Shown here piece after piece: positions 1-64,000 of a DNA stretch of 64,000 nucleotides. The notes beneath the pieces were generated by a model. It saw only the letters and a program-made list of their open reading frames with translations, ran no database searches and had not been told where the DNA came from. Position 1 is the first letter of the stretch. Each line of letters begins with the position of its first letter. The stretch comes from Pedobacter psychroterrae (lineage in GTDB: Bacteria; Bacteroidota; Bacteroidia; Sphingobacteriales; Sphingobacteriaceae): the NCBI RefSeq assembly GCF_004331695.1, contig NZ_SJSL01000001.1, forward strand, positions 248,001 through 312,000, in the 5' to 3' direction. The position numbers were made by a program, and so were the translations under genes.

Positions 1-307
1 TTACGGCATTCATAGGGATCAGGTGAATATGTACATGTGGTACTTCAAGCCCGATTACTGCTATGCCTACTTTTTTACAAGGGAAGGCTTCCTTCAAACC
101 ATTGGCTACTATTTTAGCGAATAAGGTGAGTCCGAAATAACTTTCGTCATCCATGTCAAAGATATAGTCGATCTCCTTTTTTGGAATTACCAGCACATGT
201 CCCATCACCAGAGGGTTCACATCTAAAAACGCAAGGAATTCGCTGGTTTCAGCAACTACGTGCGCCGGAATATCGCCATTGACTATTTTTGAGAATATGC
301 TTGACAT
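1..307 (-). CDS. HIT family nucleotide-binding hydrolase, partial (C-terminus off window)
   Basis: The reading frame starts at ATG 307 and runs off the left edge, so only about 102 residues are seen. The N-terminus (MSSIFSKIVNGDIPAH) is typical of HIT/Hint-type purine nucleotide hydrolases, and the histidine-triad motif HVHIHLIP is present near residue 92. HIT proteins hydrolyse AMP-linked substrates such as AMP-lysine or adenosine polyphosphates in the cytoplasm; the substrate here cannot be read from sequence. It lies 11 bp downstream of greA on the same strand, a pairing often seen in Bacteroidota, so the two are probably co-transcribed. The family call is secure; the specific role is not. 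Confidence 0.93.
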   Translation of the reverse strand, partial: MSSIFSKIVNGDIPAHVVAETSEFLAFLDVNPLVMGHVLVIPKKEIDYIFDMDDESYFGLTLFAKIVANGLKEAFPCKKVGIAVIGLEVPHVHIHLIPMNAV

Positions 308-318
308 GATTTTGGGGT

Positions 319-792
319 TTATCTGCTGATTTCTAATATTTCAAATTCCATTTTTCCGGCAGGAACCAGGATCTCTGTGGTGTCGCCAACCGACTTGCCC
401 AGCAAACCTTGTGCAATGGGCGATTTTACAGATATCTTTCCGGTTTTAAGGTCTGCTTCGGATTCTGCTACTAACTGATAAGACATGGTAGCACCGTTTT
501 TAACATTCTTTATCTTTACAATAGATAACGCCAATACTTTTGATGTATCCAACTTAGATTCATCAATCAGCCTTGCGGTAGAGAGGGTATTCTGCAGTTT
601 GGAGATTTTGGCCTCATGTAATCCCTGGGCTTCCTTTGCTGCATCGTATTCTGCGTTCTCAGAAAGGTCACCTTTGTCTCTCGCCTCTGCAATTGCTTTA
701 GATATCAATTGCCTTCCGGTAGTTTTTAAATAATGTACTTCTTCCTTTAGTTTCTCTAAACCATCTTGGGTATAATATGTTACCTCTGTCAT
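319..792 (-). CDS. greA: transcription elongation factor GreA
   Basis: 157 residues, the normal GreA length. The N-terminal coiled-coil carries the diagnostic tip sequence ARDKGDLSENAEYDAAKE, with the acidic residues D42 and E45 that hold the catalytic magnesium in the RNA polymerase secondary channel. The C-terminal FKBP-like domain follows from about residue 80. GreA rescues backtracked RNA polymerase by stimulating transcript cleavage. An intrinsic terminator lies just upstream (831-865), separating it from the SerA-like gene, so greA probably has its own promoter in the short interval before ATG 792. A possible -33 element falls within the terminator T-tract. Confidence 0.97.
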   Translation of the reverse strand: MTEVTYYTQDGLEKLKEEVHYLKTTGRQLISKAIAEARDKGDLSENAEYDAAKEAQGLHEAKISKLQNTLSTARLIDESKLDTSKVLALSIVKIKNVKNGATMSYQLVAESEADLKTGKISVKSPIAQGLLGKSVGDTTEILVPAGKMEFEILEISR

Positions 793-820
793 AGCTCAAT
801 TATTATGTTTAATTACTCTA

Positions 821-865
821 AAAAACAAAACAAGACTACACGGGGATTTAACCTACATAGTCTTG
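821..865 (-). terminator. intrinsic terminator upstream of greA
   Basis: On the minus strand an 8-bp perfect stem CAAGACTA/TAGTCTTG (831-838 with 858-865) closes a 19-nt loop and is followed by a T-rich run (TTTTGTTTTTT, about 821-830). It would end transcripts arriving from the SerA-like gene. It lies only about 30 nt before the greA start. Confidence 0.65.
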
Positions 866-1012
866 CTTCAATTGTAACGAAGATAATAGGGTAATAGCAT
901 AAAACCAAATTATTCTGCCAAAATGAGATAATATCCACAAAATTAAAATTATATATTATTCGCCTCCTCACAGAATTTTCCTAATATAACCGCTATGCTT
1001 CTGCCTCTGGGG

Positions 1013-1086
1013 AAAAAGTTCTTTTTCGAAGACATGTGCAGATTTTCCCTTCAGAAAATGTGCGAGTCTGAGAAGAAGAACTTTTT
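1013..1086 (-). repeat. 11-bp perfect inverted repeat downstream of the SerA-like gene
   Basis: AAAAAGTTCTT at 1013-1023 is the exact reverse complement of AAGAACTTTTT at 1076-1086, directly after the stop codon of the SerA-like gene. A smaller hairpin (TTTTC...GGAAAA on the minus strand) lies in the loop. It may stabilise or process the 3' end. There is no clean T-tract after it, so it is not called a terminator. Confidence 0.5.
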
Positions 1087-2016
1087 TTAGCGCAGATTTT
1101 TTAGTTTCTCAGCAAGCACTTCTGATATCCTTCTATAAGAATCGAATGTCCAGCCCCCGACATGAGGGGTAAGCAAAACTTTATCTGATGCGATTAATTC
1201 TGCATACCAGTCCTGCTCATTTAATGCAGGGGATTTCTCAGTTTGCAGTACATCTAGTCCGGCCCCGAGAATCATATTCTGTTTAATAGCATTTAGCACA
1301 GCTTTGACACTTACTATTTCACCCCTTGCGGTATTGATAAAAAATATGGGTTTACGGAAATGGAAAAAGTATTCCTCATCTACCATCTGCCGGGTTTCTG
1401 AAGTGAGCGGAATGTGCAGGCTCAGGACATCGCTGTGCTTAACGATCTCTTCCATGCTTACTTCCCGGGCATAGTTGTCAGAAAACCCAGTTTTATATTT
1501 GTCGTACGCAATGACATTGACTTCAAAACCTGAAAGCTTTTTAGCGAAGCTCCTGCCCATATAGCCATAGCCGATGATACCGACTGTTTTACCTTTTAAT
1601 TCGTAGCCGCGGTTTCCTTCCCTGTCCCATTTGCCATTTCTTATTTCCTGGTCTGCCTTGCGGAAATTGTTCATCAACGAGAGCAATAAACCGGTAGCAT
1701 GTTCGCCTACGGCATCCATGTTTCCTTCTGAGGCATTGAGTAATTTAATGTTTTTTGATTTAGCTGTTGCCTCATCTATGTTATCGAGCCCTGCCCCTGC
1801 CCTGGCTACGAACTTCAACTGTGGCGCAGCTTCGATCAATTCTTTATCTATCAGAAATTTCGTGCGTACAGCTATGCCTTCATAGTCTTTAATAATGTCA
1901 AGCGTTTGGTCTCTGGTGATGAGCGGCTGATCATCTACCTGATATTCCATTTCTATAGCTCTCTCTTTAAATATAGGATGGAGGTCGTCTACTATTAAAA
2001 TTTTTCCTTTGCTCAT
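1087..2016 (-). CDS. D-2-hydroxyacid dehydrogenase, SerA-like (phosphoglycerate dehydrogenase)
   Basis: 309 residues, the short form without a C-terminal ACT regulatory domain. The Rossmann motif GIIGYGYMG (146-154) binds NAD, and the catalytic triad of the family is intact: R231 in NTARGEIV, E260, and H285 in PHVGG. The best guess for the substrate is 3-phosphoglycerate, the first step of serine synthesis, because short SerA proteins are common in Bacteroidota, but related hydroxyacid dehydrogenases share the same motifs. It follows ksgA by 6 bp and is probably co-transcribed with it. The perfect inverted repeat at 1013-1086 directly follows its stop. Confidence 0.85.
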   Translation of the reverse strand: MSKGKILIVDDLHPIFKERAIEMEYQVDDQPLITRDQTLDIIKDYEGIAVRTKFLIDKELIEAAPQLKFVARAGAGLDNIDEATAKSKNIKLLNASEGNMDAVGEHATGLLLSLMNNFRKADQEIRNGKWDREGNRGYELKGKTVGIIGYGYMGRSFAKKLSGFEVNVIAYDKYKTGFSDNYAREVSMEEIVKHSDVLSLHIPLTSETRQMVDEEYFFHFRKPIFFINTARGEIVSVKAVLNAIKQNMILGAGLDVLQTEKSPALNEQDWYAELIASDKVLLTPHVGGWTFDSYRRISEVLAEKLKNLR

Positions 2017-2022
2017 AATTTA

Positions 2023-2805
2023 TTACTGGGAGAGTTGGGCAAGATGCTGTGTAAGGGTAATGAAATCCTGAACGGTTAACTGTTCAGCCCGTTTATCAAA
2101 AAAAGGATGCTGGTCCATTTTATCTTTAGGCACTACACCCGAAAGTGCATTGCGAAGCGTCTTTCTTCGCTGATTGAACCCTGCCTTTACGGTACGCCAG
2201 AATAGTTTCTCATCACAGGGAAGTGTGTCTACATCATTCCTGCTCAACCTGATCACTCCTGAATTGACCTTAGGGGGAGGATTGAAGGTTCCGGGTTTGA
2301 CCGTAAAGAGGTATTCTATGTCATAATAAGCCTGGATCAGTACGCTCAATATGCCATATTCTTTAGTACCTGCTTTGGAAGCACATCGTTCTGCTACTTC
2401 CTTTTGGAACATGCCTACCATCTCCACTACTTTTTCGCGGTTTTCAAGAATCTTGAAAAGAATCTGGGAAGATATGTTGTACGGGAAATTGCCAATGATG
2501 GCATATTTTTCCGGAAAGATCTCTGACAGATTAAGTGCGAGGAAATCCCCATTGATGAGTCTTGCACCCAGTTGAGGATATTTTTGTTTAAGAAATTCAT
2601 AGGATTCGACATCAATGTCGATGAGAAAAGTCTCCAGATCGGTACGTTCCAGCAGAATATCAGATAAAATACCCATACCAGGCCCTACTTCAAGTACCTG
2701 TTTGTATTTATCTGTATGTACCAGGCCGTTAACAATCCGTGCCGCGATGTTTTTATCAGTTAAAAAATGCTGCCCTAAATGTTTTTTTGCCCTTACCAAA
2801 CTCAT
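2023..2805 (-). CDS. rsmA: 16S rRNA dimethyladenosine transferase RsmA/KsgA
   Basis: 260 residues, the normal length. It begins with the KKHLGQHFL signature of the family, then the SAM-binding motif LEVGPGMGILS and the catalytic motif IV GNFPYNIS, where F replaces the more usual L of NLPY; both occur in the family. The C-terminal all-helical domain is present (FNQRRKTLRNALSG). KsgA dimethylates two adjacent adenosines in helix 45 of 16S rRNA during late small-subunit assembly. It is divergent from pdxA. In proteobacteria ksgA and pdxA are also neighbours, so their association here is not accidental. Confidence 0.97.
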   Translation of the reverse strand: MSLVRAKKHLGQHFLTDKNIAARIVNGLVHTDKYKQVLEVGPGMGILSDILLERTDLETFLIDIDVESYEFLKQKYPQLGARLINGDFLALNLSEIFPEKYAIIGNFPYNISSQILFKILENREKVVEMVGMFQKEVAERCASKAGTKEYGILSVLIQAYYDIEYLFTVKPGTFNPPPKVNSGVIRLSRNDVDTLPCDEKLFWRTVKAGFNQRRKTLRNALSGVVPKDKMDQHPFFDKRAEQLTVQDFITLTQHLAQLSQ

Positions 2806-2907
2806 AACCTCTGCTATTAAAAAGCTGCTAAATTATTAAAGTTTTACCATTATCCGGCCAACATTCAAGTGAAATTCTGTAATTTGCGCCAAATTTTCTA
2901 ATTGGAT

Positions 2908-3987
2908 ATGAGCAATAAAATCAAAATAGGGATTAGTATTGGTGATGTAAACGGAATCGGGATGGAAGTAATACTAAAAACTTTGTCGGAAGTAAGCATT
3001 CTTGAGTACTGTACACCTATAGTCTACGGCCATACAAAGGTTGCTTCTTACCATCGCAAGGCCCTCGGCCTGACCGATTTCCAATTTAACGTGATCAGCA
3101 ATGCTGATGCGGCAAACCCAAAGAAGGCAAACCTGATCAATTGTTGGGAGGAAGACGTAAAGATTGATTTGGGCGAAGCCAATGAAACAGGCGGCAAGTA
3201 TGCTTTATTATCCTTAGAAAAAGCGACTGAAGATTTGATAAACGGTAATATAGATGCGCTGGTTACCGCCCCTATTAATAAACACAATATACAGTCTGAG
3301 GCCTTTAAGTTTCCGGGGCATACGGAATACCTGCAGCAGAGAACTGGTGGAAATGATGTATTGATGTTCATGATCAGTGAAGATATACGGATTGGTGTAG
3401 TGACAGGTCACATTCCGGTGCAGGAGGTACCCTCGGCCATTACGAAGGAAAAGATAGTAAAGAAGCTGATCATGATGAATGAAAGCCTGAAAAAAGATTT
3501 TTGGATCGAGAAACCAAAAATTGCTGTTCTGGGTTTAAATCCTCATGCCGGAGACAATGGCCTGCTGGGCAAAGAAGACCTGGATATTATCAGTCCTGCT
3601 ATCCATGAGGCATTTGATAAAGGCATCATCTGTTTTGGCCCTTATCCGGCTGATGGCTTTTTTGGCAATGGCACATACAAGCAGTTTGATGCTGTGCTGG
3701 CCATGTATCACGACCAGGGCCTGATCCCTTTTAAAACAATTGCCTTTGGCAGGGGCGTAAATTATAGTGCAGGCCTAAAGTATGTACGTACTTCACCTGA
3801 TCATGGGACAGGATATGATATAGCAGGGAAAAACATTGCAGATCATGCTTCCTTTATAGAGGCTATTTTTGCGGCTACCCATATCGTTAAGAACAGAAGA
3901 GAACAGGAAGAATTACTGAAAAACCAGCTGCGGGGCGGCGGTAAACTAATAGAGACAGCATTTGATTTGAAAGATGATGCAAATTAG
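2908..3987 (+). CDS. pdxA: 4-hydroxythreonine-4-phosphate dehydrogenase PdxA
   Basis: 359 residues from ATG 2908; an in-frame TTG two codons earlier exists, but the ATG is preferred. The PdxA family hallmarks are visible: ISIGDVNGIGMEV near the N-terminus (usual GDPxGIGxE), the metal-binding GHTEYL, then MYHDQGLIPFK and the C-terminal block RTSPDHGTGYDIAGK. The enzyme oxidises 4-phosphohydroxythreonine with NAD in the DXP-dependent pyridoxal phosphate route. The dxs gene later in the window makes the partner substrate precursor DXP. It is somewhat longer than the E. coli enzyme (329). It is divergently placed to ksgA with about 100 bp between. Confidence 0.95.
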   Translation: MSNKIKIGISIGDVNGIGMEVILKTLSEVSILEYCTPIVYGHTKVASYHRKALGLTDFQFNVISNADAANPKKANLINCWEEDVKIDLGEANETGGKYALLSLEKATEDLINGNIDALVTAPINKHNIQSEAFKFPGHTEYLQQRTGGNDVLMFMISEDIRIGVVTGHIPVQEVPSAITKEKIVKKLIMMNESLKKDFWIEKPKIAVLGLNPHAGDNGLLGKEDLDIISPAIHEAFDKGIICFGPYPADGFFGNGTYKQFDAVLAMYHDQGLIPFKTIAFGRGVNYSAGLKYVRTSPDHGTGYDIAGKNIADHASFIEAIFAATHIVKNRREQEELLKNQLRGGGKLIETAFDLKDDAN

Positions 3988-4000
3988 GAATTAAAAACTA

Positions 4001-4032
4001 TTTGTAATAGATGAAATTAATTCCTACATTTG
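4001..4032 (+). promoter_or_regulatory. Bacteroidota-type promoter for the DUF177-rpmF-plsX-fabH unit
   Basis: TTTG at 4001-4004, a 20-bp spacer, then TACATTTG at 4025-4032, an exact match to the Bacteroidota -33/-7 consensus TTTG...TAnnTTTG. Transcription would start near 4038, which excludes translation starts overlapping the -7 element. Confidence 0.75.
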
Positions 4033-4053
4033 CGGGCTAAAATTTTGTTACAA

Positions 4054-4593
4054 TTGAAACCATTAAAACAATTTTCAATCCCCTTTACAGGCTTAAAAAT
4101 TGGCAAACATCAGTTTGATTTTGACATTGATAACAGCTTTTTTGATGCCTTTGAATATTCTTTGGTTAAGAAAGGGGATTTAAAAGCAGTAGTTGAATTA
4201 GACAAGCAGGAAACGATGCTGATCTTACAGTTCCGGATTGACGGGACTATAGTATTGGATTGTGATAAGTGTCTGGCGGAATTTAATTCACCAATAAGTA
4301 TACAGGAAAGGCAGATTGTAAAATTTGCCGAAGATGAATTGGAAAGTGATGACCTGGAGATCATCGTAGTAAATAAGAGGGAGAGCGAAATTGATATATC
4401 GGGACTTATTTATGAATTCATCACTGTTTCGGTTCCTTACATAAAAATCTGTCAGGAGAACGGGGACGGCCAGCAATGTGACCAGGAAATGATAGCAAGA
4501 CTGGAAAGTTTAGCTGTAGGCACACAAAAAGAAGAAGAAGAACAACAACAAGATGACGACCCGCGTTGGGCAGCATTAAAAAAATTAAAATAA
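4054..4593 (+). CDS. DUF177 (YceD-type) protein
   Basis: About 179 residues from TTG 4054 (protein MKPLKQFSIPFTGLK). The longest frame opens at 4030, but that overlaps the promoter -7 element at 4025-4032, so a start at 4054 is preferred; TTG 4045 is an alternative. DUF177/YceD proteins are encoded beside rpmF in most bacteria and are linked to 23S rRNA accumulation or L32 function in E. coli and plants. The sequence has a CDKC pair and two further cysteines (ICQENGDGQQC), a possible metal site. The acidic C-terminus ends DDDPRWAALKKLK, a conserved family tail. rpmF follows 18 bp later. Confidence 0.88.
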   Translation: MKPLKQFSIPFTGLKIGKHQFDFDIDNSFFDAFEYSLVKKGDLKAVVELDKQETMLILQFRIDGTIVLDCDKCLAEFNSPISIQERQIVKFAEDELESDDLEIIVVNKRESEIDISGLIYEFITVSVPYIKICQENGDGQQCDQEMIARLESLAVGTQKEEEEQQQDDDPRWAALKKLK

Positions 4594-4611
4594 TAATTAA
4601 ATAAATCAGCA

Positions 4612-4803
4612 ATGGCACATCCAAAACGCAAGATTTCTAAAAGTAGAAGAGATAAAAGAAGAACTCACTATAAGGCAGAAGCTCCTTCTTTATCTACTTG
4701 TCAAACAACAGGCGCAATACATACTCCACACCGCGCTTATAACGTTGATGGTAACTTATACTACAACGGCAAATTGGTTATTGAAAGCACTTCAATAGGT
4801 TAA
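4612..4803 (+). CDS. rpmF: 50S ribosomal protein L32
   Basis: 63 residues, highly basic, with the L32 N-terminus [20 protein letters not shown] and the conserved [14 protein letters not shown] block. Only one cysteine is present, so this is the non-zinc (C-minus) form rather than the four-cysteine ribbon. L32 is a small protein of the large ribosomal subunit. It follows DUF177 directly and precedes plsX by 98 bp that contain an inverted repeat and T-tract, possibly separating ribosomal from lipid gene expression. Confidence 0.98.
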
Positions 4804-4816
4804 TTTTCTGAAAAAT

Positions 4817-4896
4817 AGTTTGTGTTTTAAGTCTTTGAAAGTTTAACTTAGAGATTGGAAACAAGGGCGATTTTGCCTTATACACAAACTGATTTT
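4817..4896 (+). terminator. putative attenuator hairpin between rpmF and plsX
   Basis: AGTTTGTGT at 4817-4825 is the exact reverse complement of ACACAAACT at 4882-4890, and the right arm is followed by GATTTTTT. The 56-nt loop is large and contains a weak inner stem (AAGG..GCCTT). It resembles a leaky terminator that would reduce read-through into plsX. Confidence 0.35.
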
Positions 4897-4901
4897 TTAC
4901 T

Positions 4902-5843
4902 ATGAAAATAGGTCTCGATATAATGGGCGGAGACTATGCTCCTAAAGCAAACGTTTTAGGAGCAATAGCTGCCCATCCATTGTTATCTCCGCATGAGCAA
5001 ATCGTTCTGATCGGGGATACTCAGCAGATTAAGCCCTTACTTGCCGAAAATGGATTTGATCCGGATCTCTTTGAGTATGTTCACACCAAGGAGGTAATAG
5101 GTATGGGCGAACATCCCACTAAGGCTATAGTTCAAAAGCCAAATTCCAGTATATCTATTGGTTTTAAGTTACTTAAAGAAGGGAAATTAGATTCATTTGC
5201 CAGTGCCGGAAATTCCGGGGCTATGCTTGTTGGCGCTGTTTTTAGTGTAAAAACTATTCCCGGTATCATCAGGCCTTGTCTTTCTACTTTTCTGCCAAAG
5301 CTGAGTGGCGGCGTTGGACTGATGCTGGATGTAGGCGCAAATGCCGATTGCAAACCCGACACTTTATTACAGTTTGGTATACTTGGAAGCTTATATGCAG
5401 AGAATGTGATGCAGATATCAGATCCTAAAGTTGCCTTAATGAATATTGGCGAAGAAGACGAAAAAGGCAATATGCTGAGCATGGCGACTTTCCCATTAAT
5501 GAAGGATACCAAGTTATTTAATTTTGTTGGGAACGTAGAAGGCCGGGATTTGTTTAACGACAAAGCCGACGTGATTGTTTGTGATGGATTTACCGGAAAT
5601 GTGATGCTTAAACTGGCCGAGTCGTTTTATGTACTGACCCTTAAAAGAGGAATGAAAGATGAATTCTTTGACAGGTTTAACTATGAAAATTATGGCGGCA
5701 GTCCGGTATTGGGAGTGAATGCACCGGTAGTTATCGGACATGGGATATCCAGTCCGACAGCAGTAAAAAACATGATTTTACAGTCGAGGGATATGATTAC
5801 TACTGGCTTGGTAGAAAAGATACAGGCCGCATTTAATAATTAA
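4902..5843 (+). CDS. plsX: phosphate acyltransferase PlsX
   Basis: 313 residues, the usual length. The N-terminus KIGLDIMGGDYAPK is the PlsX signature (normally DAMGGDxAP), and the GNSGAML, MLDVGAN and CDGFTGNVMLK blocks follow. PlsX converts acyl-ACP to acyl-phosphate for the first acylation of glycerol-3-phosphate in phospholipid synthesis. It is a cytosolic, membrane-associated enzyme. fabH begins 8 bp after its stop, the widespread rpmF-plsX-fabH order that ties lipid synthesis to ribosome output. Confidence 0.97.
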   Translation: MKIGLDIMGGDYAPKANVLGAIAAHPLLSPHEQIVLIGDTQQIKPLLAENGFDPDLFEYVHTKEVIGMGEHPTKAIVQKPNSSISIGFKLLKEGKLDSFASAGNSGAMLVGAVFSVKTIPGIIRPCLSTFLPKLSGGVGLMLDVGANADCKPDTLLQFGILGSLYAENVMQISDPKVALMNIGEEDEKGNMLSMATFPLMKDTKLFNFVGNVEGRDLFNDKADVIVCDGFTGNVMLKLAESFYVLTLKRGMKDEFFDRFNYENYGGSPVLGVNAPVVIGHGISSPTAVKNMILQSRDMITTGLVEKIQAAFNN

Positions 5844-5851
5844 TTTAAAAG

Positions 5852-6841
5852 ATGAGCAAAATTCACGCTGCGATTACTGCTGTTAATGGTTACGTTCCAG
5901 AATATGTAATGACCAATAAAGAACTGGAATCGATTGTTGATACGACTGATGAATGGATTACTTCCAGAACAGGCATAAAAGAGCGAAGAATATTAAAAGG
6001 TGAGGGACTGGGCACGTCAGATATGGCGGTTCATGCGGTAAACGGATTACTCAAAAAACGTGGAATCGGTGCGGAGGAAATTGAACTCATTATATTTTGT
6101 ACGACGACACCTGATCTCCCTTTTCCGGCCTCAGCTAATATCCTGGGAGATAAAATTGGGGCTAAAAATGCCTGGGGCTACGACCTTCAGGCGGCTTGTT
6201 CGGGTTTTATATACGGGCTTTCTACCGGGGCCCAATTTATTGAATCAGGCAAACATAAAAAAGTATTGGTAGTAGGGGGTGATAAAATGTCTTCTATCAT
6301 CAACTATCAGGACCGCACTACCTGTATTATTTTTGGAGATGGCTGTGGAGCTGTATTACTGGAACCAAATGAAGAGGGTCTGGGGCTAATGGATTCTATC
6401 CTAAAAAGTGATGGAGCGGGAAAAGCGTTCCTGCATCAGAAAGCAGGAGGCTCAGTCCGGCCGGCAAGCCACGAAACAGTAGACAATAATGAACATGTCG
6501 TTTATCAGGAGGGCCAGACTGTATTTAAATTTGCAGTGACCAATATGGCTGATGTAGCTGCAGAAATCATGGACCGTAATCAGTTAACTTCTGATGATGT
6601 AAAATGGCTGGTGCCCCATCAGGCCAACAAACGTATTATTGATGCGACTGCTTCAAGAATGGGCCTTGGCTCTGAAAAAGTCATGATCAACATCGAGCGT
6701 TATGGCAATACTACAAATGGTACGATCCCTTTATGTTTATGGGAATGGGAAAGTCAGTTAAAAAAAGGAGACAACATTATTCTTGCTGCTTTTGGAGGTG
6801 GTTTTACCTGGGGTTCAGTTTATTTAAAATGGGCTTATTAG
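5852..6841 (+). CDS. fabH: 3-oxoacyl-ACP synthase III (KAS III)
   Basis: 329 residues. The catalytic triad of KAS III is intact: C116 in [12 protein letters not shown]256 in VPHQANKRI and N286 in [10 protein letters not shown]. The enzyme condenses acetyl-CoA (or a branched acyl-CoA, important for the iso-fatty acids of Bacteroidota) with malonyl-ACP to start fatty-acid synthesis. It lies directly after plsX and 150 bp before accB, whose product helps supply malonyl-CoA. Family assignment is certain; primer specificity cannot be read here. Confidence 0.97.
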
Positions 6842-6991
6842 TGCTTATAATCAATATATTTTAAACATTTTTAAACTATCCTGAGTTCTATTGTTGCTAC
6901 GGCACATTCAAAGTCATGATGGTTTTATAATAATTAATATTACCTTAGTTAATCTAAAAACAAGATTGTTTTCTTAAAATAACACCAAAAA

Positions 6992-7471
6992 ATGGATATC
7001 AAACAAATTCAGGAACTTATTAAATTTGTTTCTCGTTCGGGCGTAAATGAAGTCGCTATAGAGCAAAAAGACTTCAAGATAACTATTAAAACAAATCAGA
7101 CCCAAACTGTTGTGAATGCTACTGTTCCAGCTCCTGTTGCGATTTCTGCAATACCGGCTGCCGCAGCTCCTTTACCAGTGTCTGCCACTGAAACTAAAGC
7201 TGCTGACGCTGCTGTTGAAGATACCTCAAAATACATTACTATAAAATCTCCAATGATAGGCACATTTTATCGTTCCGCAAGTCCGGATAAGCCGTCGTTT
7301 GTAAATGTTGGTGATGAGGTTTCTGTTGGTAAAGTGATCTGTATCATTGAAGCAATGAAACTATTTAATGAAATAGAGAGTGAAGTTTCTGGCAGGATTG
7401 TGAAAGTCCTTGTTGACAATTCATCACCTGTAGAATACGATCAGCCACTGTATTTAGTAGAACCAGTTTAG
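6992..7471 (+). CDS. accB: acetyl-CoA carboxylase biotin carboxyl carrier protein
   Basis: 159 residues. The N-terminal region (1-35) is followed by an Ala/Pro-rich linker (about 45-75) and the C-terminal biotinyl domain with the lysine K123 in IEAMKLFNEI. The carrier shuttles carboxybiotin between the biotin carboxylase AccC, encoded 81 bp downstream, and the carboxyltransferase AccAD, not in this window. A TACCTTAG at 6951-6958 resembles a -7 promoter element, but no convincing -33 is seen. Confidence 0.97.
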   Translation: MDIKQIQELIKFVSRSGVNEVAIEQKDFKITIKTNQTQTVVNATVPAPVAISAIPAAAAPLPVSATETKAADAAVEDTSKYITIKSPMIGTFYRSASPDKPSFVNVGDEVSVGKVICIIEAMKLFNEIESEVSGRIVKVLVDNSSPVEYDQPLYLVEPV

Positions 7472-7552
7472 ACCGTTGTGCTGATTTATTTCAGCATCTT
7501 GTTACTTAAATAGGCCCTGAAGTATGTTTGGGGTGACGAAAAGAAAAAATAT

Positions 7553-8893
7553 ATGTTTAAGAAAATATTAATTGCCAACCGGGGCGAAATCGCTTTGCGT
7601 ATTATCCGTACCTGTAAGGAAATGGGGATTAAAACGGTAGCTGTTTACTCTACTGCAGACAGGGAAAGTTTGCATGTGCGTTTTGCAGATGAAGCTGTTT
7701 GTATTGGGCCGCCGCCCAGCAAGGATTCTTACCTGAGTATCCCTAACATCATTTCGGCAGCTGAGCTTACCAATGCAGATGCGATACATCCTGGATATGG
7801 ATTCTTATCTGAAAATGCTAAATTCTCTTCTGTTTGTCGTGATTACGGAATTAAATTTATAGGGGCAACACCTGAACAGATTAATTCAATGGGAGATAAA
7901 GCTTCGGCTAAGGAAACGATGAAGCGATCAGGAGTTCCGACCATTCCTGGTTCGGAAGGCTTATTGGAAAGTGTAAAAGAAGGCATCAAACTTGCCAATG
8001 AAATTGGATATCCGATTATATTAAAGGCTACTGCAGGTGGTGGTGGCCGTGGTATGCGCGTAGTATGGAAAGATGAAGACTTTGAAAATGCATGGGACAG
8101 TGCCCGTCAGGAATCAGGTGCTGCGTTTGGAAATGATGGTTTGTATCTGGAAAAATATATTGAAGACCCACGCCACATTGAAATCCAGATCATTGGGGAC
8201 CAATATGGTAAAGCATGCCATTTATCAGAACGCGACTGTTCAATACAACGTCGTCACCAAAAACTAGTTGAAGAAGCCCCTTCTCCTTTTATGACTCCGG
8301 AATTGAGAGAAAGAATGGGTGATGCTGCTATTAAAGGAGCAATGGCTGTGCAGTATGAAGGTGCCGGAACAATAGAATTTCTGGTTGACAAACACCGTAA
8401 TTTCTATTTTATGGAGATGAATACACGTATTCAAGTAGAACATCCGGTAACAGAAGAAGTGATCAACTACGATTTAATTAAAGAACAGATTAAAGTGGCA
8501 TCGGGAGTTCCAATATCAGGAAAGAACTATTTACCTGACATGCATGCCATTGAATGCCGGATAAATGCAGAAGATCCATTTAATAACTTTAGGCCTTGCC
8601 CAGGTAAGATAACCAACTTCCACTCTCCTGGAGGGCATGGTGTAAGAGTTGATACGCATGTTTATGCTGGTTATCAGATTCCTTCTAATTATGATTCTAT
8701 GATTGCGAAGCTGATCTGTGTGGCCCAAACACGTGAGGAAGCGATTAGTACCATGGAACGTGCTTTGAGTGAATTTGTGATTGAAGGTATAAAAACGACG
8801 ATACCTTTTCATTTAAAGTTGATGAAAGATCCTAACTTTAGGGCAGGAAATTTTACAACTAAATTCATGGAAACTTTTGAGTTTTCGGAGTAA
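7553..8893 (+). CDS. accC: acetyl-CoA carboxylase biotin carboxylase subunit
   Basis: 446 residues, the family length. It opens [17 protein letters not shown], contains the glycine-rich ATP loop [10 protein letters not shown] and the catalytic block [15 protein letters not shown]. The ATP-grasp enzyme carboxylates the biotin of AccB with bicarbonate. It forms a two-gene unit with accB that ends in a strong hairpin terminator at 8923-8955. The C-terminus is complete ([12 protein letters not shown]). Confidence 0.98.
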
Positions 8894-8922
8894 TGAAAAA
8901 CTATTTATAAGATTTAAAACGT

Positions 8923-8958
8923 AAATACCATTCTGAATAAAATAGAATGGTATTTTTG
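8923..8958 (+). terminator. intrinsic terminator after accBC
   Basis: A perfect 12-bp stem AAATACCATTCT/AGAATGGTATTT (8923-8934 with 8944-8955) closes a 9-nt loop, and its right arm runs into TTTTTGTTT. It separates accBC from tatC. TATTTTTG at 8951-8958 also matches the -7 promoter consensus for tatC, but no -33 partner is evident. Confidence 0.8.
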
Positions 8959-8974
8959 TTTACAAATAATATGC

Positions 8975-9856
8975 ATGAGTGATACTAAAAAAAGGGACCT
9001 TATTGGTGCTATAAGAGAAAAAGGAAAAACTTTAGAGGCAGAGATGTCTTTCTTCGACCACATTGATGTATTGAGAAAACACCTGTTGCGCGGATTACTG
9101 GTGGTCGTGCTATTAACTGCCGGAGCCTTTTGGTTTTCTGATTTCATTTTCAATGAGATCATTATGGGTCCTAAGAACCCTGACTTCTGGACCTACAGAA
9201 TGATGTGTAAAATGGTTGTAGCTTTTCCAAATCTCGTTGGGCAGGATTTCTGTATCACGCATATTGATGCAAAAATCATCAATACGGAAATGGCCGGACA
9301 GTTTACCCTACAGATCAACTCCTGTGTAATGGTAGGGATTATCTTAGGTATTCCATACCTGCTATTTGAACTATGGCTGTTTGTAAAACCTGCCTTGCAT
9401 GAAAAAGAACGCAAGTCGGCCAGTGGATTTGTATTGTTTGCCTCTACCCTCTTCTTTATCGGGATTATGTTTGGCTATTACCTCATCTGTCCTTTATCGA
9501 TTAACTTCCTGACAAACTTTACAGTGAGTCCTGAGATAGAAAATACTTTTACGATCACTTCTTATCTTTCGTCCGTGGCCACACTTACCATAGGCTCTGG
9601 AATAATTTTTCAGTTGCCCGTAGTAATTTATATTTTGTCAAAATTTGGTATAATGACACCGGCATTTATGCGGTCCAGCAGAAGATATGCGTTTGTATTG
9701 ATATTGGTTATAGCAGCTGTGGTAACGCCAACTCCTGATGTTATTACGATGCTTGTAGTTGCCTTTCCGCTTGTAATATTATATGAAGTAAGTATCTTTA
9801 TCTCAGCAAGTATTGAAAGGAAGCGAAACCGACTGCTTAACAGTTCAGCTTCATAA
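8975..9856 (+). CDS. tatC: twin-arginine translocase subunit TatC
   Basis: 293 residues with six membrane segments. The TatC hallmarks are the cytoplasmic N-terminal block EMSFFDHIDVLRKHLLR (usual FxxHLxELRxR) and the loop LWLFVKPALHEKERK (usual FxxPgLxxxEr). TatC recognises the twin-arginine signal of folded export substrates. The two small TatA-type genes lie far away at 33126-33741, so the Tat genes are split in this genome, common in Bacteroidota. It is a little longer than E. coli TatC (258), with an extra periplasmic segment at about residues 60-110. Confidence 0.95.
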   Translation: MSDTKKRDLIGAIREKGKTLEAEMSFFDHIDVLRKHLLRGLLVVVLLTAGAFWFSDFIFNEIIMGPKNPDFWTYRMMCKMVVAFPNLVGQDFCITHIDAKIINTEMAGQFTLQINSCVMVGIILGIPYLLFELWLFVKPALHEKERKSASGFVLFASTLFFIGIMFGYYLICPLSINFLTNFTVSPEIENTFTITSYLSSVATLTIGSGIIFQLPVVIYILSKFGIMTPAFMRSSRRYAFVLILVIAAVVTPTPDVITMLVVAFPLVILYEVSIFISASIERKRNRLLNSSAS

Positions 9857-9888
9857 ACTAATAAGTTTGATTCATTAATATTTAAAAA

Positions 9889-10329
9889 ATGTCAACAGAG
9901 AAAAAAATTAAAATAGCCATTGGTGCTGATCATGCCGGCTTTGAATATAAAGAGCTTTTGAAGTCTTATCTAACAGGATATGAGCTTAAGGATTTTGGCA
10001 CATACAGTACAGATTCTGTTGACTATCCTGATTTTGCGCATCCTGTAGCTTTAGCAGTGGAAAGTAAAGAATTTACATTTGGGATTCTGGTTTGCGGAAG
10101 TGCAAATGGTGTAGCCATCACAGCTAATAAGCACCAGCACATCAGGGCTGCTATTTGCTGGCTGAATGAACTTGCCTCACTTGCAAGACGACATAATAAT
10201 GCAAATATCTTGTGCATCCCGGCAAGGTTTGTCTCTGAGGACCTGGCAAATGAAATGGCTACAACATTTTTGACCACTGCTTTTGAAGGCGGAAGACATG
10301 AGGGCAGGGTTGAAAAAATATCATGTTAA
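9889..10329 (+). CDS. rpiB: ribose-5-phosphate isomerase B
   Basis: 146 residues. It begins with the RpiB/LacAB signature IAIGADHAGFEYKELL and contains the catalytic cysteine motif LVCGSANGVAITANK and the GRHEGRV C-terminal region. RpiB interconverts ribose-5-phosphate and ribulose-5-phosphate in the pentose phosphate pathway. It follows tatC by 32 bp. The stop overlaps a possible ATG of the next frame, but the peptidase gene most likely starts at 10344. Confidence 0.94.
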   Translation: MSTEKKIKIAIGADHAGFEYKELLKSYLTGYELKDFGTYSTDSVDYPDFAHPVALAVESKEFTFGILVCGSANGVAITANKHQHIRAAICWLNELASLARRHNNANILCIPARFVSEDLANEMATTFLTTAFEGGRHEGRVEKISC

Positions 10330-10343
10330 AATTTGTTCCGCTG

Positions 10344-11936
10344 ATGAAAAAGCAATTACTACATCTGGGCTTGGTCCTGCTGATGGGCTGCAGTGCGACT
10401 GCGCAAAATAAAGATGCCATAAAGTATGGCCAAAGTATCACAAAAGACAATGCTCACAAGCACTTATCCGTCCTCGCATCTGACGCGTATGAGGGCAGGG
10501 AAACTGGCAAAAAAGGTGGGTGGATGGCTGCAGATTATATTAAAAATCATTTTAAGGGTCTTGGATTAAAAGGGCCCGTAGCGGGCGATTACTTTCAGCC
10601 TATTGATATGGTGACCATAAGTCTTTCACAGGTACTGACCATTGATGGGCAGCCAGCTGAAGTCTTACAGGATTTTTATGTTGCCCAGCAGGTTGTTTCT
10701 GGAAGTGGCTTTGCTTTTAATACCAATAGCATTGTATTTGCCGGGTACGGATTAGCGACAGATGGTTACGATGATTTTTCCGGACTAGACGTGACAGGAA
10801 AGGTGGTGATGATCTTTAAAGAGGGGAATCCATCAGGCGGCACAGTTTCGGGAAATGCATCAAGTGCACTAAATGCAAAGTTGAAATACTTTAATGACCA
10901 TAAAGCATCTGCTGTACTGCTAATTGATGCTGCAGTAGACAAAATGTCTGCAAACCTGAAGAATTACCTGCTATCTGAACAAATGGTGATGAAGACGAAG
11001 GAAAACCTGGAGAGAATGAATAAACCTCAGCCTATGCCGGTGATCAATATCAGCACTGCTATTGCCAATAAACTTTTTGTTGCTGCAGGTACCAACGCCG
11101 ATGCGCTGAAAAAGAAAATAGCCGAGAGTGGAAAGCCTGCCTCGCAGGAACTGAAAATCAGCCTGAGCGCAAGCGCTAATAAAATCGAAACAAAGGTAAA
11201 GACAGACAATGTACTCGGCTTCCTGGAAGGTTCTGATCCGAAGTTGAAAAAAGAGGTTTTGGTCATTACTGCACATTACGACCACATTGGTGTAAATCCT
11301 AATGCGCCAGGTGATGATAAGATAAACAATGGCGCTGATGATGATGGATCTGGTACAACAGGGGTACTGATGATTGCGGAAGCATTTGCGAAAGCGAAGA
11401 AAGCAGGCAGAGGCCCAAAAAGAAGTATATTATTCATGACAGTTGCCGGTGAAGAAAAAGGCTTGTTAGGTTCTGAATGGTACGCTGAACATCCGGTATT
11501 TCCACTGGAAAATACCATCACCAATCTGAATATTGATATGATAGGGAGGGGTGATAAAGAGCACGCCAGCGACAACAATTTTGTATACATTATTGGATCT
11601 GACATGCTGAGTACTGATCTGGACAGGATTGGCAAAAAAGCCAATAAGGATTATGTAAATATCAACCTGGACGAAAGGTATAATAACCGTACGGACCCCA
11701 ACAGATTTTACTACAGGTCTGATCATTATAACTTTGCAAAGCATGGTATTCCGGTTATTTTTTATTTTAACGGGGTGCATGAAGATTATCACCAGCCAGG
11801 CGATGAGGTTAGCAAAATAGATTTTCCAATGCTTGCAAAAAGAGGAAAATTGGTATACTTTACCGCCTGGGAGCTTGCAAATGGTCTCAAAAGACCCCGT
11901 GTAGATAAAAACGATGATGGCTCAATAAAGAAATAG
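10344..11936 (+). CDS. M28 family metallopeptidase, secreted lipoprotein
   Basis: About 530 residues from ATG 10344; the upstream ATG 10323 overlaps rpiB and would spoil the signal peptide. The N-terminus is a lipoprotein signal with lipobox LMGC. A PA-type domain (roughly 75-230) precedes the zinc peptidase domain, whose ligands are visible: H in AHYDHIG, D in NNGADDDGSGT, the catalytic and ligand glutamates in AGEEKGLLGSEW, D in NIDMIGRG and H in EDYHQPGD. It probably cleaves N-terminal amino acids from peptides at the cell surface or periplasm. Exact substrate is unknown. Confidence 0.92.
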   Translation: MKKQLLHLGLVLLMGCSATAQNKDAIKYGQSITKDNAHKHLSVLASDAYEGRETGKKGGWMAADYIKNHFKGLGLKGPVAGDYFQPIDMVTISLSQVLTIDGQPAEVLQDFYVAQQVVSGSGFAFNTNSIVFAGYGLATDGYDDFSGLDVTGKVVMIFKEGNPSGGTVSGNASSALNAKLKYFNDHKASAVLLIDAAVDKMSANLKNYLLSEQMVMKTKENLERMNKPQPMPVINISTAIANKLFVAAGTNADALKKKIAESGKPASQELKISLSASANKIETKVKTDNVLGFLEGSDPKLKKEVLVITAHYDHIGVNPNAPGDDKINNGADDDGSGTTGVLMIAEAFAKAKKAGRGPKRSILFMTVAGEEKGLLGSEWYAEHPVFPLENTITNLNIDMIGRGDKEHASDNNFVYIIGSDMLSTDLDRIGKKANKDYVNINLDERYNNRTDPNRFYYRSDHYNFAKHGIPVIFYFNGVHEDYHQPGDEVSKIDFPMLAKRGKLVYFTAWELANGLKRPRVDKNDDGSIKK

Positions 11937-11949
11937 CTACAATTTTAGC

Positions 11950-11957
11950 TAAGTTTG
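11950..11957 (+). promoter_or_regulatory. possible -7 element before the LutB-type gene
   Basis: TAAGTTTG exactly matches TAnnTTTG, three bases before ATG 11961. No TTTG/TTG lies about 20 bp upstream, so support is only partial; the transcript would be almost leaderless. Confidence 0.3.
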
Positions 11958-11960
11958 ATT

Positions 11961-13352
11961 ATGACGAAGATTGCTGAAGAATTTTTAGTGAAGGCGGATG
12001 AAAAGGCATTCGATCTGGGACACCGTAAAACAATTAACCATAACATCGGCAAATATAATGTTGCCGTGGAGCGGGGCCTTTCAAAATTTGAAAACTTAGA
12101 AAACTCCAAGAAGAAAGCTCATGTGATCAAATGGAGGGTGATGGAAAACCTTGATAAGTTTTTGCCCGAGTTTGAAGCTAATTTTCAGCGCAAAGGGGGA
12201 AAGGTAATCTGGGCTAATGACATTAATGAAGCCCAGCAGGAAATCCTGAACATCATCAAAAAAAATAACGGTAAAACAGTTATTAAGGCAAAATCTATGA
12301 CCACCGAAGAGATTCATCTTAATGAATTTCTTCAGAAAAATGATATAGAATCGTTGGAAAGTGATCTTGGTGAATTCATTGTTCAGTTGCTGGGCCAGCA
12401 TCCTTATCACATTGTGACACCGGCCATGCATTTGAGCAAAGAGGAAATCGCAAAAGTCTTTCATGAGAAATTTGGCACTCCTTTGGATTTCACTCCTGAA
12501 CAGCTAACCCAAAAAGCAAGGGAACTTTTAAGAGATAAATACCTGAATGCCGACATAGGCATCAGTGGGGGCAATTTCTTAATTGCCGATACAGGAAGTA
12601 TTGCCCTGACAGAAAATGAAGGTAATGCGCGGCTCTGCACAACTTTTCCTAAAATACATATCGCTATAGTAGGCATAGAGAAAATAATCCCATCTATGGC
12701 AGATCTGGATCTGTTCTGGCCATTGCTGGCCAGCCATGGTACAGGTCAGAACTTAACCGTCTACAATACCATCCTTAGTGGCCCCAGACGTGGAGAAGAA
12801 ACTGACGGACCGGAAGAAATGTATGTAATTTTGCTTGATAACGGCCGCACTAATCTGCTGGCGCAAAAAGAGCAACGCCAGGGCCTGTATTGCATTAGAT
12901 GCGGTGCCTGCTTAAATGCCTGCCCTGTTTACAAGAACATTGGCGGACATACTTATAATACTACTTACAGCGGCCCTATTGGTTCTATAATTACCCCCCA
13001 TCTGAAGGGCATGAAAGACTTCAAGCATTTAAGCTATGCATCAAGTCTGTGTGGAAAATGCTCTGAAGTATGCCCTGTTAAAATTGACATTCATAAAATG
13101 CTGCTGCTAAACAGAAGAGATGCGGCTGAACAGCATGAAAATACAAGGACAGAAAAACTGGGATGGACGATCTGGCGTACCGGAATGCTGAAAAGATCTA
13201 GGATGGATATGCTGAGCGGAAAGATCAAGAACTTTTTCCTTAAAAACCTGTTTAGAAAAATATGGGGTAAATATCGGTCTATGCCCGAAATAGCCCCAAA
13301 ATCTTTTGCTAAACTTTGGGAAGAGAAAAACAAGGATGCTACAGGCGAATAA
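11961..13352 (+). CDS. LutB-type lactate utilisation iron-sulfur protein (LUD domain)
   Basis: About 463 residues from ATG 11961. Residues roughly 50-300 form a LUD domain (ADIGISGGNFLIADTGS, NLTVYNTILSGPRRGEE), followed by two ferredoxin-like clusters: CIRCGACLNACP (C311, C314, C317, C321) and CGKCSEVCP (C364, C367, C371). This is the LutB/YkgF family, part of the LutABC L-lactate oxidase. No lutA or lutC lies beside it in this window; neighbours are a peptidase and a 2-oxoacid dehydrogenase E1, which would consume the pyruvate formed. The E1 gene starts 2 bp after its stop, so the two are almost surely co-expressed. Confidence 0.87.
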   Translation: MTKIAEEFLVKADEKAFDLGHRKTINHNIGKYNVAVERGLSKFENLENSKKKAHVIKWRVMENLDKFLPEFEANFQRKGGKVIWANDINEAQQEILNIIKKNNGKTVIKAKSMTTEEIHLNEFLQKNDIESLESDLGEFIVQLLGQHPYHIVTPAMHLSKEEIAKVFHEKFGTPLDFTPEQLTQKARELLRDKYLNADIGISGGNFLIADTGSIALTENEGNARLCTTFPKIHIAIVGIEKIIPSMADLDLFWPLLASHGTGQNLTVYNTILSGPRRGEETDGPEEMYVILLDNGRTNLLAQKEQRQGLYCIRCGACLNACPVYKNIGGHTYNTTYSGPIGSIITPHLKGMKDFKHLSYASSLCGKCSEVCPVKIDIHKMLLLNRRDAAEQHENTRTEKLGWTIWRTGMLKRSRMDMLSGKIKNFFLKNLFRKIWGKYRSMPEIAPKSFAKLWEEKNKDATGE

Positions 13353-13354
13353 TT

Positions 13355-15331
13355 ATGATCTTTGACAGAAAAGACAAGAGCAATAGCATTTTATTAGACC
13401 TTTATAAAAGGTTGCTTTATCCAAGATTGATAGAGGAAAAAATGTTGATCTTGCTTCGTCAGGGGCGTATTGGCAAGTGGTTTTCAGGAATTGGTCAGGA
13501 AGCAATTGCAGTGGGCAGTACGCTGGCTATGCACGCTTCCGAATATATTCTGCCAATGCACCGAAATCTGGGTGTATTCACATCACGTGATATTCCACTG
13601 AGTAAACTCATGTCCCAATGGCAGGGGAAAGTTAACGGATTTACCAAAGGCAGGGACAGATCCTTTCATTTTGGTACACAAGACTACAAAATCATCGGTA
13701 TGATCTCTCATCTGGGCCCGCAAATGGCGCTGGCAGATGGCATTGCTCTTGCAGATCTGATTGAAAATAAAGAAGCCGCAACTCTGGTTTTCACCGGTGA
13801 AGGTGCCACCAGCGAAGGAGATTTTCATGAGGCCGTAAATGTGGCGGCCGTATGGAACTTACCCGTTATCTTTCTGATAGAAAACAATGGATATGGCCTT
13901 TCCACTCCTGTTAACGAACAATTTAAATGTGAACATCTTGTCGACAAGGCTATTGGATATGGCATTGAAGGTATACAGATAGATGGAAATAATATTCTGG
14001 AGGTTTATGATACCCTGGTCGATCTTGCTGTTAAGATCAGAAAAGACCCCAGGCCCGTACTTGTTGAATGCTTGACTTTCAGGATGAGGGGACATGAGGA
14101 AGCATCAGGCATTAAATATGTACCGGAAGAACTGATCAATGAGTGGTCAAAAAAAGATCCTGTTAAGAATTTCGAAGCCTACTTAATTAAACAGGGGGTA
14201 CTTGATGTTGAAATGATCCATCAAATAAAAGCGGACTTTAAAAAAACCATTGAAAGTGAAATAGAAAGTGCATTTGAACAGGATGAGCCTATAGCAGATG
14301 CGAATACAGAATTATTGGACATGTACCATCCGGATGCAATAAACCCTGTAAGGCCGTCTCAGCCCTTAGTAGAAATGCGCTATATAGATGCCATTACTGA
14401 TGGGCTTAGAATTGGTATGCAAAAATACCAGAACCTAGTTTTGATGGGTCAGGATATAGCGGAATATGGCGGAGCATTTAAGATCACCGAAGGTTTTGTG
14501 AATGAATTTGGGAAAGCAAGAGTTAGAAATACACCCATCTGTGAATCGGCTATTGTCGGTGCCGGACTAGGCCTTTCAATAAATGGTTATAAAGCAATTG
14601 TAGAAATGCAGTTTGCTGATTTTGTAACCTGTGGATTTAACCAGATTATAAATAATCTGGCAAAGACCCACTACAGATGGGGCGAAAAGGCTGATGTTGT
14701 AATCCGTATGCCAACTGGGGCCGGTACCGGGGCAGGTCCGTTTCATTCGCAAAGCAACGAAGCCTGGTTCACTAAAACACCGGGTTTAAAAATAGTATAT
14801 CCAGCCTTTCCTGATGATGCAAAAGGTTTGCTGCTGGGGGCCATTGATGATCCGAATCCTGTGATATATTTTGAACACAAATATTTGTATAGAAGCCTAA
14901 GTGGCTTTGTACCTAAAGGATACTATAATCAGGAAATAGGAAAAGCAAACATATTAAAAACCGGCACCCAGTTCAGTATCATTACTTACGGACTCGGAGT
15001 TCACTGGGCATTGTCCTATTTAAACGATAATCCGGAACGCTCTGTAACTTTAATAGATCTGCGAAGCCTGCAGCCATGGGATAAGGATGCGGTTGCCGGA
15101 GCAGTTCAATCAACAGGCAGGGTATTGATCCTCCACGAAGACACGCTCACGTGCGGATTTGGAGCAGAACTAGCTGCATGGATTGCTGAGCATTGCTTTG
15201 AATTTCTGGATGCCCCTGTTATGCGCTGTGCCAGTCTGGATACTGCCATCCCAATGAATAAGGTGCTGGAAAATGATTTCCTTGCTAAAAGCAGGTTGGC
15301 TGACGTTGCCAAAAGATTACTGGAATACTAG
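13355..15331 (+). CDS. fused alpha/beta 2-oxoacid dehydrogenase E1 component
   Basis: About 658 residues from ATG 13355; earlier in-frame starts lie inside the LutB gene. Residues 1-325 are an E1-alpha thiamine diphosphate domain with SHLGPQMALADG and the cofactor motif GEGATSEGDFHE...ENNGYG (148-179). From about 335 an E1-beta domain follows (GQDIAEYGGAFKITEGF, ADFVTCGFNQI). Fusion of both chains in one protein is typical of Bacteroidota branched-chain or pyruvate dehydrogenases. The first motif has E where GDG is canonical; glutamate could still bind magnesium. The oxidised substrate, pyruvate or branched-chain 2-oxoacid, is not decided by sequence. No E2/E3 genes are nearby. Confidence 0.88.
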   Translation: MIFDRKDKSNSILLDLYKRLLYPRLIEEKMLILLRQGRIGKWFSGIGQEAIAVGSTLAMHASEYILPMHRNLGVFTSRDIPLSKLMSQWQGKVNGFTKGRDRSFHFGTQDYKIIGMISHLGPQMALADGIALADLIENKEAATLVFTGEGATSEGDFHEAVNVAAVWNLPVIFLIENNGYGLSTPVNEQFKCEHLVDKAIGYGIEGIQIDGNNILEVYDTLVDLAVKIRKDPRPVLVECLTFRMRGHEEASGIKYVPEELINEWSKKDPVKNFEAYLIKQGVLDVEMIHQIKADFKKTIESEIESAFEQDEPIADANTELLDMYHPDAINPVRPSQPLVEMRYIDAITDGLRIGMQKYQNLVLMGQDIAEYGGAFKITEGFVNEFGKARVRNTPICESAIVGAGLGLSINGYKAIVEMQFADFVTCGFNQIINNLAKTHYRWGEKADVVIRMPTGAGTGAGPFHSQSNEAWFTKTPGLKIVYPAFPDDAKGLLLGAIDDPNPVIYFEHKYLYRSLSGFVPKGYYNQEIGKANILKTGTQFSIITYGLGVHWALSYLNDNPERSVTLIDLRSLQPWDKDAVAGAVQSTGRVLILHEDTLTCGFGAELAAWIAEHCFEFLDAPVMRCASLDTAIPMNKVLENDFLAKSRLADVAKRLLEY

Positions 15332-15382
15332 TTACTTGGCACGATAATAGCCTCTATCTGTTACAGATACCTAGTTGGCCAT

Positions 15383-16189
15383 ATGAAATTCTCATACTTA
15401 ATTCTCTTACTTTTACCGATTCTCTGTAGCTGTACTCAGAATTCTAAGCATCCTCAGGCAGACCTGATCAATAGAAATATACCTGTAGCAGTAACGGAAC
15501 AGTCAATTGTGCATTTTGCAGATTCCGTTGACGCCAGCTTGATCACGATGGAAAAACGCAGCAGTCTGGTTTATCATCTCGATGAAACCTCAATGTACGT
15601 TGAAAAATATAGCATGAACGGTATTCCTGTTTTATACAAAACTTTTATTGACAATGAAGGCATCAGCAGTCTTGTGAATAATTTTTACTTCAATAATGAC
15701 AGCTTGATATTAGTAAGGGAAAGCAAAAAACAGCTTAAACCAAATACTGAAGTTTTAGAGGAAATACGCACTTTTTTTAGAAATAATATTGCATTCAGGA
15801 AAGATATACGTACTGCATTATCATCTTCCACGCTCAAAGACAAACAATTTTCCCCTCTAAAGCATACTAATCTCTCTGCTGATAACTATGCTTCGGATAT
15901 CAAAACATTCAATGATGCAATTGAGGGAAATGAAAAATTTGACCTTGTGTTCGATAGCTTTCTATCCGCTCCCGATGAGAAATATATCTTGCTAAAAAGT
16001 AAAATCCCAAATGGATATAATGCAAACATCCTGGTGACCCAAAGCGATTCATTTACGGACAGTCTTATGATTGACCCTATGCTCTTTAAGGGTACAAAGC
16101 TTAATATTAACTGGAAGATAGAGAACAAGGAAGCTGTTTACGTTCCGGTAGCGGCCAGGGTCACTTCTGCTAACGGATTAAAAAGATAA
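15383..16189 (+). CDS. hypothetical lipoprotein
   Basis: 268 residues with a lipoprotein signal peptide (hydrophobic segment, lipobox LCSC at about 14-17). I do not recognise the family. The mature part is rich in Asp, Ser and beta-strand-like patterns, and ends with a short stretch GTKLNINWKIENKEAVYVPV. It follows the E1 gene by 51 bp. Its last 52 bases overlap the 3' end of the convergent SprT-like gene, so the two transcripts can pair. Probably exported and membrane-anchored in the periplasm; function unknown. Confidence 0.75.
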   Translation: MKFSYLILLLLPILCSCTQNSKHPQADLINRNIPVAVTEQSIVHFADSVDASLITMEKRSSLVYHLDETSMYVEKYSMNGIPVLYKTFIDNEGISSLVNNFYFNNDSLILVRESKKQLKPNTEVLEEIRTFFRNNIAFRKDIRTALSSSTLKDKQFSPLKHTNLSADNYASDIKTFNDAIEGNEKFDLVFDSFLSAPDEKYILLKSKIPNGYNANILVTQSDSFTDSLMIDPMLFKGTKLNINWKIENKEAVYVPVAARVTSANGLKR

Positions 16190-16761
16190 AGATTCCCATT
16201 ATCAAGACATAAGCATCTGTAGCGTTTTCGCAACCTTTCACCCTTCTTAAACCTTCGGCCATCTTTAATTGTAAATAACGTATTGACTGGCAATTCTTCC
16301 AAACGGAGAAGGCCAATAGCGTTGTCATACTTCTTTAGCGTTCTGGACAATTTTAAATCTGTACAACTTGCTGCCGTAGGATTGTCAAGGTAATTGATTA
16401 TTGCTTTATGGACATCATCCGGAAAGATGTTCTTTTCAATAAAAGGAACCATCATTCGTTTAAAATTACGTTTCCATTCGTCTCCATGGGGTTTTACCTT
16501 ATTTCTATGATCATTCCAGGTAAGTAAATGTGCAAATTCATGTACAGTAGTAACTAGGAAGGCATAAGCATTTAGATTATTGTTGACAGATATTTTATGC
16601 CCGGTTCCATTATATGGATGCCTGTAATCGCCAAGTTTAGTAGTTCTGTTCTTTGAAATTTTGAATTCGCACTGAAAGTAATCGATCCATCTTGCAATTA
16701 CCGGTGCAGCCCCGACAGGCATATATTGTGATAAGACATGCTCCTTTTCCACACTGTCCAA
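16138..16761 (-). CDS. SprT-like zinc metalloprotease-type protein
   Basis: 207 residues from TTG 16761; the next in-frame Met is residue 14, so a TTG start is preferred. The zinc motif is HEFAH (H74, E75, H78) with a probable third ligand H92 in KPHGDEW, as in the SprT/Spartan family. The C-terminal half (CLCLDNGNLYLFNPLAEV) resembles the strand-rich tail of bacterial SprT-like proteins but lacks a clear zinc ribbon. Its cellular role in bacteria is poorly known; the eukaryotic relative cleaves DNA-protein crosslinks. It follows feoB by 10 bp and overlaps the convergent lipoprotein gene by 52 bp. Confidence 0.85.
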   Translation of the reverse strand: MDSVEKEHVLSQYMPVGAAPVIARWIDYFQCEFKISKNRTTKLGDYRHPYNGTGHKISVNNNLNAYAFLVTTVHEFAHLLTWNDHRNKVKPHGDEWKRNFKRMMVPFIEKNIFPDDVHKAIINYLDNPTAASCTDLKLSRTLKKYDNAIGLLRLEELPVNTLFTIKDGRRFKKGERLRKRYRCLCLDNGNLYLFNPLAEVTLAATGT

Positions 16762-16771
16762 GATAATGAAT

Positions 16772-18886
16772 TTACTTTAATAGTTGATAGGCAATTAAAC
16801 TTGCCACATAGGCCATAGCCGTCATATAAACGAGTTGTATCACCGGCCATTTCCATGACTTGGTTTCTCTGTATACAACAGCTACCGTGCTCATACATTG
16901 CATGGCAAAGGCATAGAATAGCATTAATGAAAAAGCAGTTGCAAATGTAAATACAGGCAATCCGGTGTCCGGGTTTCTCGCACCTCTCATCTTATTTCTA
17001 ATGGTAGCTACTTCTCCATCGTTATCTACACTATAAATTGTGGCCATCGTACCCACAAACGCTTCTCTTGCAGCAAATGAGGTAATCAAAGCGATTCCTA
17101 TTTTCCAGTCAAAACCTAAGGGTTTTATTGCCGGTTCTATCACGTGCCCCAGAATCCCTGCATAAGAATTTTCAAGCTTCTCAGCCGATCTGTCACGCTC
17201 CAGCGTACTAATTTGCGTGCTGTCTTTTTGGGCTTCTATAGCTGCATATTTTTTATCAATTGCCTCGAACTTATCTGATGGCCCAAAAGTGGCCAATACC
17301 CAGAGGATGATCGAAATTGCAATAATCACTTTACCTGCTTCAAAGACAAAAGTTTTGGATTTTTCATACATCGTATACAGTACATTCGACCACCTGGGCA
17401 TTCTATACACTGGCAGTTCCATGATAAAGTATGATTTCTCTTTCGCTTTTATAAGAAACTTCATGATAAAAGCTACAATCACTGCCGCAAAAATGCTAAT
17501 CAGATACATCCCCATTAAAGTAAGGCCTTGCAAATTGATGAATCCCCAAATCATTTTTTCCGGTACAACCAATGAGATCAGTAATGTGTAAACAGGCAGC
17601 CTGGCAGAACAACTAACCAAGGGGGCAACCATAATGGTGATGATCCGGTCTTTCCAGCTCTCTATATTCCGAGCACTCATAATGGAAGGAACAGCACAGG
17701 CCAAACTACCAATCATTGGTACTACTGACTTACCGCTTAACCCGAATTTACGCATTATTTTATCCATCATAAACGTCACTCTCGACATATAGCCTGTATC
17801 TTCAAGGATGGATATGAAAGCAAACAATATAGCAATCTGAGGAATAAATATAACCACTCCACCCAATCCGGCAACCACCCCGTCCAGAAGCAGATCGGTA
17901 AGCATACCTGCAGGAAGATGCTGATGCCCGAATTCCGTAAGCCATACAAAAGAATATTCAATGAGCTCCATTGGATAGGAAGACCACGAAAAAATAGAAT
18001 TGAATATAAAAAACAATATGGCGATGAATATGGTAAATCCCCATACCCTGTGCGTTAATACTGCATCAAGCTTATCACTAAAAATAAATTTTCTGGCAGC
18101 TCCTGTATCTTCTACAACGCCGCTGAGGACTGTCCCAAGATACCGGTATCTGGATATTGTCTCTGCAGCCTGCAACTTGGAAGATTCGAAATGATGGTCC
18201 TTTTTTATCTGTTCAAAGATCTCATGGTCTGCTGAAGAAAAAATATTTAGCGGCAAATGCTGGTGCAGCAACTGCAGGGCTAAATAGTTATTGTCTGTTT
18301 TTATGTGCGATTTGACAAAATCAATGGCTTCCGGAGCCAAAACATGCATATCTGCACCTTCTGTCTGCGTAGCTATAACAGTTGTATTCCTAATCGCTTC
18401 TTTTAGTTCTGAAAGACCAGAATTATTTCTGGCAGAAATAGCTACAACCTGTATCCCCAGCCGTTCAGAAAGTTTATCAACATCAATATCGATTCCTTCC
18501 TTTTTAGCCATATCGGTCATATTCAACACCAATATAATCGGCAGGCCCAAATCGGCAACCTGTGTATAAAGCAATAAATTTCTGCGAAGATTTGTTGCGT
18601 CTACTACCAGAATTACAAGATCAGGATGACTGGAGTTCTTGCTATCAGCCAGTACCTGAAAAACAATGCTTTCATCTTTGCTTTTTGGATATAAACTATA
18701 TGTGCCAGGTAAATCTATGATTTCAGCTTGCTTACTATCACTTAGCTTACAATAGCCTGTTTTCTTATCAACAGTTATCCCGGGAAAGTTTCCAATTTTC
18801 TGATTTAATCCTGTAAGCAGATTAAAAAGGGTTGATTTTCCTGTATTTGGATTACCAACAAGGGCAATTTTAATATCCTTTGCCAA
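16772..18886 (-). CDS. feoB: ferrous iron transporter FeoB
   Basis: 704 residues. The N-terminal G domain has the Walker A motif GNPNTGKST (11-19), G3 DLPGTYSLYPKS and G4 NMTD. A helical spacer (about 170-260) leads to the membrane part with the two Gate motifs (VAPLVSCSARLPVY and the ITSFAAREAFVGTMATIY region) and the core helices. FeoB imports Fe2+ across the inner membrane, driven or gated by GTP hydrolysis. FeoA is encoded separately 4 bp upstream, unlike Bacteroidota species with a FeoAB fusion. Both share the promoter at 19133-19164. Confidence 0.97.
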   Translation of the reverse strand: MAKDIKIALVGNPNTGKSTLFNLLTGLNQKIGNFPGITVDKKTGYCKLSDSKQAEIIDLPGTYSLYPKSKDESIVFQVLADSKNSSHPDLVILVVDATNLRRNLLLYTQVADLGLPIILVLNMTDMAKKEGIDIDVDKLSERLGIQVVAISARNNSGLSELKEAIRNTTVIATQTEGADMHVLAPEAIDFVKSHIKTDNNYLALQLLHQHLPLNIFSSADHEIFEQIKKDHHFESSKLQAAETISRYRYLGTVLSGVVEDTGAARKFIFSDKLDAVLTHRVWGFTIFIAILFFIFNSIFSWSSYPMELIEYSFVWLTEFGHQHLPAGMLTDLLLDGVVAGLGGVVIFIPQIAILFAFISILEDTGYMSRVTFMMDKIMRKFGLSGKSVVPMIGSLACAVPSIMSARNIESWKDRIITIMVAPLVSCSARLPVYTLLISLVVPEKMIWGFINLQGLTLMGMYLISIFAAVIVAFIMKFLIKAKEKSYFIMELPVYRMPRWSNVLYTMYEKSKTFVFEAGKVIIAISIILWVLATFGPSDKFEAIDKKYAAIEAQKDSTQISTLERDRSAEKLENSYAGILGHVIEPAIKPLGFDWKIGIALITSFAAREAFVGTMATIYSVDNDGEVATIRNKMRGARNPDTGLPVFTFATAFSLMLFYAFAMQCMSTVAVVYRETKSWKWPVIQLVYMTAMAYVASLIAYQLLK

Positions 18887-18890
18887 ATTA

Positions 18891-19106
18891 CTACTGAATT
18901 ATAATAATGGATGCTTCATTTTTACGTAAACAAAGCTGATAACCCGCAACACGAATTGCGATAGGATCTCCAAGGGGCGCAAAACGTTCAATTTCCACAG
19001 TTTCACCTGGCAGGCAACCCATCTCCATTAATTTAACGGACATTTCAAGATCTGTAAATGCTACTATAGTTCCTTGTTCTCCGGGGTTTAACTGTGAAAG
19101 TTTCAT
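18891..19106 (-). CDS. feoA: ferrous iron transport protein FeoA
   Basis: 71 residues, a single SH3-like FeoA domain: LNPGEQGTIVAF at the N-terminus, MEMGCLPGETVEIERFAPLGDPIAIRV written in part as its central core, and the final LCLRKNEASIIII strand. FeoA is a small cytosolic partner needed for FeoB-dependent iron uptake. It is the first gene of the feoA-feoB unit, with a plausible promoter immediately upstream. Confidence 0.95.
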   Translation of the reverse strand: MKLSQLNPGEQGTIVAFTDLEMSVKLMEMGCLPGETVEIERFAPLGDPIAIRVAGYQLCLRKNEASIIIIQ

Positions 19107-19132
19107 TTATATATTGTTAGTATTATCAAGTC

Positions 19133-19164
19133 GCAAGGTAGCCTTAATTTATAATAAATCCAAA
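19133..19164 (-). promoter_or_regulatory. probable promoter of feoAB
   Basis: On the minus strand TTTG (19161-19164), a 20-bp spacer, then TACCTTGC (19133-19140). The -7 differs from TAnnTTTG at the last two positions. The start would fall about 20 nt before the feoA ATG. No clear Fur-box palindrome was noticed. Confidence 0.5.
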
Positions 19165-19197
19165 TAAGAGAAATGTAAATTTATGGAATAAAACGGC

Positions 19198-19323
19198 TTA
19201 CATCCCTCTTGGATAGCTCGAATAGCTAACTTTTGGACATTGACAGCCTGGTTTGAAAATGCGACAACCAGCAAATAGCACCATAAATAACAATAAGAGT
19301 AATAAACTAATCCGTTCTTTCAT
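19198..19323 (-). CDS. 41-residue small lipoprotein, overlapping the VanZ-like gene
   Basis: A short frame starting at ATG 19323, inside the last codons of the VanZ-like gene, and ending TAA at 19198. The protein opens MKERISLLLLLLFMVLFAGC, a compact signal peptide with a good lipobox (FAGC, cysteine at residue 20). The mature lipopeptide would have only 22 residues and contains two more cysteines (GCQC). The 17-base overlap with the upstream gene suggests translational coupling. I do not know a function. The strict signal peptide plus lipobox in so short a frame argues against chance. Confidence 0.68.
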   Translation of the reverse strand: MKERISLLLLLLFMVLFAGCRIFKPGCQCPKVSYSSYPRGM

Positions 19324-19714
19324 TATAGTTTGATTTATGAAGTAAAATATAACTAAAAACACCCATAAAAACACCAATCATATCACAGCCAAAATCCCAC
19401 CATTCCGCGGATCTGTAGGTAAAAAACTTCCATTGTGCCAACTCTATCAACCCCCCAAGGGCACCTGTAAAAATGATGATCTTAAAAATGGTTAAAGACC
19501 GGAAACTATAATTATGCTGATGCCTGATTTTGCCGTAGAAAAGAAATATCGTTAGCACAAAAAAAAAGCCTACATGTACCAGCTTATCAAAGCCTTTAAA
19601 AAAAATGCCTGATTCATTATTGTCATCAGGCATTTTGATATTGCAAAGTATAAAAATAAAGACAGTCCACAAAATGGCCCAACTTTGATATTTTAACTCT
19701 TTAATTTTATTCAT
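19307..19714 (-). CDS. VanZ-like membrane protein
   Basis: 135 residues with about four membrane segments: ILWTVFIFILC, LVHVGFFFVLTIFLFYG, FKIIIFTGALGGLIELAQ and DMIGVFMGVFSYILL. The DKLVHVGFF and GGLIELAQ...D-F-GCDMIGVFMG motifs are those of the VanZ/teicoplanin resistance superfamily, small inner-membrane proteins of unclear activity. It follows gcvH by 3 bp, a conserved Bacteroidota pairing next to sprA. The last codons overlap the start of the 41-residue lipoprotein. Despite the family name, nothing here implies glycopeptide resistance. Confidence 0.85.
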   Translation of the reverse strand: MNKIKELKYQSWAILWTVFIFILCNIKMPDDNNESGIFFKGFDKLVHVGFFFVLTIFLFYGKIRHQHNYSFRSLTIFKIIIFTGALGGLIELAQWKFFTYRSAEWWDFGCDMIGVFMGVFSYILLHKSNYNERTD

Positions 19715-19717
19715 TAA

Positions 19718-20098
19718 TTATGCTCCTACAAGCGCTTTATAAGCATCAGCATCCAATAAGCCTTCTAATTCTGCCGTATCAGACAAAGTAACCTTAACCA
19801 TCCATCCTTGTCCGTATGGATCAGAATTTACCAATTCAGGATTGTCATTAAGTACAGCATTTGTTTCCAATACAGTAGCTGTAACTGGCATAAAAAGATC
19901 TGAAACAGTTTTCACAGCTTCAACTGTACCAAAAACCTCATCTTTTGTAACCTCATCGCCCACGGTATTGATATCTATATATACAATGTCACCTAACTCA
20001 CGCTGCGCAAAATCAGTAATGCCGATATATGCCTCATTACCTTCAATTTTAAGCCATTCATGGTCTTTTGTGTACTTCAATTCTGATGGAAAATTCAT
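19718..20098 (-). CDS. gcvH: glycine cleavage system H protein
   Basis: 126 residues. The lipoylated lysine is K63 in [12 protein letters not shown], with the usual [16 protein letters not shown] block before it and [13 protein letters not shown] after. H protein carries the aminomethyl group between the P, T and L proteins, which are not in this window. glyA, at 55553, uses the product methylene-THF. It has its own excellent promoter at 20156-20186, overlapping the end of sprA, so it can be expressed independently. Confidence 0.97.
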
Positions 20099-20155
20099 TT
20101 GTTTAAATTATTTTTCGTGAGTTAATATTTTTTGAAGCCCATCGCTTCGCGTGTC

Positions 20156-20186
20156 CAAAGGTAATTAATCTACCTCTTTATACCAA
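20156..20186 (-). promoter_or_regulatory. promoter of the gcvH-VanZ-small lipoprotein unit
   Basis: On the minus strand TTG (20184-20186), a 20-bp spacer, then TACCTTTG (20156-20163), an exact -7 consensus. It sits 3 bp past the sprA stop codon, and transcription would begin near 20150, about 50 nt before gcvH. Confidence 0.7.
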
Positions 20187-20188
20187 TG

Positions 20189-23100
20189 CTAATTCAAGGT
20201 AATCCTTAAACTAAATCCGAAATTAGTGAATGCAGTATTAAATGTTTGTGAAGTGTAGGGTTTGGTAATGTTTGAATCGTAGAAAAGCCTGATGTTGAAC
20301 CGCTGGTTCAATACATAATCTACACTTGGCCTTAAAGTAATGTTCTTAGCTCCAGAAGATACCTCAGCTTCAGCAATATCGGCCCTGTAGATCACCGTTT
20401 TATTATCCCTGAGTGCGATATCCAATTTAAAGTCCATGTTGTTTTCCATCTTTAATTGCTTGAACATTCCAAATGGAAATCTAAACTTGTTGGTCCGATA
20501 ACCCAAACCAAAAACCATATTATTTTCCGATAGTTGGGCTAACTGACTATTAGACATACTCAAACCCAATAATCTGGAGCGGCCCAGTTCAAAATTAGCC
20601 GACACATTATTTTTGAAACGTGTATCAATTCCTATAAGCGGAGAAAACTGCTCAGCAATGGTAACCTGGGCATACTGATAAAAAGGAAGGAAGTTGCCAT
20701 TTACATCCCGGCTGTTTACAGCTCCGTTTCTTTCTTCATATCTTACTAGAGAATTAAAGCTATTGACACTGTAAACTGATCTGTAGGAATGTCTGATGTC
20801 GATAGAACTAAATCGCTCGGCAAGAAAACCCAAGCGTGTTAGCCCCCTATAATTCAGACGCCAGTTGGGCAATGGGATTTTAGGAAAAGAGCTTAGGCTA
20901 GAAGATGCGGCATCCTTACCAGTATAGGCCGCCAGGAAGGCTGACACAACTACATCCTGTGAGCTTTTGTCATATCCATCGGCATATCCTGAAGACTTAG
21001 CGCCCGATGAATTTGAGTTCAATGCACCTAACCGCTGAGAAATGACCTGCCTGTTGACCATAAACTGGCTAAAAAGTCTTGAAGCCGTACCTCCTGCTTT
21101 CTCTGAAAATGCGGTACCTAATGATAAAAAGGAAACACTGTAATCTCCGGTTGTGTATGGGCTTAAATTTTCAAATCCGCTTAAGCTTGTATCATACCTA
21201 AAATTAGTGGAATAATTTAGTGTCCTATTTTTATTGGCAGTCAAGGTGATTACCAGATCCTGGATAGGTTCTACCATACTGCTAAAACTCAGGTCCTCTC
21301 TTAAAGTATTTATATAAAGCTGAGACTGAAGTGTATCTCTGGTAATCCATGCATTATTTAGGGCCATGCCCCTGATATCTTTCTGACTGCCAAATACAAA
21401 GCCCAGACCCGGTGCTCCCGTTATATTATCTATGCCTAAATAATTTGTAGTTGGCAGGTAACCGGGCAAAAAGATTCCTTTATTCTGAACATATGAGCCT
21501 ACAATATTTTTAACACTGGTTAGCAACCCCACAAAAAAGTCAGCACTTGAACTTTTATCCCCCGCATCCTTGGCCCTTCTCACAAAACCAAACTTATTAT
21601 ATAGGCTGCTTAGGTTCAGATTGGGGTTGATCTGTATTATTCTTGAATTTTGAATCGTATTACCCATATCAATCAACGGATCTCTCAATGTTGATAATGG
21701 TTCTGTCTGCCAGTTAAAATTGGTTCCGTATCGCGTTGTAACGCTCAACCAGTCCAGTCCGGGAATCTTATTTATAGGCAAGTTGTAAGTAATGTTTAAG
21801 TTGTGGGAATAGTCTGTTGTTCTGCCTAGTCTTTTAAGATTTTGCCAAAGTGTATCTCTTTTTAATCCTTCAATACGGCCATCAGGTTCATCAATAATTG
21901 AATAGTTTGTTGCATCAAAATCCAGTGTCAGCGACCTCGTTAAATTCCAGGATATTCCATACACCCTTGTCACCAGGAAGTTCTTATTATAAGTGGTATT
22001 AATTGGAATAGAATTATTAGGATCGTTATTTCTAAGGCTATTCTCTGAATAATAACGGTCCAGATCTATTCTGAAATTAATTGAGTTAGGGAGCAGGCTA
22101 AAATTGAATTCTTTCAATAAAGCCAGCATATTTGATTTTATAATTTTATTAAAAGGCTCATAGCTCCTCGACTGAGCAGCATAATTATACGCCAGCGATC
22201 CTCTGTAAGTCTGTTGGATACTATTTTGGTTGATAAAATCCCTGTGTGCAAATTTTGTATTCGCATAGCTGGCATTTAAATTCTCTATATCCCACAGCTT
22301 TGGTATTTTATCCGGGTCTGTTCTTTCTTTACGCACATTGGTAAAGCTGATGCTGTTTCTGGATGTATAGTCTTGAGCATAATTCAAGATCTCTTTCTTT
22401 TCAGCTCTTGTGGCACCATCAAGTGCATTTTTCAACTCAACATCAGGAGTCCTTGGATCGTATTGAGGTGTACTTATCTGATTGGAATAACTTACAAACA
22501 TAGGGATCTTTATCGCAGCCTTTTTAGGTAAGAATTTACCCAGCTCCATGCTTGATGAAATATCAAAAAACACATTATCCGCTCGGTTTCGTTCACTCAC
22601 CCGCTTCTCCAGCGAACCAAAGCCTATCGTTGATTTACTACCTGATATATTAACATCTGCAAAATCGGCAAGCTGGGCATTCATCCTTGCTGTTGCTGCC
22701 CAGCCTCCGCGTTCATCAAATTCGGTAAGCCGAAGTTCATTAAACCAGACTTGGGCACTTTTATCCAGGCCATCATCCTCACCGGTACTGGCTTGTTTAC
22801 GAAGTGGATTTTTAATACCTAGCATATATACCCTTACCTTACTCATATCGGGCTGCCCCTTTATGGTTATCGTTCTTCCATTTTCAACAAAATCAAAAGG
22901 AATATTTACAGGCCATGGCTGCCCATTCAGCAATGCCCTGTTCCGCGCAATTTTTGCATTCTGAAATACTTCCAGTTCAATATCCAACCGGTTTTGCTCA
23001 GGCCATATCGCATAAGGATCACTCGTGCCGGGGTTGGTCACTTTCAATGGCTGCGAATATTCATAATAGTTATCCTGATTGTCCGTCCCTATTCGCAAAA

Positions 23101-26100
23101 AGGCACTCAGCTCATTGTCATTAATCGTAGTGTTTGGAAGTGCTTCAAGGTGTATAAACATCTCCAGATGTTTATACGATCTGAAATCATTAATAGCAGT
23201 TTTAAATGCAGCCCTGCCATAGCCATCCCTTAAATTTTTGACGGTAACTGCCAGTGATTGCTCATTTTGTCTCGTATCTCCCCTGTAGTTACTAAAATCC
23301 TGTTCCCTTTCAATCCCTGGCGGCACCACATATGGAATAGGCACCCTTTTTCCATTTTCTTCTATATTTACTGTAGCCACTTCAATGGTAGAATTATCGG
23401 GATTTGCTGGTTGTAAGGCCTGGTCAACAATCACCTGCGAAGCATCATTATTAGCATTGTACTGTCGCCATTCACCTCTTACCAGTTGAATTTTCCCAAA
23501 TCTTAGTACAGTAGTATCTGCAAAATTGGTAAGGAACATTCTCACAAAACGTATAGATTTAAAATCCTGGATACTTCCCACCTTTTGCTGGTATTGTGCC
23601 AACGGTATCCGGATCTGATACCAGGTGACAGGTTTGGTCTCACCATTGGCAAGCTTGACATCTGAAGTGACTTTATCAGTAACAAAGTTCTGGCCTACCA
23701 TCAGATCTCCCGGACGCATAGATACCCGGTACTGAAAATACTCATCAGATTGCGTCATATTGTTATCCCTGTTGATATCTTCTCCATCAGGAAGTGATGT
23801 GGATGCAGAATTATCTACGCCAAAATCTTCTCTGCTTTGCTGAGGTGTTTTAGAATTCCCTTCCGTTCCGTTATATTTTTCATAGCGTTTCAATATCCCG
23901 GCATTTGCCTGATCTAATGCACCACTTCTGTAGTAAGAATAATCATCAGATGACGGATCATTGTCAATAGCTGCTGCTGCCTCAGCATTCAGTTGAGATT
24001 TTATCTGGTTGATAACTGCTGCGAACTTACCTTTTTCATCGGCATTACCTAAGCCATCCAATCCCACATCCTGACTTCTTCTTGCCACAGGATCATTATC
24101 AAAAGCCTGTACTACAGGCTGCAGCTTAGGCACCCTCCCCCAGTTTGTTTCATCATATTTTGTTGGATCACCGTCGGCCGGCAGTCCATTTTCCAATGAC
24201 TTCCTGCCATCCTTTAAAATATCTTCTGAAATATTACCCAGGTTAAAATAAAGATCTCCACCGGCAGAATTTGGCTTATATATATTCGGATCCATTACCC
24301 AGAGCTCGATAAACTCAATATTCAGCGCTTCAAAATCATTGGTTTCAATCCGTCTGAACAATCCCCCCCATCTTGATTTTGGGTTTGTCAATGATCCATC
24401 CGCTCCAAAACCGGTAGTAGTATAGTTGTAATGACCCCTCAAAGTAGGATAAAAGGCTATATCAAGCGTTGGTAAAGTAATCGCCTGTCCAGTACTTGTC
24501 TCCTTAAACGGAAAAACTTCCTGTTCAATGATCTCTCTTACATAATGATTGGAAAGCTCGTTCCGGTTGTTTCTCAAATTTGCAGGTATATTACTTGCAT
24601 TCCGGTTATAGAATGTAGGATCTATGTTATAAAATGCGACTCTTGCACGGTTAAATCCATAAGCAAGATTATCTATCAACTGAGATTCAGGAAATAGCTG
24701 TGGTGTTCCTGACAACTGCCAGGCAATTGCACTTTTAAGGTCAATAACTGATCTCGAAGCCTCAAAATCATCCAGGTAACTGATCCCGCTTTTCTGTCCT
24801 GCAAAATCCAGCGCCTTTGGATGTCCCGGAACAAGTTGCGCAAACTCCCCGGAGAAAGTAATATTTGAAGGAACTTTGGTAGAAATAAATGGCAACTTGT
24901 CAACAAGCTTCGTTAAAAACCTCGAGGCCGAGCTGTAGTTTACGTCCAGCCCCCAGATAGTGTTAGAAATTGGTTCTTCTCCAATATTCACCTTAGGGGT
25001 CAGCGGCTTCTCACTTAAATTCATAAATGTACCACCTAAATTCAGCTTATTATTTACTTTATAATCCAGCCTGGTCCCAAACAATGAACGTTGCTGCAAA
25101 CCAAACAGCTCGTTATTCTCGGTCGATATTCTTATAGGTTGCCCCGAAACCAGCAATGCCGTATTCAATATTTGAACCCTGCCTCCCTGATAGTCGACTG
25201 TAAAATCGGTTCCTTCCTGTAGAGGGATGGTTCCGGCAAACACTTTTACTGACCCTTCCGGTACATTAATGGAGTTTAAACTAAATTCAGAAGCTATCTC
25301 AGACTGATAGCTCCCTTTTATGACGTACCTGTTCTGCCTGGTAAACAATTGCTGAGCAATCACTTTAGTGGAATCATACAGTGCAGTAAAAGTATATTTA
25401 TCTATAAAAGCCTGTTCAGAGGGCAAAAACTGATCTGCCAGATCCTTACCAAACGGCTCGACTAACGGAAAGACAATCCTTCCATTTAGTGGGTCAATAG
25501 TTATGTAACCATTTTTTGTATTGGTAATCAGCACAGCATTACTATTACCTGAACTATTGGCAGAATTGCTGTTTCCAAAAGAATTTGCACCACTGTTTGT
25601 ACCAAATGGGTTTTCTTCTGCTTCAAAATCAAATATACCGTCTGGCTTAAGTTCATCCTGCTGGTTTAAGCGATCCAGGCTGGCCACCTGTATCCACAAT
25701 TTATCTTTCAGCGGCCTTTTAAATGCATCCAGTTTTTCCCCTTCGGTGATCACAGGTCTTTCAATTCCAGATTTCTCATCTATTCTAAGAATATCCAGCT
25801 TAAAATTCTGCTGACTGATCTGATATCCGCCGATAGAATAAATATTCTTCATCATCAGGTCCCAGGTCGGCAAATTGGTCTTTGTTGTTTCGTTCTTCAG
25901 CAATTTTGCAAACAACACCTTTGGTGTGGCCTGATCAAAAGGAACATCCGTAGAAAACTCACCTACCTGGTATTCTACCCCGTTAAAAGTATACCGGTAA
26001 GAAACAGCCAGCACCTCATCGGTATTCAATGAATTGTTTAAAGAAATATAGCCCAGTTTAGGGTGAAATGTAAATTCCCTGTCGGCAAGCTTCCTTGCGT

Positions 26101-27367
26101 AGGTCAGCTTAGCAAAGTTATCCGTGCCGGCGTTTGCCTGAAAGAATGAAATCACTGCGTTGGAATTGGTCTGTCGCGCTTCATCAGGCAGAACATCCAA
26201 TAAATTGTTGGACGCTCTTGGAAAAAGCGGGTTTTTAAATCCTGATGGGAGTGCTGACTTTCCGCCTTCAATCTGTACCGTATTAAAAGGTCTGTTTTCT
26301 CCCAGGTCTATCAAGCCCAACACATCCCTCGAATCCTGGGTATTACCCGTTTTATTGGTGATCCATACTTCAATTTTAGTAATGATAATACCAGAGGTAA
26401 TTGTCGGTGGATTTGACAGTGCCTTATTATAGTTTTCCCTGAAATATTGGGCTAAGAAATAATGTTTATTAGCTTCATAATTATCGGCACTGATCCTATA
26501 CTCATTTTGCTGTGCACCATTGCTGATCTGTATTTCTCTTGATTGGGATTTTTGCTGTGTAAAAACAGTGTTTACGTTCAGTTTACCAAACTGCAATTGC
26601 GTTTTTACACCAAATAGTGTTTGGGTACCATTAATCAGCGTCGTGTTGAGCGGTAAGCTTACATTACCTGCTTCAATCTTTTTAATGATGTCATCTTCAC
26701 CTCCTGTATAGTCCAGCTTAACCTGGTTTTCAAAATCAAACTGAGCCTCAGTATTGTAATTCATATTAACCTTCAGTTTGGTACCGATATTTCCGATAAC
26801 ATCCATCTGGATCCGCTGATTAAAATCGAAATTTCCCTGAACCCGCTGCTGCTCATTAAATAAAGGATTTTCATTCTTATTTATCCTGCCCAGGAATGTC
26901 AGTTCAGCTTCACCTCTCGGCTGAATGTCGATGGTTGTGCCGCCAAATATCCGCTCAAAAGCTTTACTGTTGATCTTTAAACTTGGAATAATCCCTGTCT
27001 TTCTTACATCCTCTATTTCCAGGTTTGAAAGAGAACGCCAGTTTTCCCTTTTAATCTCGCTGCTGATCAGACGCTGGTATTCTTCAACCGTCAGGTATTG
27101 TGGCGGTGCCAGCAAACGGTCTCCTATTAACTGCCTCACTATATATTTCTTGTTGACTACATCGTATTCAACATCTCTTTTTATATTGTCCGGCATCGGA
27201 TAAAAGGGATTAGACAAAGACCTTAATCCCAATCGCTGTTTTTCTTTTATCCCAAAGGAATTCCTTGAGGTATCCCCCACAGATCTTGATGGAATCGTCT
27301 GCGAAAAAGTTTCTCCCGCCACAACCGATAACATTAAAAAGAAAATGAGTTTTAAGGCGTTTCTCAA
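20189..27367 (-). CDS. sprA: SprA, outer-membrane translocon of type IX secretion / gliding motility
   Basis: 2392 residues, the size of SprA (Sov) proteins, which form a giant outer-membrane beta-barrel that secretes type IX substrates. It starts with TTG 27367; the residues MRNALKLIFFLMLSVVAG form a signal peptide, and no ATG upstream is available. SprA-like blocks include repeated FxGTRLDYKVNNKLNLGG, the SGEFAQLVPGHPK segment, GLDKSAQVWFNELRLTEFD and a C-terminus of alternating strands ending FGFSLRITLN. It follows ruvA by 13 bp. Which cargo it exports cannot be told; other T9SS genes (gldKLMN, sprE, sprT) are not in this window. Note that the SprT-like protein at 16138 is unrelated to T9SS SprT. 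Confidence 0.96.
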   Translation of the reverse strand: MRNALKLIFFLMLSVVAGETFSQTIPSRSVGDTSRNSFGIKEKQRLGLRSLSNPFYPMPDNIKRDVEYDVVNKKYIVRQLIGDRLLAPPQYLTVEEYQRLISSEIKRENWRSLSNLEIEDVRKTGIIPSLKINSKAFERIFGGTTIDIQPRGEAELTFLGRINKNENPLFNEQQRVQGNFDFNQRIQMDVIGNIGTKLKVNMNYNTEAQFDFENQVKLDYTGGEDDIIKKIEAGNVSLPLNTTLINGTQTLFGVKTQLQFGKLNVNTVFTQQKSQSREIQISNGAQQNEYRISADNYEANKHYFLAQYFRENYNKALSNPPTITSGIIITKIEVWITNKTGNTQDSRDVLGLIDLGENRPFNTVQIEGGKSALPSGFKNPLFPRASNNLLDVLPDEARQTNSNAVISFFQANAGTDNFAKLTYARKLADREFTFHPKLGYISLNNSLNTDEVLAVSYRYTFNGVEYQVGEFSTDVPFDQATPKVLFAKLLKNETTKTNLPTWDLMMKNIYSIGGYQISQQNFKLDILRIDEKSGIERPVITEGEKLDAFKRPLKDKLWIQVASLDRLNQQDELKPDGIFDFEAEENPFGTNSGANSFGNSNSANSSGNSNAVLITNTKNGYITIDPLNGRIVFPLVEPFGKDLADQFLPSEQAFIDKYTFTALYDSTKVIAQQLFTRQNRYVIKGSYQSEIASEFSLNSINVPEGSVKVFAGTIPLQEGTDFTVDYQGGRVQILNTALLVSGQPIRISTENNELFGLQQRSLFGTRLDYKVNNKLNLGGTFMNLSEKPLTPKVNIGEEPISNTIWGLDVNYSSASRFLTKLVDKLPFISTKVPSNITFSGEFAQLVPGHPKALDFAGQKSGISYLDDFEASRSVIDLKSAIAWQLSGTPQLFPESQLIDNLAYGFNRARVAFYNIDPTFYNRNASNIPANLRNNRNELSNHYVREIIEQEVFPFKETSTGQAITLPTLDIAFYPTLRGHYNYTTTGFGADGSLTNPKSRWGGLFRRIETNDFEALNIEFIELWVMDPNIYKPNSAGGDLYFNLGNISEDILKDGRKSLENGLPADGDPTKYDETNWGRVPKLQPVVQAFDNDPVARRSQDVGLDGLGNADEKGKFAAVINQIKSQLNAEAAAAIDNDPSSDDYSYYRSGALDQANAGILKRYEKYNGTEGNSKTPQQSREDFGVDNSASTSLPDGEDINRDNNMTQSDEYFQYRVSMRPGDLMVGQNFVTDKVTSDVKLANGETKPVTWYQIRIPLAQYQQKVGSIQDFKSIRFVRMFLTNFADTTVLRFGKIQLVRGEWRQYNANNDASQVIVDQALQPANPDNSTIEVATVNIEENGKRVPIPYVVPPGIEREQDFSNYRGDTRQNEQSLAVTVKNLRDGYGRAAFKTAINDFRSYKHLEMFIHLEALPNTTINDNELSAFLRIGTDNQDNYYEYSQPLKVTNPGTSDPYAIWPEQNRLDIELEVFQNAKIARNRALLNGQPWPVNIPFDFVENGRTITIKGQPDMSKVRVYMLGIKNPLRKQASTGEDDGLDKSAQVWFNELRLTEFDERGGWAATARMNAQLADFADVNISGSKSTIGFGSLEKRVSERNRADNVFFDISSSMELGKFLPKKAAIKIPMFVSYSNQISTPQYDPRTPDVELKNALDGATRAEKKEILNYAQDYTSRNSISFTNVRKERTDPDKIPKLWDIENLNASYANTKFAHRDFINQNSIQQTYRGSLAYNYAAQSRSYEPFNKIIKSNMLALLKEFNFSLLPNSINFRIDLDRYYSENSLRNNDPNNSIPINTTYNKNFLVTRVYGISWNLTRSLTLDFDATNYSIIDEPDGRIEGLKRDTLWQNLKRLGRTTDYSHNLNITYNLPINKIPGLDWLSVTTRYGTNFNWQTEPLSTLRDPLIDMGNTIQNSRIIQINPNLNLSSLYNKFGFVRRAKDAGDKSSSADFFVGLLTSVKNIVGSYVQNKGIFLPGYLPTTNYLGIDNITGAPGLGFVFGSQKDIRGMALNNAWITRDTLQSQLYINTLREDLSFSSMVEPIQDLVITLTANKNRTLNYSTNFRYDTSLSGFENLSPYTTGDYSVSFLSLGTAFSEKAGGTASRLFSQFMVNRQVISQRLGALNSNSSGAKSSGYADGYDKSSQDVVVSAFLAAYTGKDAASSSLSSFPKIPLPNWRLNYRGLTRLGFLAERFSSIDIRHSYRSVYSVNSFNSLVRYEERNGAVNSRDVNGNFLPFYQYAQVTIAEQFSPLIGIDTRFKNNVSANFELGRSRLLGLSMSNSQLAQLSENNMVFGLGYRTNKFRFPFGMFKQLKMENNMDFKLDIALRDNKTVIYRADIAEAEVSSGAKNITLRPSVDYVLNQRFNIRLFYDSNITKPYTSQTFNTAFTNFGFSLRITLN

Positions 27368-27380
27368 GGGTTTAAAAAGA

Positions 27381-27965
27381 TTATAAATTTTTTAAAGCCA
27401 GTTTGATCATTTGTTCTATTGACAAATCTGTTCCCCCGGTTTTTAATGCGTTCTCTATCGCTTTTTCTGAAGCGGGCTTAGCAAATCCCAGCATCATTAA
27501 GGCAGATAAAGCTTCTTCTTTTATAGTATTATTTAGCGGCGCGGCAATCAGCGATCCTGATCCTTCTTTCTTTAGCTTATCCTGTAATTCCAATACCAAA
27601 CGCTGTGCAGATTTCACTCCTATGCCCTTTATACGCTGTATTAAGGGTAAATCAGCATTTACGATGGCTGTTTGTATTTCATTGGGGGTAATGGAGGAAA
27701 GCATCATTCTTCCCGTATTCGGACCAATGCCTGATACAGAAATAAGGTGCAGGAACAACCTGCGCTCACCCTCTTCGGCAAAACCATAAAGGGTATGTGC
27801 ATCTTCTTTTATGTGAAGCCAGACGTACACCTTACAGCGTTCCTCATTAGCCAGGCTGCTATAGGTATTTAATGATATATTAAGATGATAGCCTATACCT
27901 CCGGCTTCTACTACAATATACGCAGGGCATTTAAAGGTTAGCCTACCATCAATATAATCATACAT
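27381..27965 (-). CDS. ruvA: Holliday junction branch migration protein RuvA
   Basis: 194 residues. N-terminal OB-fold (MYDYIDGRLTFKCPAYIVVE), two helix-hairpin-helix motifs (SVSGIGPNTGRMML and KGIGVKSAQRLVLEL) and the C-terminal three-helix domain that contacts RuvB (EEALSALMMLGF). RuvA tetramers hold the four-way junction while RuvB drives branch migration. It lies 4 bp after the malic enzyme gene and 13 bp before sprA, so these three form one operon. Confidence 0.97.
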   Translation of the reverse strand: MYDYIDGRLTFKCPAYIVVEAGGIGYHLNISLNTYSSLANEERCKVYVWLHIKEDAHTLYGFAEEGERRLFLHLISVSGIGPNTGRMMLSSITPNEIQTAIVNADLPLIQRIKGIGVKSAQRLVLELQDKLKKEGSGSLIAAPLNNTIKEEALSALMMLGFAKPASEKAIENALKTGGTDLSIEQMIKLALKNL

Positions 27966-27969
27966 TCGT

Positions 27970-30285
27970 TTACTTTTTAGAAATTCGTTTTAATATACCA
28001 CCTTTTTTGGAATTAGCCTCTTCCTCTTTCCCCTGTACATCTAAAACTGCGATCGTTACCATATTCACAATCTCTCTAACAGAGCTGCCTAGCTGCACAA
28101 TATGTACCGGCTTTTTTAAACCCAGCAAAATTGGGCCTACTGCCTCGGCCTCTCCAAGTTCCTGTAACAATTTGTAAGCTATATTCCCCGATTCAAGATT
28201 AGGAAATATCAAGGTATTTGCCGGTGCCTCTACTAGTCTGCTAAAAGGAAAATTGTCTTTCAGCAATTCATTATTAATAGCAAAATTACCCTGCATTTCA
28301 CCATCAACCACAATATGCGGATGTTGTTCATGCAATATTTTAACGGCTTTTCTTACCTTTTCAGGCACAGTCCCTTCATTTGAGCCAAAATTAGAATAAG
28401 AAAGCAAAGCAATTCTTGGCTGTATATTGAATTTCCTTACAGATCTTTCCAGCAGTAAAGTCAGATCTACCAGTTCCTCTACCGTTGGGTCAACGTTTAC
28501 CGTTGTATCTCCAAAAAATACAGGTCCCTTTTTAGTCATCATCATATACATCCCTGCCACACGGTTCACGCCTTCTTCAGTCCCAATGATCTGTAAAGCA
28601 GGCTTAATGGTAGTTGCATAGTTTTTTGTCAGTCCTGAGATCAGTGCATCTGCTTCACCAAATTCTACCATTGAGGCACCAAAATAATTTCTGTCACGCA
28701 GAAATTTGTTAGCTTCAAGTGACGTAATCCCTCTTCGCTGTCTTTTTTCATACAGGGCATCTGCATACTTAGCCATCCGAACCGGTTCTTCAAAAGGATC
28801 CATGATCACTACACCTTCCAGATCCAGTGCATTCTCTTCGATGATCTTTTTGATGATCTCTTTATTGCCCAGCAATATTGGGATGGCAATGTTTTCATCT
28901 TTAACGATCTGGGCAGCTTTCAGTATTTTATAGTTATCCGCCTCTGCAAATACTACACGTTTCGGATCAGACTTAGCTTTACTCGTAATGGCACGCATGA
29001 TCGCATCATCTCCGCCCAATCTGCGTTTTAGCTGCTCTTCATAAGCATCCCAATCCGTTATCACCTTACGTGCCACACCCGATTCTATTGCCGCTTTGGC
29101 AACCGCCAGTGATACATTGGTCAGCAGGCGCGTATCCATCGGCTTAGGAATAATGTACTCCTTCCCGAACTTGATGTTTTTCTGATTATAGGCCATGTTA
29201 ACAGCCTCTGGTACTGATTTTTTTGCCAATTCCGCAATGGCATTTACCGCAGCTATTTTCATTGGCTCATTGATCCCGGTAGCCCTTACATCCAGGGCTC
29301 CTCTAAAGATGTATGGAAAACCCAGCACATTATTCACCTGGTTTGGATAGTCGGAGCGACCGGTAGCCATGATCAGGTCTTTGCGTGAATTAATGGCCAG
29401 TTCATAAGCAATTTCCGGATCAGGATTTGACATGGCAAACACAATTGGGTTTTTTGCCATAGACTTCAGCATTTCCTCTGTTACACAGTTGGCAGACGAC
29501 AAGCCGATAAATACATCCGAATCTTTCATCGCCTCAGCGAGTGTATCCAGCTTCCTTGAAGTAGCAAACTCAGCCTTTATCTCATCCAGGTTTTCCCTGG
29601 TGTTTCTAATCACACCAGAGCGGTCACACATGACAATATTTTCCTTTTTAGCTCCCAACGACACGTACAATCTGGTACAGGAGATAGCCGCAGCACCGGC
29701 GCCATTCACTACAATCCTGATTTTTTCCATTTTCTTACGCTGCAGTTCACAGGCATTGATCAATGCTGCTGCAGAAATAATAGCGGTGCCATGCTGGTCG
29801 TCATGCATCACCGGAATATTCATCTCTTCCTTCAGTCTGCGTTCTATTTCAAAGCACTCGGGAGCTTTAATATCTTCCAGGTTTATTCCACCAAATGTAG
29901 GCTCAAGGGCCTTTACTATCTTAACAAAATCATCTACATTTTTAGTATCCAGTTCCAGGTCAAAGACATCAATGTCTGCAAATATTTTAAATAACAGACC
30001 TTTTCCTTCCATCACGGGTTTACCCGCTGCAGCCCCGATATCACCTAAGCCTAATACCGCCGTACCATTACTGATCACGGCAACTAAATTACCTTTGGCT
30101 GTATATTTGTAAACTTCGTCAGGGTTTTCTGCTATCCTTAAACATGGCTCGGCCACGCCTGGTGAGTAAGCTAACGCTAAGTCTCTTTGGGAGTTAGTTG
30201 GTTTTGTCGGTACAACCTGAATTTTACCGGGCCGACCCTGAGAGTGGTAATCTAAAGCATCCTGTTTCCTGTTTATTTTACTCAT
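27970..30285 (-). CDS. maeB: NADP-dependent malic enzyme with phosphotransacetylase-like domain
   Basis: 771 residues, the long MaeB architecture. The malic domain (about 20-160) includes AYSPGVAEPCLRI and MHDDQHGTAIISAAAL, followed by the NAD(P)-binding domain (VVNGAGAAAISCTRLY, ATGRSDYPNQVNN). From about 440 a phosphotransacetylase-related domain follows (VVFAEADNYKILKAA, NFPFSRLVEAPANTLIFPN), which in MaeB acts in regulation and oligomerisation rather than acetyl transfer. The enzyme decarboxylates malate to pyruvate with NADP reduction. It leads the maeB-ruvA-sprA operon. Confidence 0.95.
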   Translation of the reverse strand: MSKINRKQDALDYHSQGRPGKIQVVPTKPTNSQRDLALAYSPGVAEPCLRIAENPDEVYKYTAKGNLVAVISNGTAVLGLGDIGAAAGKPVMEGKGLLFKIFADIDVFDLELDTKNVDDFVKIVKALEPTFGGINLEDIKAPECFEIERRLKEEMNIPVMHDDQHGTAIISAAALINACELQRKKMEKIRIVVNGAGAAAISCTRLYVSLGAKKENIVMCDRSGVIRNTRENLDEIKAEFATSRKLDTLAEAMKDSDVFIGLSSANCVTEEMLKSMAKNPIVFAMSNPDPEIAYELAINSRKDLIMATGRSDYPNQVNNVLGFPYIFRGALDVRATGINEPMKIAAVNAIAELAKKSVPEAVNMAYNQKNIKFGKEYIIPKPMDTRLLTNVSLAVAKAAIESGVARKVITDWDAYEEQLKRRLGGDDAIMRAITSKAKSDPKRVVFAEADNYKILKAAQIVKDENIAIPILLGNKEIIKKIIEENALDLEGVVIMDPFEEPVRMAKYADALYEKRQRRGITSLEANKFLRDRNYFGASMVEFGEADALISGLTKNYATTIKPALQIIGTEEGVNRVAGMYMMMTKKGPVFFGDTTVNVDPTVEELVDLTLLLERSVRKFNIQPRIALLSYSNFGSNEGTVPEKVRKAVKILHEQHPHIVVDGEMQGNFAINNELLKDNFPFSRLVEAPANTLIFPNLESGNIAYKLLQELGEAEAVGPILLGLKKPVHIVQLGSSVREIVNMVTIAVLDVQGKEEEANSKKGGILKRISKK

Positions 30286-30306
30286 AAATGGTCAATTGTA
30301 AAATGC

Positions 30307-30337
30307 CAAAGTTACAATTCTTTTAGTTAGCCCTAAA
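30307..30337 (-). promoter_or_regulatory. probable promoter of maeB-ruvA-sprA
   Basis: Minus strand: TTTA (30334-30337), a 19-bp spacer, then TAACTTTG (30307-30314), an exact -7 consensus with a one-mismatch -33. Transcription would begin near 30301, about 15 nt before the ATG. Confidence 0.55.
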
Positions 30338-30421
30338 ATAAAAAAAGCCCTTTGAAATATCCAATTACAGCGTGGAAATTGCATTAATGAACAAGTTGAA
30401 CAAGAATTACCGCTTTGTAAA

Positions 30422-31633
30422 TTACCCCTTAAATCTGCCGGAAATTGCAGATTCACCAGAAGCACTAAATACTTTTAGCTTTTGACCGGGTACGATCGTA
30501 GTGCCCTTTAATTTGTTCCAGACCTTAAGGTCCTGTACCTCTACATTATACTTATCAGCTATGGTACTCAAATTCTGGCCTTTACCAACCTTATGAAAGA
30601 AAAACAATGGCTTTTTTAGAACTTTTTTAGACAATCTCCTATCATCATTCGATGCCAGCACAACTTTCATATTACCACCGATATCAGTATTAAGTATATC
30701 ATAGATTTGAGCATAATCCTCAAAGCTTACTTTTGGTATAATGATCCGTTTTGGACTATCATCTGTCCCGTTTACTATTTTCTTCTTGTAGGATGGGTTT
30801 AGCAGACTGAGCTCCTGTTCATCCATATCTAATGCTTTTGCCAGTTCAGGAATAGAAACAAAATGGCTTACCTGTACCGTATCAGTAATCCTGGTATAAG
30901 TTGCTGTCTGCGATTTTATTTGGTGCTTATCAGAGCAGTTCATTACATACATAGCTGCTATAAATGCAGGCACATAATTTCTGGTTTCCAAAGGAAGGAA
31001 TCTTCTTAACTCCCAAAAATCCCTCGAATCAGCCTTCTCCATTGCCCGCTTCACATTACCCATTCCGCAATTGTAAGCGGCTATTGCTAAAAGCCAGTCT
31101 CCAAGCTCTTCATAAGCATCCCTGAAATAAGCAGCAGCGGCGTAGCTTGCCTGGATAGGATCTTTACGCTCATCAACAAAATTGTCCATGTTTAGTCCGT
31201 AGCCCTTTGCTGTACTAAACATAAACTGCCATATTCCTGTTGCCCCAACACGCGAAACAGCATGAGGGTTCATAGAAGATTCAATGATTGGAAGATATTT
31301 AATCTCTTCGGGAATATTATAGCTGTTCAGCGCTTTTTCAAAAATAGGAAAGTAATAGTCTGATAGTCCAAGCATTTTACCCATCATGTCTTTACGATTG
31401 CTATAAATAGCTATATATCTCTGAACATGTTCATTATAACTAAGCGGTACGATCTTCTGAATAGAATCCAGCCGGTTTTTATAGGTGAAATTATAATCCG
31501 TAAACATCATTGCTTCCGGCACTAACGGCACGGAAGTTGTATCATTCAGCTCAATTGTATGCGGTTGTCCTACTGCCAGGAAGCTGGTTAAGATTAGAAA
31601 TAAGCAGGCTGTAAAGTGTACTTTTAGTTTCAT
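30422..31633 (-). CDS. membrane-bound lytic transglycosylase MltD-like, with LysM
   Basis: About 403 residues from ATG 31633, giving a signal peptide MKLKVHFTACLFLILTSFLAVG. The SLT domain (about 85-230) carries the catalytic glutamate in IESSMNPHAVSRVGATGIWQ and the AAYNCGMGNVKRAM motif. One clear LysM module is at the C-terminus (VGKGQNLSTIADKYNVEVQDL), and a weaker one may lie around 255-300. It cleaves the glycan strands of peptidoglycan to anhydromuropeptides during wall remodelling. It follows gatA by 11 bp. Confidence 0.92.
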   Translation of the reverse strand: MKLKVHFTACLFLILTSFLAVGQPHTIELNDTTSVPLVPEAMMFTDYNFTYKNRLDSIQKIVPLSYNEHVQRYIAIYSNRKDMMGKMLGLSDYYFPIFEKALNSYNIPEEIKYLPIIESSMNPHAVSRVGATGIWQFMFSTAKGYGLNMDNFVDERKDPIQASYAAAAYFRDAYEELGDWLLAIAAYNCGMGNVKRAMEKADSRDFWELRRFLPLETRNYVPAFIAAMYVMNCSDKHQIKSQTATYTRITDTVQVSHFVSIPELAKALDMDEQELSLLNPSYKKKIVNGTDDSPKRIIIPKVSFEDYAQIYDILNTDIGGNMKVVLASNDDRRLSKKVLKKPLFFFHKVGKGQNLSTIADKYNVEVQDLKVWNKLKGTTIVPGQKLKVFSASGESAISGRFKG

Positions 31634-31644
31634 AGGCAATCATA

Positions 31645-33087
31645 TCAGTTGTCTTGATCTTGCGTATTTAAAAATTCGTTGGAAAGACTAAGCAGTTCTT
31701 TTTCATGGAAGTGCTTGGCCATTAATTGAATACTTAACGGCAAACCATCTGAATTATTGCCCAGTGGTACCGCAATTGCAGGAATACCTGTCAAGGAAGC
31801 CAATACTGTAAATATATCTGCCATATACATTACCAGCGGATCATCAATATTTTCTCCGATCTTAAATGCCGGGGTAGGTGTGACAGGAGTGATGATCACG
31901 TCAAAGTCCATTAGCATGGATTCCATCTTTTCCCTGATCAGCCTTCTCACCTGTTGCGCCTTTTGATAATAAGCATCATAATATCCTGCACTCAGTACAA
32001 ATGTTCCCAGCAGGATGCGTTTCTTAACCTCATCTCCAAAACCTTCGGCCCTTGATTTCTTATATAATTCATTAAGATTAGTAGCCTCCAGATTACGGTG
32101 ACCATAATGCACCCCGTCATATCTTGACAGGTTTGACGAGGCTTCAGCAGTAGTAAGCACATAATACGCAGGCACTAAATAATCCAGCAGATCAAATGAA
32201 ACATATTCTATGGAATGGCCCTGAGCTTTAAAAACTTCAATGGCTTCCAAAATAGCCGCTTTAATGTCTTTATCAAGCGCCTCACTTTCCAGGGTTTCTT
32301 TTAATACCGCAATTTTCTTTTTTGATCCGGCGCTGAGACCCGCAGTATAAGCAGGTACTGCCTCCCTTGATACAGTGCTATCATGATCGTCGGCTCCGGC
32401 CAATACTTCCAGCAACAATGCAGCATCACCAACAGAAGAGGTAATGGTACCCACCTGATCAAAAGATGAGGCGTAAGCAATTACTCCATAACGTGAAATA
32501 CGGCCATAGGTTGGTTTCAAACCAATACAGCCACAAAAAGCAGCTGGCTGCCTTACTGACCCTCCAGTATCTGTCCCAAGTGCAGAAAGGCACATATCTG
32601 CCTGTACTGCTACCGCCGAGCCACCTGAAGAGCCCCCCGCAACTTTCTCCGGATTTGCAGCATTTTTTACTGCCCCATAAAAAGAAGTCTCATTAGAACC
32701 GCCCATCGCAAACTCGTCGCAGTTCAACCGCCCTATGATGACTGCATCTTCATTGAGCAGACGTTCAACTACAGTTGCAGAATAAGGCGAAACAAAACCT
32801 TCCAGCATCCTGGAAGAGGCTGTAACTTCATGGTCTTTATAACAAATATTGTCCTTGATTCCAATCACCATACCAGCAAGTCTTCCGGCAGAACCCTTAT
32901 CTATCTTTTCCTGAACAAGTCTTGCCCGTTCAGCTGCTGAATAAAAAAACACCTCATTAAATGCGTTGAGGTGTTGATGAGTTTCTATTTGCTTGAAATA
33001 ATACTGCAATAACTCAGGCAAACTGAGTTTTTTTTGACCAATAAGTGCTTGTATCTCTGCTAAGGAGCTATACTTCTTCAATTTCAA
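31645..33087 (-). CDS. gatA: glutamyl-tRNA(Gln) amidotransferase subunit A
   Basis: 480 residues, apparently starting at TTG 33087 (a second TTG lies at 33081); no in-frame ATG precedes it before a stop. The amidase signature Ser-cisSer-Lys triad is visible: K in GIKDNICYKD, the GGSSGGSAVAV loop and S in GTDTGGSVRQPA. It hydrolyses glutamine to supply ammonia for converting Glu-tRNA(Gln) to Gln-tRNA(Gln). gatB and gatC are not nearby, usual in Bacteroidota where these genes are scattered. A general amidase is a less likely alternative given length and the full GatA-type C-terminus. Confidence 0.93.
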   Translation of the reverse strand: MKLKKYSSLAEIQALIGQKKLSLPELLQYYFKQIETHQHLNAFNEVFFYSAAERARLVQEKIDKGSAGRLAGMVIGIKDNICYKDHEVTASSRMLEGFVSPYSATVVERLLNEDAVIIGRLNCDEFAMGGSNETSFYGAVKNAANPEKVAGGSSGGSAVAVQADMCLSALGTDTGGSVRQPAAFCGCIGLKPTYGRISRYGVIAYASSFDQVGTITSSVGDAALLLEVLAGADDHDSTVSREAVPAYTAGLSAGSKKKIAVLKETLESEALDKDIKAAILEAIEVFKAQGHSIEYVSFDLLDYLVPAYYVLTTAEASSNLSRYDGVHYGHRNLEATNLNELYKKSRAEGFGDEVKKRILLGTFVLSAGYYDAYYQKAQQVRRLIREKMESMLMDFDVIITPVTPTPAFKIGENIDDPLVMYMADIFTVLASLTGIPAIAVPLGNNSDGLPLSIQLMAKHFHEKELLSLSNEFLNTQDQDN

Positions 33088-33125
33088 GAATACATTTTAG
33101 GATTAAAAATTCTGTTCGGAAAACC

Positions 33126-33338
33126 CTACAAAGGTTTATCAGTATTGGTGTGTTTACGATCTACCGGATCATTACCATCTAAACCATCCTTACCATCTTT
33201 AAATTCTTTAATCCCTTTACCAAGACCACGCATTAGTTCAGGAATTTTTCTACCTCCGAAAAGCAATAATACAATTACAAGGATGATCGCAATTTCTGCG
33301 CCTCCAAGGCCCAGGGCTAATATTGTTGTATTTAACAT
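33126..33338 (-). CDS. TatA/E-type twin-arginine translocase protein (short)
   Basis: 70 residues: an N-terminal membrane helix ([22 protein letters not shown]), the TatA hinge and amphipathic helix ([20 protein letters not shown]) and a short charged tail. TatA oligomers form the export pathway for folded proteins with TatC. It follows a second, longer TatA-type gene by 10 bp; the two are probably co-transcribed and may have different roles. Confidence 0.93.
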
Positions 33339-33348
33339 GATATTTTAG

Positions 33349-33741
33349 TTAAAGTTGAGTTTTATCTGTTTCTATTCTTGTGTTCTGGTTATCATTTTCC
33401 GCCACAGGTTCTGTTTTATCAAAATTTATAGCGCTTTTTTCAGTATCCCCTGCATACATATGCTCACTTACTTCAGGTTCTGAAGGATGGTGGCGATTGT
33501 TATTATTATGATCACTGATCATCGAATCAACCTCTTCAACTATACCTACGGAGTTTATGTTACGATGGATTTCTCTTTTAACACCTTCTGATGCATCTTT
33601 GAAATCCCTGATCCCTTTTCCCAGTCCCCTTGCCAGTTCAGGCAATTTTTTACCTCCAAATAACAAAAGTACAACAGCCAAGATAAGCATTATCTCGCCT
33701 CCGCCCATGTTCAGGAAATCTATTAACGTTCCTCTATACAT
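33349..33741 (-). CDS. TatA-type twin-arginine translocase protein (long tail)
   Basis: 130 residues: a membrane helix ([18 protein letters not shown]), then [21 protein letters not shown], the TatA hinge and amphipathic helix, followed by a 70-residue hydrophilic tail rich in Asn, Glu and His ([13 protein letters not shown]). By helix sequence it is TatA-like, although the long tail recalls TatB; no separate TatB is present. It is first of the Tat pair and has its own promoter at 33772-33803. tatC is at 8975. Confidence 0.9.
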
Positions 33742-33771
33742 CTTCTTCTCTGGTTTTTATTTTATTGTGTA

Positions 33772-33803
33772 CAAACTTAGATAAAATTTTTATCGATCTC
33801 TAA
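33772..33803 (-). promoter_or_regulatory. promoter of the TatA pair, with palindrome in the spacer
   Basis: Minus strand: TTAG (33800-33803), a 20-bp spacer, then TAAGTTTG (33772-33779), exact -7. The spacer contains the perfect 15-bp palindrome GATAAAATTTTTATC (33780-33794), a possible regulator site. Confidence 0.55.
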
Positions 33804-33823
33804 GTATTTATTGTTCAATTTTT

Positions 33824-35077
33824 TTATTTAGCAATCCAGGCTTCAGGATTTTGGGCTACCATACCCCGCCTGATCTGGAACTGTAACTGCGGTGTCCCTT
33901 CTGAATTTGCAACGGTGCCAATGGTTTGTTTAGTACTTACTTCTTCCCCTTTTGCAACAGTAACCGATTTCAGGTTTTGGTAAACCGTGAAATACTGCCC
34001 ATGCTGGATCAGCACGAAATATTTACCAAACTGATCCATTACTGTGGTCACTTTACCATTAAATACCGCTCTTACAGGGGAATTTTCTGCAGTTTCGATA
34101 TTTACACCATCATTTACATAAGATGCCTGTCCTTCCATGTGCTTTCCGAAGCGCTCAGTAATAGAACCTGTAGCAACCGGCCATGGCAAAGCCCCCCGGT
34201 TACTCTCAAATGCGGTCGACAATTTTGCAGCTTCAGGCGTAGCAGTCAGGTATCCGGCAGTTGTCTTTGCTTTGGCAACCGGTGCCGGTTTATTATCTGC
34301 TTTTGCACTTGCTGCGGCCAAACGTTCTTCATCTTCCGCCTTTTTCCTTGCTATTTCAATCTCACGTGCAATTGCAGCACGTATATTCCTGTCCAGTTGT
34401 ACCTGAAGCTTTTTACGTTCACTGATGTCTTGTTTGTATTGCCGCTCCTCTTTGCTAAATTTATTGAGGACCTTTGACTGTTCATTCTTATTCTTGCCCA
34501 GCTTATTTTTTTCATTCTCCTGCTCATGCAGCAGGCTGCTCTTTTCTTTAAGGTTCTTATCCAGGATAACGATCTTATAGTTAAGGTCTTTTTGCTTACC
34601 CTGTATATAATCGGCCTGCTTTTTACGATACTGTCCAAATTGTTGGAGGTATTTTATCCGCATATATGCCTGGTTAAAATCCCGGGCAGCAAAAATGAAC
34701 ATCATTTTATCATAGGAACTCCTGTTTCTCTGAGCAAACCGGATCATACTTGCATACTCCTTTTTAAGCTGACCCAGTTGCCCTTTAAGATCCTGAACGG
34801 TATTGGTGTTCTCATGGATCTGGTTATCCAGATTTTTCATTTCCGAATTTATTACGCCTATCTTATTCTGCATCAAACGAATCTTAGCATTCAGCGAATT
34901 GATCTGACTTAACGTCAGCCGCTTATTGTTTGCCACCTTATTCGCATTCTTCTGCAACAGGTCGATCTCTCGTTGCAACGCTTCCTTTTTTCTTTTCAGT
35001 TCTGCACTGCTCTGCCCAAATGCAATAGAAGCAGACAGTAAAAACAACACAAGAAATAATAATTTATATAGCTTCAT
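33824..35077 (-). CDS. EnvC-like LytM-domain protein (murein hydrolase activator)
   Basis: About 417 residues from ATG 35077 with a signal peptide (MKLYKLLFLVLFLLSASIAFG). Residues about 25-265 form a long coiled coil (many heptads, KKEALQREIDLLQKN onward), then an Ala/Lys linker and a C-terminal LytM/M23 domain (about 300-417). The LytM zinc ligands are degenerate: the usual HxxxD reads NDGVN and the usual YAHL reads YQNL. So, as in E. coli EnvC, it is expected to activate cell-wall amidases rather than cut peptidoglycan. It closes a long minus-strand operon after a DUF4292 lipoprotein. Confidence 0.9.
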   Translation of the reverse strand: MKLYKLLFLVLFLLSASIAFGQSSAELKRKKEALQREIDLLQKNANKVANNKRLTLSQINSLNAKIRLMQNKIGVINSEMKNLDNQIHENTNTVQDLKGQLGQLKKEYASMIRFAQRNRSSYDKMMFIFAARDFNQAYMRIKYLQQFGQYRKKQADYIQGKQKDLNYKIVILDKNLKEKSSLLHEQENEKNKLGKNKNEQSKVLNKFSKEERQYKQDISERKKLQVQLDRNIRAAIAREIEIARKKAEDEERLAAASAKADNKPAPVAKAKTTAGYLTATPEAAKLSTAFESNRGALPWPVATGSITERFGKHMEGQASYVNDGVNIETAENSPVRAVFNGKVTTVMDQFGKYFVLIQHGQYFTVYQNLKSVTVAKGEEVSTKQTIGTVANSEGTPQLQFQIRRGMVAQNPEAWIAK

Positions 35078-35099
35078 CTCTATCAAAAGTATAAAAAAA

Positions 35100-35894
35100 T
35101 CAGTTTACCAGTTCATACTTAGCCGGAACACTAAACGGAAACTCCAGCACAAGGTTACGTTCTATAGCCGTATACTCCAACTCAATATTCACCCTTCTTG
35201 TTCCAGCCATCGAATTGATGGTTAATCCATTTGGAATCTTTGTTCCACCCACATTAAGATATGCCCCACTATAAACTATCTTTAAAGCCTGTCCGCTTTT
35301 AGCATCGTTTATATTGGTTTCTTTAATCTTCATCATCGCATCAAAAAGCACTTTATAGGCCAGCGTTTCTTTTTCTCCCTGTAGTTTCCATACCCCGTTC
35401 TCTTCCGCTATATCTGCCTGCTCGGTTAAAAACTCCGTAATTGTATTGCCTGCAAGTATCGACTGCAGCCATTGAAAATTTACCTGCTTGCTGGTATATC
35501 TATGTATATAACTAAACGGCTTCTTCAGGTAAACTCCCTGGATATTATTTCTAACCTTAATACTGTCTGCTGTAATTAAAGCCCGCGCTACTTCTATACC
35601 GGCAAAAGCAGTAATACTGACCCAGATCTGCTTATCATTTTCCATCCTGATGTTCATCGCAGCATTGTTCTTATTACCGTTAATATCCAGATTAGCCTTT
35701 ACCTTAATAGATAAGGTCTTAAAAGAAACATCCTTGGATTTCAGCAGCTTGATATTCTCAGACTTTTTTTTGCTCAGCTCATTTACAGGAGGCGGACTAA
35801 CGGTCACAGTAACGGCTGGCTTTCTTGCTTTACACCCAGCTATCGCAACAATCAGTAGTACCAGTAAAATGCTATTTAATATATTTCTTTTCAT
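35100..35894 (-). CDS. DUF4292 lipoprotein
   Basis: 264 residues with a lipoprotein signal (lipobox IAGC at about 18-21). The pattern of the mature part (KVKANLDINGNKNNAAMNIRM, IWVSITAFAGIEVARALIT) matches DUF4292, a family largely confined to Bacteroidota. The alternating strands and size resemble LolB/LolA-like shells, but that is inference. It overlaps the end of the upstream TPR gene by 23 bp and precedes the EnvC-like gene by 22 bp, a setting that suggests a role in outer-membrane or cell-wall assembly. Confidence 0.82.
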   Translation of the reverse strand: MKRNILNSILLVLLIVAIAGCKARKPAVTVTVSPPPVNELSKKKSENIKLLKSKDVSFKTLSIKVKANLDINGNKNNAAMNIRMENDKQIWVSITAFAGIEVARALITADSIKVRNNIQGVYLKKPFSYIHRYTSKQVNFQWLQSILAGNTITEFLTEQADIAEENGVWKLQGEKETLAYKVLFDAMMKIKETNINDAKSGQALKIVYSGAYLNVGGTKIPNGLTINSMAGTRRVNIELEYTAIERNLVLEFPFSVPAKYELVN

Positions 35895-37239
35895 TGATCT
35901 TCTTGTTTAATAGCTCAGTATCTCTCCCTGCAGCTTTAGCTTTTTTCCAGTTTGTCATTGCCAGTGCCGAATCTCCTGTCAAATACAAAATATCTCCCAT
36001 CAGTTCAAGATAAAGCGGGTTTTCGGCATCCAGCTCCAACGCGATTTTAACATTGGTCAATGCTGCTTCATATTTACTGTCATTTTCCAGTGCCAATGCC
36101 ATATAATAATACAGAATCGCCTGATTTGGATAAATTGACAAGGCTTCATCGGCTATCTTAACGGTTTCTTTATACTTACCCAAAGTAGTCTGGATACTCA
36201 AAACCTGTTCCCAAACCTGATAAATCTGATCTGTCAGCTTCAACACTTCATTAAACTGTGCCAGTGCGCCATTCAAATCCCCCTGCCTGTATAGTATGTC
36301 ACCATATAGTGCCATTACTCCAGGCTCACCTGGGTGTACCTTTACAGCAATCTTTGCCAGTTCCGCGGCTTCATTCGCCAGTTGCTGACTCCTGGTTCCG
36401 CTCAGCATCATCATGACTATTTTTACCTTTTGGTCTGCCGGCATCTCCGGATTTCCAAAAGCATTCATTAAAGCTGCATGTACGTCAGCGTATTTTTTCA
36501 AACCTTTATAAACATCGGCAATTGCCAGATCAACCTCAAAGGCATCTGCATCCAATGACCTGGCTTTTTTAAGAACGTTTAATGCATCCTCATGTTGTCC
36601 TTTTTCCAATAAAACACTGCTCGCATACAAAAGGCTTTTCACATCCTCATCTTCTGAAATCAGCTTATTTACCTCCTGCTTGCTCAGTCCATCCTTTTTC
36701 TCCATGCTGACACGCTGCCTTGCCTGATTGAGCGCTTCAGAAGCACCAAATTTCTTCTCCAGATCTTCATAGCCCTTTAGCGCCTCTTCCACTTTACCAC
36801 TAAGCAACAAGGCATTGCAACGGTCAAAATAATAAGCATCATTTTCAGGAGCAAGCCTGATCAAATGATCAAAAACCGGCACAAGATCCTCCATATCACC
36901 TTTTCGCTTGTACAGTTCTGCCAGCAACTTCCAGTACCATACGTTATTGGCGTCCAATACTGTTGCACGTTTTACAGCTATTTCAGATTCATTGAGCTTA
37001 TTCTGTCTGAAATTCAGTGTGGCGATCTCATAATGTACGGCTGCATTGTTGGCATCCATTACCAGTACCTTATTAAAGCTCTCCAGGGCCTTTGGATAAT
37101 TCTCATTCATTTTATCTTTCAGCCCTGCAAAAAACAATGTTTTTATCACGTTGCTGTCCAGAACAGAAAGCACAGGCTGCTGTGCAAAAGCAGGTACCTC
37201 TACAAAGAACAACAACAATAAAAACCAACTGTTTCTCAT
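35872..37239 (-). CDS. TPR-repeat periplasmic protein
   Basis: About 455 residues from ATG 37239, with signal peptide MRNSWFLLLLFFVEVPAFA. It is built of roughly ten tetratricopeptide repeats (for example GLKDKMNENYPKALESFNKV, LYKRKGDMEDLVPVFDHLI, LYGDILYRQGDLNGALAQF, MGDILYLTGDSALAMTNW). Such proteins are scaffolds for partner binding; no catalytic motif is seen. It sits between dut and the DUF4292 lipoprotein, overlapping the latter by 23 bp. A link to secretion or envelope assembly is inferred from context only. Confidence 0.85.
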   Translation of the reverse strand: MRNSWFLLLLFFVEVPAFAQQPVLSVLDSNVIKTLFFAGLKDKMNENYPKALESFNKVLVMDANNAAVHYEIATLNFRQNKLNESEIAVKRATVLDANNVWYWKLLAELYKRKGDMEDLVPVFDHLIRLAPENDAYYFDRCNALLLSGKVEEALKGYEDLEKKFGASEALNQARQRVSMEKKDGLSKQEVNKLISEDEDVKSLLYASSVLLEKGQHEDALNVLKKARSLDADAFEVDLAIADVYKGLKKYADVHAALMNAFGNPEMPADQKVKIVMMMLSGTRSQQLANEAAELAKIAVKVHPGEPGVMALYGDILYRQGDLNGALAQFNEVLKLTDQIYQVWEQVLSIQTTLGKYKETVKIADEALSIYPNQAILYYYMALALENDSKYEAALTNVKIALELDAENPLYLELMGDILYLTGDSALAMTNWKKAKAAGRDTELLNKKINEKKYIK

Positions 37240-37245
37240 ATTCAA

Positions 37246-37677
37246 TTATTTACCGGTATGCCCGTAACCACCGGCACCCCGTGCCGTATCATTTAGTTCA
37301 GTCACAGACTCCCAGCTAATGGTCTCATGTTTTGCAATGACCATCTGAGCTATCCTGTCGCCATTGTTTACTACAAAATCCGTATCCGAAAGATTCACAA
37401 GTAACACTTTAATCTCTCCCCGGTAATCTGCGTCTATTGTTCCCGGAGCATTCACAATACTGATCCCATGTTTATAGGCCAGTCCGCTGCGCGGCCTGAT
37501 CTGCGCCTCATAACCTACCGGAAGTTCTATATATAAACCAGTTGGAATCAAAACACGCTGCAAAGGTTTAATCGTGATCTCACTTTCTGTAAAAGCACGC
37601 ATATCCATGCCCGCAGCATGAGCCGTTTCATATTGGGGCAAAGCATGCCCTGAATTATTAATGATGTTAATGTTCAT
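37246..37677 (-). CDS. dut: deoxyuridine 5'-triphosphate nucleotidohydrolase
   Basis: 143 residues. The five dUTPase motifs are recognisable: motif 1 HAAGMDMRA, motif 2 [11 protein letters not shown], motif 3 [15 protein letters not shown], motif 4 GDRIAQMVI and motif 5 [11 protein letters not shown]. The trimeric enzyme hydrolyses dUTP to dUMP, keeping uracil out of DNA and feeding dTMP synthesis. It lies within an envelope-type operon, 6 bp before the TPR gene. Confidence 0.97.
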
Positions 37678-37685
37678 TTTAAAAT

Positions 37686-39185
37686 TTATTTCTTCTTTAA
37701 TATAAGTTTCAACTGATCCTTTTCAAAATAGAACACACCTGCCGTAAAAACCAGTAGCAGTATATTCCCAATATAAATATTCCTTTTAAATACCCAAAAC
37801 GAAAGCACCACCAGCACAACCGATACCAACAGGTAAGCAGAAATACGTTTCAGTTCATAAGGTATCGGGTAGTGACGCTGCCCCAGAACATATGAAATCA
37901 CCATCATAACAAAGTAGGCCAGCATAGATACCCAAGCTGAACCCATATAGCTATATCTTGGAATCAGGACAAAGTTCAGCCCAATGGTCACCGCAGCACC
38001 TACCAATGAAATATAAAGTCCATACCGCGTCTGGTCAGACAAGCGGTACCAGATGGCCAGATTACTATATATGCCCAAACAGACATAACCAAATAACAGG
38101 TATGGCACCGCGGGAAGCCCTACCCAATATTCTGCGATATGCTCAGCATCCCTGCTGATAAAGTACTTTAGAATTTCGATATTCGCTACCAGTCCCACAA
38201 AGATCAGCGTAAGTGCGATTACAAAATAACGCAAGATGAGCGCATAGGTATTCTTCGCGTTTTCATTCTTTGCGTGACTAAAAAAGAAAGGCTCTGCTCC
38301 CAGTCTGAATGCCGTTATGAAAATACTCATAAAGATAGCAATCTTGCAGACCGCTCCGTATATCCCTACGTCTCTGTCAGCAATGGCGACCGGCAATAAT
38401 TCGCTAAGCGCTATTTTATCCAAATTTTCATTGACGATGAATGATAAATTGGCCACCAGCACCGGCCAGGAATAAGTGAACATCTTTGCAAAAAGTTCTT
38501 TATCAAACCTCAACTGCAGTTTCAAAAATTCAGGCAGCAGCATTAAAAATGTTGCCAGACTGGCAATCAGGTTCGATATGAAAACGTAACCTACCCATTC
38601 TGTCTTGTACCAGGCAGACATCCATCCGGCCAGCGGCCAGTCATTCGCTGCCATAGCAGGAACCGCCTTAATAAACAAGAGGTTAAATGCTACAAAAATA
38701 CCAATGTTTGAAAATTTGATGATGCTGTATTTCACAGCTCTGTCTTCAGCTCTCAGTCTGGCAAAAGGAATTACACAAATCGCATCGACAAACAGGATCC
38801 AGATAAAACAGCTTACATAATTCTTGTAATCATTCAGTTGCGCGGGATCTGATGTTAGATAAGCTGCTATGGAATTGCGAAAGACGAGACCCGTCAGCAA
38901 AAATAACGTTGCTATACCTGCAATGCAGAGAAAGGAATTGTTATATACCTCCTGTTTTTTGTCCTCATGTTTGTTCAAATACCTGAAATAAGTACTTTCC
39001 ATTCCAAAGGCAAGCACAGCATTGATCAGCGAGGCATACGCAAAAAGCTTGGTCAGAATCCCGTAGGTGGCAGAACCATAGGCACGGGTATAAATAGGCG
39101 TCAGGATAAACCCGAACAACCGCGACAATACAGTGCTGACACCATATATCGCAGTCTGACCCATAAACTTTTTCAAAACCGACAT
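37686..39185 (-). CDS. polysaccharide flippase, MATE/Wzx-type (MOP superfamily)
   Basis: 499 residues with about 14 predicted membrane helices. The N-terminus [24 protein letters not shown] and the [14 protein letters not shown] loop are typical of Wzx-type polysaccharide export proteins, which flip lipid-linked sugar repeat units across the inner membrane. The Wzx assignment is at the superfamily level; no glycosyltransferases flank it, so the transported substrate (O-unit, capsule or lipid II-like) is unknown. It precedes dut by 8 bp and follows the acylphosphatase by 1 bp. Confidence 0.9.
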
Positions 39186-39186
39186 C

Positions 39187-39465
39187 CTATTTTTTTAAGA
39201 TCACAAAGTTTTTAAAATCCTTCAGTTCACCTGCATTAACACTCCAAGTCTCTACTTTCGCCCTGTCCGGTCCTTCATTACACCAGTCAATAAACGAATC
39301 CAGTTCCCATTGCTCACCTTCTGCTTCTATATAAACCGTTCCGTCCGGCTCATTTCGTACAAATCCTTTTATCCCGGACTGATCGGCTACATACTTTGTG
39401 GTCTCCCTAAATCCCACACCCTGTACCCTGCCCACCAGCACAATATTTACATGCACTATTTTCAT
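39187..39465 (-). CDS. acyP: acylphosphatase
   Basis: 92 residues, the family length. The catalytic arginine R20 lies in GRVQGVGFRETT and the catalytic asparagine N38 in GFVRNEPDGTVYIEAEGE, both intact. The enzyme hydrolyses acyl-phosphates such as acetyl-phosphate or carbamoyl-phosphate. Its start overlaps the end of the nitronate monooxygenase-like gene by 4 bp, indicating translational coupling. Confidence 0.95.
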   Translation of the reverse strand: MKIVHVNIVLVGRVQGVGFRETTKYVADQSGIKGFVRNEPDGTVYIEAEGEQWELDSFIDWCNEGPDRAKVETWSVNAGELKDFKNFVILKK

Positions 39466-40409
39466 ATATTAAATGTTTTAACCTTGCCTATTCCCACGAT
39501 AAAATCCTTCCATATCTCGTCCAGTATTACGGCAGCCGGACGAATTTCTTTCAACATAGCCGATACCTGACCTATCTCCAGCTCACCTTCTGCCATATCG
39601 CCTTCAAACATACCTAATTTTGCCCTTGCACGCCCCAAAAGCGCTACCAGTGTTTCGGCATTTGCTCCAGAAGCCTCTGCGGCTGCCACCTTATCTGCAA
39701 ATTCATTTTTCAGCAGCCTTACCGGAACCAGCTTCTTCATCCTGAGCCTGGTATCTCCTTCCTCGGCATTCACAATGCTTTCTTTAAAATTCAGGTGTGC
39801 CGATGATTCTTCAGCTACGGCAAAGGCCGAGCCAATCTGTACCCCCTCAGCACCCAAAGCAATAGCCGCCAGCATAGCTGCCCCGCTTCCAATGCCGCCC
39901 GCAGCGATCACTGGAATGTTAACTGCCGCGCATACCATTGGCAGCAGGCACATCGTAGTAGTTTCTTCTCTTCCATTATGCCCTCCCGCTTCAAAGCCTT
40001 CAGCCACGATAGCATCCACCCCGCATGCTTCTGCCTTCAAAGCAAATTTGCTATTGGCGATCACATGCACTACTACAATTCCTTTTTCTTTTAAAAACGA
40101 GGTCCAGCTTGCAGGATTGCCTGCTGAAGTAAACACGATCTGTACCTCCTCTTCTACCAGGATCTGCATGATCTCCTGCACATTCGGATACAACAGCGGA
40201 ATATTTACTGCAAAAGGCTTGGTCGTAGCTGCTTTACATTTCACAATGTGCCTGCGCAATACATCAGGGTACATAGACCCTGCCCCGATAATGCCCAGTC
40301 CCCCTGCGTTCGACACTGCCGAAGCCAGTCGCCAGCCACTGCACCACACCATGCCAGCCTGTATAATTGGATAGTTAATATCAAATAGCTCTGTGATCCT
40401 GTTCTTCAT
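39462..40409 (-). CDS. nitronate monooxygenase / FabK-like FMN protein
   Basis: 315 residues of the NPD (2-nitropropane dioxygenase) TIM-barrel family: IIQAGMVWCSGWRLASAVSNAGGLGIIGAGS at the FMN pocket (in part), EAGGHNGREETT and AAGGIGSGAAMLAAIALGAEGVQIG for phosphate binding. The family includes nitronate monooxygenases and the FabK enoyl-ACP reductase. FabK is usually encoded near other fab genes, absent here, so nitronate monooxygenase activity is the first guess. It lies between an amidohydrolase and the acylphosphatase. Confidence 0.85.
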   Translation of the reverse strand: MKNRITELFDINYPIIQAGMVWCSGWRLASAVSNAGGLGIIGAGSMYPDVLRRHIVKCKAATTKPFAVNIPLLYPNVQEIMQILVEEEVQIVFTSAGNPASWTSFLKEKGIVVVHVIANSKFALKAEACGVDAIVAEGFEAGGHNGREETTTMCLLPMVCAAVNIPVIAAGGIGSGAAMLAAIALGAEGVQIGSAFAVAEESSAHLNFKESIVNAEEGDTRLRMKKLVPVRLLKNEFADKVAAAEASGANAETLVALLGRARAKLGMFEGDMAEGELEIGQVSAMLKEIRPAAVILDEIWKDFIVGIGKVKTFNI

Positions 40410-40416
40410 ATACTGT

Positions 40417-41595
40417 TTAAAACAACCGCCTCATGCGGTCACCTAAAACCAATTCCCCCTCTACATCTTTATATTCCAGCAGATTTATCCCTGGTTTTTT
40501 ACCTGCTTCCAAACTGCCATACCTGTCTGTAATCTCTAAAAACTCTGCCCCGTTATAAGTGGCCCATTTCAAAAGGTCATCTACAGAAACATCAAAATGA
40601 AGCTGCAAGGTCTGCATCTCAGCAAATATACTCAGTACATCGTTACTGGCTAAACTATCCGTCCCTAAAGTGATCTTCAGGCCCGCATCTCTTAGCAGCC
40701 CTACATCCGGCAGCCTGTTTTCTATATACAGATTTGCATTGGGGCAAAGGCACCAGTACAGATCAGGATGAACTGCCTCTGCAAATTTAATGTCTTCTGC
40801 AGAAGTAAATACATTGTGTACCAGCAACAACTTCTGACGGGCAGATAGCTGGGGCAAAACAGTCTGCAACGATGTTTTGCCTGATGGTTTAAAAAACTCG
40901 ATATTTAGGCCCAGAAACTTAAACAAGTCAAGAAAAGCACCTGTTTTATCTCTAAAAAAGGAATTTTCATCCGTTGTTTCCTGATTGTGCATGCTCGACA
41001 ATCCCTGCACCGCATCACCATAAGCTTTAAGCTCAGCAAACAGCTCTGGTGAAACTGAATAGGGTGCATGGGGAACAATAGATGCTTTTAAGGGCAGGAA
41101 TTTATTTATAAACTCCAGTGCACGTTCCATCGATAGCTTTGCCGTATCAGGATTAAAACCCAGCAACTCCAGAAAAGTATGGTAATAGAGCGGGCTTCCG
41201 GCTTTTATACCGGCAGAGACAGCCTGGTTGGAAATATCACCAACCGCCACTATCCCATTATCAAACATCTCTACATCCGCCTTCAGCATTGCCAGATTGA
41301 TCGCATACTCATCTGATGAACGCAACTTTATCACCTCCTGCACAAAGGCTGGCAAACCTGTATACCGGGGAATCTCTCCCTTTAAATTAGACAATTCGAG
41401 GTGGCAATGGGTATTTACAAATCCGGGAACCAGCAGGCCTTCATAACGGACAATATCTGTAATACCCCCGGCACTGGCCTCTTCTGGAGTTAACACAGCA
41501 GCAATTGTACCTTCTTCATCCATTGCTAATACCCCGCACGCTATTGGTGCCGCAACAACAGGATATACATAATCGGCTGAAATATACGTCAGCAT
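40417..41595 (-). CDS. amidohydrolase (cytosine/adenosine deaminase-like superfamily)
   Basis: 392 residues. The metal-dependent amidohydrolase signatures are clear: NTHCHLELSN (HxH), APYSVSPELF, SMHNQET and GTDSLASNDVLSIFAEM. The layout matches the SAH/aminofutalosine/guanine deaminase group, which deaminate purine-like rings using Zn or Fe. A role as aminodeoxyfutalosine deaminase in the futalosine menaquinone route is possible but cannot be shown, as no mqn genes are in the window. It starts right after the upstream hydrolase gene (the stop and start abut), so they are co-expressed. Confidence 0.8.
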   Translation of the reverse strand: MLTYISADYVYPVVAAPIACGVLAMDEEGTIAAVLTPEEASAGGITDIVRYEGLLVPGFVNTHCHLELSNLKGEIPRYTGLPAFVQEVIKLRSSDEYAINLAMLKADVEMFDNGIVAVGDISNQAVSAGIKAGSPLYYHTFLELLGFNPDTAKLSMERALEFINKFLPLKASIVPHAPYSVSPELFAELKAYGDAVQGLSSMHNQETTDENSFFRDKTGAFLDLFKFLGLNIEFFKPSGKTSLQTVLPQLSARQKLLLVHNVFTSAEDIKFAEAVHPDLYWCLCPNANLYIENRLPDVGLLRDAGLKITLGTDSLASNDVLSIFAEMQTLQLHFDVSVDDLLKWATYNGAEFLEITDRYGSLEAGKKPGINLLEYKDVEGELVLGDRMRRLF

Positions 41596-42813
41596 CTATT
41601 TATCAAGTGATTGAAACCATGGCAAAGCACTCAGCATCATCGGCAATACAGTCGATTCATGTGTACCTCCCGGTACCGGTACCAGCGCGACCTTAGTAGC
41701 CCCACCTGCCTTAAATTTGTCAAATGTAGCCTGCGAACTCTGGTAAAAGACCGTCTCATCTGCAGTGCCATGATACAGTCTCGTAGCGGTCACCGGTACA
41801 AAGTTTAAAAAACTGTTACTGACAAAAGCGGCCTTCAGCACTTTTTCTTCATTTGCCTGCTGCATATTGGCGTAGAAAGCAGGATTCAACAGCACAGTTG
41901 GGTTGGCGCTCAACTGTGCACTGACTGCACCTGCATCCTTAGTACCATCCAGCAAAGCAGGAATTCGACCGGCATAGGGTTCTCTAAAGAAATCTGTAAG
42001 CGGGCGGTTCCAGCCATAGGTCACATTATAGGAATTTAAAATAAATGCCAGGTATGCCGGATCACTATACGTTCCATTGGAAATAATGGTGCTCAGCATA
42101 CTGGTAATATCATAGCCTCCTGCTCCTGCAGCAACCGCCTTTAGCGATAAGCCCGCAATCGGGCTGGCTTCTATAGATTGTTGTGCAGCCATTGTTACAT
42201 ATCCGCCCTCAGAATACCCAATCATAAATAATCGCTCATTAAAAGCGGTTTTTTCTTTTTTCAAATAAGCAGTAGCCGCCTTTAGCATATCCACTACCGC
42301 AAGTGCCGAATGCTGCTTATCGTAATATGGATGAACAATGCTTTTCGATACTCCGTAGCCTATAAAATCTGGTATTACCGTAATGAAGCCTGCAGCAGAC
42401 AATAATTCATATCCGGTAAATGCAGCCATTTCAGGCACATTGGAAGGTGCAGCTGCAGCCAAAAAGGTAGTACCATGCTGTGCACTGATAATCGAAGGCA
42501 CAACAGGCATATTCTTTGGTATTACCAGCGAGCCTGAAGCAGTGATCTCATTTCCTTTATAAGTTGTTTTGTAGATGATTTTGATAAAACTCACATCGTA
42601 CTTAACCAGCGGAACAGCATCTTCATAACCTCCCAGCTGTGCCAGCAATTTAAGCTGGGTGCTGCTGTAAGATCCCGATACACTTGCAGAAACAAGATTA
42701 CTTTCGGTAGTGTCAGGCGGGTCAGCTTCTACTGGTTGCTTCTTTTTGCAGCCCAGAGAAAGCGATACTGTTAGCAGGAAAAAAAGCACGAGTCTACAAT
42801 TTTGTTTCGTCAT
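41596..42813 (-). CDS. lipoprotein alpha/beta hydrolase (lipase/esterase-like)
   Basis: 405 residues, with lipoprotein signal (lipobox LGCK at about 20-23). The alpha/beta hydrolase nucleophile elbow GYSEGGY, an acid near HGTADETVFY and a histidine in PGGTHEST are visible. It resembles secreted prolyl oligopeptidase-like or secretory-lipase proteins (PF03583-like), probably anchored at the outer membrane facing the periplasm or surface. Substrate unknown. It heads the block of amidohydrolase, NMO and acylphosphatase genes. Confidence 0.82.
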   Translation of the reverse strand: MTKQNCRLVLFFLLTVSLSLGCKKKQPVEADPPDTTESNLVSASVSGSYSSTQLKLLAQLGGYEDAVPLVKYDVSFIKIIYKTTYKGNEITASGSLVIPKNMPVVPSIISAQHGTTFLAAAAPSNVPEMAAFTGYELLSAAGFITVIPDFIGYGVSKSIVHPYYDKQHSALAVVDMLKAATAYLKKEKTAFNERLFMIGYSEGGYVTMAAQQSIEASPIAGLSLKAVAAGAGGYDITSMLSTIISNGTYSDPAYLAFILNSYNVTYGWNRPLTDFFREPYAGRIPALLDGTKDAGAVSAQLSANPTVLLNPAFYANMQQANEEKVLKAAFVSNSFLNFVPVTATRLYHGTADETVFYQSSQATFDKFKAGGATKVALVPVPGGTHESTVLPMMLSALPWFQSLDK

Positions 42814-42837
42814 AACAGTAGAATAAATACGCTTTTA

Positions 42838-43944
42838 TTACTTAGCAGGGATGAGCTTATAGAGTGTACCTGTAGCTCCTTCTGTTAAAGCATAAATATA
42901 GCCATCGGGACTTTCCGCTACATATCTGAAACGCCCTTTTCCCTGAAACATCCTGTCTTCCGATTTATAGGTAGTACCATCAAGTGTGATCCTGTTAAGG
43001 TGTGAAAAAGCCAAAGCACCTACCAGCAAATTGCCTTTCCAACCCGGATATTTATTGCTGGTCACGATTGTCATACCACAAGGCCCAATAGAAGGAACCC
43101 AATAATGCTTAGGATTTTCTATCCCTTCCAGTTCTTTGTTAGGGGTCAATACTGTACCATCATAGTTGATGCCGTATGAAGTCTTAGGCCAGCCATAGTT
43201 CTTTCCCTTTTCAATCAGGTTCAGCTCATCGCCACCTTTAGGACCATGCTCTACCGACCAGATCCGGTTAGTAGCTGCATCATACACCATACCCTGCGGA
43301 TTGCGGTGACCATAAGTCCAGATAGAACCATGTGCACCCTCCTGCCCTACAAAAGGATTATCAGTCGGCACCTTTCCATCATCAAAAATACGGTGCACCT
43401 TGCCATGGCCATTATCCAGCAACTGTACTTTGGGCTGTGTCCCTCTTTCACCAACACCTACAAAAAGGTATTTATCCTTGTCAAATACCAGCCTGCTGCC
43501 AAAATGGAAGTCTGCTTTTATTGCCGGCTTTGCTTCAAAAATATCCTGTTTTTCAATCACCTGATTGCCTTTCAGTTTAAATCTGACTACCGCAGTAGTT
43601 GCCAGGTCACCTACAGGTTTAGAAAAGGTAATATAGATCCAGCCATTCTTTTTATAATCAGGATGCAACTTGATGTCCATCAGTCCACCTTGTCCCTTAG
43701 CTACTACCGCAGGAACGCCAACCAGCTTTTCTCCTGTAAATTTATCATTCTTAAATACAAAAATCTCTCCCGAACGGTCGGTAACCAACAGACGCCCGTC
43801 AAACAACCACACCATTCCCCATGGGTTTTTTAACCCATCGTACAATTTCTCAAGGGTAACTTCAGACTTGACTCCATCCTGGGCCTGACAAGCAGAGAAT
43901 ACGAAACCCGACAAGAGTGTCAACAGCAGAAAAATTCTTTTCAT
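42838..43944 (-). CDS. PQQ-dependent aldose/sugar dehydrogenase, lipoprotein
   Basis: 368 residues with a lipoprotein signal peptide (lipobox FSAC). It is a six-bladed beta-propeller of the soluble glucose/sorbosone dehydrogenase (GSDH/YliI) family: LKNPWGMVWLFDGRLLVTD, QGGLMDIKLHPDYK, GHRNPQGMVYDA and EHGPKGGDELNLIEKGKNYGW. Members oxidise the anomeric carbon of sugars with bound PQQ. It is the first gene of the minus-strand run ending at EnvC. Confidence 0.93.
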   Translation of the reverse strand: MKRIFLLLTLLSGFVFSACQAQDGVKSEVTLEKLYDGLKNPWGMVWLFDGRLLVTDRSGEIFVFKNDKFTGEKLVGVPAVVAKGQGGLMDIKLHPDYKKNGWIYITFSKPVGDLATTAVVRFKLKGNQVIEKQDIFEAKPAIKADFHFGSRLVFDKDKYLFVGVGERGTQPKVQLLDNGHGKVHRIFDDGKVPTDNPFVGQEGAHGSIWTYGHRNPQGMVYDAATNRIWSVEHGPKGGDELNLIEKGKNYGWPKTSYGINYDGTVLTPNKELEGIENPKHYWVPSIGPCGMTIVTSNKYPGWKGNLLVGALAFSHLNRITLDGTTYKSEDRMFQGKGRFRYVAESPDGYIYALTEGATGTLYKLIPAK

Positions 43945-44042
43945 AAAATATATAAGTAATTGATTTACAACTATTAAGTCCGGAATCCCCCTAAGAATAC
44001 CGGACTTACAATTAAACCCTAAGATACGAAAAATAATTGGGA

Positions 44043-45083
44043 TTATTTTGCCTTATCCAGTGCTTTTCTCACTTGTGGCGCAACTTTGTTACCAAATATC
44101 TCGATAGATTTCATCATTTCAGCATGCGAAGGATCACCTACATCCATATGCCCTATGAACCTCGTAATGCCAAATAGCTCGTGCATGTAAAGGATCTTTT
44201 CTGTCACTTCCTCTGCCCCGCCCATAAACAGCGCACCGTCCCTGGAGCGGCCCCCATCGTATTGCGTCTTAGCATACGGAGGCCAGCCGCGCGATGCGCC
44301 TACCCTGTCCATTTGCGAAGCATAGTTGTAATAATACTGGTCTATATTCGCCTCATTATCACTCAAAAAAGCATGAGAATGAATCCCTATCTGCATATCG
44401 GCCAGATCATGGCCATGATTGATATATTCCTCTTTATAAAACTCTATCAATGGCTGAAACTGCTTCGGCATCCCGCCTATAATGGCTACCACCAGCGGCA
44501 GGCCCAGCTTTGCCGCACGTGCCACCGATGCAGGGGTTCCCCCTACGGCAATCCAAATTGGAAGTTTACCATTATTGGTAGCCCTGGGATATACCCGCTG
44601 ATCACGTAATGGTGCCCGCAGTTTGCCTTGCCAGTTTACCACCTCATTGTTGTTGATGTTCAGTAACAGGTCAAGCTTTTCTTCAAACAATTGATCGTAG
44701 TCCGACAAATTATACCCAAACAAGGGAAATGACTCAATAAAACTTCCACGGCCCACCCCTATTTCTGCCCGCCCGTTAGAGATCAGGTCGATGGTAGAAA
44801 AATCCTGGTACACCTTTACCGGCTCCGCCGAACTCAGCACGGTAACGGTACTGGTCAGTTTTATATTTTTAGTGATGCTCGCGGCAGCAGCCAGCACGAT
44901 CTCAGGCGAGGAAACCGCATAGTCCGGCCGGTGGTGCTCACCAAGACCAAATACATCCAGGCCAACTTCATCAGCCAGTTTGATCTGCTCTAAAATCTCC
45001 TGTAACTTCTGCTTTGCTTCTCTTGGTTTACCTGTTGCCGCATCAAACGACAAATCGCCAAACATACCGATACCTAATTCCAT
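44043..45083 (-). CDS. LLM class flavin-dependent oxidoreductase
   Basis: About 346 residues from ATG 45083, preceded by AGGAG 7 nt upstream, one of the few good Shine-Dalgarno sequences in this window; a GTG six bases earlier is the alternative. The luciferase-like (LLM) TIM barrel is indicated by EVGLDVFGLGEHHRPDYAVSSP (in part), LTSTVTVLSSAEPVKVYQDF and GRAEIGVGRGSFIES. The family includes bacterial-luciferase-like monooxygenases using FMNH2. Substrate unknown. It lies alone between the PQQ dehydrogenase and the glycosidase genes. Confidence 0.92.
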   Translation of the reverse strand: MELGIGMFGDLSFDAATGKPREAKQKLQEILEQIKLADEVGLDVFGLGEHHRPDYAVSSPEIVLAAAASITKNIKLTSTVTVLSSAEPVKVYQDFSTIDLISNGRAEIGVGRGSFIESFPLFGYNLSDYDQLFEEKLDLLLNINNNEVVNWQGKLRAPLRDQRVYPRATNNGKLPIWIAVGGTPASVARAAKLGLPLVVAIIGGMPKQFQPLIEFYKEEYINHGHDLADMQIGIHSHAFLSDNEANIDQYYYNYASQMDRVGASRGWPPYAKTQYDGGRSRDGALFMGGAEEVTEKILYMHELFGITRFIGHMDVGDPSHAEMMKSIEIFGNKVAPQVRKALDKAK

Positions 45084-45206
45084 ATTCACTCCTTTTATTA
45101 AGTCAAAAACTCTTTTTTTAATACCTCAAAGTTAATGACACCCGCCACGATCCACATTGATATAGGATAAGAAATATCAGCACTGTTCCACGCACTTAAA
45201 TAAGGT

Positions 45207-46865
45207 TTATTGCTGAAAAATCTCCGGGTATTTCCTGATGAAATATACCGGTGTGCAGCTCCAGGCATGGCAATAACTATTAACCGGAAAAAAATTATAA
45301 GGTGACAATAGCTCATTATCGGGATCATAAGCCTCCCAAAATGTATCTGCCCCTTTCTGCACCATGCCGCCCCAGTATTTTTCCAATGCAGCTTTGGCCT
45401 CCTGCGTCAATCCCGATTTGATCAAAGCCGCTACATAATAATGGTACAAGTAAGGCGTACCCGGCCTTACAGCATTCTTATTATTCACCAGCGACTTCAA
45501 CGCCTTTTGCCCCTCTGCTTTTGTCGCCACGCCACTAATCACCATCCATGCCTGCGAAGCATAGGAAACCTGTTTTTCCGGTCCGCTTACATACACTCCT
45601 TTTTGCTTGTCGTACAAATTCACTCGTGCTGCTGCTGTCATCTTTGAGATCAGCGCTGGTATATGCGAAACTTCCTTTTCCTTTCCTAATTCTTTGGCTA
45701 GCAACCATGTTTCCTTCAGCGCAAAGATCATGATCCCCTGCAGGGAAGCTTGTTTATCCAGTCCCTCCCTCCAGTCTACAAACAGCCACCATTCCTTTTG
45801 GGCCTCAGCAGCATTAAATAATCCTTTCTGGTCCAGATGCTTATTAATATTTTCAAGTTGCTGTTTAGCGACGGGCCAAAGATCAGTAGCCGTCTTCTTA
45901 TCGCCTGTAGCGGCTAAATATTCCTTCAGTGTGGTGTTAAAAAATAAAGAATACTCAAACAAAAAAGCCCCCTGCTGCGGATGCGGCGCCGGTGTTTCAA
46001 AGGCATTGGGATATAGAAACCCTTTATCATCTGCCAGCCCGGCTATCATATACAGGCACCGTTTGGTGAGGTCATGGTTTTTAAAAGAATAGTTATTTGC
46101 CATCGCCTGAAGGTAGAGATCTCCTATCCAAAGCCTTCTGTCGCGCTTAGGCCCGTCCTCATAAATGGTCTGCATGCATTCTTTTAACGTATTCAGTCCG
46201 ACAGCATCAATTTTGGAAATCACTGCGCTGGTCTTAGAACTAAGCAGCGGCGGCGTAACGTTAACCGAACTTACCGCACTAAATTTCATTTCTGTGATCT
46301 TAAAATCAAAATCACGGGGACTGGCGAGTAAATCAATTTTGAGGTACCTGAAAGACATTCGTCTCGGCAGCGTGATCGTAGCCGGCAGTTCCATCACGGT
46401 TATGGTCTCGTCCTGAAGCCATGCCCTGCTCAAAGTACCCGGATACGGATCGAAGGGCGTGGACAGTTCAGCAGGAACCTCCGCAAAGGTAAGTTTAAAC
46501 CGCAGTGGACCGTCCAGAACGCGCTGACTCTCCTTGATGGTAAACGTATAATAACCGGTCAAATGCGCGCCGAAATCAATTACCGTTCCCGACTGTGTTC
46601 TAAAAGACTTACTATAAAAATCTTCCAAAGTCCCTGCAGGTCCGGTTTTCCAGCCCTGAAAGGCACTTGTGTCTGGAATGAGCTTTACAACACCTACAGG
46701 GTGTATTTCCTGCCCGATTAGTTTTGGTTTGAATGCTTCTGCGACGGTCAGCCACTCGCTGGCAGCCTGCGGTCCGTAATAATCCTGGGCATTGACTTTC
46801 TGAAAAGCCAACCAAGGCAGGAAAGCGATAAAGAGGGCAATATATGCGTATTTTAATTTCGACAT
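45207..46865 (-). CDS. GH78-like alpha-L-rhamnosidase-type glycoside hydrolase
   Basis: About 552 residues from ATG 46865, which gives the signal peptide MSKLKYAYIALFIAFLPWLAFQKVNA; ATG 46889 would add eight residues before it. Residues 90-220 are a beta-sandwich (PATITLPRRMSFRYLKID), then the (alpha/alpha)6 barrel carries the hallmark YEDGPKRDRRLWIGDL and the C-terminal VNSYCHAWSCTPVYFI of GH78. DTFWEAYDP probably supplies a catalytic glutamate. It is shorter than most GH78 enzymes (often over 800), so some accessory domains are missing. Secreted; probably acts on rhamnosides of plant pectin or glycosides. Substrate is inferred from family only. Confidence 0.78.
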   Translation of the reverse strand: MSKLKYAYIALFIAFLPWLAFQKVNAQDYYGPQAASEWLTVAEAFKPKLIGQEIHPVGVVKLIPDTSAFQGWKTGPAGTLEDFYSKSFRTQSGTVIDFGAHLTGYYTFTIKESQRVLDGPLRFKLTFAEVPAELSTPFDPYPGTLSRAWLQDETITVMELPATITLPRRMSFRYLKIDLLASPRDFDFKITEMKFSAVSSVNVTPPLLSSKTSAVISKIDAVGLNTLKECMQTIYEDGPKRDRRLWIGDLYLQAMANNYSFKNHDLTKRCLYMIAGLADDKGFLYPNAFETPAPHPQQGAFLFEYSLFFNTTLKEYLAATGDKKTATDLWPVAKQQLENINKHLDQKGLFNAAEAQKEWWLFVDWREGLDKQASLQGIMIFALKETWLLAKELGKEKEVSHIPALISKMTAAARVNLYDKQKGVYVSGPEKQVSYASQAWMVISGVATKAEGQKALKSLVNNKNAVRPGTPYLYHYYVAALIKSGLTQEAKAALEKYWGGMVQKGADTFWEAYDPDNELLSPYNFFPVNSYCHAWSCTPVYFIRKYPEIFQQ

Positions 46866-46969
46866 GACTGTTTTTTCAAATGTTGTCATTTTTTTCTATT
46901 TGAACAATACTTCCTTTTCCTGATTGGGGTAATGTTTTGAAAAACAGTCGGGTAAAAGGTTAATTTTAC

Positions 46970-46977
46970 TACATTTG
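46970..46977 (+). promoter_or_regulatory. possible -7 element before the histidine kinase
   Basis: TACATTTG exactly matches TAnnTTTG and lies 21 bp before ATG 46999. The nearest TTTG is 30 bp upstream, too far for a normal -33, so this is a weak call. It argues against the longer frame opening at 46975. Confidence 0.35.
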
Positions 46978-46998
46978 AACAGGGATTATCAATTATTG

Positions 46999-48261
46999 AT
47001 GCAAACACTTAAAAAACTATTATCCATAGGGATCCAACCCGGTATGTTTTATCGGGAACGCCGGAAAATTTCTGTAATCAATATCGCAGGACTTATTGGC
47101 GGCTTCTCATCGATGATATTCATGCTTAAAAATTACAACAATGGGCTAAATGACCTTGCTGTATTAAACGGCATTACCATGCTGGCCGGATTTAGTGTCC
47201 TGTATTTTAATTTCAAACATTATTATACCTACCCTGCTGTAATAGTGGGCCTCATTTACTCCCTCAGCTGCGCTACAAGCGCGATGATGTACAACAACAA
47301 TATGGAATTTTACCTGCTGCTTTTCATGGGTATTTATTTTATCTTGCTGAATGACTTCCTGACATTGCTTCTATTCAGCGTAGTAAATGCAGTCCTGTTT
47401 TTATTTATTTTTTCAAACCCACATTATTTATCAGGATACCCTGCCGTTTCAGAACTCCACCGTTTTATCGTGCTGCTCAATGGAATTCTGCTGTTCCTGT
47501 TCTTCCTTTACTATTTTAAAAAACAAACATTAAATCATCAGCATCAAATTGAAGCGCAAAACAAGAAATTAATGCTGCTCAACAGGAACAAGGAAAAACT
47601 GTTTGCCATTCTGGCCCACGACATACGCGGACCAATAAACAGTGCAGGAGCCGCTTTTGCCATGGTCCAGAATAAGATGATCTCAAAAGAAGAGTTTGAG
47701 GAGATCTCCTTAAAACTTAACCAGCAGATCAGCAATGTAAGAGAAAATGTAGATACCCTGCTAATGTGGAGCCAAAGCCAGCTCAATGGCATTAAAGTAA
47801 ATAAGGCAAACATTTCATTGAAACCTGTAGTACTAAAGCTGATCTCTTCGTTTGAAATATTACTGGAATCCAAGGATCTGACCATGGTTACCAGTGACCT
47901 GCCTGATCTTAAAATATATGCTGATGAAGACCACCTTGAGATCATCCTTAGAAACTTACTGAGCAATGCCATAAAATTTAGTTTCCCTAAGGGCACCATC
48001 ATGATCAGCGCTGCACAAAAGGACAATTGTGCGGAGATCTCCATCCAGGATTTTGGAATTGGGATCAGTTCGGAAAATGCAGCGATTATCCTTCAAAGCC
48101 ATTCTTTTTACTCCAGCTATGGCACCCTCAATGAAAAGGGAACGGGCCTCGGCTTAAAGTTTTGCAGTGAATTTGCAGAAAAGAACGGTGGCCGGATCAA
48201 TTTGAAAAGTAAAGAAGGAGAAGGCAGCTGCTTTACGCTAAGGGTACCTCTTGCGGAGTGA
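46999..48261 (+). CDS. membrane sensor histidine kinase
   Basis: About 420 residues from ATG 46999. Six hydrophobic segments occupy residues about 25-175, without a periplasmic sensor domain, followed by a short linker and the kinase core: H box LFAILAHDIRGPIN with H207, N box LRNLLSNAIKFS, G1 DFGIGIS and G2 GTGLGLKF. It should autophosphorylate in response to a membrane or small-molecule signal. No response regulator gene is adjacent, so its partner is elsewhere. Confidence 0.9.
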   Translation: MQTLKKLLSIGIQPGMFYRERRKISVINIAGLIGGFSSMIFMLKNYNNGLNDLAVLNGITMLAGFSVLYFNFKHYYTYPAVIVGLIYSLSCATSAMMYNNNMEFYLLLFMGIYFILLNDFLTLLLFSVVNAVLFLFIFSNPHYLSGYPAVSELHRFIVLLNGILLFLFFLYYFKKQTLNHQHQIEAQNKKLMLLNRNKEKLFAILAHDIRGPINSAGAAFAMVQNKMISKEEFEEISLKLNQQISNVRENVDTLLMWSQSQLNGIKVNKANISLKPVVLKLISSFEILLESKDLTMVTSDLPDLKIYADEDHLEIILRNLLSNAIKFSFPKGTIMISAAQKDNCAEISIQDFGIGISSENAAIILQSHSFYSSYGTLNEKGTGLGLKFCSEFAEKNGGRINLKSKEGEGSCFTLRVPLAE

Positions 48262-48422
48262 TTGAGTCCTATATCCCTTCTTAGTGCCACCACTTTAAAG
48301 GTATCTTACATGCCTTGTCCGGTCTACCAGCTTGCAGATGTCACCGCGATCGAATACATAAAAATAATAAAAATTCGATATTAATTGATTCCTTTGTAAA
48401 AATAAATTCAATTTACAATTAC

Positions 48423-49490
48423 ATGTCTGATTCTACCACCCGATTAAATAAATACATAAGTGAAAGCGGTCTGTGCTCAAGAAGAGCGGCCGACAGGTAT
48501 ATTGAGCAAGGGAACGTATATATTAACGGGAAAAAAGCCAAAGTAGGCGACAAAGTTTTCTTTGGGGACATTGTAACTGTAAACGGGCAGTCCATCGAAC
48601 CCAAGGAGGTTGAAAACACCATACTGATCGCTTATAACAAACCGGTCGGTATTACTAGTACCACTGAAGCCGGTGTAAAAAGCAATATTGTAGACCATGT
48701 AAACCATAGCGAAAGGGTCTTCCCTATCGGACGTCTGGACAAGGATTCCCAGGGACTGATATTCCTTACCAACAATGGGGACCTGGTCAACAAAATCCTT
48801 CGTGCGGGCAACAACCATGAAAAGGAATACATTGTCACAGTAAATAAACCTGTTACCGAATCTTTCCTGACCGGTATGTCAAAAGGGGTACCAGTACTGG
48901 GCGTGATGACCAAAAAGTGTAAGGTCAGCAAAGAAGGGCCCAATGTTTTTAAGGTCACTTTGATACAAGGCCTGAACAGGCAGATCAGAAGGATGTGTGA
49001 ACATTTTGGATTTGAGGTGACCAAACTGGAACGCGTGCGCATCATGAACATCGGCATCAAAGGGATTCCACTTGGCGAATGGCGTGAACTGACACCGGGA
49101 GAGCAGACAGAGATCTATAACATGGTGGCTAAGTCAAGCTCTTTGGAAGGTGCATCGGCGGCGCCAAAAAGGGTCACTAAAAAACCTAAGGCAACAAAAG
49201 AGGAAGACCTGATGGAAAATGTAACGCCAAAAAGGTCATCTGCCAGAACCCCTGGATTTAAAAAACCTTCCAGCCGGGCTGCTGCATCGGTAAGCAGGGC
49301 CGACAGACCAGCAGGTGGGAAAGGCAAAGCCGCCCCTAGAGGTGCAGCCAGATCTACTGCCAACGCTAAACCGGCCACAGGTAGCAGTGACTGGTTTAAA
49401 GGAAGCGGGCCAAGCAAGCGATCTGTTAAGCCTGGCAATGGACGGGCTGGCGCCCCTGGTGCCAAGACCAGAAGTCCGAAGCGCAAGTAA
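48423..49490 (+). CDS. RluB/E/F-family 23S rRNA pseudouridine synthase with long basic tail
   Basis: About 355 residues from ATG 48423; the longer frame (from 48315) adds residues with no family match. S4 RNA-binding domain at 5-55 ([20 protein letters not shown]), then the RsuA/RluB catalytic domain with D106 in [14 protein letters not shown] and the [15 protein letters not shown] block. After about residue 235 a 115-residue tail rich in Lys, Arg, Ala, Pro, Gly and Ser follows. It isomerises a uridine in rRNA; the closest match looks RluF-like. The tail probably binds RNA nonspecifically; such tails recur in Bacteroidota. Confidence 0.9.
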
Positions 49491-49548
49491 TATATAGCCA
49501 TCTTTATTCAGTAAAAACATCGCTATTCCTGCTTAATCTTTTTTTAGG

Positions 49549-49556
49549 TAACTTTG
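49549..49556 (+). promoter_or_regulatory. possible -7 element of rlmN
   Basis: TAACTTTG exactly matches TAnnTTTG and lies 9 bp before ATG 49566, so the transcript would be nearly leaderless. The expected -33 position reads ATTC, a poor match. Confidence 0.35.
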
Positions 49557-49565
49557 CAGGCACAA

Positions 49566-50612
49566 ATGCTTACTATCAAAAAAACAGACATACGTTCTCT
49601 TAACCTGGAACAGCTGCAATCGCACTTCATTGCGTTGCAGGAACCTGCCTACAGGGCCAAACAGGTATACCAATGGCTTTGGGAAAAGTCTGCACGTTCC
49701 TTTGAGGAAATGAGCAATATCTCTAAAGAACTGAGGCACAAGCTGGACGAGAAATACACCATCAATGCTGTTGAAGTAAACAATTCACAGTTTAGTAACG
49801 ACCATACCATTAAAAATGCCTTTAGGCTTTATGACGGCAATATAGTAGAGGGTGTGCTGATCCCGATGGATGAACGCATGACTGCCTGCGTAAGTTCGCA
49901 GGTAGGATGCAGCCTGACCTGCAAGTTTTGCGCTACCGGATACATGGACCGCAAAAGGAACCTCAATGCCGATGAGATCTATGACCAGGTGGTACTGATA
50001 GATCAGCAGGCTAAGAAAAACTACAATGCGCCGCTTACGAATATTGTGTATATGGGCATGGGCGAGCCATTGCTGAATTATGCCAATGTTTTGAAATCAA
50101 TAGAGCGTATTACGGCACCCGACGGGCTGAATATGTCTTATAAGCGGATCACTGTTTCTACAGCAGGTATTGCCAAGATGATCAAAAAGCTTGGGGATGA
50201 TGGGGTTAAATTTAACCTGGCGGTATCACTGCATGCTGCCAATGATGCCAAGCGGAATGAGATCATGCCAATCAATGAACAAAACTCATTAAAGGCACTT
50301 GCAGAAGCACTAAAGTACTATTTTTCAAAGACGAAGAACCCGATTACTTACGAGTATATTGTATTTAACAATTTTAATGATGAAATTCAGGATGCCATGG
50401 AGCTGGCCAGGTTTTGTAAACATGTGCCCTGCAAGGTAAACCTGATAGAATACAACCCAATACAGTTTGCTGATTTTGTCAATGCAGAAGAAGACAAAAT
50501 AGACGCTTTTTCTAATTATCTGAAGAGTCAGGGCATCAATACCAATATCAGGCGAAGCCGTGGAAAAGACATTGATGCCGCATGCGGGCAACTGGCAGTA
50601 AAACAGGAATAA
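49566..50612 (+). CDS. rlmN: 23S rRNA / tRNA adenine-C2 methyltransferase RlmN
   Basis: About 348 residues from ATG 49566; the frame opens earlier at 49554 but that start overlaps the -7 element. The radical-SAM cluster motif is C115-x3-C119-x2-C122 (GCSLTCKFCATGYM), with GMGEPLLNY and, near the C-terminus, C340 in AACGQL, the second catalytic cysteine that forms the methyl intermediate. RlmN methylates A2503 of 23S rRNA and A37 of some tRNAs. The gene is followed by a 24-bp palindrome before comF. Confidence 0.97.
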   Translation: MLTIKKTDIRSLNLEQLQSHFIALQEPAYRAKQVYQWLWEKSARSFEEMSNISKELRHKLDEKYTINAVEVNNSQFSNDHTIKNAFRLYDGNIVEGVLIPMDERMTACVSSQVGCSLTCKFCATGYMDRKRNLNADEIYDQVVLIDQQAKKNYNAPLTNIVYMGMGEPLLNYANVLKSIERITAPDGLNMSYKRITVSTAGIAKMIKKLGDDGVKFNLAVSLHAANDAKRNEIMPINEQNSLKALAEALKYYFSKTKNPITYEYIVFNNFNDEIQDAMELARFCKHVPCKVNLIEYNPIQFADFVNAEEDKIDAFSNYLKSQGINTNIRRSRGKDIDAACGQLAVKQE

Positions 50613-50613
50613 A

Positions 50614-50637
50614 ATTTTAGGGCCCGGGCCTTAAAAT
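50614..50637 (+). repeat. 24-bp near-perfect palindrome between rlmN and comF
   Basis: The left arm ATTTTAGGGCCC and right arm GGGCCTTAAAAT pair throughout, with one G-T pair at position 7. It is centred on CCCGGG, begins 1 bp after the rlmN stop and ends 15 bp before comF. No T-tract follows, so it may be an mRNA end stabiliser or a protein-binding site rather than a terminator. Confidence 0.6.
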
Positions 50638-50652
50638 GATATACCTTAGCTG

Positions 50653-51372
50653 ATGCATTTTGTAAACCATCTATTCCAAAGCTTGTCCCTGCTCATTAGG
50701 GACTTGGTCAGTCTGCTATTTCCAAATTTATGCTGTGCCTGCGGATTGCAGCTATATCGCGGAGAAGCTCATCTCTGTACAGGATGCATAAGCAATCTGC
50801 CTTATACAGATCACCACACTGACCCGCAGAATAAAGCTGCGAAAAAACTATGGGGAAGGATAAGGTTTAATGCCACAATGGCCATGCTGCATTTCAAAAA
50901 GGGAGGCCGCGTCCAAAATATCATCCATCATTTAAAATACGGAAACAATAGCGGTATCGGAATAAAACTGGGCATGATGATGGCAGAGAGACTACAAACT
51001 GCCGCAGCTTTTGAGCACATAGACCTGATCATACCTGTGCCCCTACATAAAAAAAGGGAACGAATACGGGGTTACAACCAAAGTAAAAGCATAGCGGAGG
51101 GGATAGCGGCTGTACTTGGAGTGCCCGTCATTCATACCGCCCTCATCAGAAAGATGGATACGGAAAGCCAGACCAATAAAAACCGGTTTGGAAGATACGA
51201 GAACATGAAAGATGTGTTTAAAATTATGGACGAATGTGCATTGCGCGGAAAACATGTGCTGCTGGTAGACGATGTGATTACGACAGGCGCTACCATCGAA
51301 TCCTGTGCCAATGAACTAAATAAATGTGGTATTAAAAAGCTAAGTATTGCAGCCGCAGCTTTGGCAGACTAA
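50653..51372 (+). CDS. ComF family phosphoribosyltransferase-like protein
   Basis: 239 residues. N-terminal zinc ribbon (CCACGLQLYRGEAHLCTGC, four or five cysteines), then a PRTase fold with IIPVPLHKKRERIRGYNQS and the PRPP-binding loop VLLVDDVITTGATIESC. ComF proteins are linked to DNA uptake in naturally competent bacteria but are widely conserved outside competence. It overlaps the beginning of the downstream frame, whose true start lies after its stop. Confidence 0.92.
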   Translation: MHFVNHLFQSLSLLIRDLVSLLFPNLCCACGLQLYRGEAHLCTGCISNLPYTDHHTDPQNKAAKKLWGRIRFNATMAMLHFKKGGRVQNIIHHLKYGNNSGIGIKLGMMMAERLQTAAAFEHIDLIIPVPLHKKRERIRGYNQSKSIAEGIAAVLGVPVIHTALIRKMDTESQTNKNRFGRYENMKDVFKIMDECALRGKHVLLVDDVITTGATIESCANELNKCGIKKLSIAAAALAD

Positions 51373-51394
51373 GGAGTTTTGTGTAGTTTTATTT

Positions 51395-52771
51395 ATGCGT
51401 TTGATTGTGTCATTGATGGTATTGCTTTCTATTGGCTTAATGGCTTGCCGTAAAGCTAATGATATCACCACAGACAAGAACGTAAAGCTCTTTTTTTCAA
51501 CAGACACCGTGTTTTTTGATACGGTATTTACTTCTGTAGGCTCGGCCAATAAACGGATCAAGATCTATAATAAGGAACAAAAGGCAGTGAAGGTGAGCCA
51601 TATTAAACTGAGCGGGGAATCAGGTTCGTTTTTTAGCCTGATTATTAATGGAACTCCCGCCAACCAGATAAGTGACCTTCAGATAGATGGAAATGATTCT
51701 ATCAGCATTTATGTAAAAGTCAACATTAATCCGGACGATCAGTACCAGCCCTTTATTGTACAGGATTCTATATTATTTAATACGAACGGCAACAAGCAGT
51801 CTGTGCCTTTGGTAGCTTATGGGCAGAATGCAATTTTCATAGACAACCAGGTGATTTCCACAAGCAGTACCTGGAACAGCACTTTGCCTTATATCATCTC
51901 CAGATCTGTAATGGTAGCGGCAGGCGTTACACTAAACATCAAGCCGGGAACAAGGGTTTTATTTCATGGAAACGCTGCGATGAATATTATGGGCAGCTTA
52001 AAGGCCGAAGGGACAAAAGACCGCCCGGTAATATTTGCGAGTGACCGGCTGGAACCTTATTACAGTGAAGAGCCCGGCCAGTGGAAGGGGATCCGTTTTT
52101 TTAGCAGCAGTAACAGTTCGAGTATTGGTAATACATTGATTAAAAATGCAATTGTGGGTATTACAGTAGACTCTTTGTCTTTAAACAGTTCCGTTAAGCT
52201 GACCCTTAGCAATAGCATTGTGAAGAACATGCAGGCAGCTGGACTGGCAGGGTTTGGAACAGAGATCAATGCCTTTAATAACTTATTTTACAACTGCGGA
52301 CAATATCTTTTTTACGCGGTCGGGGGCGGCAGGTATAACCTGAAGCAGAACACATTTGCAGGATATAATTACCATCTTCCACGCAGCACACCTGCAGTGT
52401 ATTTTTCTGACATTTCGGTCGGGTATTTAGCTGGTGATTTGAGCGTGGAACTGGTCAACAATATTATCTGGGGCAGTTTGGCCGAGGAAATATTGATTGA
52501 TAAAAAGACCGGTTTTAATGTGGAAACCAATGTAAGAAACAACATCCTGAAAACTTTGTTGCAGCATTTTGATGATCAGCTAAACCAATTGAACATCAAT
52601 CCGCTGTTTACGAATACAAATGTCTGGAATTTTGAGCTTCAGGAAGGCAGCCCGGCCTTTAATAAAGGTGCAGACCTCAGTATGGACCCTCATGTAAACC
52701 TGTTATCAAGAGACCTGAACAATGTACCAAGGATCTTCCCCGCTACGCTGGGTTGTTATGAAAAAAAATAA
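51395..52771 (+). CDS. secreted lipoprotein with right-handed beta-helix repeats
   Basis: About 458 residues from ATG 51395, giving a lipoprotein signal (MRLIVSLMVLLSIGLMACRK, lipobox LMAC). Residues about 170-400 show a right-handed parallel beta-helix pattern with Asn ladders (VTLNIKPGTRVLFHGNAAMN, KLTLSNSIVKNMQAAGL, LVNNIIWGSLAEEILI). The end DMNNVPR-type segment (LLSRDLNNVPRIFPATLGCYE) recalls choice-of-anchor Q proteins. It is probably surface-exposed and may bind or cleave a polysaccharide, but no catalytic motif is seen. comF is 22 bp upstream. Confidence 0.85.
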   Translation: MRLIVSLMVLLSIGLMACRKANDITTDKNVKLFFSTDTVFFDTVFTSVGSANKRIKIYNKEQKAVKVSHIKLSGESGSFFSLIINGTPANQISDLQIDGNDSISIYVKVNINPDDQYQPFIVQDSILFNTNGNKQSVPLVAYGQNAIFIDNQVISTSSTWNSTLPYIISRSVMVAAGVTLNIKPGTRVLFHGNAAMNIMGSLKAEGTKDRPVIFASDRLEPYYSEEPGQWKGIRFFSSSNSSSIGNTLIKNAIVGITVDSLSLNSSVKLTLSNSIVKNMQAAGLAGFGTEINAFNNLFYNCGQYLFYAVGGGRYNLKQNTFAGYNYHLPRSTPAVYFSDISVGYLAGDLSVELVNNIIWGSLAEEILIDKKTGFNVETNVRNNILKTLLQHFDDQLNQLNINPLFTNTNVWNFELQEGSPAFNKGADLSMDPHVNLLSRDLNNVPRIFPATLGCYEKK

Positions 52772-52818
52772 AAAACTAAATTCTTAAAACAATTTTACAT
52801 CCTTACCGTTTATATGAT

Positions 52819-52882
52819 GAGAGCGTTAATTTAGATGGTAAGGGCCGGCATTTCTTCATTGAGGTACCGGCCCTTTACTTTT
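52819..52882 (+). ncRNA. GAGAGCG hairpin element 1 (candidate small RNA or terminator)
   Basis: GAGAGCGTTAATTTA (52819-52833), then a stem AAGGGCCGG/CCGGCCCTT (52840-52848 with 52867-52875) with 18-nt loop and TACTTTT after. Same plan as element 2 at 53025. It lies 47 bp after the beta-helix gene, so it may simply terminate that gene, but the 15-mer shared by both copies is unexplained by termination. A weak -7-like TACCGTTT (52804-52811) precedes it. Confidence 0.45.
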
Positions 52883-52989
52883 AATTACGCTATTCCTAAA
52901 AGCTCTTAGTTTTTTTATTGGTTTTGAGCAATGCTAAAATGTATTAGTAAAATAAACTCAATAAAAACACACAAATAATTCAGTAATAT

Positions 52990-53020
52990 TTTGCTAAATA
53001 AAAAAAAATGTGTTCCTTTG
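52990..53020 (+). promoter_or_regulatory. promoter-like sequence before GAGAGCG element 2
   Basis: TTTG (52990-52993), a 19-bp spacer, then TTCCTTTG (53013-53020), one mismatch to TAnnTTTG. Transcription would start at or next to the G of GAGAGCG (53025). Confidence 0.5.
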
Positions 53021-53024
53021 TCTT

Positions 53025-53086
53025 GAGAGCGTTAATTTAAGGGTCGATACTTCCATGCCAATGGGATATCGGCCCTTTATTTTTTA
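53025..53086 (+). ncRNA. GAGAGCG hairpin element 2 (candidate small RNA or terminator)
   Basis: GAGAGCGTTAATTTA (53025-53039), then an 11-bp stem AAGGGTCGATA/TATCGGCCCTT (53039-53049 with 53067-53077, one G-U pair) with an inner CCAT/ATGG stem and a TATTTTTTA tract. The whole would be a transcript of about 60 nt preceded by the promoter-like sequence at 52990-53020. It lies between two convergent genes. Confidence 0.5.
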
Positions 53087-53134
53087 CCTCATTTTATTTG
53101 ACTTATAGCCCTTATAGCTTTTAAACCGCCATAA

Positions 53135-55534
53135 TTAAACAGAAAAATAGACCATCAGCATAGCTTTTATTTCATCCGGCTGAAACGGTTTGAGTATATG
53201 CCCATTTATTCCTGAAGCTTCATATCTTTCATGTTCATCCTCCAGGGAGGAGGCTGTGAGCGCAATAATGGGAACAGATTTGAAATGACTGCCTGGAAGA
53301 TCCCTGATAATGGCAGCAGTCTCAAAACCATCAATTCCTGGCATTTTAATATCCATAAAGATCAGGTCATAGGTATTTTTCATTACCTTTTCAATTGCCT
53401 GACGGCCATCAGCAGCAAAATCCAGATCAAAACCCCATTTACTTAGTATTCTTTTGGCTATTAAAATATTGATTTCATTATCATCTACTACCAATAGCTT
53501 TTTATTAATAAATGCAGGCAATTTATCTCGCAGTCTGATGGTTTTATCCTTATCTGAGACTTTGTTAAAGCAGATAGAGAAGGAAAATGCGGTGCCTTTA
53601 CCTTCTTTACTTTTTACCTGTATATCAGAATTGTATAGCTTCAATAATTTTTTGGTGATAGCAAGGCCTAAGCCTGTTCCGCCATACTTTCTGGAGATAT
53701 CCGGCTTTGCCTGCGTAAAGGCTTCGAAGATGTAAGATTGCTTATCTTCCGGAATGCCTATACCAGTATCCTTTATTTCAAAATTTATCAGTACATCCTT
53801 TTCTGTTTCGGCTATTTGTTTTGCTACGAGCTTTATTTTACCATAATCTGTAAACTTGATGGCGTTTCCCAACAGGTTCATCAGGATCTGGTATAACCTG
53901 GTTTTATCACCCAGTACATTTGCAGGAATAGCATCATCAATATCGAGTATCATATTGTTACTCTTTTTAATGGCATTGATCTGCAGTGAATTTATGATAT
54001 CAGTGGTCAGCGTGTGTATGCTGAAGGGAATAGACTCGAGCTGCAGATTGCCGGTTTCGATCTTGGTGAAGTCGAGGATATCATTGATGATGTTCAGCAG
54101 GTTTTCGCCAGAGAACTTAAGGATATTCAGATCCTCTATCTGGGAAACCTTAGGATCGTTTTCGAGCAGCAGATGGGTCATGCCAATAACGGCATTTAAT
54201 GGTGTCCTGATCTCGTGGCTCATTACGGACAGAAACATTTCCTTGGCTTCGCTCAGCTGCAGGGCCTGTTCCTTGGCATCCAGCATTTCCTGTTCGGCCT
54301 TTTTCTTGTCTGTAATATCAATAATGATCTCTACTTCGATGTCTATATTACCTTCATTATTCAATACAACTGTATTGTAAATAGAGAGCCAGATTGGCTG
54401 ATTGTTTTTTCTATAGCATAAGAGGTCGACGGTGAAGGATTGATTCTGCTTGGTCAGCAGACGGGCTTTATTGAGCAGTTCAATATCGGTTTGAGGTCCG
54501 GCAATCAGATCACCCAGTCTTTTGCCTTTCAGATCATCGAGGGTATAACCAGTGATATTCTCAAATGCATCGTTTACCCAGGTTACATGGTTATTGGCGT
54601 CATTGATCACTACTGCATTGTTGACCTTACTGGCAACGAACGACAGTTTCATGAGCTCATTTTCAACACGTTTACCCTCTGTAATATCCCTTCCGTAGGC
54701 ATACCAGCGATCTGACTTGGTGACCATGCTCCAGCTGATCCAGCGTAAGGCACCCAATTTAGCGGTCATTCTGAAGTCGACCTTAAACTCTTTTTGTCCA
54801 TGCCTCAGCCCCTCTTCAATAAGCCCCCTGCTACTGCTGATATCTTCCTCACTGCAAAATGTCCAGATACTTGTCCCTATGGCTTCATCAACAGAATATT
54901 CAAGGATTGTGGTAACTGCGTCATTAATGAATAAGATTTTCCCGTTGCGGTCGAGGATACAATGAATTTCGGGAGAAACAGTAGAAAGGTTTAACAGATC
55001 TTCAAAACGCTGGGTATTGACTTTAAGTTCAGCGGTTTTCTTCCTTAAGGTCATGTGGGTAATGATCTCACGCGCTAGAATCTGCAGACCTGCTTCTTGT
55101 TCTCCTGTCAGCTTATTTGGCTTTGTGTCGAACACACTGATTGCTCCCAGCTTATATCCTTGTGCGTCGAGTAAGGGTGCCCCGGCATAAAAGCGGGCAT
55201 AAGGAGGCCCGGTCACACCCGGATGTCCTTTGAAGCGTTCATCTGCTAAAGTATCTGGGACCTCCAATATTCCCTCAGACCGAATGGTATGATCGCAAAA
55301 GGAATTGCCTCTCGGCATGTCAGGAGGGTCCAAACCCACCACGGATTTATAAAAGAGGCGCTCTTCATCAATCAATGTAATTAAGGCGTTGGGGACATTG
55401 CATACCAGACTTGCCAGCCTGGTAATATTATCGAACTCATGCTCTGCCGGAGTATCGAGAATATTGTATTGGCGCAACGCCTTTACGCGGTCATGTTCAT
55501 TGATTGAGGAAGAATTACTGCGCGCTCCTGACAT
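53135..55534 (-). CDS. hybrid sensor histidine kinase (GAF-PAS-PAS-HisKA-HATPase-REC)
   Basis: 799 residues, without a membrane helix, so cytoplasmic. A GAF domain (about 25-160; FDNITRLASLVCNVPNALITL in part) precedes two PAS domains (about 180-290 and 295-412), then HisKA with H440 in LSVMSHEIRTPLN, the ATPase (N box LMNLLGNAIKFTDYG, G1 DTGIGIPED, G2 GTGLGLAITKKLL) and a C-terminal receiver with D728 in LIFMDIKMPG. It could pass phosphate to its own receiver or on to a separate phosphotransfer protein. No regulator gene flanks it. The input signal is unknown. Confidence 0.93.
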   Translation of the reverse strand: MSGARSNSSSINEHDRVKALRQYNILDTPAEHEFDNITRLASLVCNVPNALITLIDEERLFYKSVVGLDPPDMPRGNSFCDHTIRSEGILEVPDTLADERFKGHPGVTGPPYARFYAGAPLLDAQGYKLGAISVFDTKPNKLTGEQEAGLQILAREIITHMTLRKKTAELKVNTQRFEDLLNLSTVSPEIHCILDRNGKILFINDAVTTILEYSVDEAIGTSIWTFCSEEDISSSRGLIEEGLRHGQKEFKVDFRMTAKLGALRWISWSMVTKSDRWYAYGRDITEGKRVENELMKLSFVASKVNNAVVINDANNHVTWVNDAFENITGYTLDDLKGKRLGDLIAGPQTDIELLNKARLLTKQNQSFTVDLLCYRKNNQPIWLSIYNTVVLNNEGNIDIEVEIIIDITDKKKAEQEMLDAKEQALQLSEAKEMFLSVMSHEIRTPLNAVIGMTHLLLENDPKVSQIEDLNILKFSGENLLNIINDILDFTKIETGNLQLESIPFSIHTLTTDIINSLQINAIKKSNNMILDIDDAIPANVLGDKTRLYQILMNLLGNAIKFTDYGKIKLVAKQIAETEKDVLINFEIKDTGIGIPEDKQSYIFEAFTQAKPDISRKYGGTGLGLAITKKLLKLYNSDIQVKSKEGKGTAFSFSICFNKVSDKDKTIRLRDKLPAFINKKLLVVDDNEINILIAKRILSKWGFDLDFAADGRQAIEKVMKNTYDLIFMDIKMPGIDGFETAAIIRDLPGSHFKSVPIIALTASSLEDEHERYEASGINGHILKPFQPDEIKAMLMVYFSV

Positions 55535-55552
55535 TTATTTTTGGTAACCCCG

Positions 55553-56824
55553 TTATTTATATAAAGGGAACCGGCTTACCAGTTCTAGCACCTGTTTTTT
55601 TACTTGCTGGAGATTATTTTCATCCTCGGCATTGGTAAGTACCTGATCAATAAGATCAACAATTACCTGCATATCTTCTTCTTTAAAACCCCTTGTAGTA
55701 ATGGCGGCTGTTCCCACACGGATTCCTGATGTTACAAATGGAGATTTGTCGTCAAAAGGAACCATGTTTTTATTCACGGTAATATCTGCTTTTTCAAGGG
55801 CATTTTCAGCAAGCTTTCCGGTTATATTTTTATTACGTAAGTCGATCAGCATTAAGTGGTTATCTGTACCACCTGAAATTATCCCATAACCTTTGGCCAC
55901 AAATGCTTTGGCCATGGCCTGTGCATTGGCTTTTACTTGTGTGATATAAGTTAGGTATTCATCGCTTAAGGCTTCGCCAAAAGCAATGGCTTTGGCTGCA
56001 ATGATGTGCTCCAGCGGACCACCCTGTGTACCCGGAAAAACTGCCATGTCCAATACTGATGACATCATACGGGTTTCTCCTTTTGGTGTTTTTAATCCAA
56101 AAGGATTTTCAAAGTCTTTGCCCATCATGATCATACCTCCGCGCGGGCCCCTTAAAGTTTTGTGCGTTGTGGTAGTCACAATATGGCAATGCGGAAGTGG
56201 ATTGGCCAGTAAACCGCGGGCGATAAGACCGGCAGGGTGAGAAATATCAGCCATAACCAGCGCGCCTATTTTGTCAGCAACACTGCGTACAAAAGCATAA
56301 TCCCATTCCCTTGAATAAGCAGAAGCACCTACAATGATTAGTTTGGGTTTTTCTGCTAAAGCTACCTCTTCCAATTTAGCATAATCTATCCTTCCGTCTT
56401 CTTTTTTGACTCCGTAAAATAACGGATGATATAATTTACCAGAGAAATTAACCGGTGAACCGTGGGTAAGGTGACCGCCATGAGAGAGGTCAAAGCCAAG
56501 TATTTTATCTCCGGGCTGTATCACTGCCAGCATTACTGCGGCGTTGGCCTGAGCTCCTGAATGCGGCTGAACGTTTACCCATGCTGCACCAAAAAGCTCC
56601 TTTGCACGCTCGATGGCTATGGTCTCTACCTCATCTACAACCTGGCATCCACCATAATACCGTTTGCCCGGGAGGCCTTCAGCATATTTATTAGTTAGAC
56701 ATGAACCTGCCGCTTCCATCACCTGCTTGCTTACAAAATTTTCTGAAGCTATCAGTTCAAGTCCATTTTCCTGACGGTTCAATTCCCTGTCAATCAAATC
56801 AAAAATTAAAGTATCTCTTGTCAT
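55553..56824 (-). CDS. glyA: serine hydroxymethyltransferase
   Basis: 423 residues. The PLP lysine is K222 in [14 protein letters not shown], and the pattern [29 protein letters not shown] and [13 protein letters not shown] is that of GlyA. It interconverts serine and glycine with tetrahydrofolate, producing methylene-THF. It complements the glycine cleavage H protein encoded at 19718 and the serine route of the SerA-like protein. It is divergent from dxs with 92 bp between. Confidence 0.98.
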
Positions 56825-56839
56825 TTATCGAAGTATATT

Positions 56840-56871
56840 TTTGTAAAATTAAGATTTTCCTTCTTAGTTTG
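56840..56871 (+). promoter_or_regulatory. probable promoter of dxs
   Basis: TTTG (56840-56843), a 20-bp spacer, then TTAGTTTG (56864-56871), one mismatch to TAnnTTTG. Transcription would begin near 56878, about 40 nt before the ATG. Confidence 0.5.
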
Positions 56872-56916
56872 GTAACAAAATACCTTACTTTGTAGTTTCT
56901 ATTCTATAATTACTGC

Positions 56917-58848
56917 ATGGAAGACATTAACAGTCCCTTATTATTACCACATATTAATTATCCTGCTGATCTAAAGCAGTATAAAGAACAGGATCTGGAA
57001 CAAATCTGCAAGGAACTACGCCAGTTTATCATTGATGTGGTGAGCGTAAACGGCGGGCATTTTGGAGCCAGCCTGGGGGTTGTTGAGCTAACTGTTGCTT
57101 TGCACTACGCCTTAAACACGCCTTATGACAAGCTTGTCTGGGATGTTGGGCATCAGGCCTACGGCCATAAAATCCTCACTGGACGTAAATCTGTATTTCA
57201 TACCAATAGGATCCTTAATGGGATCAGCGGTTTTCCTAAGATCAGCGAAAGCGAATATGATACTTTTGGAGTAGGTCATTCCTCTACCTCAATTTCGGCA
57301 GCATTAGGAATGGCTGTGGCTTCTCATTATAAAGGAGAAACCGGCAGACAGCATGTGGCCGTGATCGGCGATGGTGCCATGACAGCAGGACTTGCTTTTG
57401 AAGGCCTGAACCATGCCGGCATAGAAAACTCCAATCTGCTGGTGGTACTGAATGACAACTGCATGTCTATTGATCCGAATGTAGGTGCATTAAAGGAATA
57501 CTTAACCAATATAACTACCTCCAAATCTTACAACCGCTTTAGGGATGACATTTCTAATGTGCTGATCAAACTCTCTGAGCTTGGTCCGAATGCCCATAAG
57601 TTTGTTAAAAAGATTGAGAAAAGTATAAAAGGCACCTTGCTGAAGCAAAGCAATCTGTTTGAGGCATTGAATTTCAGATATTTCGGCCCGGTAGACGGGC
57701 ACGATGTAGTGCGGCTGGCACAGGTGATCAAAGACCTTAAAGATATTCCCGGTCCCAAACTGTTGCATTGCGTAACGGTAAAGGGTAAAGGCTTTGCCCT
57801 TGCCGAAAAAGATCAGACCAAATGGCATGCCCCGGGCCTTTTTGATAAGATTACAGGAGAGATTAAGAAATCTACAGCAGTTAAGCCACAACCACCTAAA
57901 TACCAGGATGTTTTTGGCCATACATTGGTTGAGCTGGCGGAGGCTAATCAAAAAATTGTGGGCGTAACACCGGCCATGCCTTCAGGATCTTCGATGAATA
58001 TCATGATGAAGGCCATGCCAAACCGTGCTTTTGACGTAGGAATTGCCGAACAGCATGCAGTAACTTTTTCTGCCGGGTTGGCAACACAGGGACTTATTCC
58101 GTTTTGTAATATCTATTCAAGCTTCATGCAAAGGGCTTATGACCAGGTAATCCATGATGTAGCGATCCAAAATCTGAATGTGGTGTTCTGCCTGGACCGT
58201 GCAGGCCTGGCTGGAGCCGATGGCGCGACACACCATGGCGCTTATGACCTGGCCTATATGCGCTGTATACCAAATATGACTGTTGCTGCCCCTATGAATG
58301 AAGAGGAGCTGCGCAATATGATGTATACTGCACAGCAGGAAAACATGGGGCCCTTCTCGATCAGGTATCCGAGAGGTAATGGTGTACTTGTGGACTGGAA
58401 ACGTCCGCTTAAGACCATTGAAAAAGGGAAAGGCAGAAAAATTTGTGACGGTGAGGATGTGGCGATACTTACGATAGGACATGTTGGTAATTTTGCAGTT
58501 GAGGCTTGTCATGAGCTGAACAGTCAGGGAATGCATCCTGCACATTATGATATGCGTTTTGCAAAGCCCCTGGATGAGGCCATGCTTCATGAGGTTTTCA
58601 CACGGTACAAACATGTTGTCACGGTTGAAGACGGCTGTTTACAAGGCGGTATAGGGAGTGCCATACTTGAATTTATGGCCGACAATCAATACCACGCACA
58701 GGTAAAACGACTGGGTATCCCGGATGAATTTATAGAGCATGGCGAACAGGCAGAGCTCTGGGCTTTGTGCAATTATGATACAAATGCCATCATCAATGTG
58801 GTGAAGAAATTTGCGGTAAGCCGGACTACAAAGACAATAGCCTCTTAA
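56917..58848 (+). CDS. dxs: 1-deoxy-D-xylulose-5-phosphate synthase
   Basis: 643 residues. N-terminal thiamine diphosphate domain with [20 protein letters not shown] (GDG motif) and [12 protein letters not shown], middle transketolase-like domain with [19 protein letters not shown], and a C-terminal domain ([18 protein letters not shown]). It condenses pyruvate and glyceraldehyde-3-phosphate to DXP, precursor of isoprenoids and, with PdxA's branch, of pyridoxal phosphate. It is followed 20 bp later by the Crp/AraC regulator gene. Confidence 0.98.
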
Positions 58849-58868
58849 CAAGATGAGTTTTAGATGAG

Positions 58869-59843
58869 ATGAGTTTAAAACACGAAACATCTGTAAAACC
58901 CGACCCACAACTGATAGAAATCATTATCAATCATCTTAGTTATTATTACCCCATGCCTGAGCCTTTAAAGGCGGGCCTGGCAGAGAAGCTATTTGACCTC
59001 AAGGTAAAAAAAGGCGAGTACCTGCTGGAGCAAGGTGAAAAAAGTGAGTTTTTTTATTTCATTATTAAAGGCATCATTATCGGCTATACCACCCGTGAAA
59101 ATAAAAAGCTCACCACTTATATCTGTACAGATGGAGATTCGGTCTCGTCAATTTCAGGTATGTATGGCGAGAGTCCATCAGAAGAGAGCATTTATGTGGT
59201 AGAAGATTCACACTTGATCGGATTGCCTACACAGGATTTGGTCTACTGGCTGAACAATTCGTTTGACATGAATGTGATCATCCGGAAGATTCTGGAATCC
59301 TTTTATAAATCTGCACATGAACGGTCTACCCTGGTAAGAATGGGAACCGCAGAAGATAAATATCAGTATTATCTTTCGATGGCACCAAACCATGTAAACC
59401 GCATACCCTTAGAATATATTGCTGATTACCTGGACATCAAACCCCAGACACTTAATAAGATCTTGAAAGACCGGAAGAAGGAGAACAAGGTGACCATTCA
59501 GCATAAATGCGATCTGATTGATAAGTATATGCTGGAACATCAGGCATTCAAACAACAGGGTTTAACGCTTTCTATGGTTGCAGAAGCACTATCTACACCC
59601 GCGCACGAACTTTCCCATATTCTAAATATTCACTATAAAAAAGGCTTCAACGCGTTTGTGAATGAGCACCGTGTTAATTATATAAAACACAAACTTAAAC
59701 ACGAGTCTGACTGGAAGCATTTAAAGATCGAGGCCCTGGGAATAGCAGGTGGCTTTTCATCCAGAAGCTCATTCTTTTCAGAATTTAAAAATCTGGTGGG
59801 TATGACGCCTGCTGAATATGCTAAAGTCCAAAAACCAATCTAG
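58869..59843 (+). CDS. Crp/Fnr-type regulator fused to an AraC-type DNA-binding domain
   Basis: 324 residues. Residues about 20-130 form a cyclic-nucleotide-binding (Crp-like) beta-roll (KGEYLLEQGEKSEFFYFIIKG in part). Residues about 165-205 carry the Crp-family helix-turn-helix of Bacteroidota type (RIPLEYIADYLDIKPQTLNK). From about 232 an AraC/XylS domain follows with both helix-turn-helix motifs, ending in the signature GFSSRSSFFSEFKNLVGMTP (297-314). Having both DNA-binding domains in one chain is unusual. No effector residues for cAMP are evident, so the ligand is unknown. It lies 20 bp after dxs and may be partly co-transcribed. Confidence 0.85.
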   Translation: MSLKHETSVKPDPQLIEIIINHLSYYYPMPEPLKAGLAEKLFDLKVKKGEYLLEQGEKSEFFYFIIKGIIIGYTTRENKKLTTYICTDGDSVSSISGMYGESPSEESIYVVEDSHLIGLPTQDLVYWLNNSFDMNVIIRKILESFYKSAHERSTLVRMGTAEDKYQYYLSMAPNHVNRIPLEYIADYLDIKPQTLNKILKDRKKENKVTIQHKCDLIDKYMLEHQAFKQQGLTLSMVAEALSTPAHELSHILNIHYKKGFNAFVNEHRVNYIKHKLKHESDWKHLKIEALGIAGGFSSRSSFFSEFKNLVGMTPAEYAKVQKPI

Positions 59844-59882
59844 TCCAATATTATAAATCGGGACTCAATAACTCTGAATATC

Positions 59883-59914
59883 TTTGTTTTGGGTTAATTA
59901 ATAGCTTAAGTTTG
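59883..59914 (+). promoter_or_regulatory. promoter of the zinc-ribbon gene
   Basis: TTTG (59883-59886), a 20-bp spacer, then TAAGTTTG (59907-59914): a full match to the Bacteroidota promoter consensus. Transcription would start near 59920, about 50 nt before ATG 59970. Confidence 0.72.
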
Positions 59915-59969
59915 CCTTCATAATCAACGCCCTGATTTCATAATAAAATCATCTGTTAACTTTAACATA

Positions 59970-60173
59970 ATGACAAATTCACAAACCAGTTTTTTGAATG
60001 TTGACAAGCAATACAAAAAATGCCCATACTGTAAAAATGGGGACCTTGACACCAGGATAAAAAGAGGCAAGCTTGTTAAATCGTTTCTGTTTTGGTTAGA
60101 CCTTAAAAGGTATTCTTGCAGCTCTTGCGGCCGCAAGGTCTATTTGATAAACAAAACTCAACAGGAAGCATAA
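59970..60173 (+). CDS. 67-residue zinc-ribbon protein
   Basis: A small basic protein with two CxxC pairs, C18/C21 (KKCPYCKNG) and C50/C53 (YSCSSCGRKVYLI), spaced as in zinc ribbons. No other domain is present. The strong promoter just upstream supports it as a real, separately expressed gene; a minus-strand frame of similar size over the same bases is a shadow. Function unknown; small zinc ribbons often bind nucleic acid or other proteins. Confidence 0.78.
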   Translation: MTNSQTSFLNVDKQYKKCPYCKNGDLDTRIKRGKLVKSFLFWLDLKRYSCSSCGRKVYLINKTQQEA

Positions 60174-60179
60174 ATTAAA

Positions 60180-60206
60180 AAGGGCCAGCAAAACCTGCCA
60201 ACCCTT
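60180..60206 (-). terminator. intrinsic terminator after dsbD
   Basis: On the minus strand an 11-bp stem (AAGGGTTGGCA with TGCTGGCCCTT, three G-U pairs) with a 5-nt loop is followed by TTTTTAATTT. It lies about 58 bp after the dsbD stop and may also end the opposing zinc-ribbon transcript. Confidence 0.65.
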
Positions 60207-60263
60207 CTATAATTATTATTTACCTAAATTTCATCTATCAGCATCCACCATATAGATAAGCTC

Positions 60264-61916
60264 TTATTTATTATAGGCAACAAGCCCACTATTTAAAAAT
60301 GTCAAATAATTAGCAACGTCATAGTTTGCTCCCTGGGCTTTTACTAATTGCTGCCCGGTGGCCGGATCCAGCAGCACATAAAATGGCTGAGAATTGGACA
60401 AAAACTTCCTGGTCTGCAGATCACTCCATTTTTTCCCTATGGTATTTAATATTTTACCTTCAGGAGTCGTTATTTTATCAGCTTCTTCCAGTTCTGATTT
60501 GTCGTCAACGTAAAGCTGTATCAGCACATAGTCCTGGCTGATCAATTTTAATACTTCCTTATCAGGCCAAACAGTGGTCTCCATTTTTCGGCAGTTTACA
60601 CATGCATGCCCTGTAAAATCGATCATGACAGGTTTATTCACTTTTTTGGCATAGGCCATTCCTTCTTCATAATCAAAGAAAGCATCCAGTTTTAACGGAG
60701 CATGGAATTTATCAGCATATTTGTGGGTTCCGGATGATCTCTGCGCGGATGAATTTCCACTCGATAATGATGCAGTGTACAGGTCAAAATCCTGAGTGTG
60801 CTGGGGAGGCAGAAAAGCAGAAACTGCTTTCAGGGGCGCTCCCCACAGTCCTGGAACCATATAAAGGCTAAAAGACAATACAACAATCGCCATCATCAAC
60901 CTTGGCACTGAAATAAAAGCCAGCTGACTGTCATGAGAAAACCTGAGTTTGCCAAGTAAATACAGTCCCATAAGGGTAAAAATTGTGATCCATAACACAA
61001 GGAAAATCTCCCTGTCAAACCATTCCCAATGGTAGGCAAGGTCTACATTACTTAAAAACTTTAGGGCGAATGCCAGCTCTAAAAATCCAAGTACCACTTT
61101 TACGCTATTTAACCAGCCTCCTGATTTTGGCAAAGCGTTCATTGCCGAAGGAAACAAAGCAAACAAAGCGAAGGGAATAGCAAGCGCAAAGGAGAAACCA
61201 AACATTCCTATCGCCGGACCCAGCAAAGCTCCACTTGTAGCGGCATCAACAAGGAGGGTACCTATGATAGGGCCTGTACAAGAAAAAGAAACCAATGCAA
61301 GTGTACCCGCCATGAAAAACAATCCTGCTACACCTCCCTTATCTGAATTTGCATCCATTTTATTCACCCAGGAGGATGGTAGGGTAATCTCAAAGGCTCC
61401 TAAAAAAGAAGCACCGAAAACAACAAGCAACAGGAAGAAAAAGAAATTAAAGATACCGTTTGTAGATAAACTGTTTAATGCATCGGCCCCAAAAATTATG
61501 GTCACCAGCAGTCCAAGTACTACATAGATCAAAATAATGAAAAACCCATACAAAGAGGCCTTACCGAATGCGCCCCCTTTATTGGCCCCCTTGGTAAAAT
61601 AGCTTACCGTAAGTGGCAACATAGGAAAGATACAGGGCATCAGCAATGCTGCCAACCCACCGATAAATCCGGCAAGAAAGATCCCCCACAGAGAACTCTC
61701 TGTCTTTGTGCTATTTACATCATTAGCAGGAACGATCGAAGTGATTGTGGTGGTGTCTTTTTTAACAGCAGTTTTAACAGCCGTGTCTGCAGGTGCATCA
61801 GTGATCTCAGTAAACTCGAGGTCATCCATTGAAATAGTGTCTGTTTGCATGGCAAAGGAGGGCTGCACAGCAACAAACATCAGCAGACAAAAGAAAAATA
61901 ACAGTATTGGTTTCAT
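60264..61916 (-). CDS. dsbD: thiol:disulfide interchange protein DsbD/CcdA-type with thioredoxin domain
   Basis: 550 residues. A signal peptide and a charged linker replace the usual N-terminal DsbD immunoglobulin-like domain. The CcdA-type membrane core (about 75-345, eight helices) has its conserved cysteines C95 in MPCIFPMLP and C213 in FSCTGPIIG. The C-terminal thioredoxin-like domain carries CVNC (C439/C442). Electrons pass from cytoplasmic thioredoxin across the membrane to periplasmic thioredoxin-like domains. Its start overlaps the stop of the cysteine synthase gene by 1 bp. Confidence 0.9.
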   Translation of the reverse strand: MKPILLFFFCLLMFVAVQPSFAMQTDTISMDDLEFTEITDAPADTAVKTAVKKDTTTITSIVPANDVNSTKTESSLWGIFLAGFIGGLAALLMPCIFPMLPLTVSYFTKGANKGGAFGKASLYGFFIILIYVVLGLLVTIIFGADALNSLSTNGIFNFFFFLLLVVFGASFLGAFEITLPSSWVNKMDANSDKGGVAGLFFMAGTLALVSFSCTGPIIGTLLVDAATSGALLGPAIGMFGFSFALAIPFALFALFPSAMNALPKSGGWLNSVKVVLGFLELAFALKFLSNVDLAYHWEWFDREIFLVLWITIFTLMGLYLLGKLRFSHDSQLAFISVPRLMMAIVVLSFSLYMVPGLWGAPLKAVSAFLPPQHTQDFDLYTASLSSGNSSAQRSSGTHKYADKFHAPLKLDAFFDYEEGMAYAKKVNKPVMIDFTGHACVNCRKMETTVWPDKEVLKLISQDYVLIQLYVDDKSELEEADKITTPEGKILNTIGKKWSDLQTRKFLSNSQPFYVLLDPATGQQLVKAQGANYDVANYLTFLNSGLVAYNK

Positions 61917-62968
61917 TATTTAAGGCGGCTTATTGGTTGATAATTGATAAACTCTGTGTATGGTGTGAGATAACCATCCTTAACCGGTTCCTCTCTCATC
62001 AGGTCTGTACTGAGGTACTTTTTATTACTGTCTGAGAAGATCGTAACGACACAACTGTCAAATCCAAGCTCCTGCTGCAGCTTGATAGCGCCAATTACGT
62101 TGGCTCCGGAAGATATACCCACGGCCAACCCCAGCTGACTTGCCAGTTTTTGGGCCATTAGTATGGCATCACCATCATTAGCCTGTATTACGCTGTCCAG
62201 TTCATCCAGCTTTACAATCTGCGGTATAAACTCGTCAGAGATGCCCTGAATCCTGTGACTGCCTACTTTATAACCCGTAGTAAGTGTTGGGGATTCAGCG
62301 GGCTCCAGAGGGTGAATTTTTATGTGTGGATTCTGATCTTTCAAATACTTGCCTGCACCCATAATGGTGCCTCCCGTACCTACTCCGGCAACAAACGCAT
62401 CTGGAATCAGATTATTCAGTTTCAGCTGTTCCCATATTTCTACTCCGGTAGTCTGCTCATGTGCCAGCGGGTTGTCAATATTTTCAAATTGACGCGGTAA
62501 AAAAGTGTGGTTGTTTTCTTTTGCCATTTCCTCAGCCAGCTGAATGCTACCTAAAAAACCTCCCTGCTCCTTGCTGATCAATATGACCTCTGCTCCCAGG
62601 CTCTTAATGATATCAATCCTTTCCTTACTAAGCCAGTTGGGCATAATGATCTTAACAGGATGGCCCATTGCTTTACCTATTGCCGCAAATGCAATACCTG
62701 TATTACCACTGGTAGCTTCAATAACAACATCGCCGGGTTTAATTTTACAATGCTTATAGGCATTGTATAAAGTAAACAATGCTATTCTGTCCTTTATACT
62801 TCCGGTAAGGTTATAATGTTCGCACTTTACATAGATCTTCCCTTTACTTCCTTTGTAGGTGTACTGTAATTCCAGCATGGGTGTATTGCCGACCAAATGC
62901 CATAGGTCTTCAAATTTATGCTCCAGATCTACGGTTAAACAGGCTGACTCCATCGTGCTTGTTGACAT
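61916..62968 (-). CDS. PLP-dependent cysteine synthase family protein (CysK/CBS-like)
   Basis: 350 residues. The PLP lysine is K59 in [11 protein letters not shown], followed by the phosphate loop [17 protein letters not shown] and [14 protein letters not shown]. The length and a 20-residue N-terminal extension suggest a cysteine synthase A or cystathionine-beta-synthase-type member rather than classical CysK. It makes cysteine or cystathionine from O-acetylserine or serine. It is followed by dsbD without a gap (TAATG), a plausible thiol-supply pair, and is divergent from an Lrp-type regulator. Confidence 0.88.
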
Positions 62969-63049
62969 GGCTGTATATTTATGAATAATAAGTTAGTTAT
63001 TCGGTAAAACTCCATATTTCAATTCATAATAACAATGATTATCTATAAA

Positions 63050-63066
63050 TCCGTAAATTTTATGGA
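63050..63066. promoter_or_regulatory. candidate Lrp/AsnC operator
   Basis: The 17-bp imperfect palindrome TCCGTAAATTTTATGGA lies midway in the 171-bp region between the divergent cysteine synthase and Lrp-type genes. Its centre AAATTTT fits the AWATTWT core of the E. coli Lrp consensus. It may be the autoregulatory site of the downstream regulator. Confidence 0.42.
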
Positions 63067-63139
63067 AAATATTAGTTATTTTACACATATTTACACTTTG
63101 GCTATTTAGATACTACCCATTACCGTTTTTTTTTCGACT

Positions 63140-63604
63140 ATGCAAACAGAACTTGATCCTACTGACATTGAGCTTTTAAAGCTGTTGCAAATTGATGCAA
63201 CCCTTACCAATAAGGAACTCGCATTTAAACTCAATAAGTCGATCGCTACTGTCCATGAAAGGATACGTAAGCTAAAAGATCAGGGCTATATAAAACGAGT
63301 AGTAGCAATCCTCGACAGAAAAAAAATAAACAAAAGCCTTATTGCTTTTTCTCAGGTATTGTTAAAAGAGCATACAGCAGATACCCTGTATGCATTCGAA
63401 CATGAGGTTGCGAAGTTCAGTGAGGTGATGGAATGTTTTCAAATGACAGGAGCCTTTGATTTCATTTTACGCATAGCGACAAGTGATATGGACACCTATC
63501 ATCTGTTTTTACGCAATAAACTGGCAACACTGCCTAACATCAGTACCGTACAAAGTTTTTTTGTATTGTCTGAAACTAAAAGCGAAACCGCTTATCCGCT
63601 GTAA
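63140..63604 (+). CDS. Lrp/AsnC family transcriptional regulator
   Basis: 154 residues, the family length. N-terminal winged helix-turn-helix (DIELLKLLQIDATLTNKELA, LNKSIATVHERIRKLKDQGY) and a C-terminal RAM effector domain (VLLKEHTADTLYAFE, TGAFDFILRIATSDMDTYHLF). Such regulators bind amino acids. The divergent cysteine synthase-like gene and the palindrome between them suggest it controls sulfur amino acid metabolism. Confidence 0.93.
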   Translation: MQTELDPTDIELLKLLQIDATLTNKELAFKLNKSIATVHERIRKLKDQGYIKRVVAILDRKKINKSLIAFSQVLLKEHTADTLYAFEHEVAKFSEVMECFQMTGAFDFILRIATSDMDTYHLFLRNKLATLPNISTVQSFFVLSETKSETAYPL

Positions 63605-63610
63605 ACACTG

Positions 63611-64000
63611 TCATTGCTCCCCAAACCAGCCCGTTCGTCCAAAGTGATAACTTACACCAATACTCATAAAAGTAAAGATGTCCGGCACACCTTGTTTTTC
63701 CAATGTACCGTTAAAATCATAGCTATCCAATCCTTCGCCAGAAACAATGTTGCCCTGGAAGTTTAAATTGATCATTACGCGGGTAACGTCGAGTTTATCA
63801 GGGATATGTATATTTATCCCAGCCATTAATGGAACAAACATTTCTTTTGATCGGTCATAGCCTGGAAATTTAATGCCCGTTGAACGTTGATATCGAACGG
63901 GATTATTATGCCTGTTCTGAATTCCGCCTATACCTGTACCTACATACAATCCTTTAACAATATTTAAGAACGTACTTTCTTCATAGGCTACGAATGCGCC
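63611..64000 (-). CDS. outer-membrane beta-barrel protein, partial (N-terminus off window)
   Basis: The frame is open to the right edge, so 130 residues of the C-terminal part are seen. The alternating-hydrophobic strands (GLYVGTGIGGIQN, DVTRVMINLNFQGNIV, IFTFMSIGVSYHFG) fit an outer-membrane porin-like barrel of the Bacteroidota OmpA/porin-type. The first Met-like codon in this stretch (TTG at 63949) is internal, since coding continues upstream. Specific function is not assigned. It is convergent with the Lrp-type gene. Confidence 0.72.
   Translation of the reverse strand, partial: GAFVAYEESTFLNIVKGLYVGTGIGGIQNRHNNPVRYQRSTGIKFPGYDRSKEMFVPLMAGINIHIPDKLDVTRVMINLNFQGNIVSGEGLDSYDFNGTLEKQGVPDIFTFMSIGVSYHFGRTGWFGEQ

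Follow-up and report, generated by a model that had tools for sequence, protein, structure and literature searches.

Why should two short elements in one intergenic region begin with the same sequence, and are they simply the ends of the flanking genes or genes in their own right? In the window, the 64,000-nt stretch of the Pedobacter psychroterrae genome that was analysed, the exact 15-mer GAGAGCGTTAATTTA occurs on the + strand at positions 52819–52833 and 53025–53039, with starts 206 bp apart, and the identity extends to 16 nt when the preceding T is included. Both copies lie between a gene for a beta-helix protein (51347–52771, + strand; its Pfam match is slightly under the cut-off) and a convergent gene for a hybrid histidine kinase (53135–55534, − strand), as an earlier sequence-only reading of this DNA had described. 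That reading also noticed a G/C-rich hairpin and a T-tract after each leader, and folding bears this out. Element 1 consists of the leader GAGAGCGTTAATTTAGAT (52819–52836, + strand), which starts with the 15-mer, is conserved genus-wide and is predicted to be the RNA 5′ end and a single-stranded module, and of the terminator hairpin GGTAAGGGCCGG...CCGGCCCTTTAC with its T-tract (52837–52882, + strand), with a folding energy of −26.7 kcal/mol (z −4.8 against dinucleotide shuffles). In element 2 the leader (53025–53039) is followed by the terminator hairpin AAGGGTCGATA...TATCGGCCCTT and T-tract (53039–53086, + strand), with −23.3 kcal/mol (z −4.9 against the same kind of shuffles). The sequences 3′ of the two hairpins are TTTACTTTT and TTTATTTTTT, respectively. 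The statement that the stems differ is right for the family as a whole, but only partly so for these two elements, as their 3′ arms share 81% identity across 26 nt. A role of element 1 as an attenuator, considered because of upstream complementarity (CCTTACC/GGTAAGG), was rejected, since other element 1 orthologues lack this complementarity, and it is also disfavoured by the downstream gene being on the opposite strand.

The 15-mer is present in five exact copies in the 5.1-Mb genome of this strain and the reversed pattern in none, so that its recurrence is far above chance; a covariance model search of the genome returned the same five full-length copies. The sequence-only reading had proposed looking in related genomes for a hairpin preceded by the 15-mer, and took absence of the 15-mer elsewhere as what would speak against a family. 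The 15-mer was found in all 60 sampled Pedobacter genomes, at 1–15 copies each (essentially 0 for the reversed-pattern control), and 188 of 190 distinct chromosomal copies carry a terminator hairpin with a T-tract directly after the leader, whereas only 6.25% of random windows show one. Within the Sphingobacteriaceae it occurs in 10 of 25 genera, mostly as a single copy. Among 395 genomes drawn from the whole class, an 18-mer pattern appeared in 7, each from Sphingobacteriaceae and none from another family, and the named records bearing it were nearly all Pedobacter among the matches listed. No match was obtained with Rfam 15 in the window or at 28 leader-bearing loci, and a literature search on the 15-mer and on Pedobacter sRNAs with ECF sigma factors found nothing. 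In another genus, a locus (L310:1001–1446) contains two near-identical additional copies with variant leaders, GAGAGCGATAATTGAT and GAGAGCGATAAATTGAT. A different conserved arrangement, in which GAGACATTCGT...ATCGAT precedes a CCGGGAATC hairpin with its T-tract, recurs in several genomes of another family of the phylum (L284–L288 and L304), and is possibly a separate RNA family.

Predicted RNA lengths in the family range from 53 to 70 nt. Many loci were retrieved with the 18-mer, which fixes the GAT after the 15-mer by construction; in the subset retrieved by the 15-mer alone, a terminator was present in 62 of 64 cases and GAT in 54 of those 62. The first 15 leader positions are likewise fixed by the search pattern itself, and the invariance of the leader has search-independent support because only one site with 1–3 leader mismatches in the strain's own genome (C8:859865) has a hairpin nearby. 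The stem varies with compensatory changes, and the leader is fixed and single-stranded: both sides changed in 10 of 13 stem pairs (the score was 0.706, and slid controls did not exceed 0.194), and the unpaired probability of leader positions 1–13 is about 0.9 across 188 RNAs. Because stems vary in length, MAFFT misaligned them and left a first covariance model (R1) without pairs; its replacement, R2, was built from 16 in-register sequences and a structure that we specified, which biases its pair counts in favour of that structure. Matches of R2 in other families of the phylum were judged to be weak look-alikes or terminators unrelated to the family. A point against an sRNA that begins with its leader is that some copies have the leader between hairpins or in a loop, away from an RNA 5′ end.

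The regions upstream of the leaders are promoter-like, and the distance of their boxes from the leader is fixed and such that an RNA would start at GAGAG. Element 1 is preceded by an ECF-type promoter-like region (52786–52813, + strand), composed of AAAACAAT at 52786–52793 and CGTTTAT at 52807–52813, which follows the upstream pattern of the family and was overlooked in the earlier reading. The promoter-like sequence announced there for element 2 is indeed present, as a sigma-A-type Bacteroidota region (52991–53020, + strand) with TTG near −33 and TTCCTTTG at 53013–53020, although the gap to the leader is 4 nt and not 5; the placement of these boxes is consistent with the predicted RNA of ca. 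60 nt starting at GAGAGCG. The same sigma-A-type region precedes 26 family members and the element 2 orthologues in L038, L107 and L116. Rule-based sorting assigned 136 of the 188 copies to an ECF-like class, 26 to a TAnnTTTG class and 26 to neither. In the ECF-like class, CGTTTAT lies around −13 and an AACAATA-like box around −32. The −10 letters of this class are partly fixed by the sorting rule, whereas the rule does not bear on the A/C-rich box or on the pyrimidine that 180 of the 188 copies have at −1. Searched genome-wide, the fixed pattern ACAATA-N-CGTYTAT was not enriched over its control. In one subclass a 5′ hairpin (AAGGGGTGAGAGCCTTAT) precedes the leader, and in this and a second subclass there is an upstream 7-4-7 direct repeat (for example CTTCATC-AAAT-CTTAATC), situated ca. 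75 nt before the leader in L063, L092, L094, L101, L158, L167, L190 and L199 and ca. 39 nt before it in L090, L093 and L148; in 0 of 50 shuffles per sequence was the observed score reached. We take this repeat to resemble a Pho box. A phage-type integrase gene adjoins one chromosomal copy of the 5′-hairpin class (L188:1133–2344).

These features bear on a rival explanation, that the elements do no more than terminate the two convergent genes beside them, the 15-mer being a sequence associated with terminators. The strong hairpin with its T-tract and the convergent placement, seen here and in 75 of the copies that have both flanks called, are what this would lead one to expect. However, a terminator has no need of an invariant 15-nt leader, numerous copies are found outside convergent gene pairs, promoter-like boxes lie immediately upstream, and here two elements stand in tandem on the same strand 206 bp apart, so that we regard this explanation as very improbable. 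We favour instead, as probable, that the elements are independently transcribed sRNA genes of ca. 60 nt belonging to a multicopy family, whose leader is most likely a seed for pairing with mRNAs.

Across Pedobacter, element 1 and its orthologues occupy a single locus, flanked by rlmN-comF(-beta-helix) on one side and (histidine kinase-)glyA on the other, and a hairpin of the element 1 type is found at the syntenic position in other species of the genus; in several species element 2 follows in tandem. Where other genera have only one copy or a few, a neighbour from the window lies beside the sRNA at 22 of the 24 loci examined (L065–L088). Since single copies in other genera are nearly always at this rlmN-comF/glyA locus, the family was probably founded by element 1, judging from gene order, and would have expanded in Pedobacter.

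The leader also occurs in viral sequences. IMG/VR contigs contain 62 leader sites; at 36 of them a terminator-like hairpin follows, in 27 of these cases with a GAT spacer, and the leader-GAT-hairpin module is present on at least 27 viral contigs; one of the 36 hairpin-bearing sites (L239) is weak and probably due to chance. Three of the contigs encode proteins with matches to major head, head morphogenesis and tail protein families, and some of the leader-bearing contigs could be integrated or bacterial DNA. A blastn search with one viral copy against phage records gave only an 18-nt chance match. On contig L237 (region 2802–2890) the leader starts at 2876, directly after a tRNA-Met gene (2802–2875), which fits an RNA 5′ end at that point; here, the sRNA could be set free when the 3′ end of the tRNA matures. 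On five other contigs (L221, L254, L242, L243 and L251) the leader forms part of a GC hairpin loop or is flanked by two hairpins with no T-tract. It is conceivable, and we put it forward tentatively, that phages of Sphingobacteriaceae carry copies of their own of the seed of the host sRNAs, which phage promoters would drive or which would be released from tRNA transcripts or hairpin-flanked ones, and that they thereby tap or sponge a regulatory network run by the host from several chromosomal copies under different control.

The presence of copies on viral contigs, their multiplicity and the integrase gene beside the L188 copy might suggest that the 15-mer is a DNA-level motif, such as a protein-binding site or the end of a mobile element, and no part of an RNA module. 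Nevertheless, its orientation and its distance to a downstream intrinsic terminator are fixed, the stems show compensatory changes, and a copy is kept at one syntenic locus across genera, instead of scattered insertions; the DNA-level explanation thus seems extremely unlikely.

For the favoured sRNA genes, the sequence, folding, conservation, covariation, synteny and placement of promoter-like boxes are observed, whereas we infer that they are transcribed, where exactly the RNA begins and ends, that it pairs in trans and that repression results. Transcription would start at the first G of GAGAGCG and stop at the intrinsic terminator, producing an RNA of ca. 60 nt with its first ca. 14 bases single-stranded. 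With a leader common to all copies, and hairpins and promoters that differ among them, different signals might feed one output, candidate inputs being ECF sigma factors, the housekeeping sigma factor and possibly a Pho-like regulator. The leader would act as a seed pairing with mRNAs, in the manner of FopS sRNAs, with repression as the outcome.

The earlier proposal of a trans-acting sRNA family is well supported as regards the family, by leader, terminator and covarying stem, but target tests gave no support for the action in trans. Complementary runs of at least 8 nt numbered 23 at 925 start regions, against 11.2 ± 7.1 (6 of 60 shuffles were as high), which is no enrichment in a partial gene sample enriched for sRNA neighbours and with start codons set by a simple rule. 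For 30 of the 56 SusC-like genes of the strain, mean duplex energy was −7.16 and hence no better than the −7.85 of shuffled leaders, with the first ATG of the frame taken as start codon, which blunts sensitivity. A wobble-tolerant antisense search of the genome produced 51 matches, the sRNAs themselves counted, versus 40 for the control, and the few perfect non-sRNA antisense matches had no convincing start-site context. The lack of target enrichment in these tests agrees with another possibility, namely that the RNAs are real and the leader is the site of an RNA-binding protein, for instance one with an RRM domain, so that they would serve as decoys or sponges instead of pairing with mRNAs. 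The near invariance of the leader over 15–18 nt across paralogues and genera goes beyond the strict need of a multi-target seed, the leader occurs in different settings (5′ ends, hairpin loops and the space between hairpins), and the genome encodes three RRM_1 proteins. Yet this leader sequence has no known protein partner, and Bacteroides RbpB binds FopS sRNAs that nevertheless pair with mRNAs (PMC11697453); we therefore consider a protein site rather unlikely. Three RRM proteins, together with Hfq not being found in this genome, are what would be expected in an RbpB-type setting. By analogy, base pairing in trans is our best inference for the leader.

Knowledge of how sRNAs regulate genes in Bacteroidota beyond Bacteroides is very scant, and an invariant leader, several promoter types and phage-borne copies, in a family seen in all sampled Pedobacter, offer a defined and testable entry point. 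In enterobacteria, MicA and RybB are sigma-E-dependent and hence ECF-driven sRNAs, which also depend on Hfq; the analogy with them is functional only, as they are not known to share sequence with the Pedobacter family. This family is absent from Rfam matches and from the other families of the class sampled; among candidate RNAs from Pedobacter or Bacteroidetes, neither Pedo-repair (RF01715) nor Flavo-1 (RF01705) (PMC2864571) was matched in the window or at the 28 leader loci. GibS of Bacteroides thetaiotaomicron likewise has a 5′ single-stranded seed, which pairs near start codons, but it is ca. 145 nt long, with additional hairpins and a second seed (PMC7366714). Rfp18 of Flavobacterium psychrophilum is also a conserved sRNA of a Bacteroidota genus, although its predicted pairing is in the third stem-loop and not in a 5′ leader (PMC9723704). 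Of the known families, FopS, which is multicopy and has a 5′ seed and a terminator, comes closest in architecture, judging from the description of its leader. FopS is reported to comprise paralogous sRNAs of B. thetaiotaomicron, found also in a Caudovirales phage, that belong to the Bacteroidaceae, have canonical sigma-ABfr promoters and repress susC translation (PMC11697453). The Pedobacter family has in common with it paralogous copies with a shared 5′ sequence, an unpaired leader and a terminator, and differs in its Sphingobacteriaceae host, its mostly ECF-type promoter-like boxes and the lack of a SusC signal at the 30 start regions tested. If our interpretation is true, FopS-like multicopy sRNAs would have arisen or persisted in a second family of Bacteroidota.
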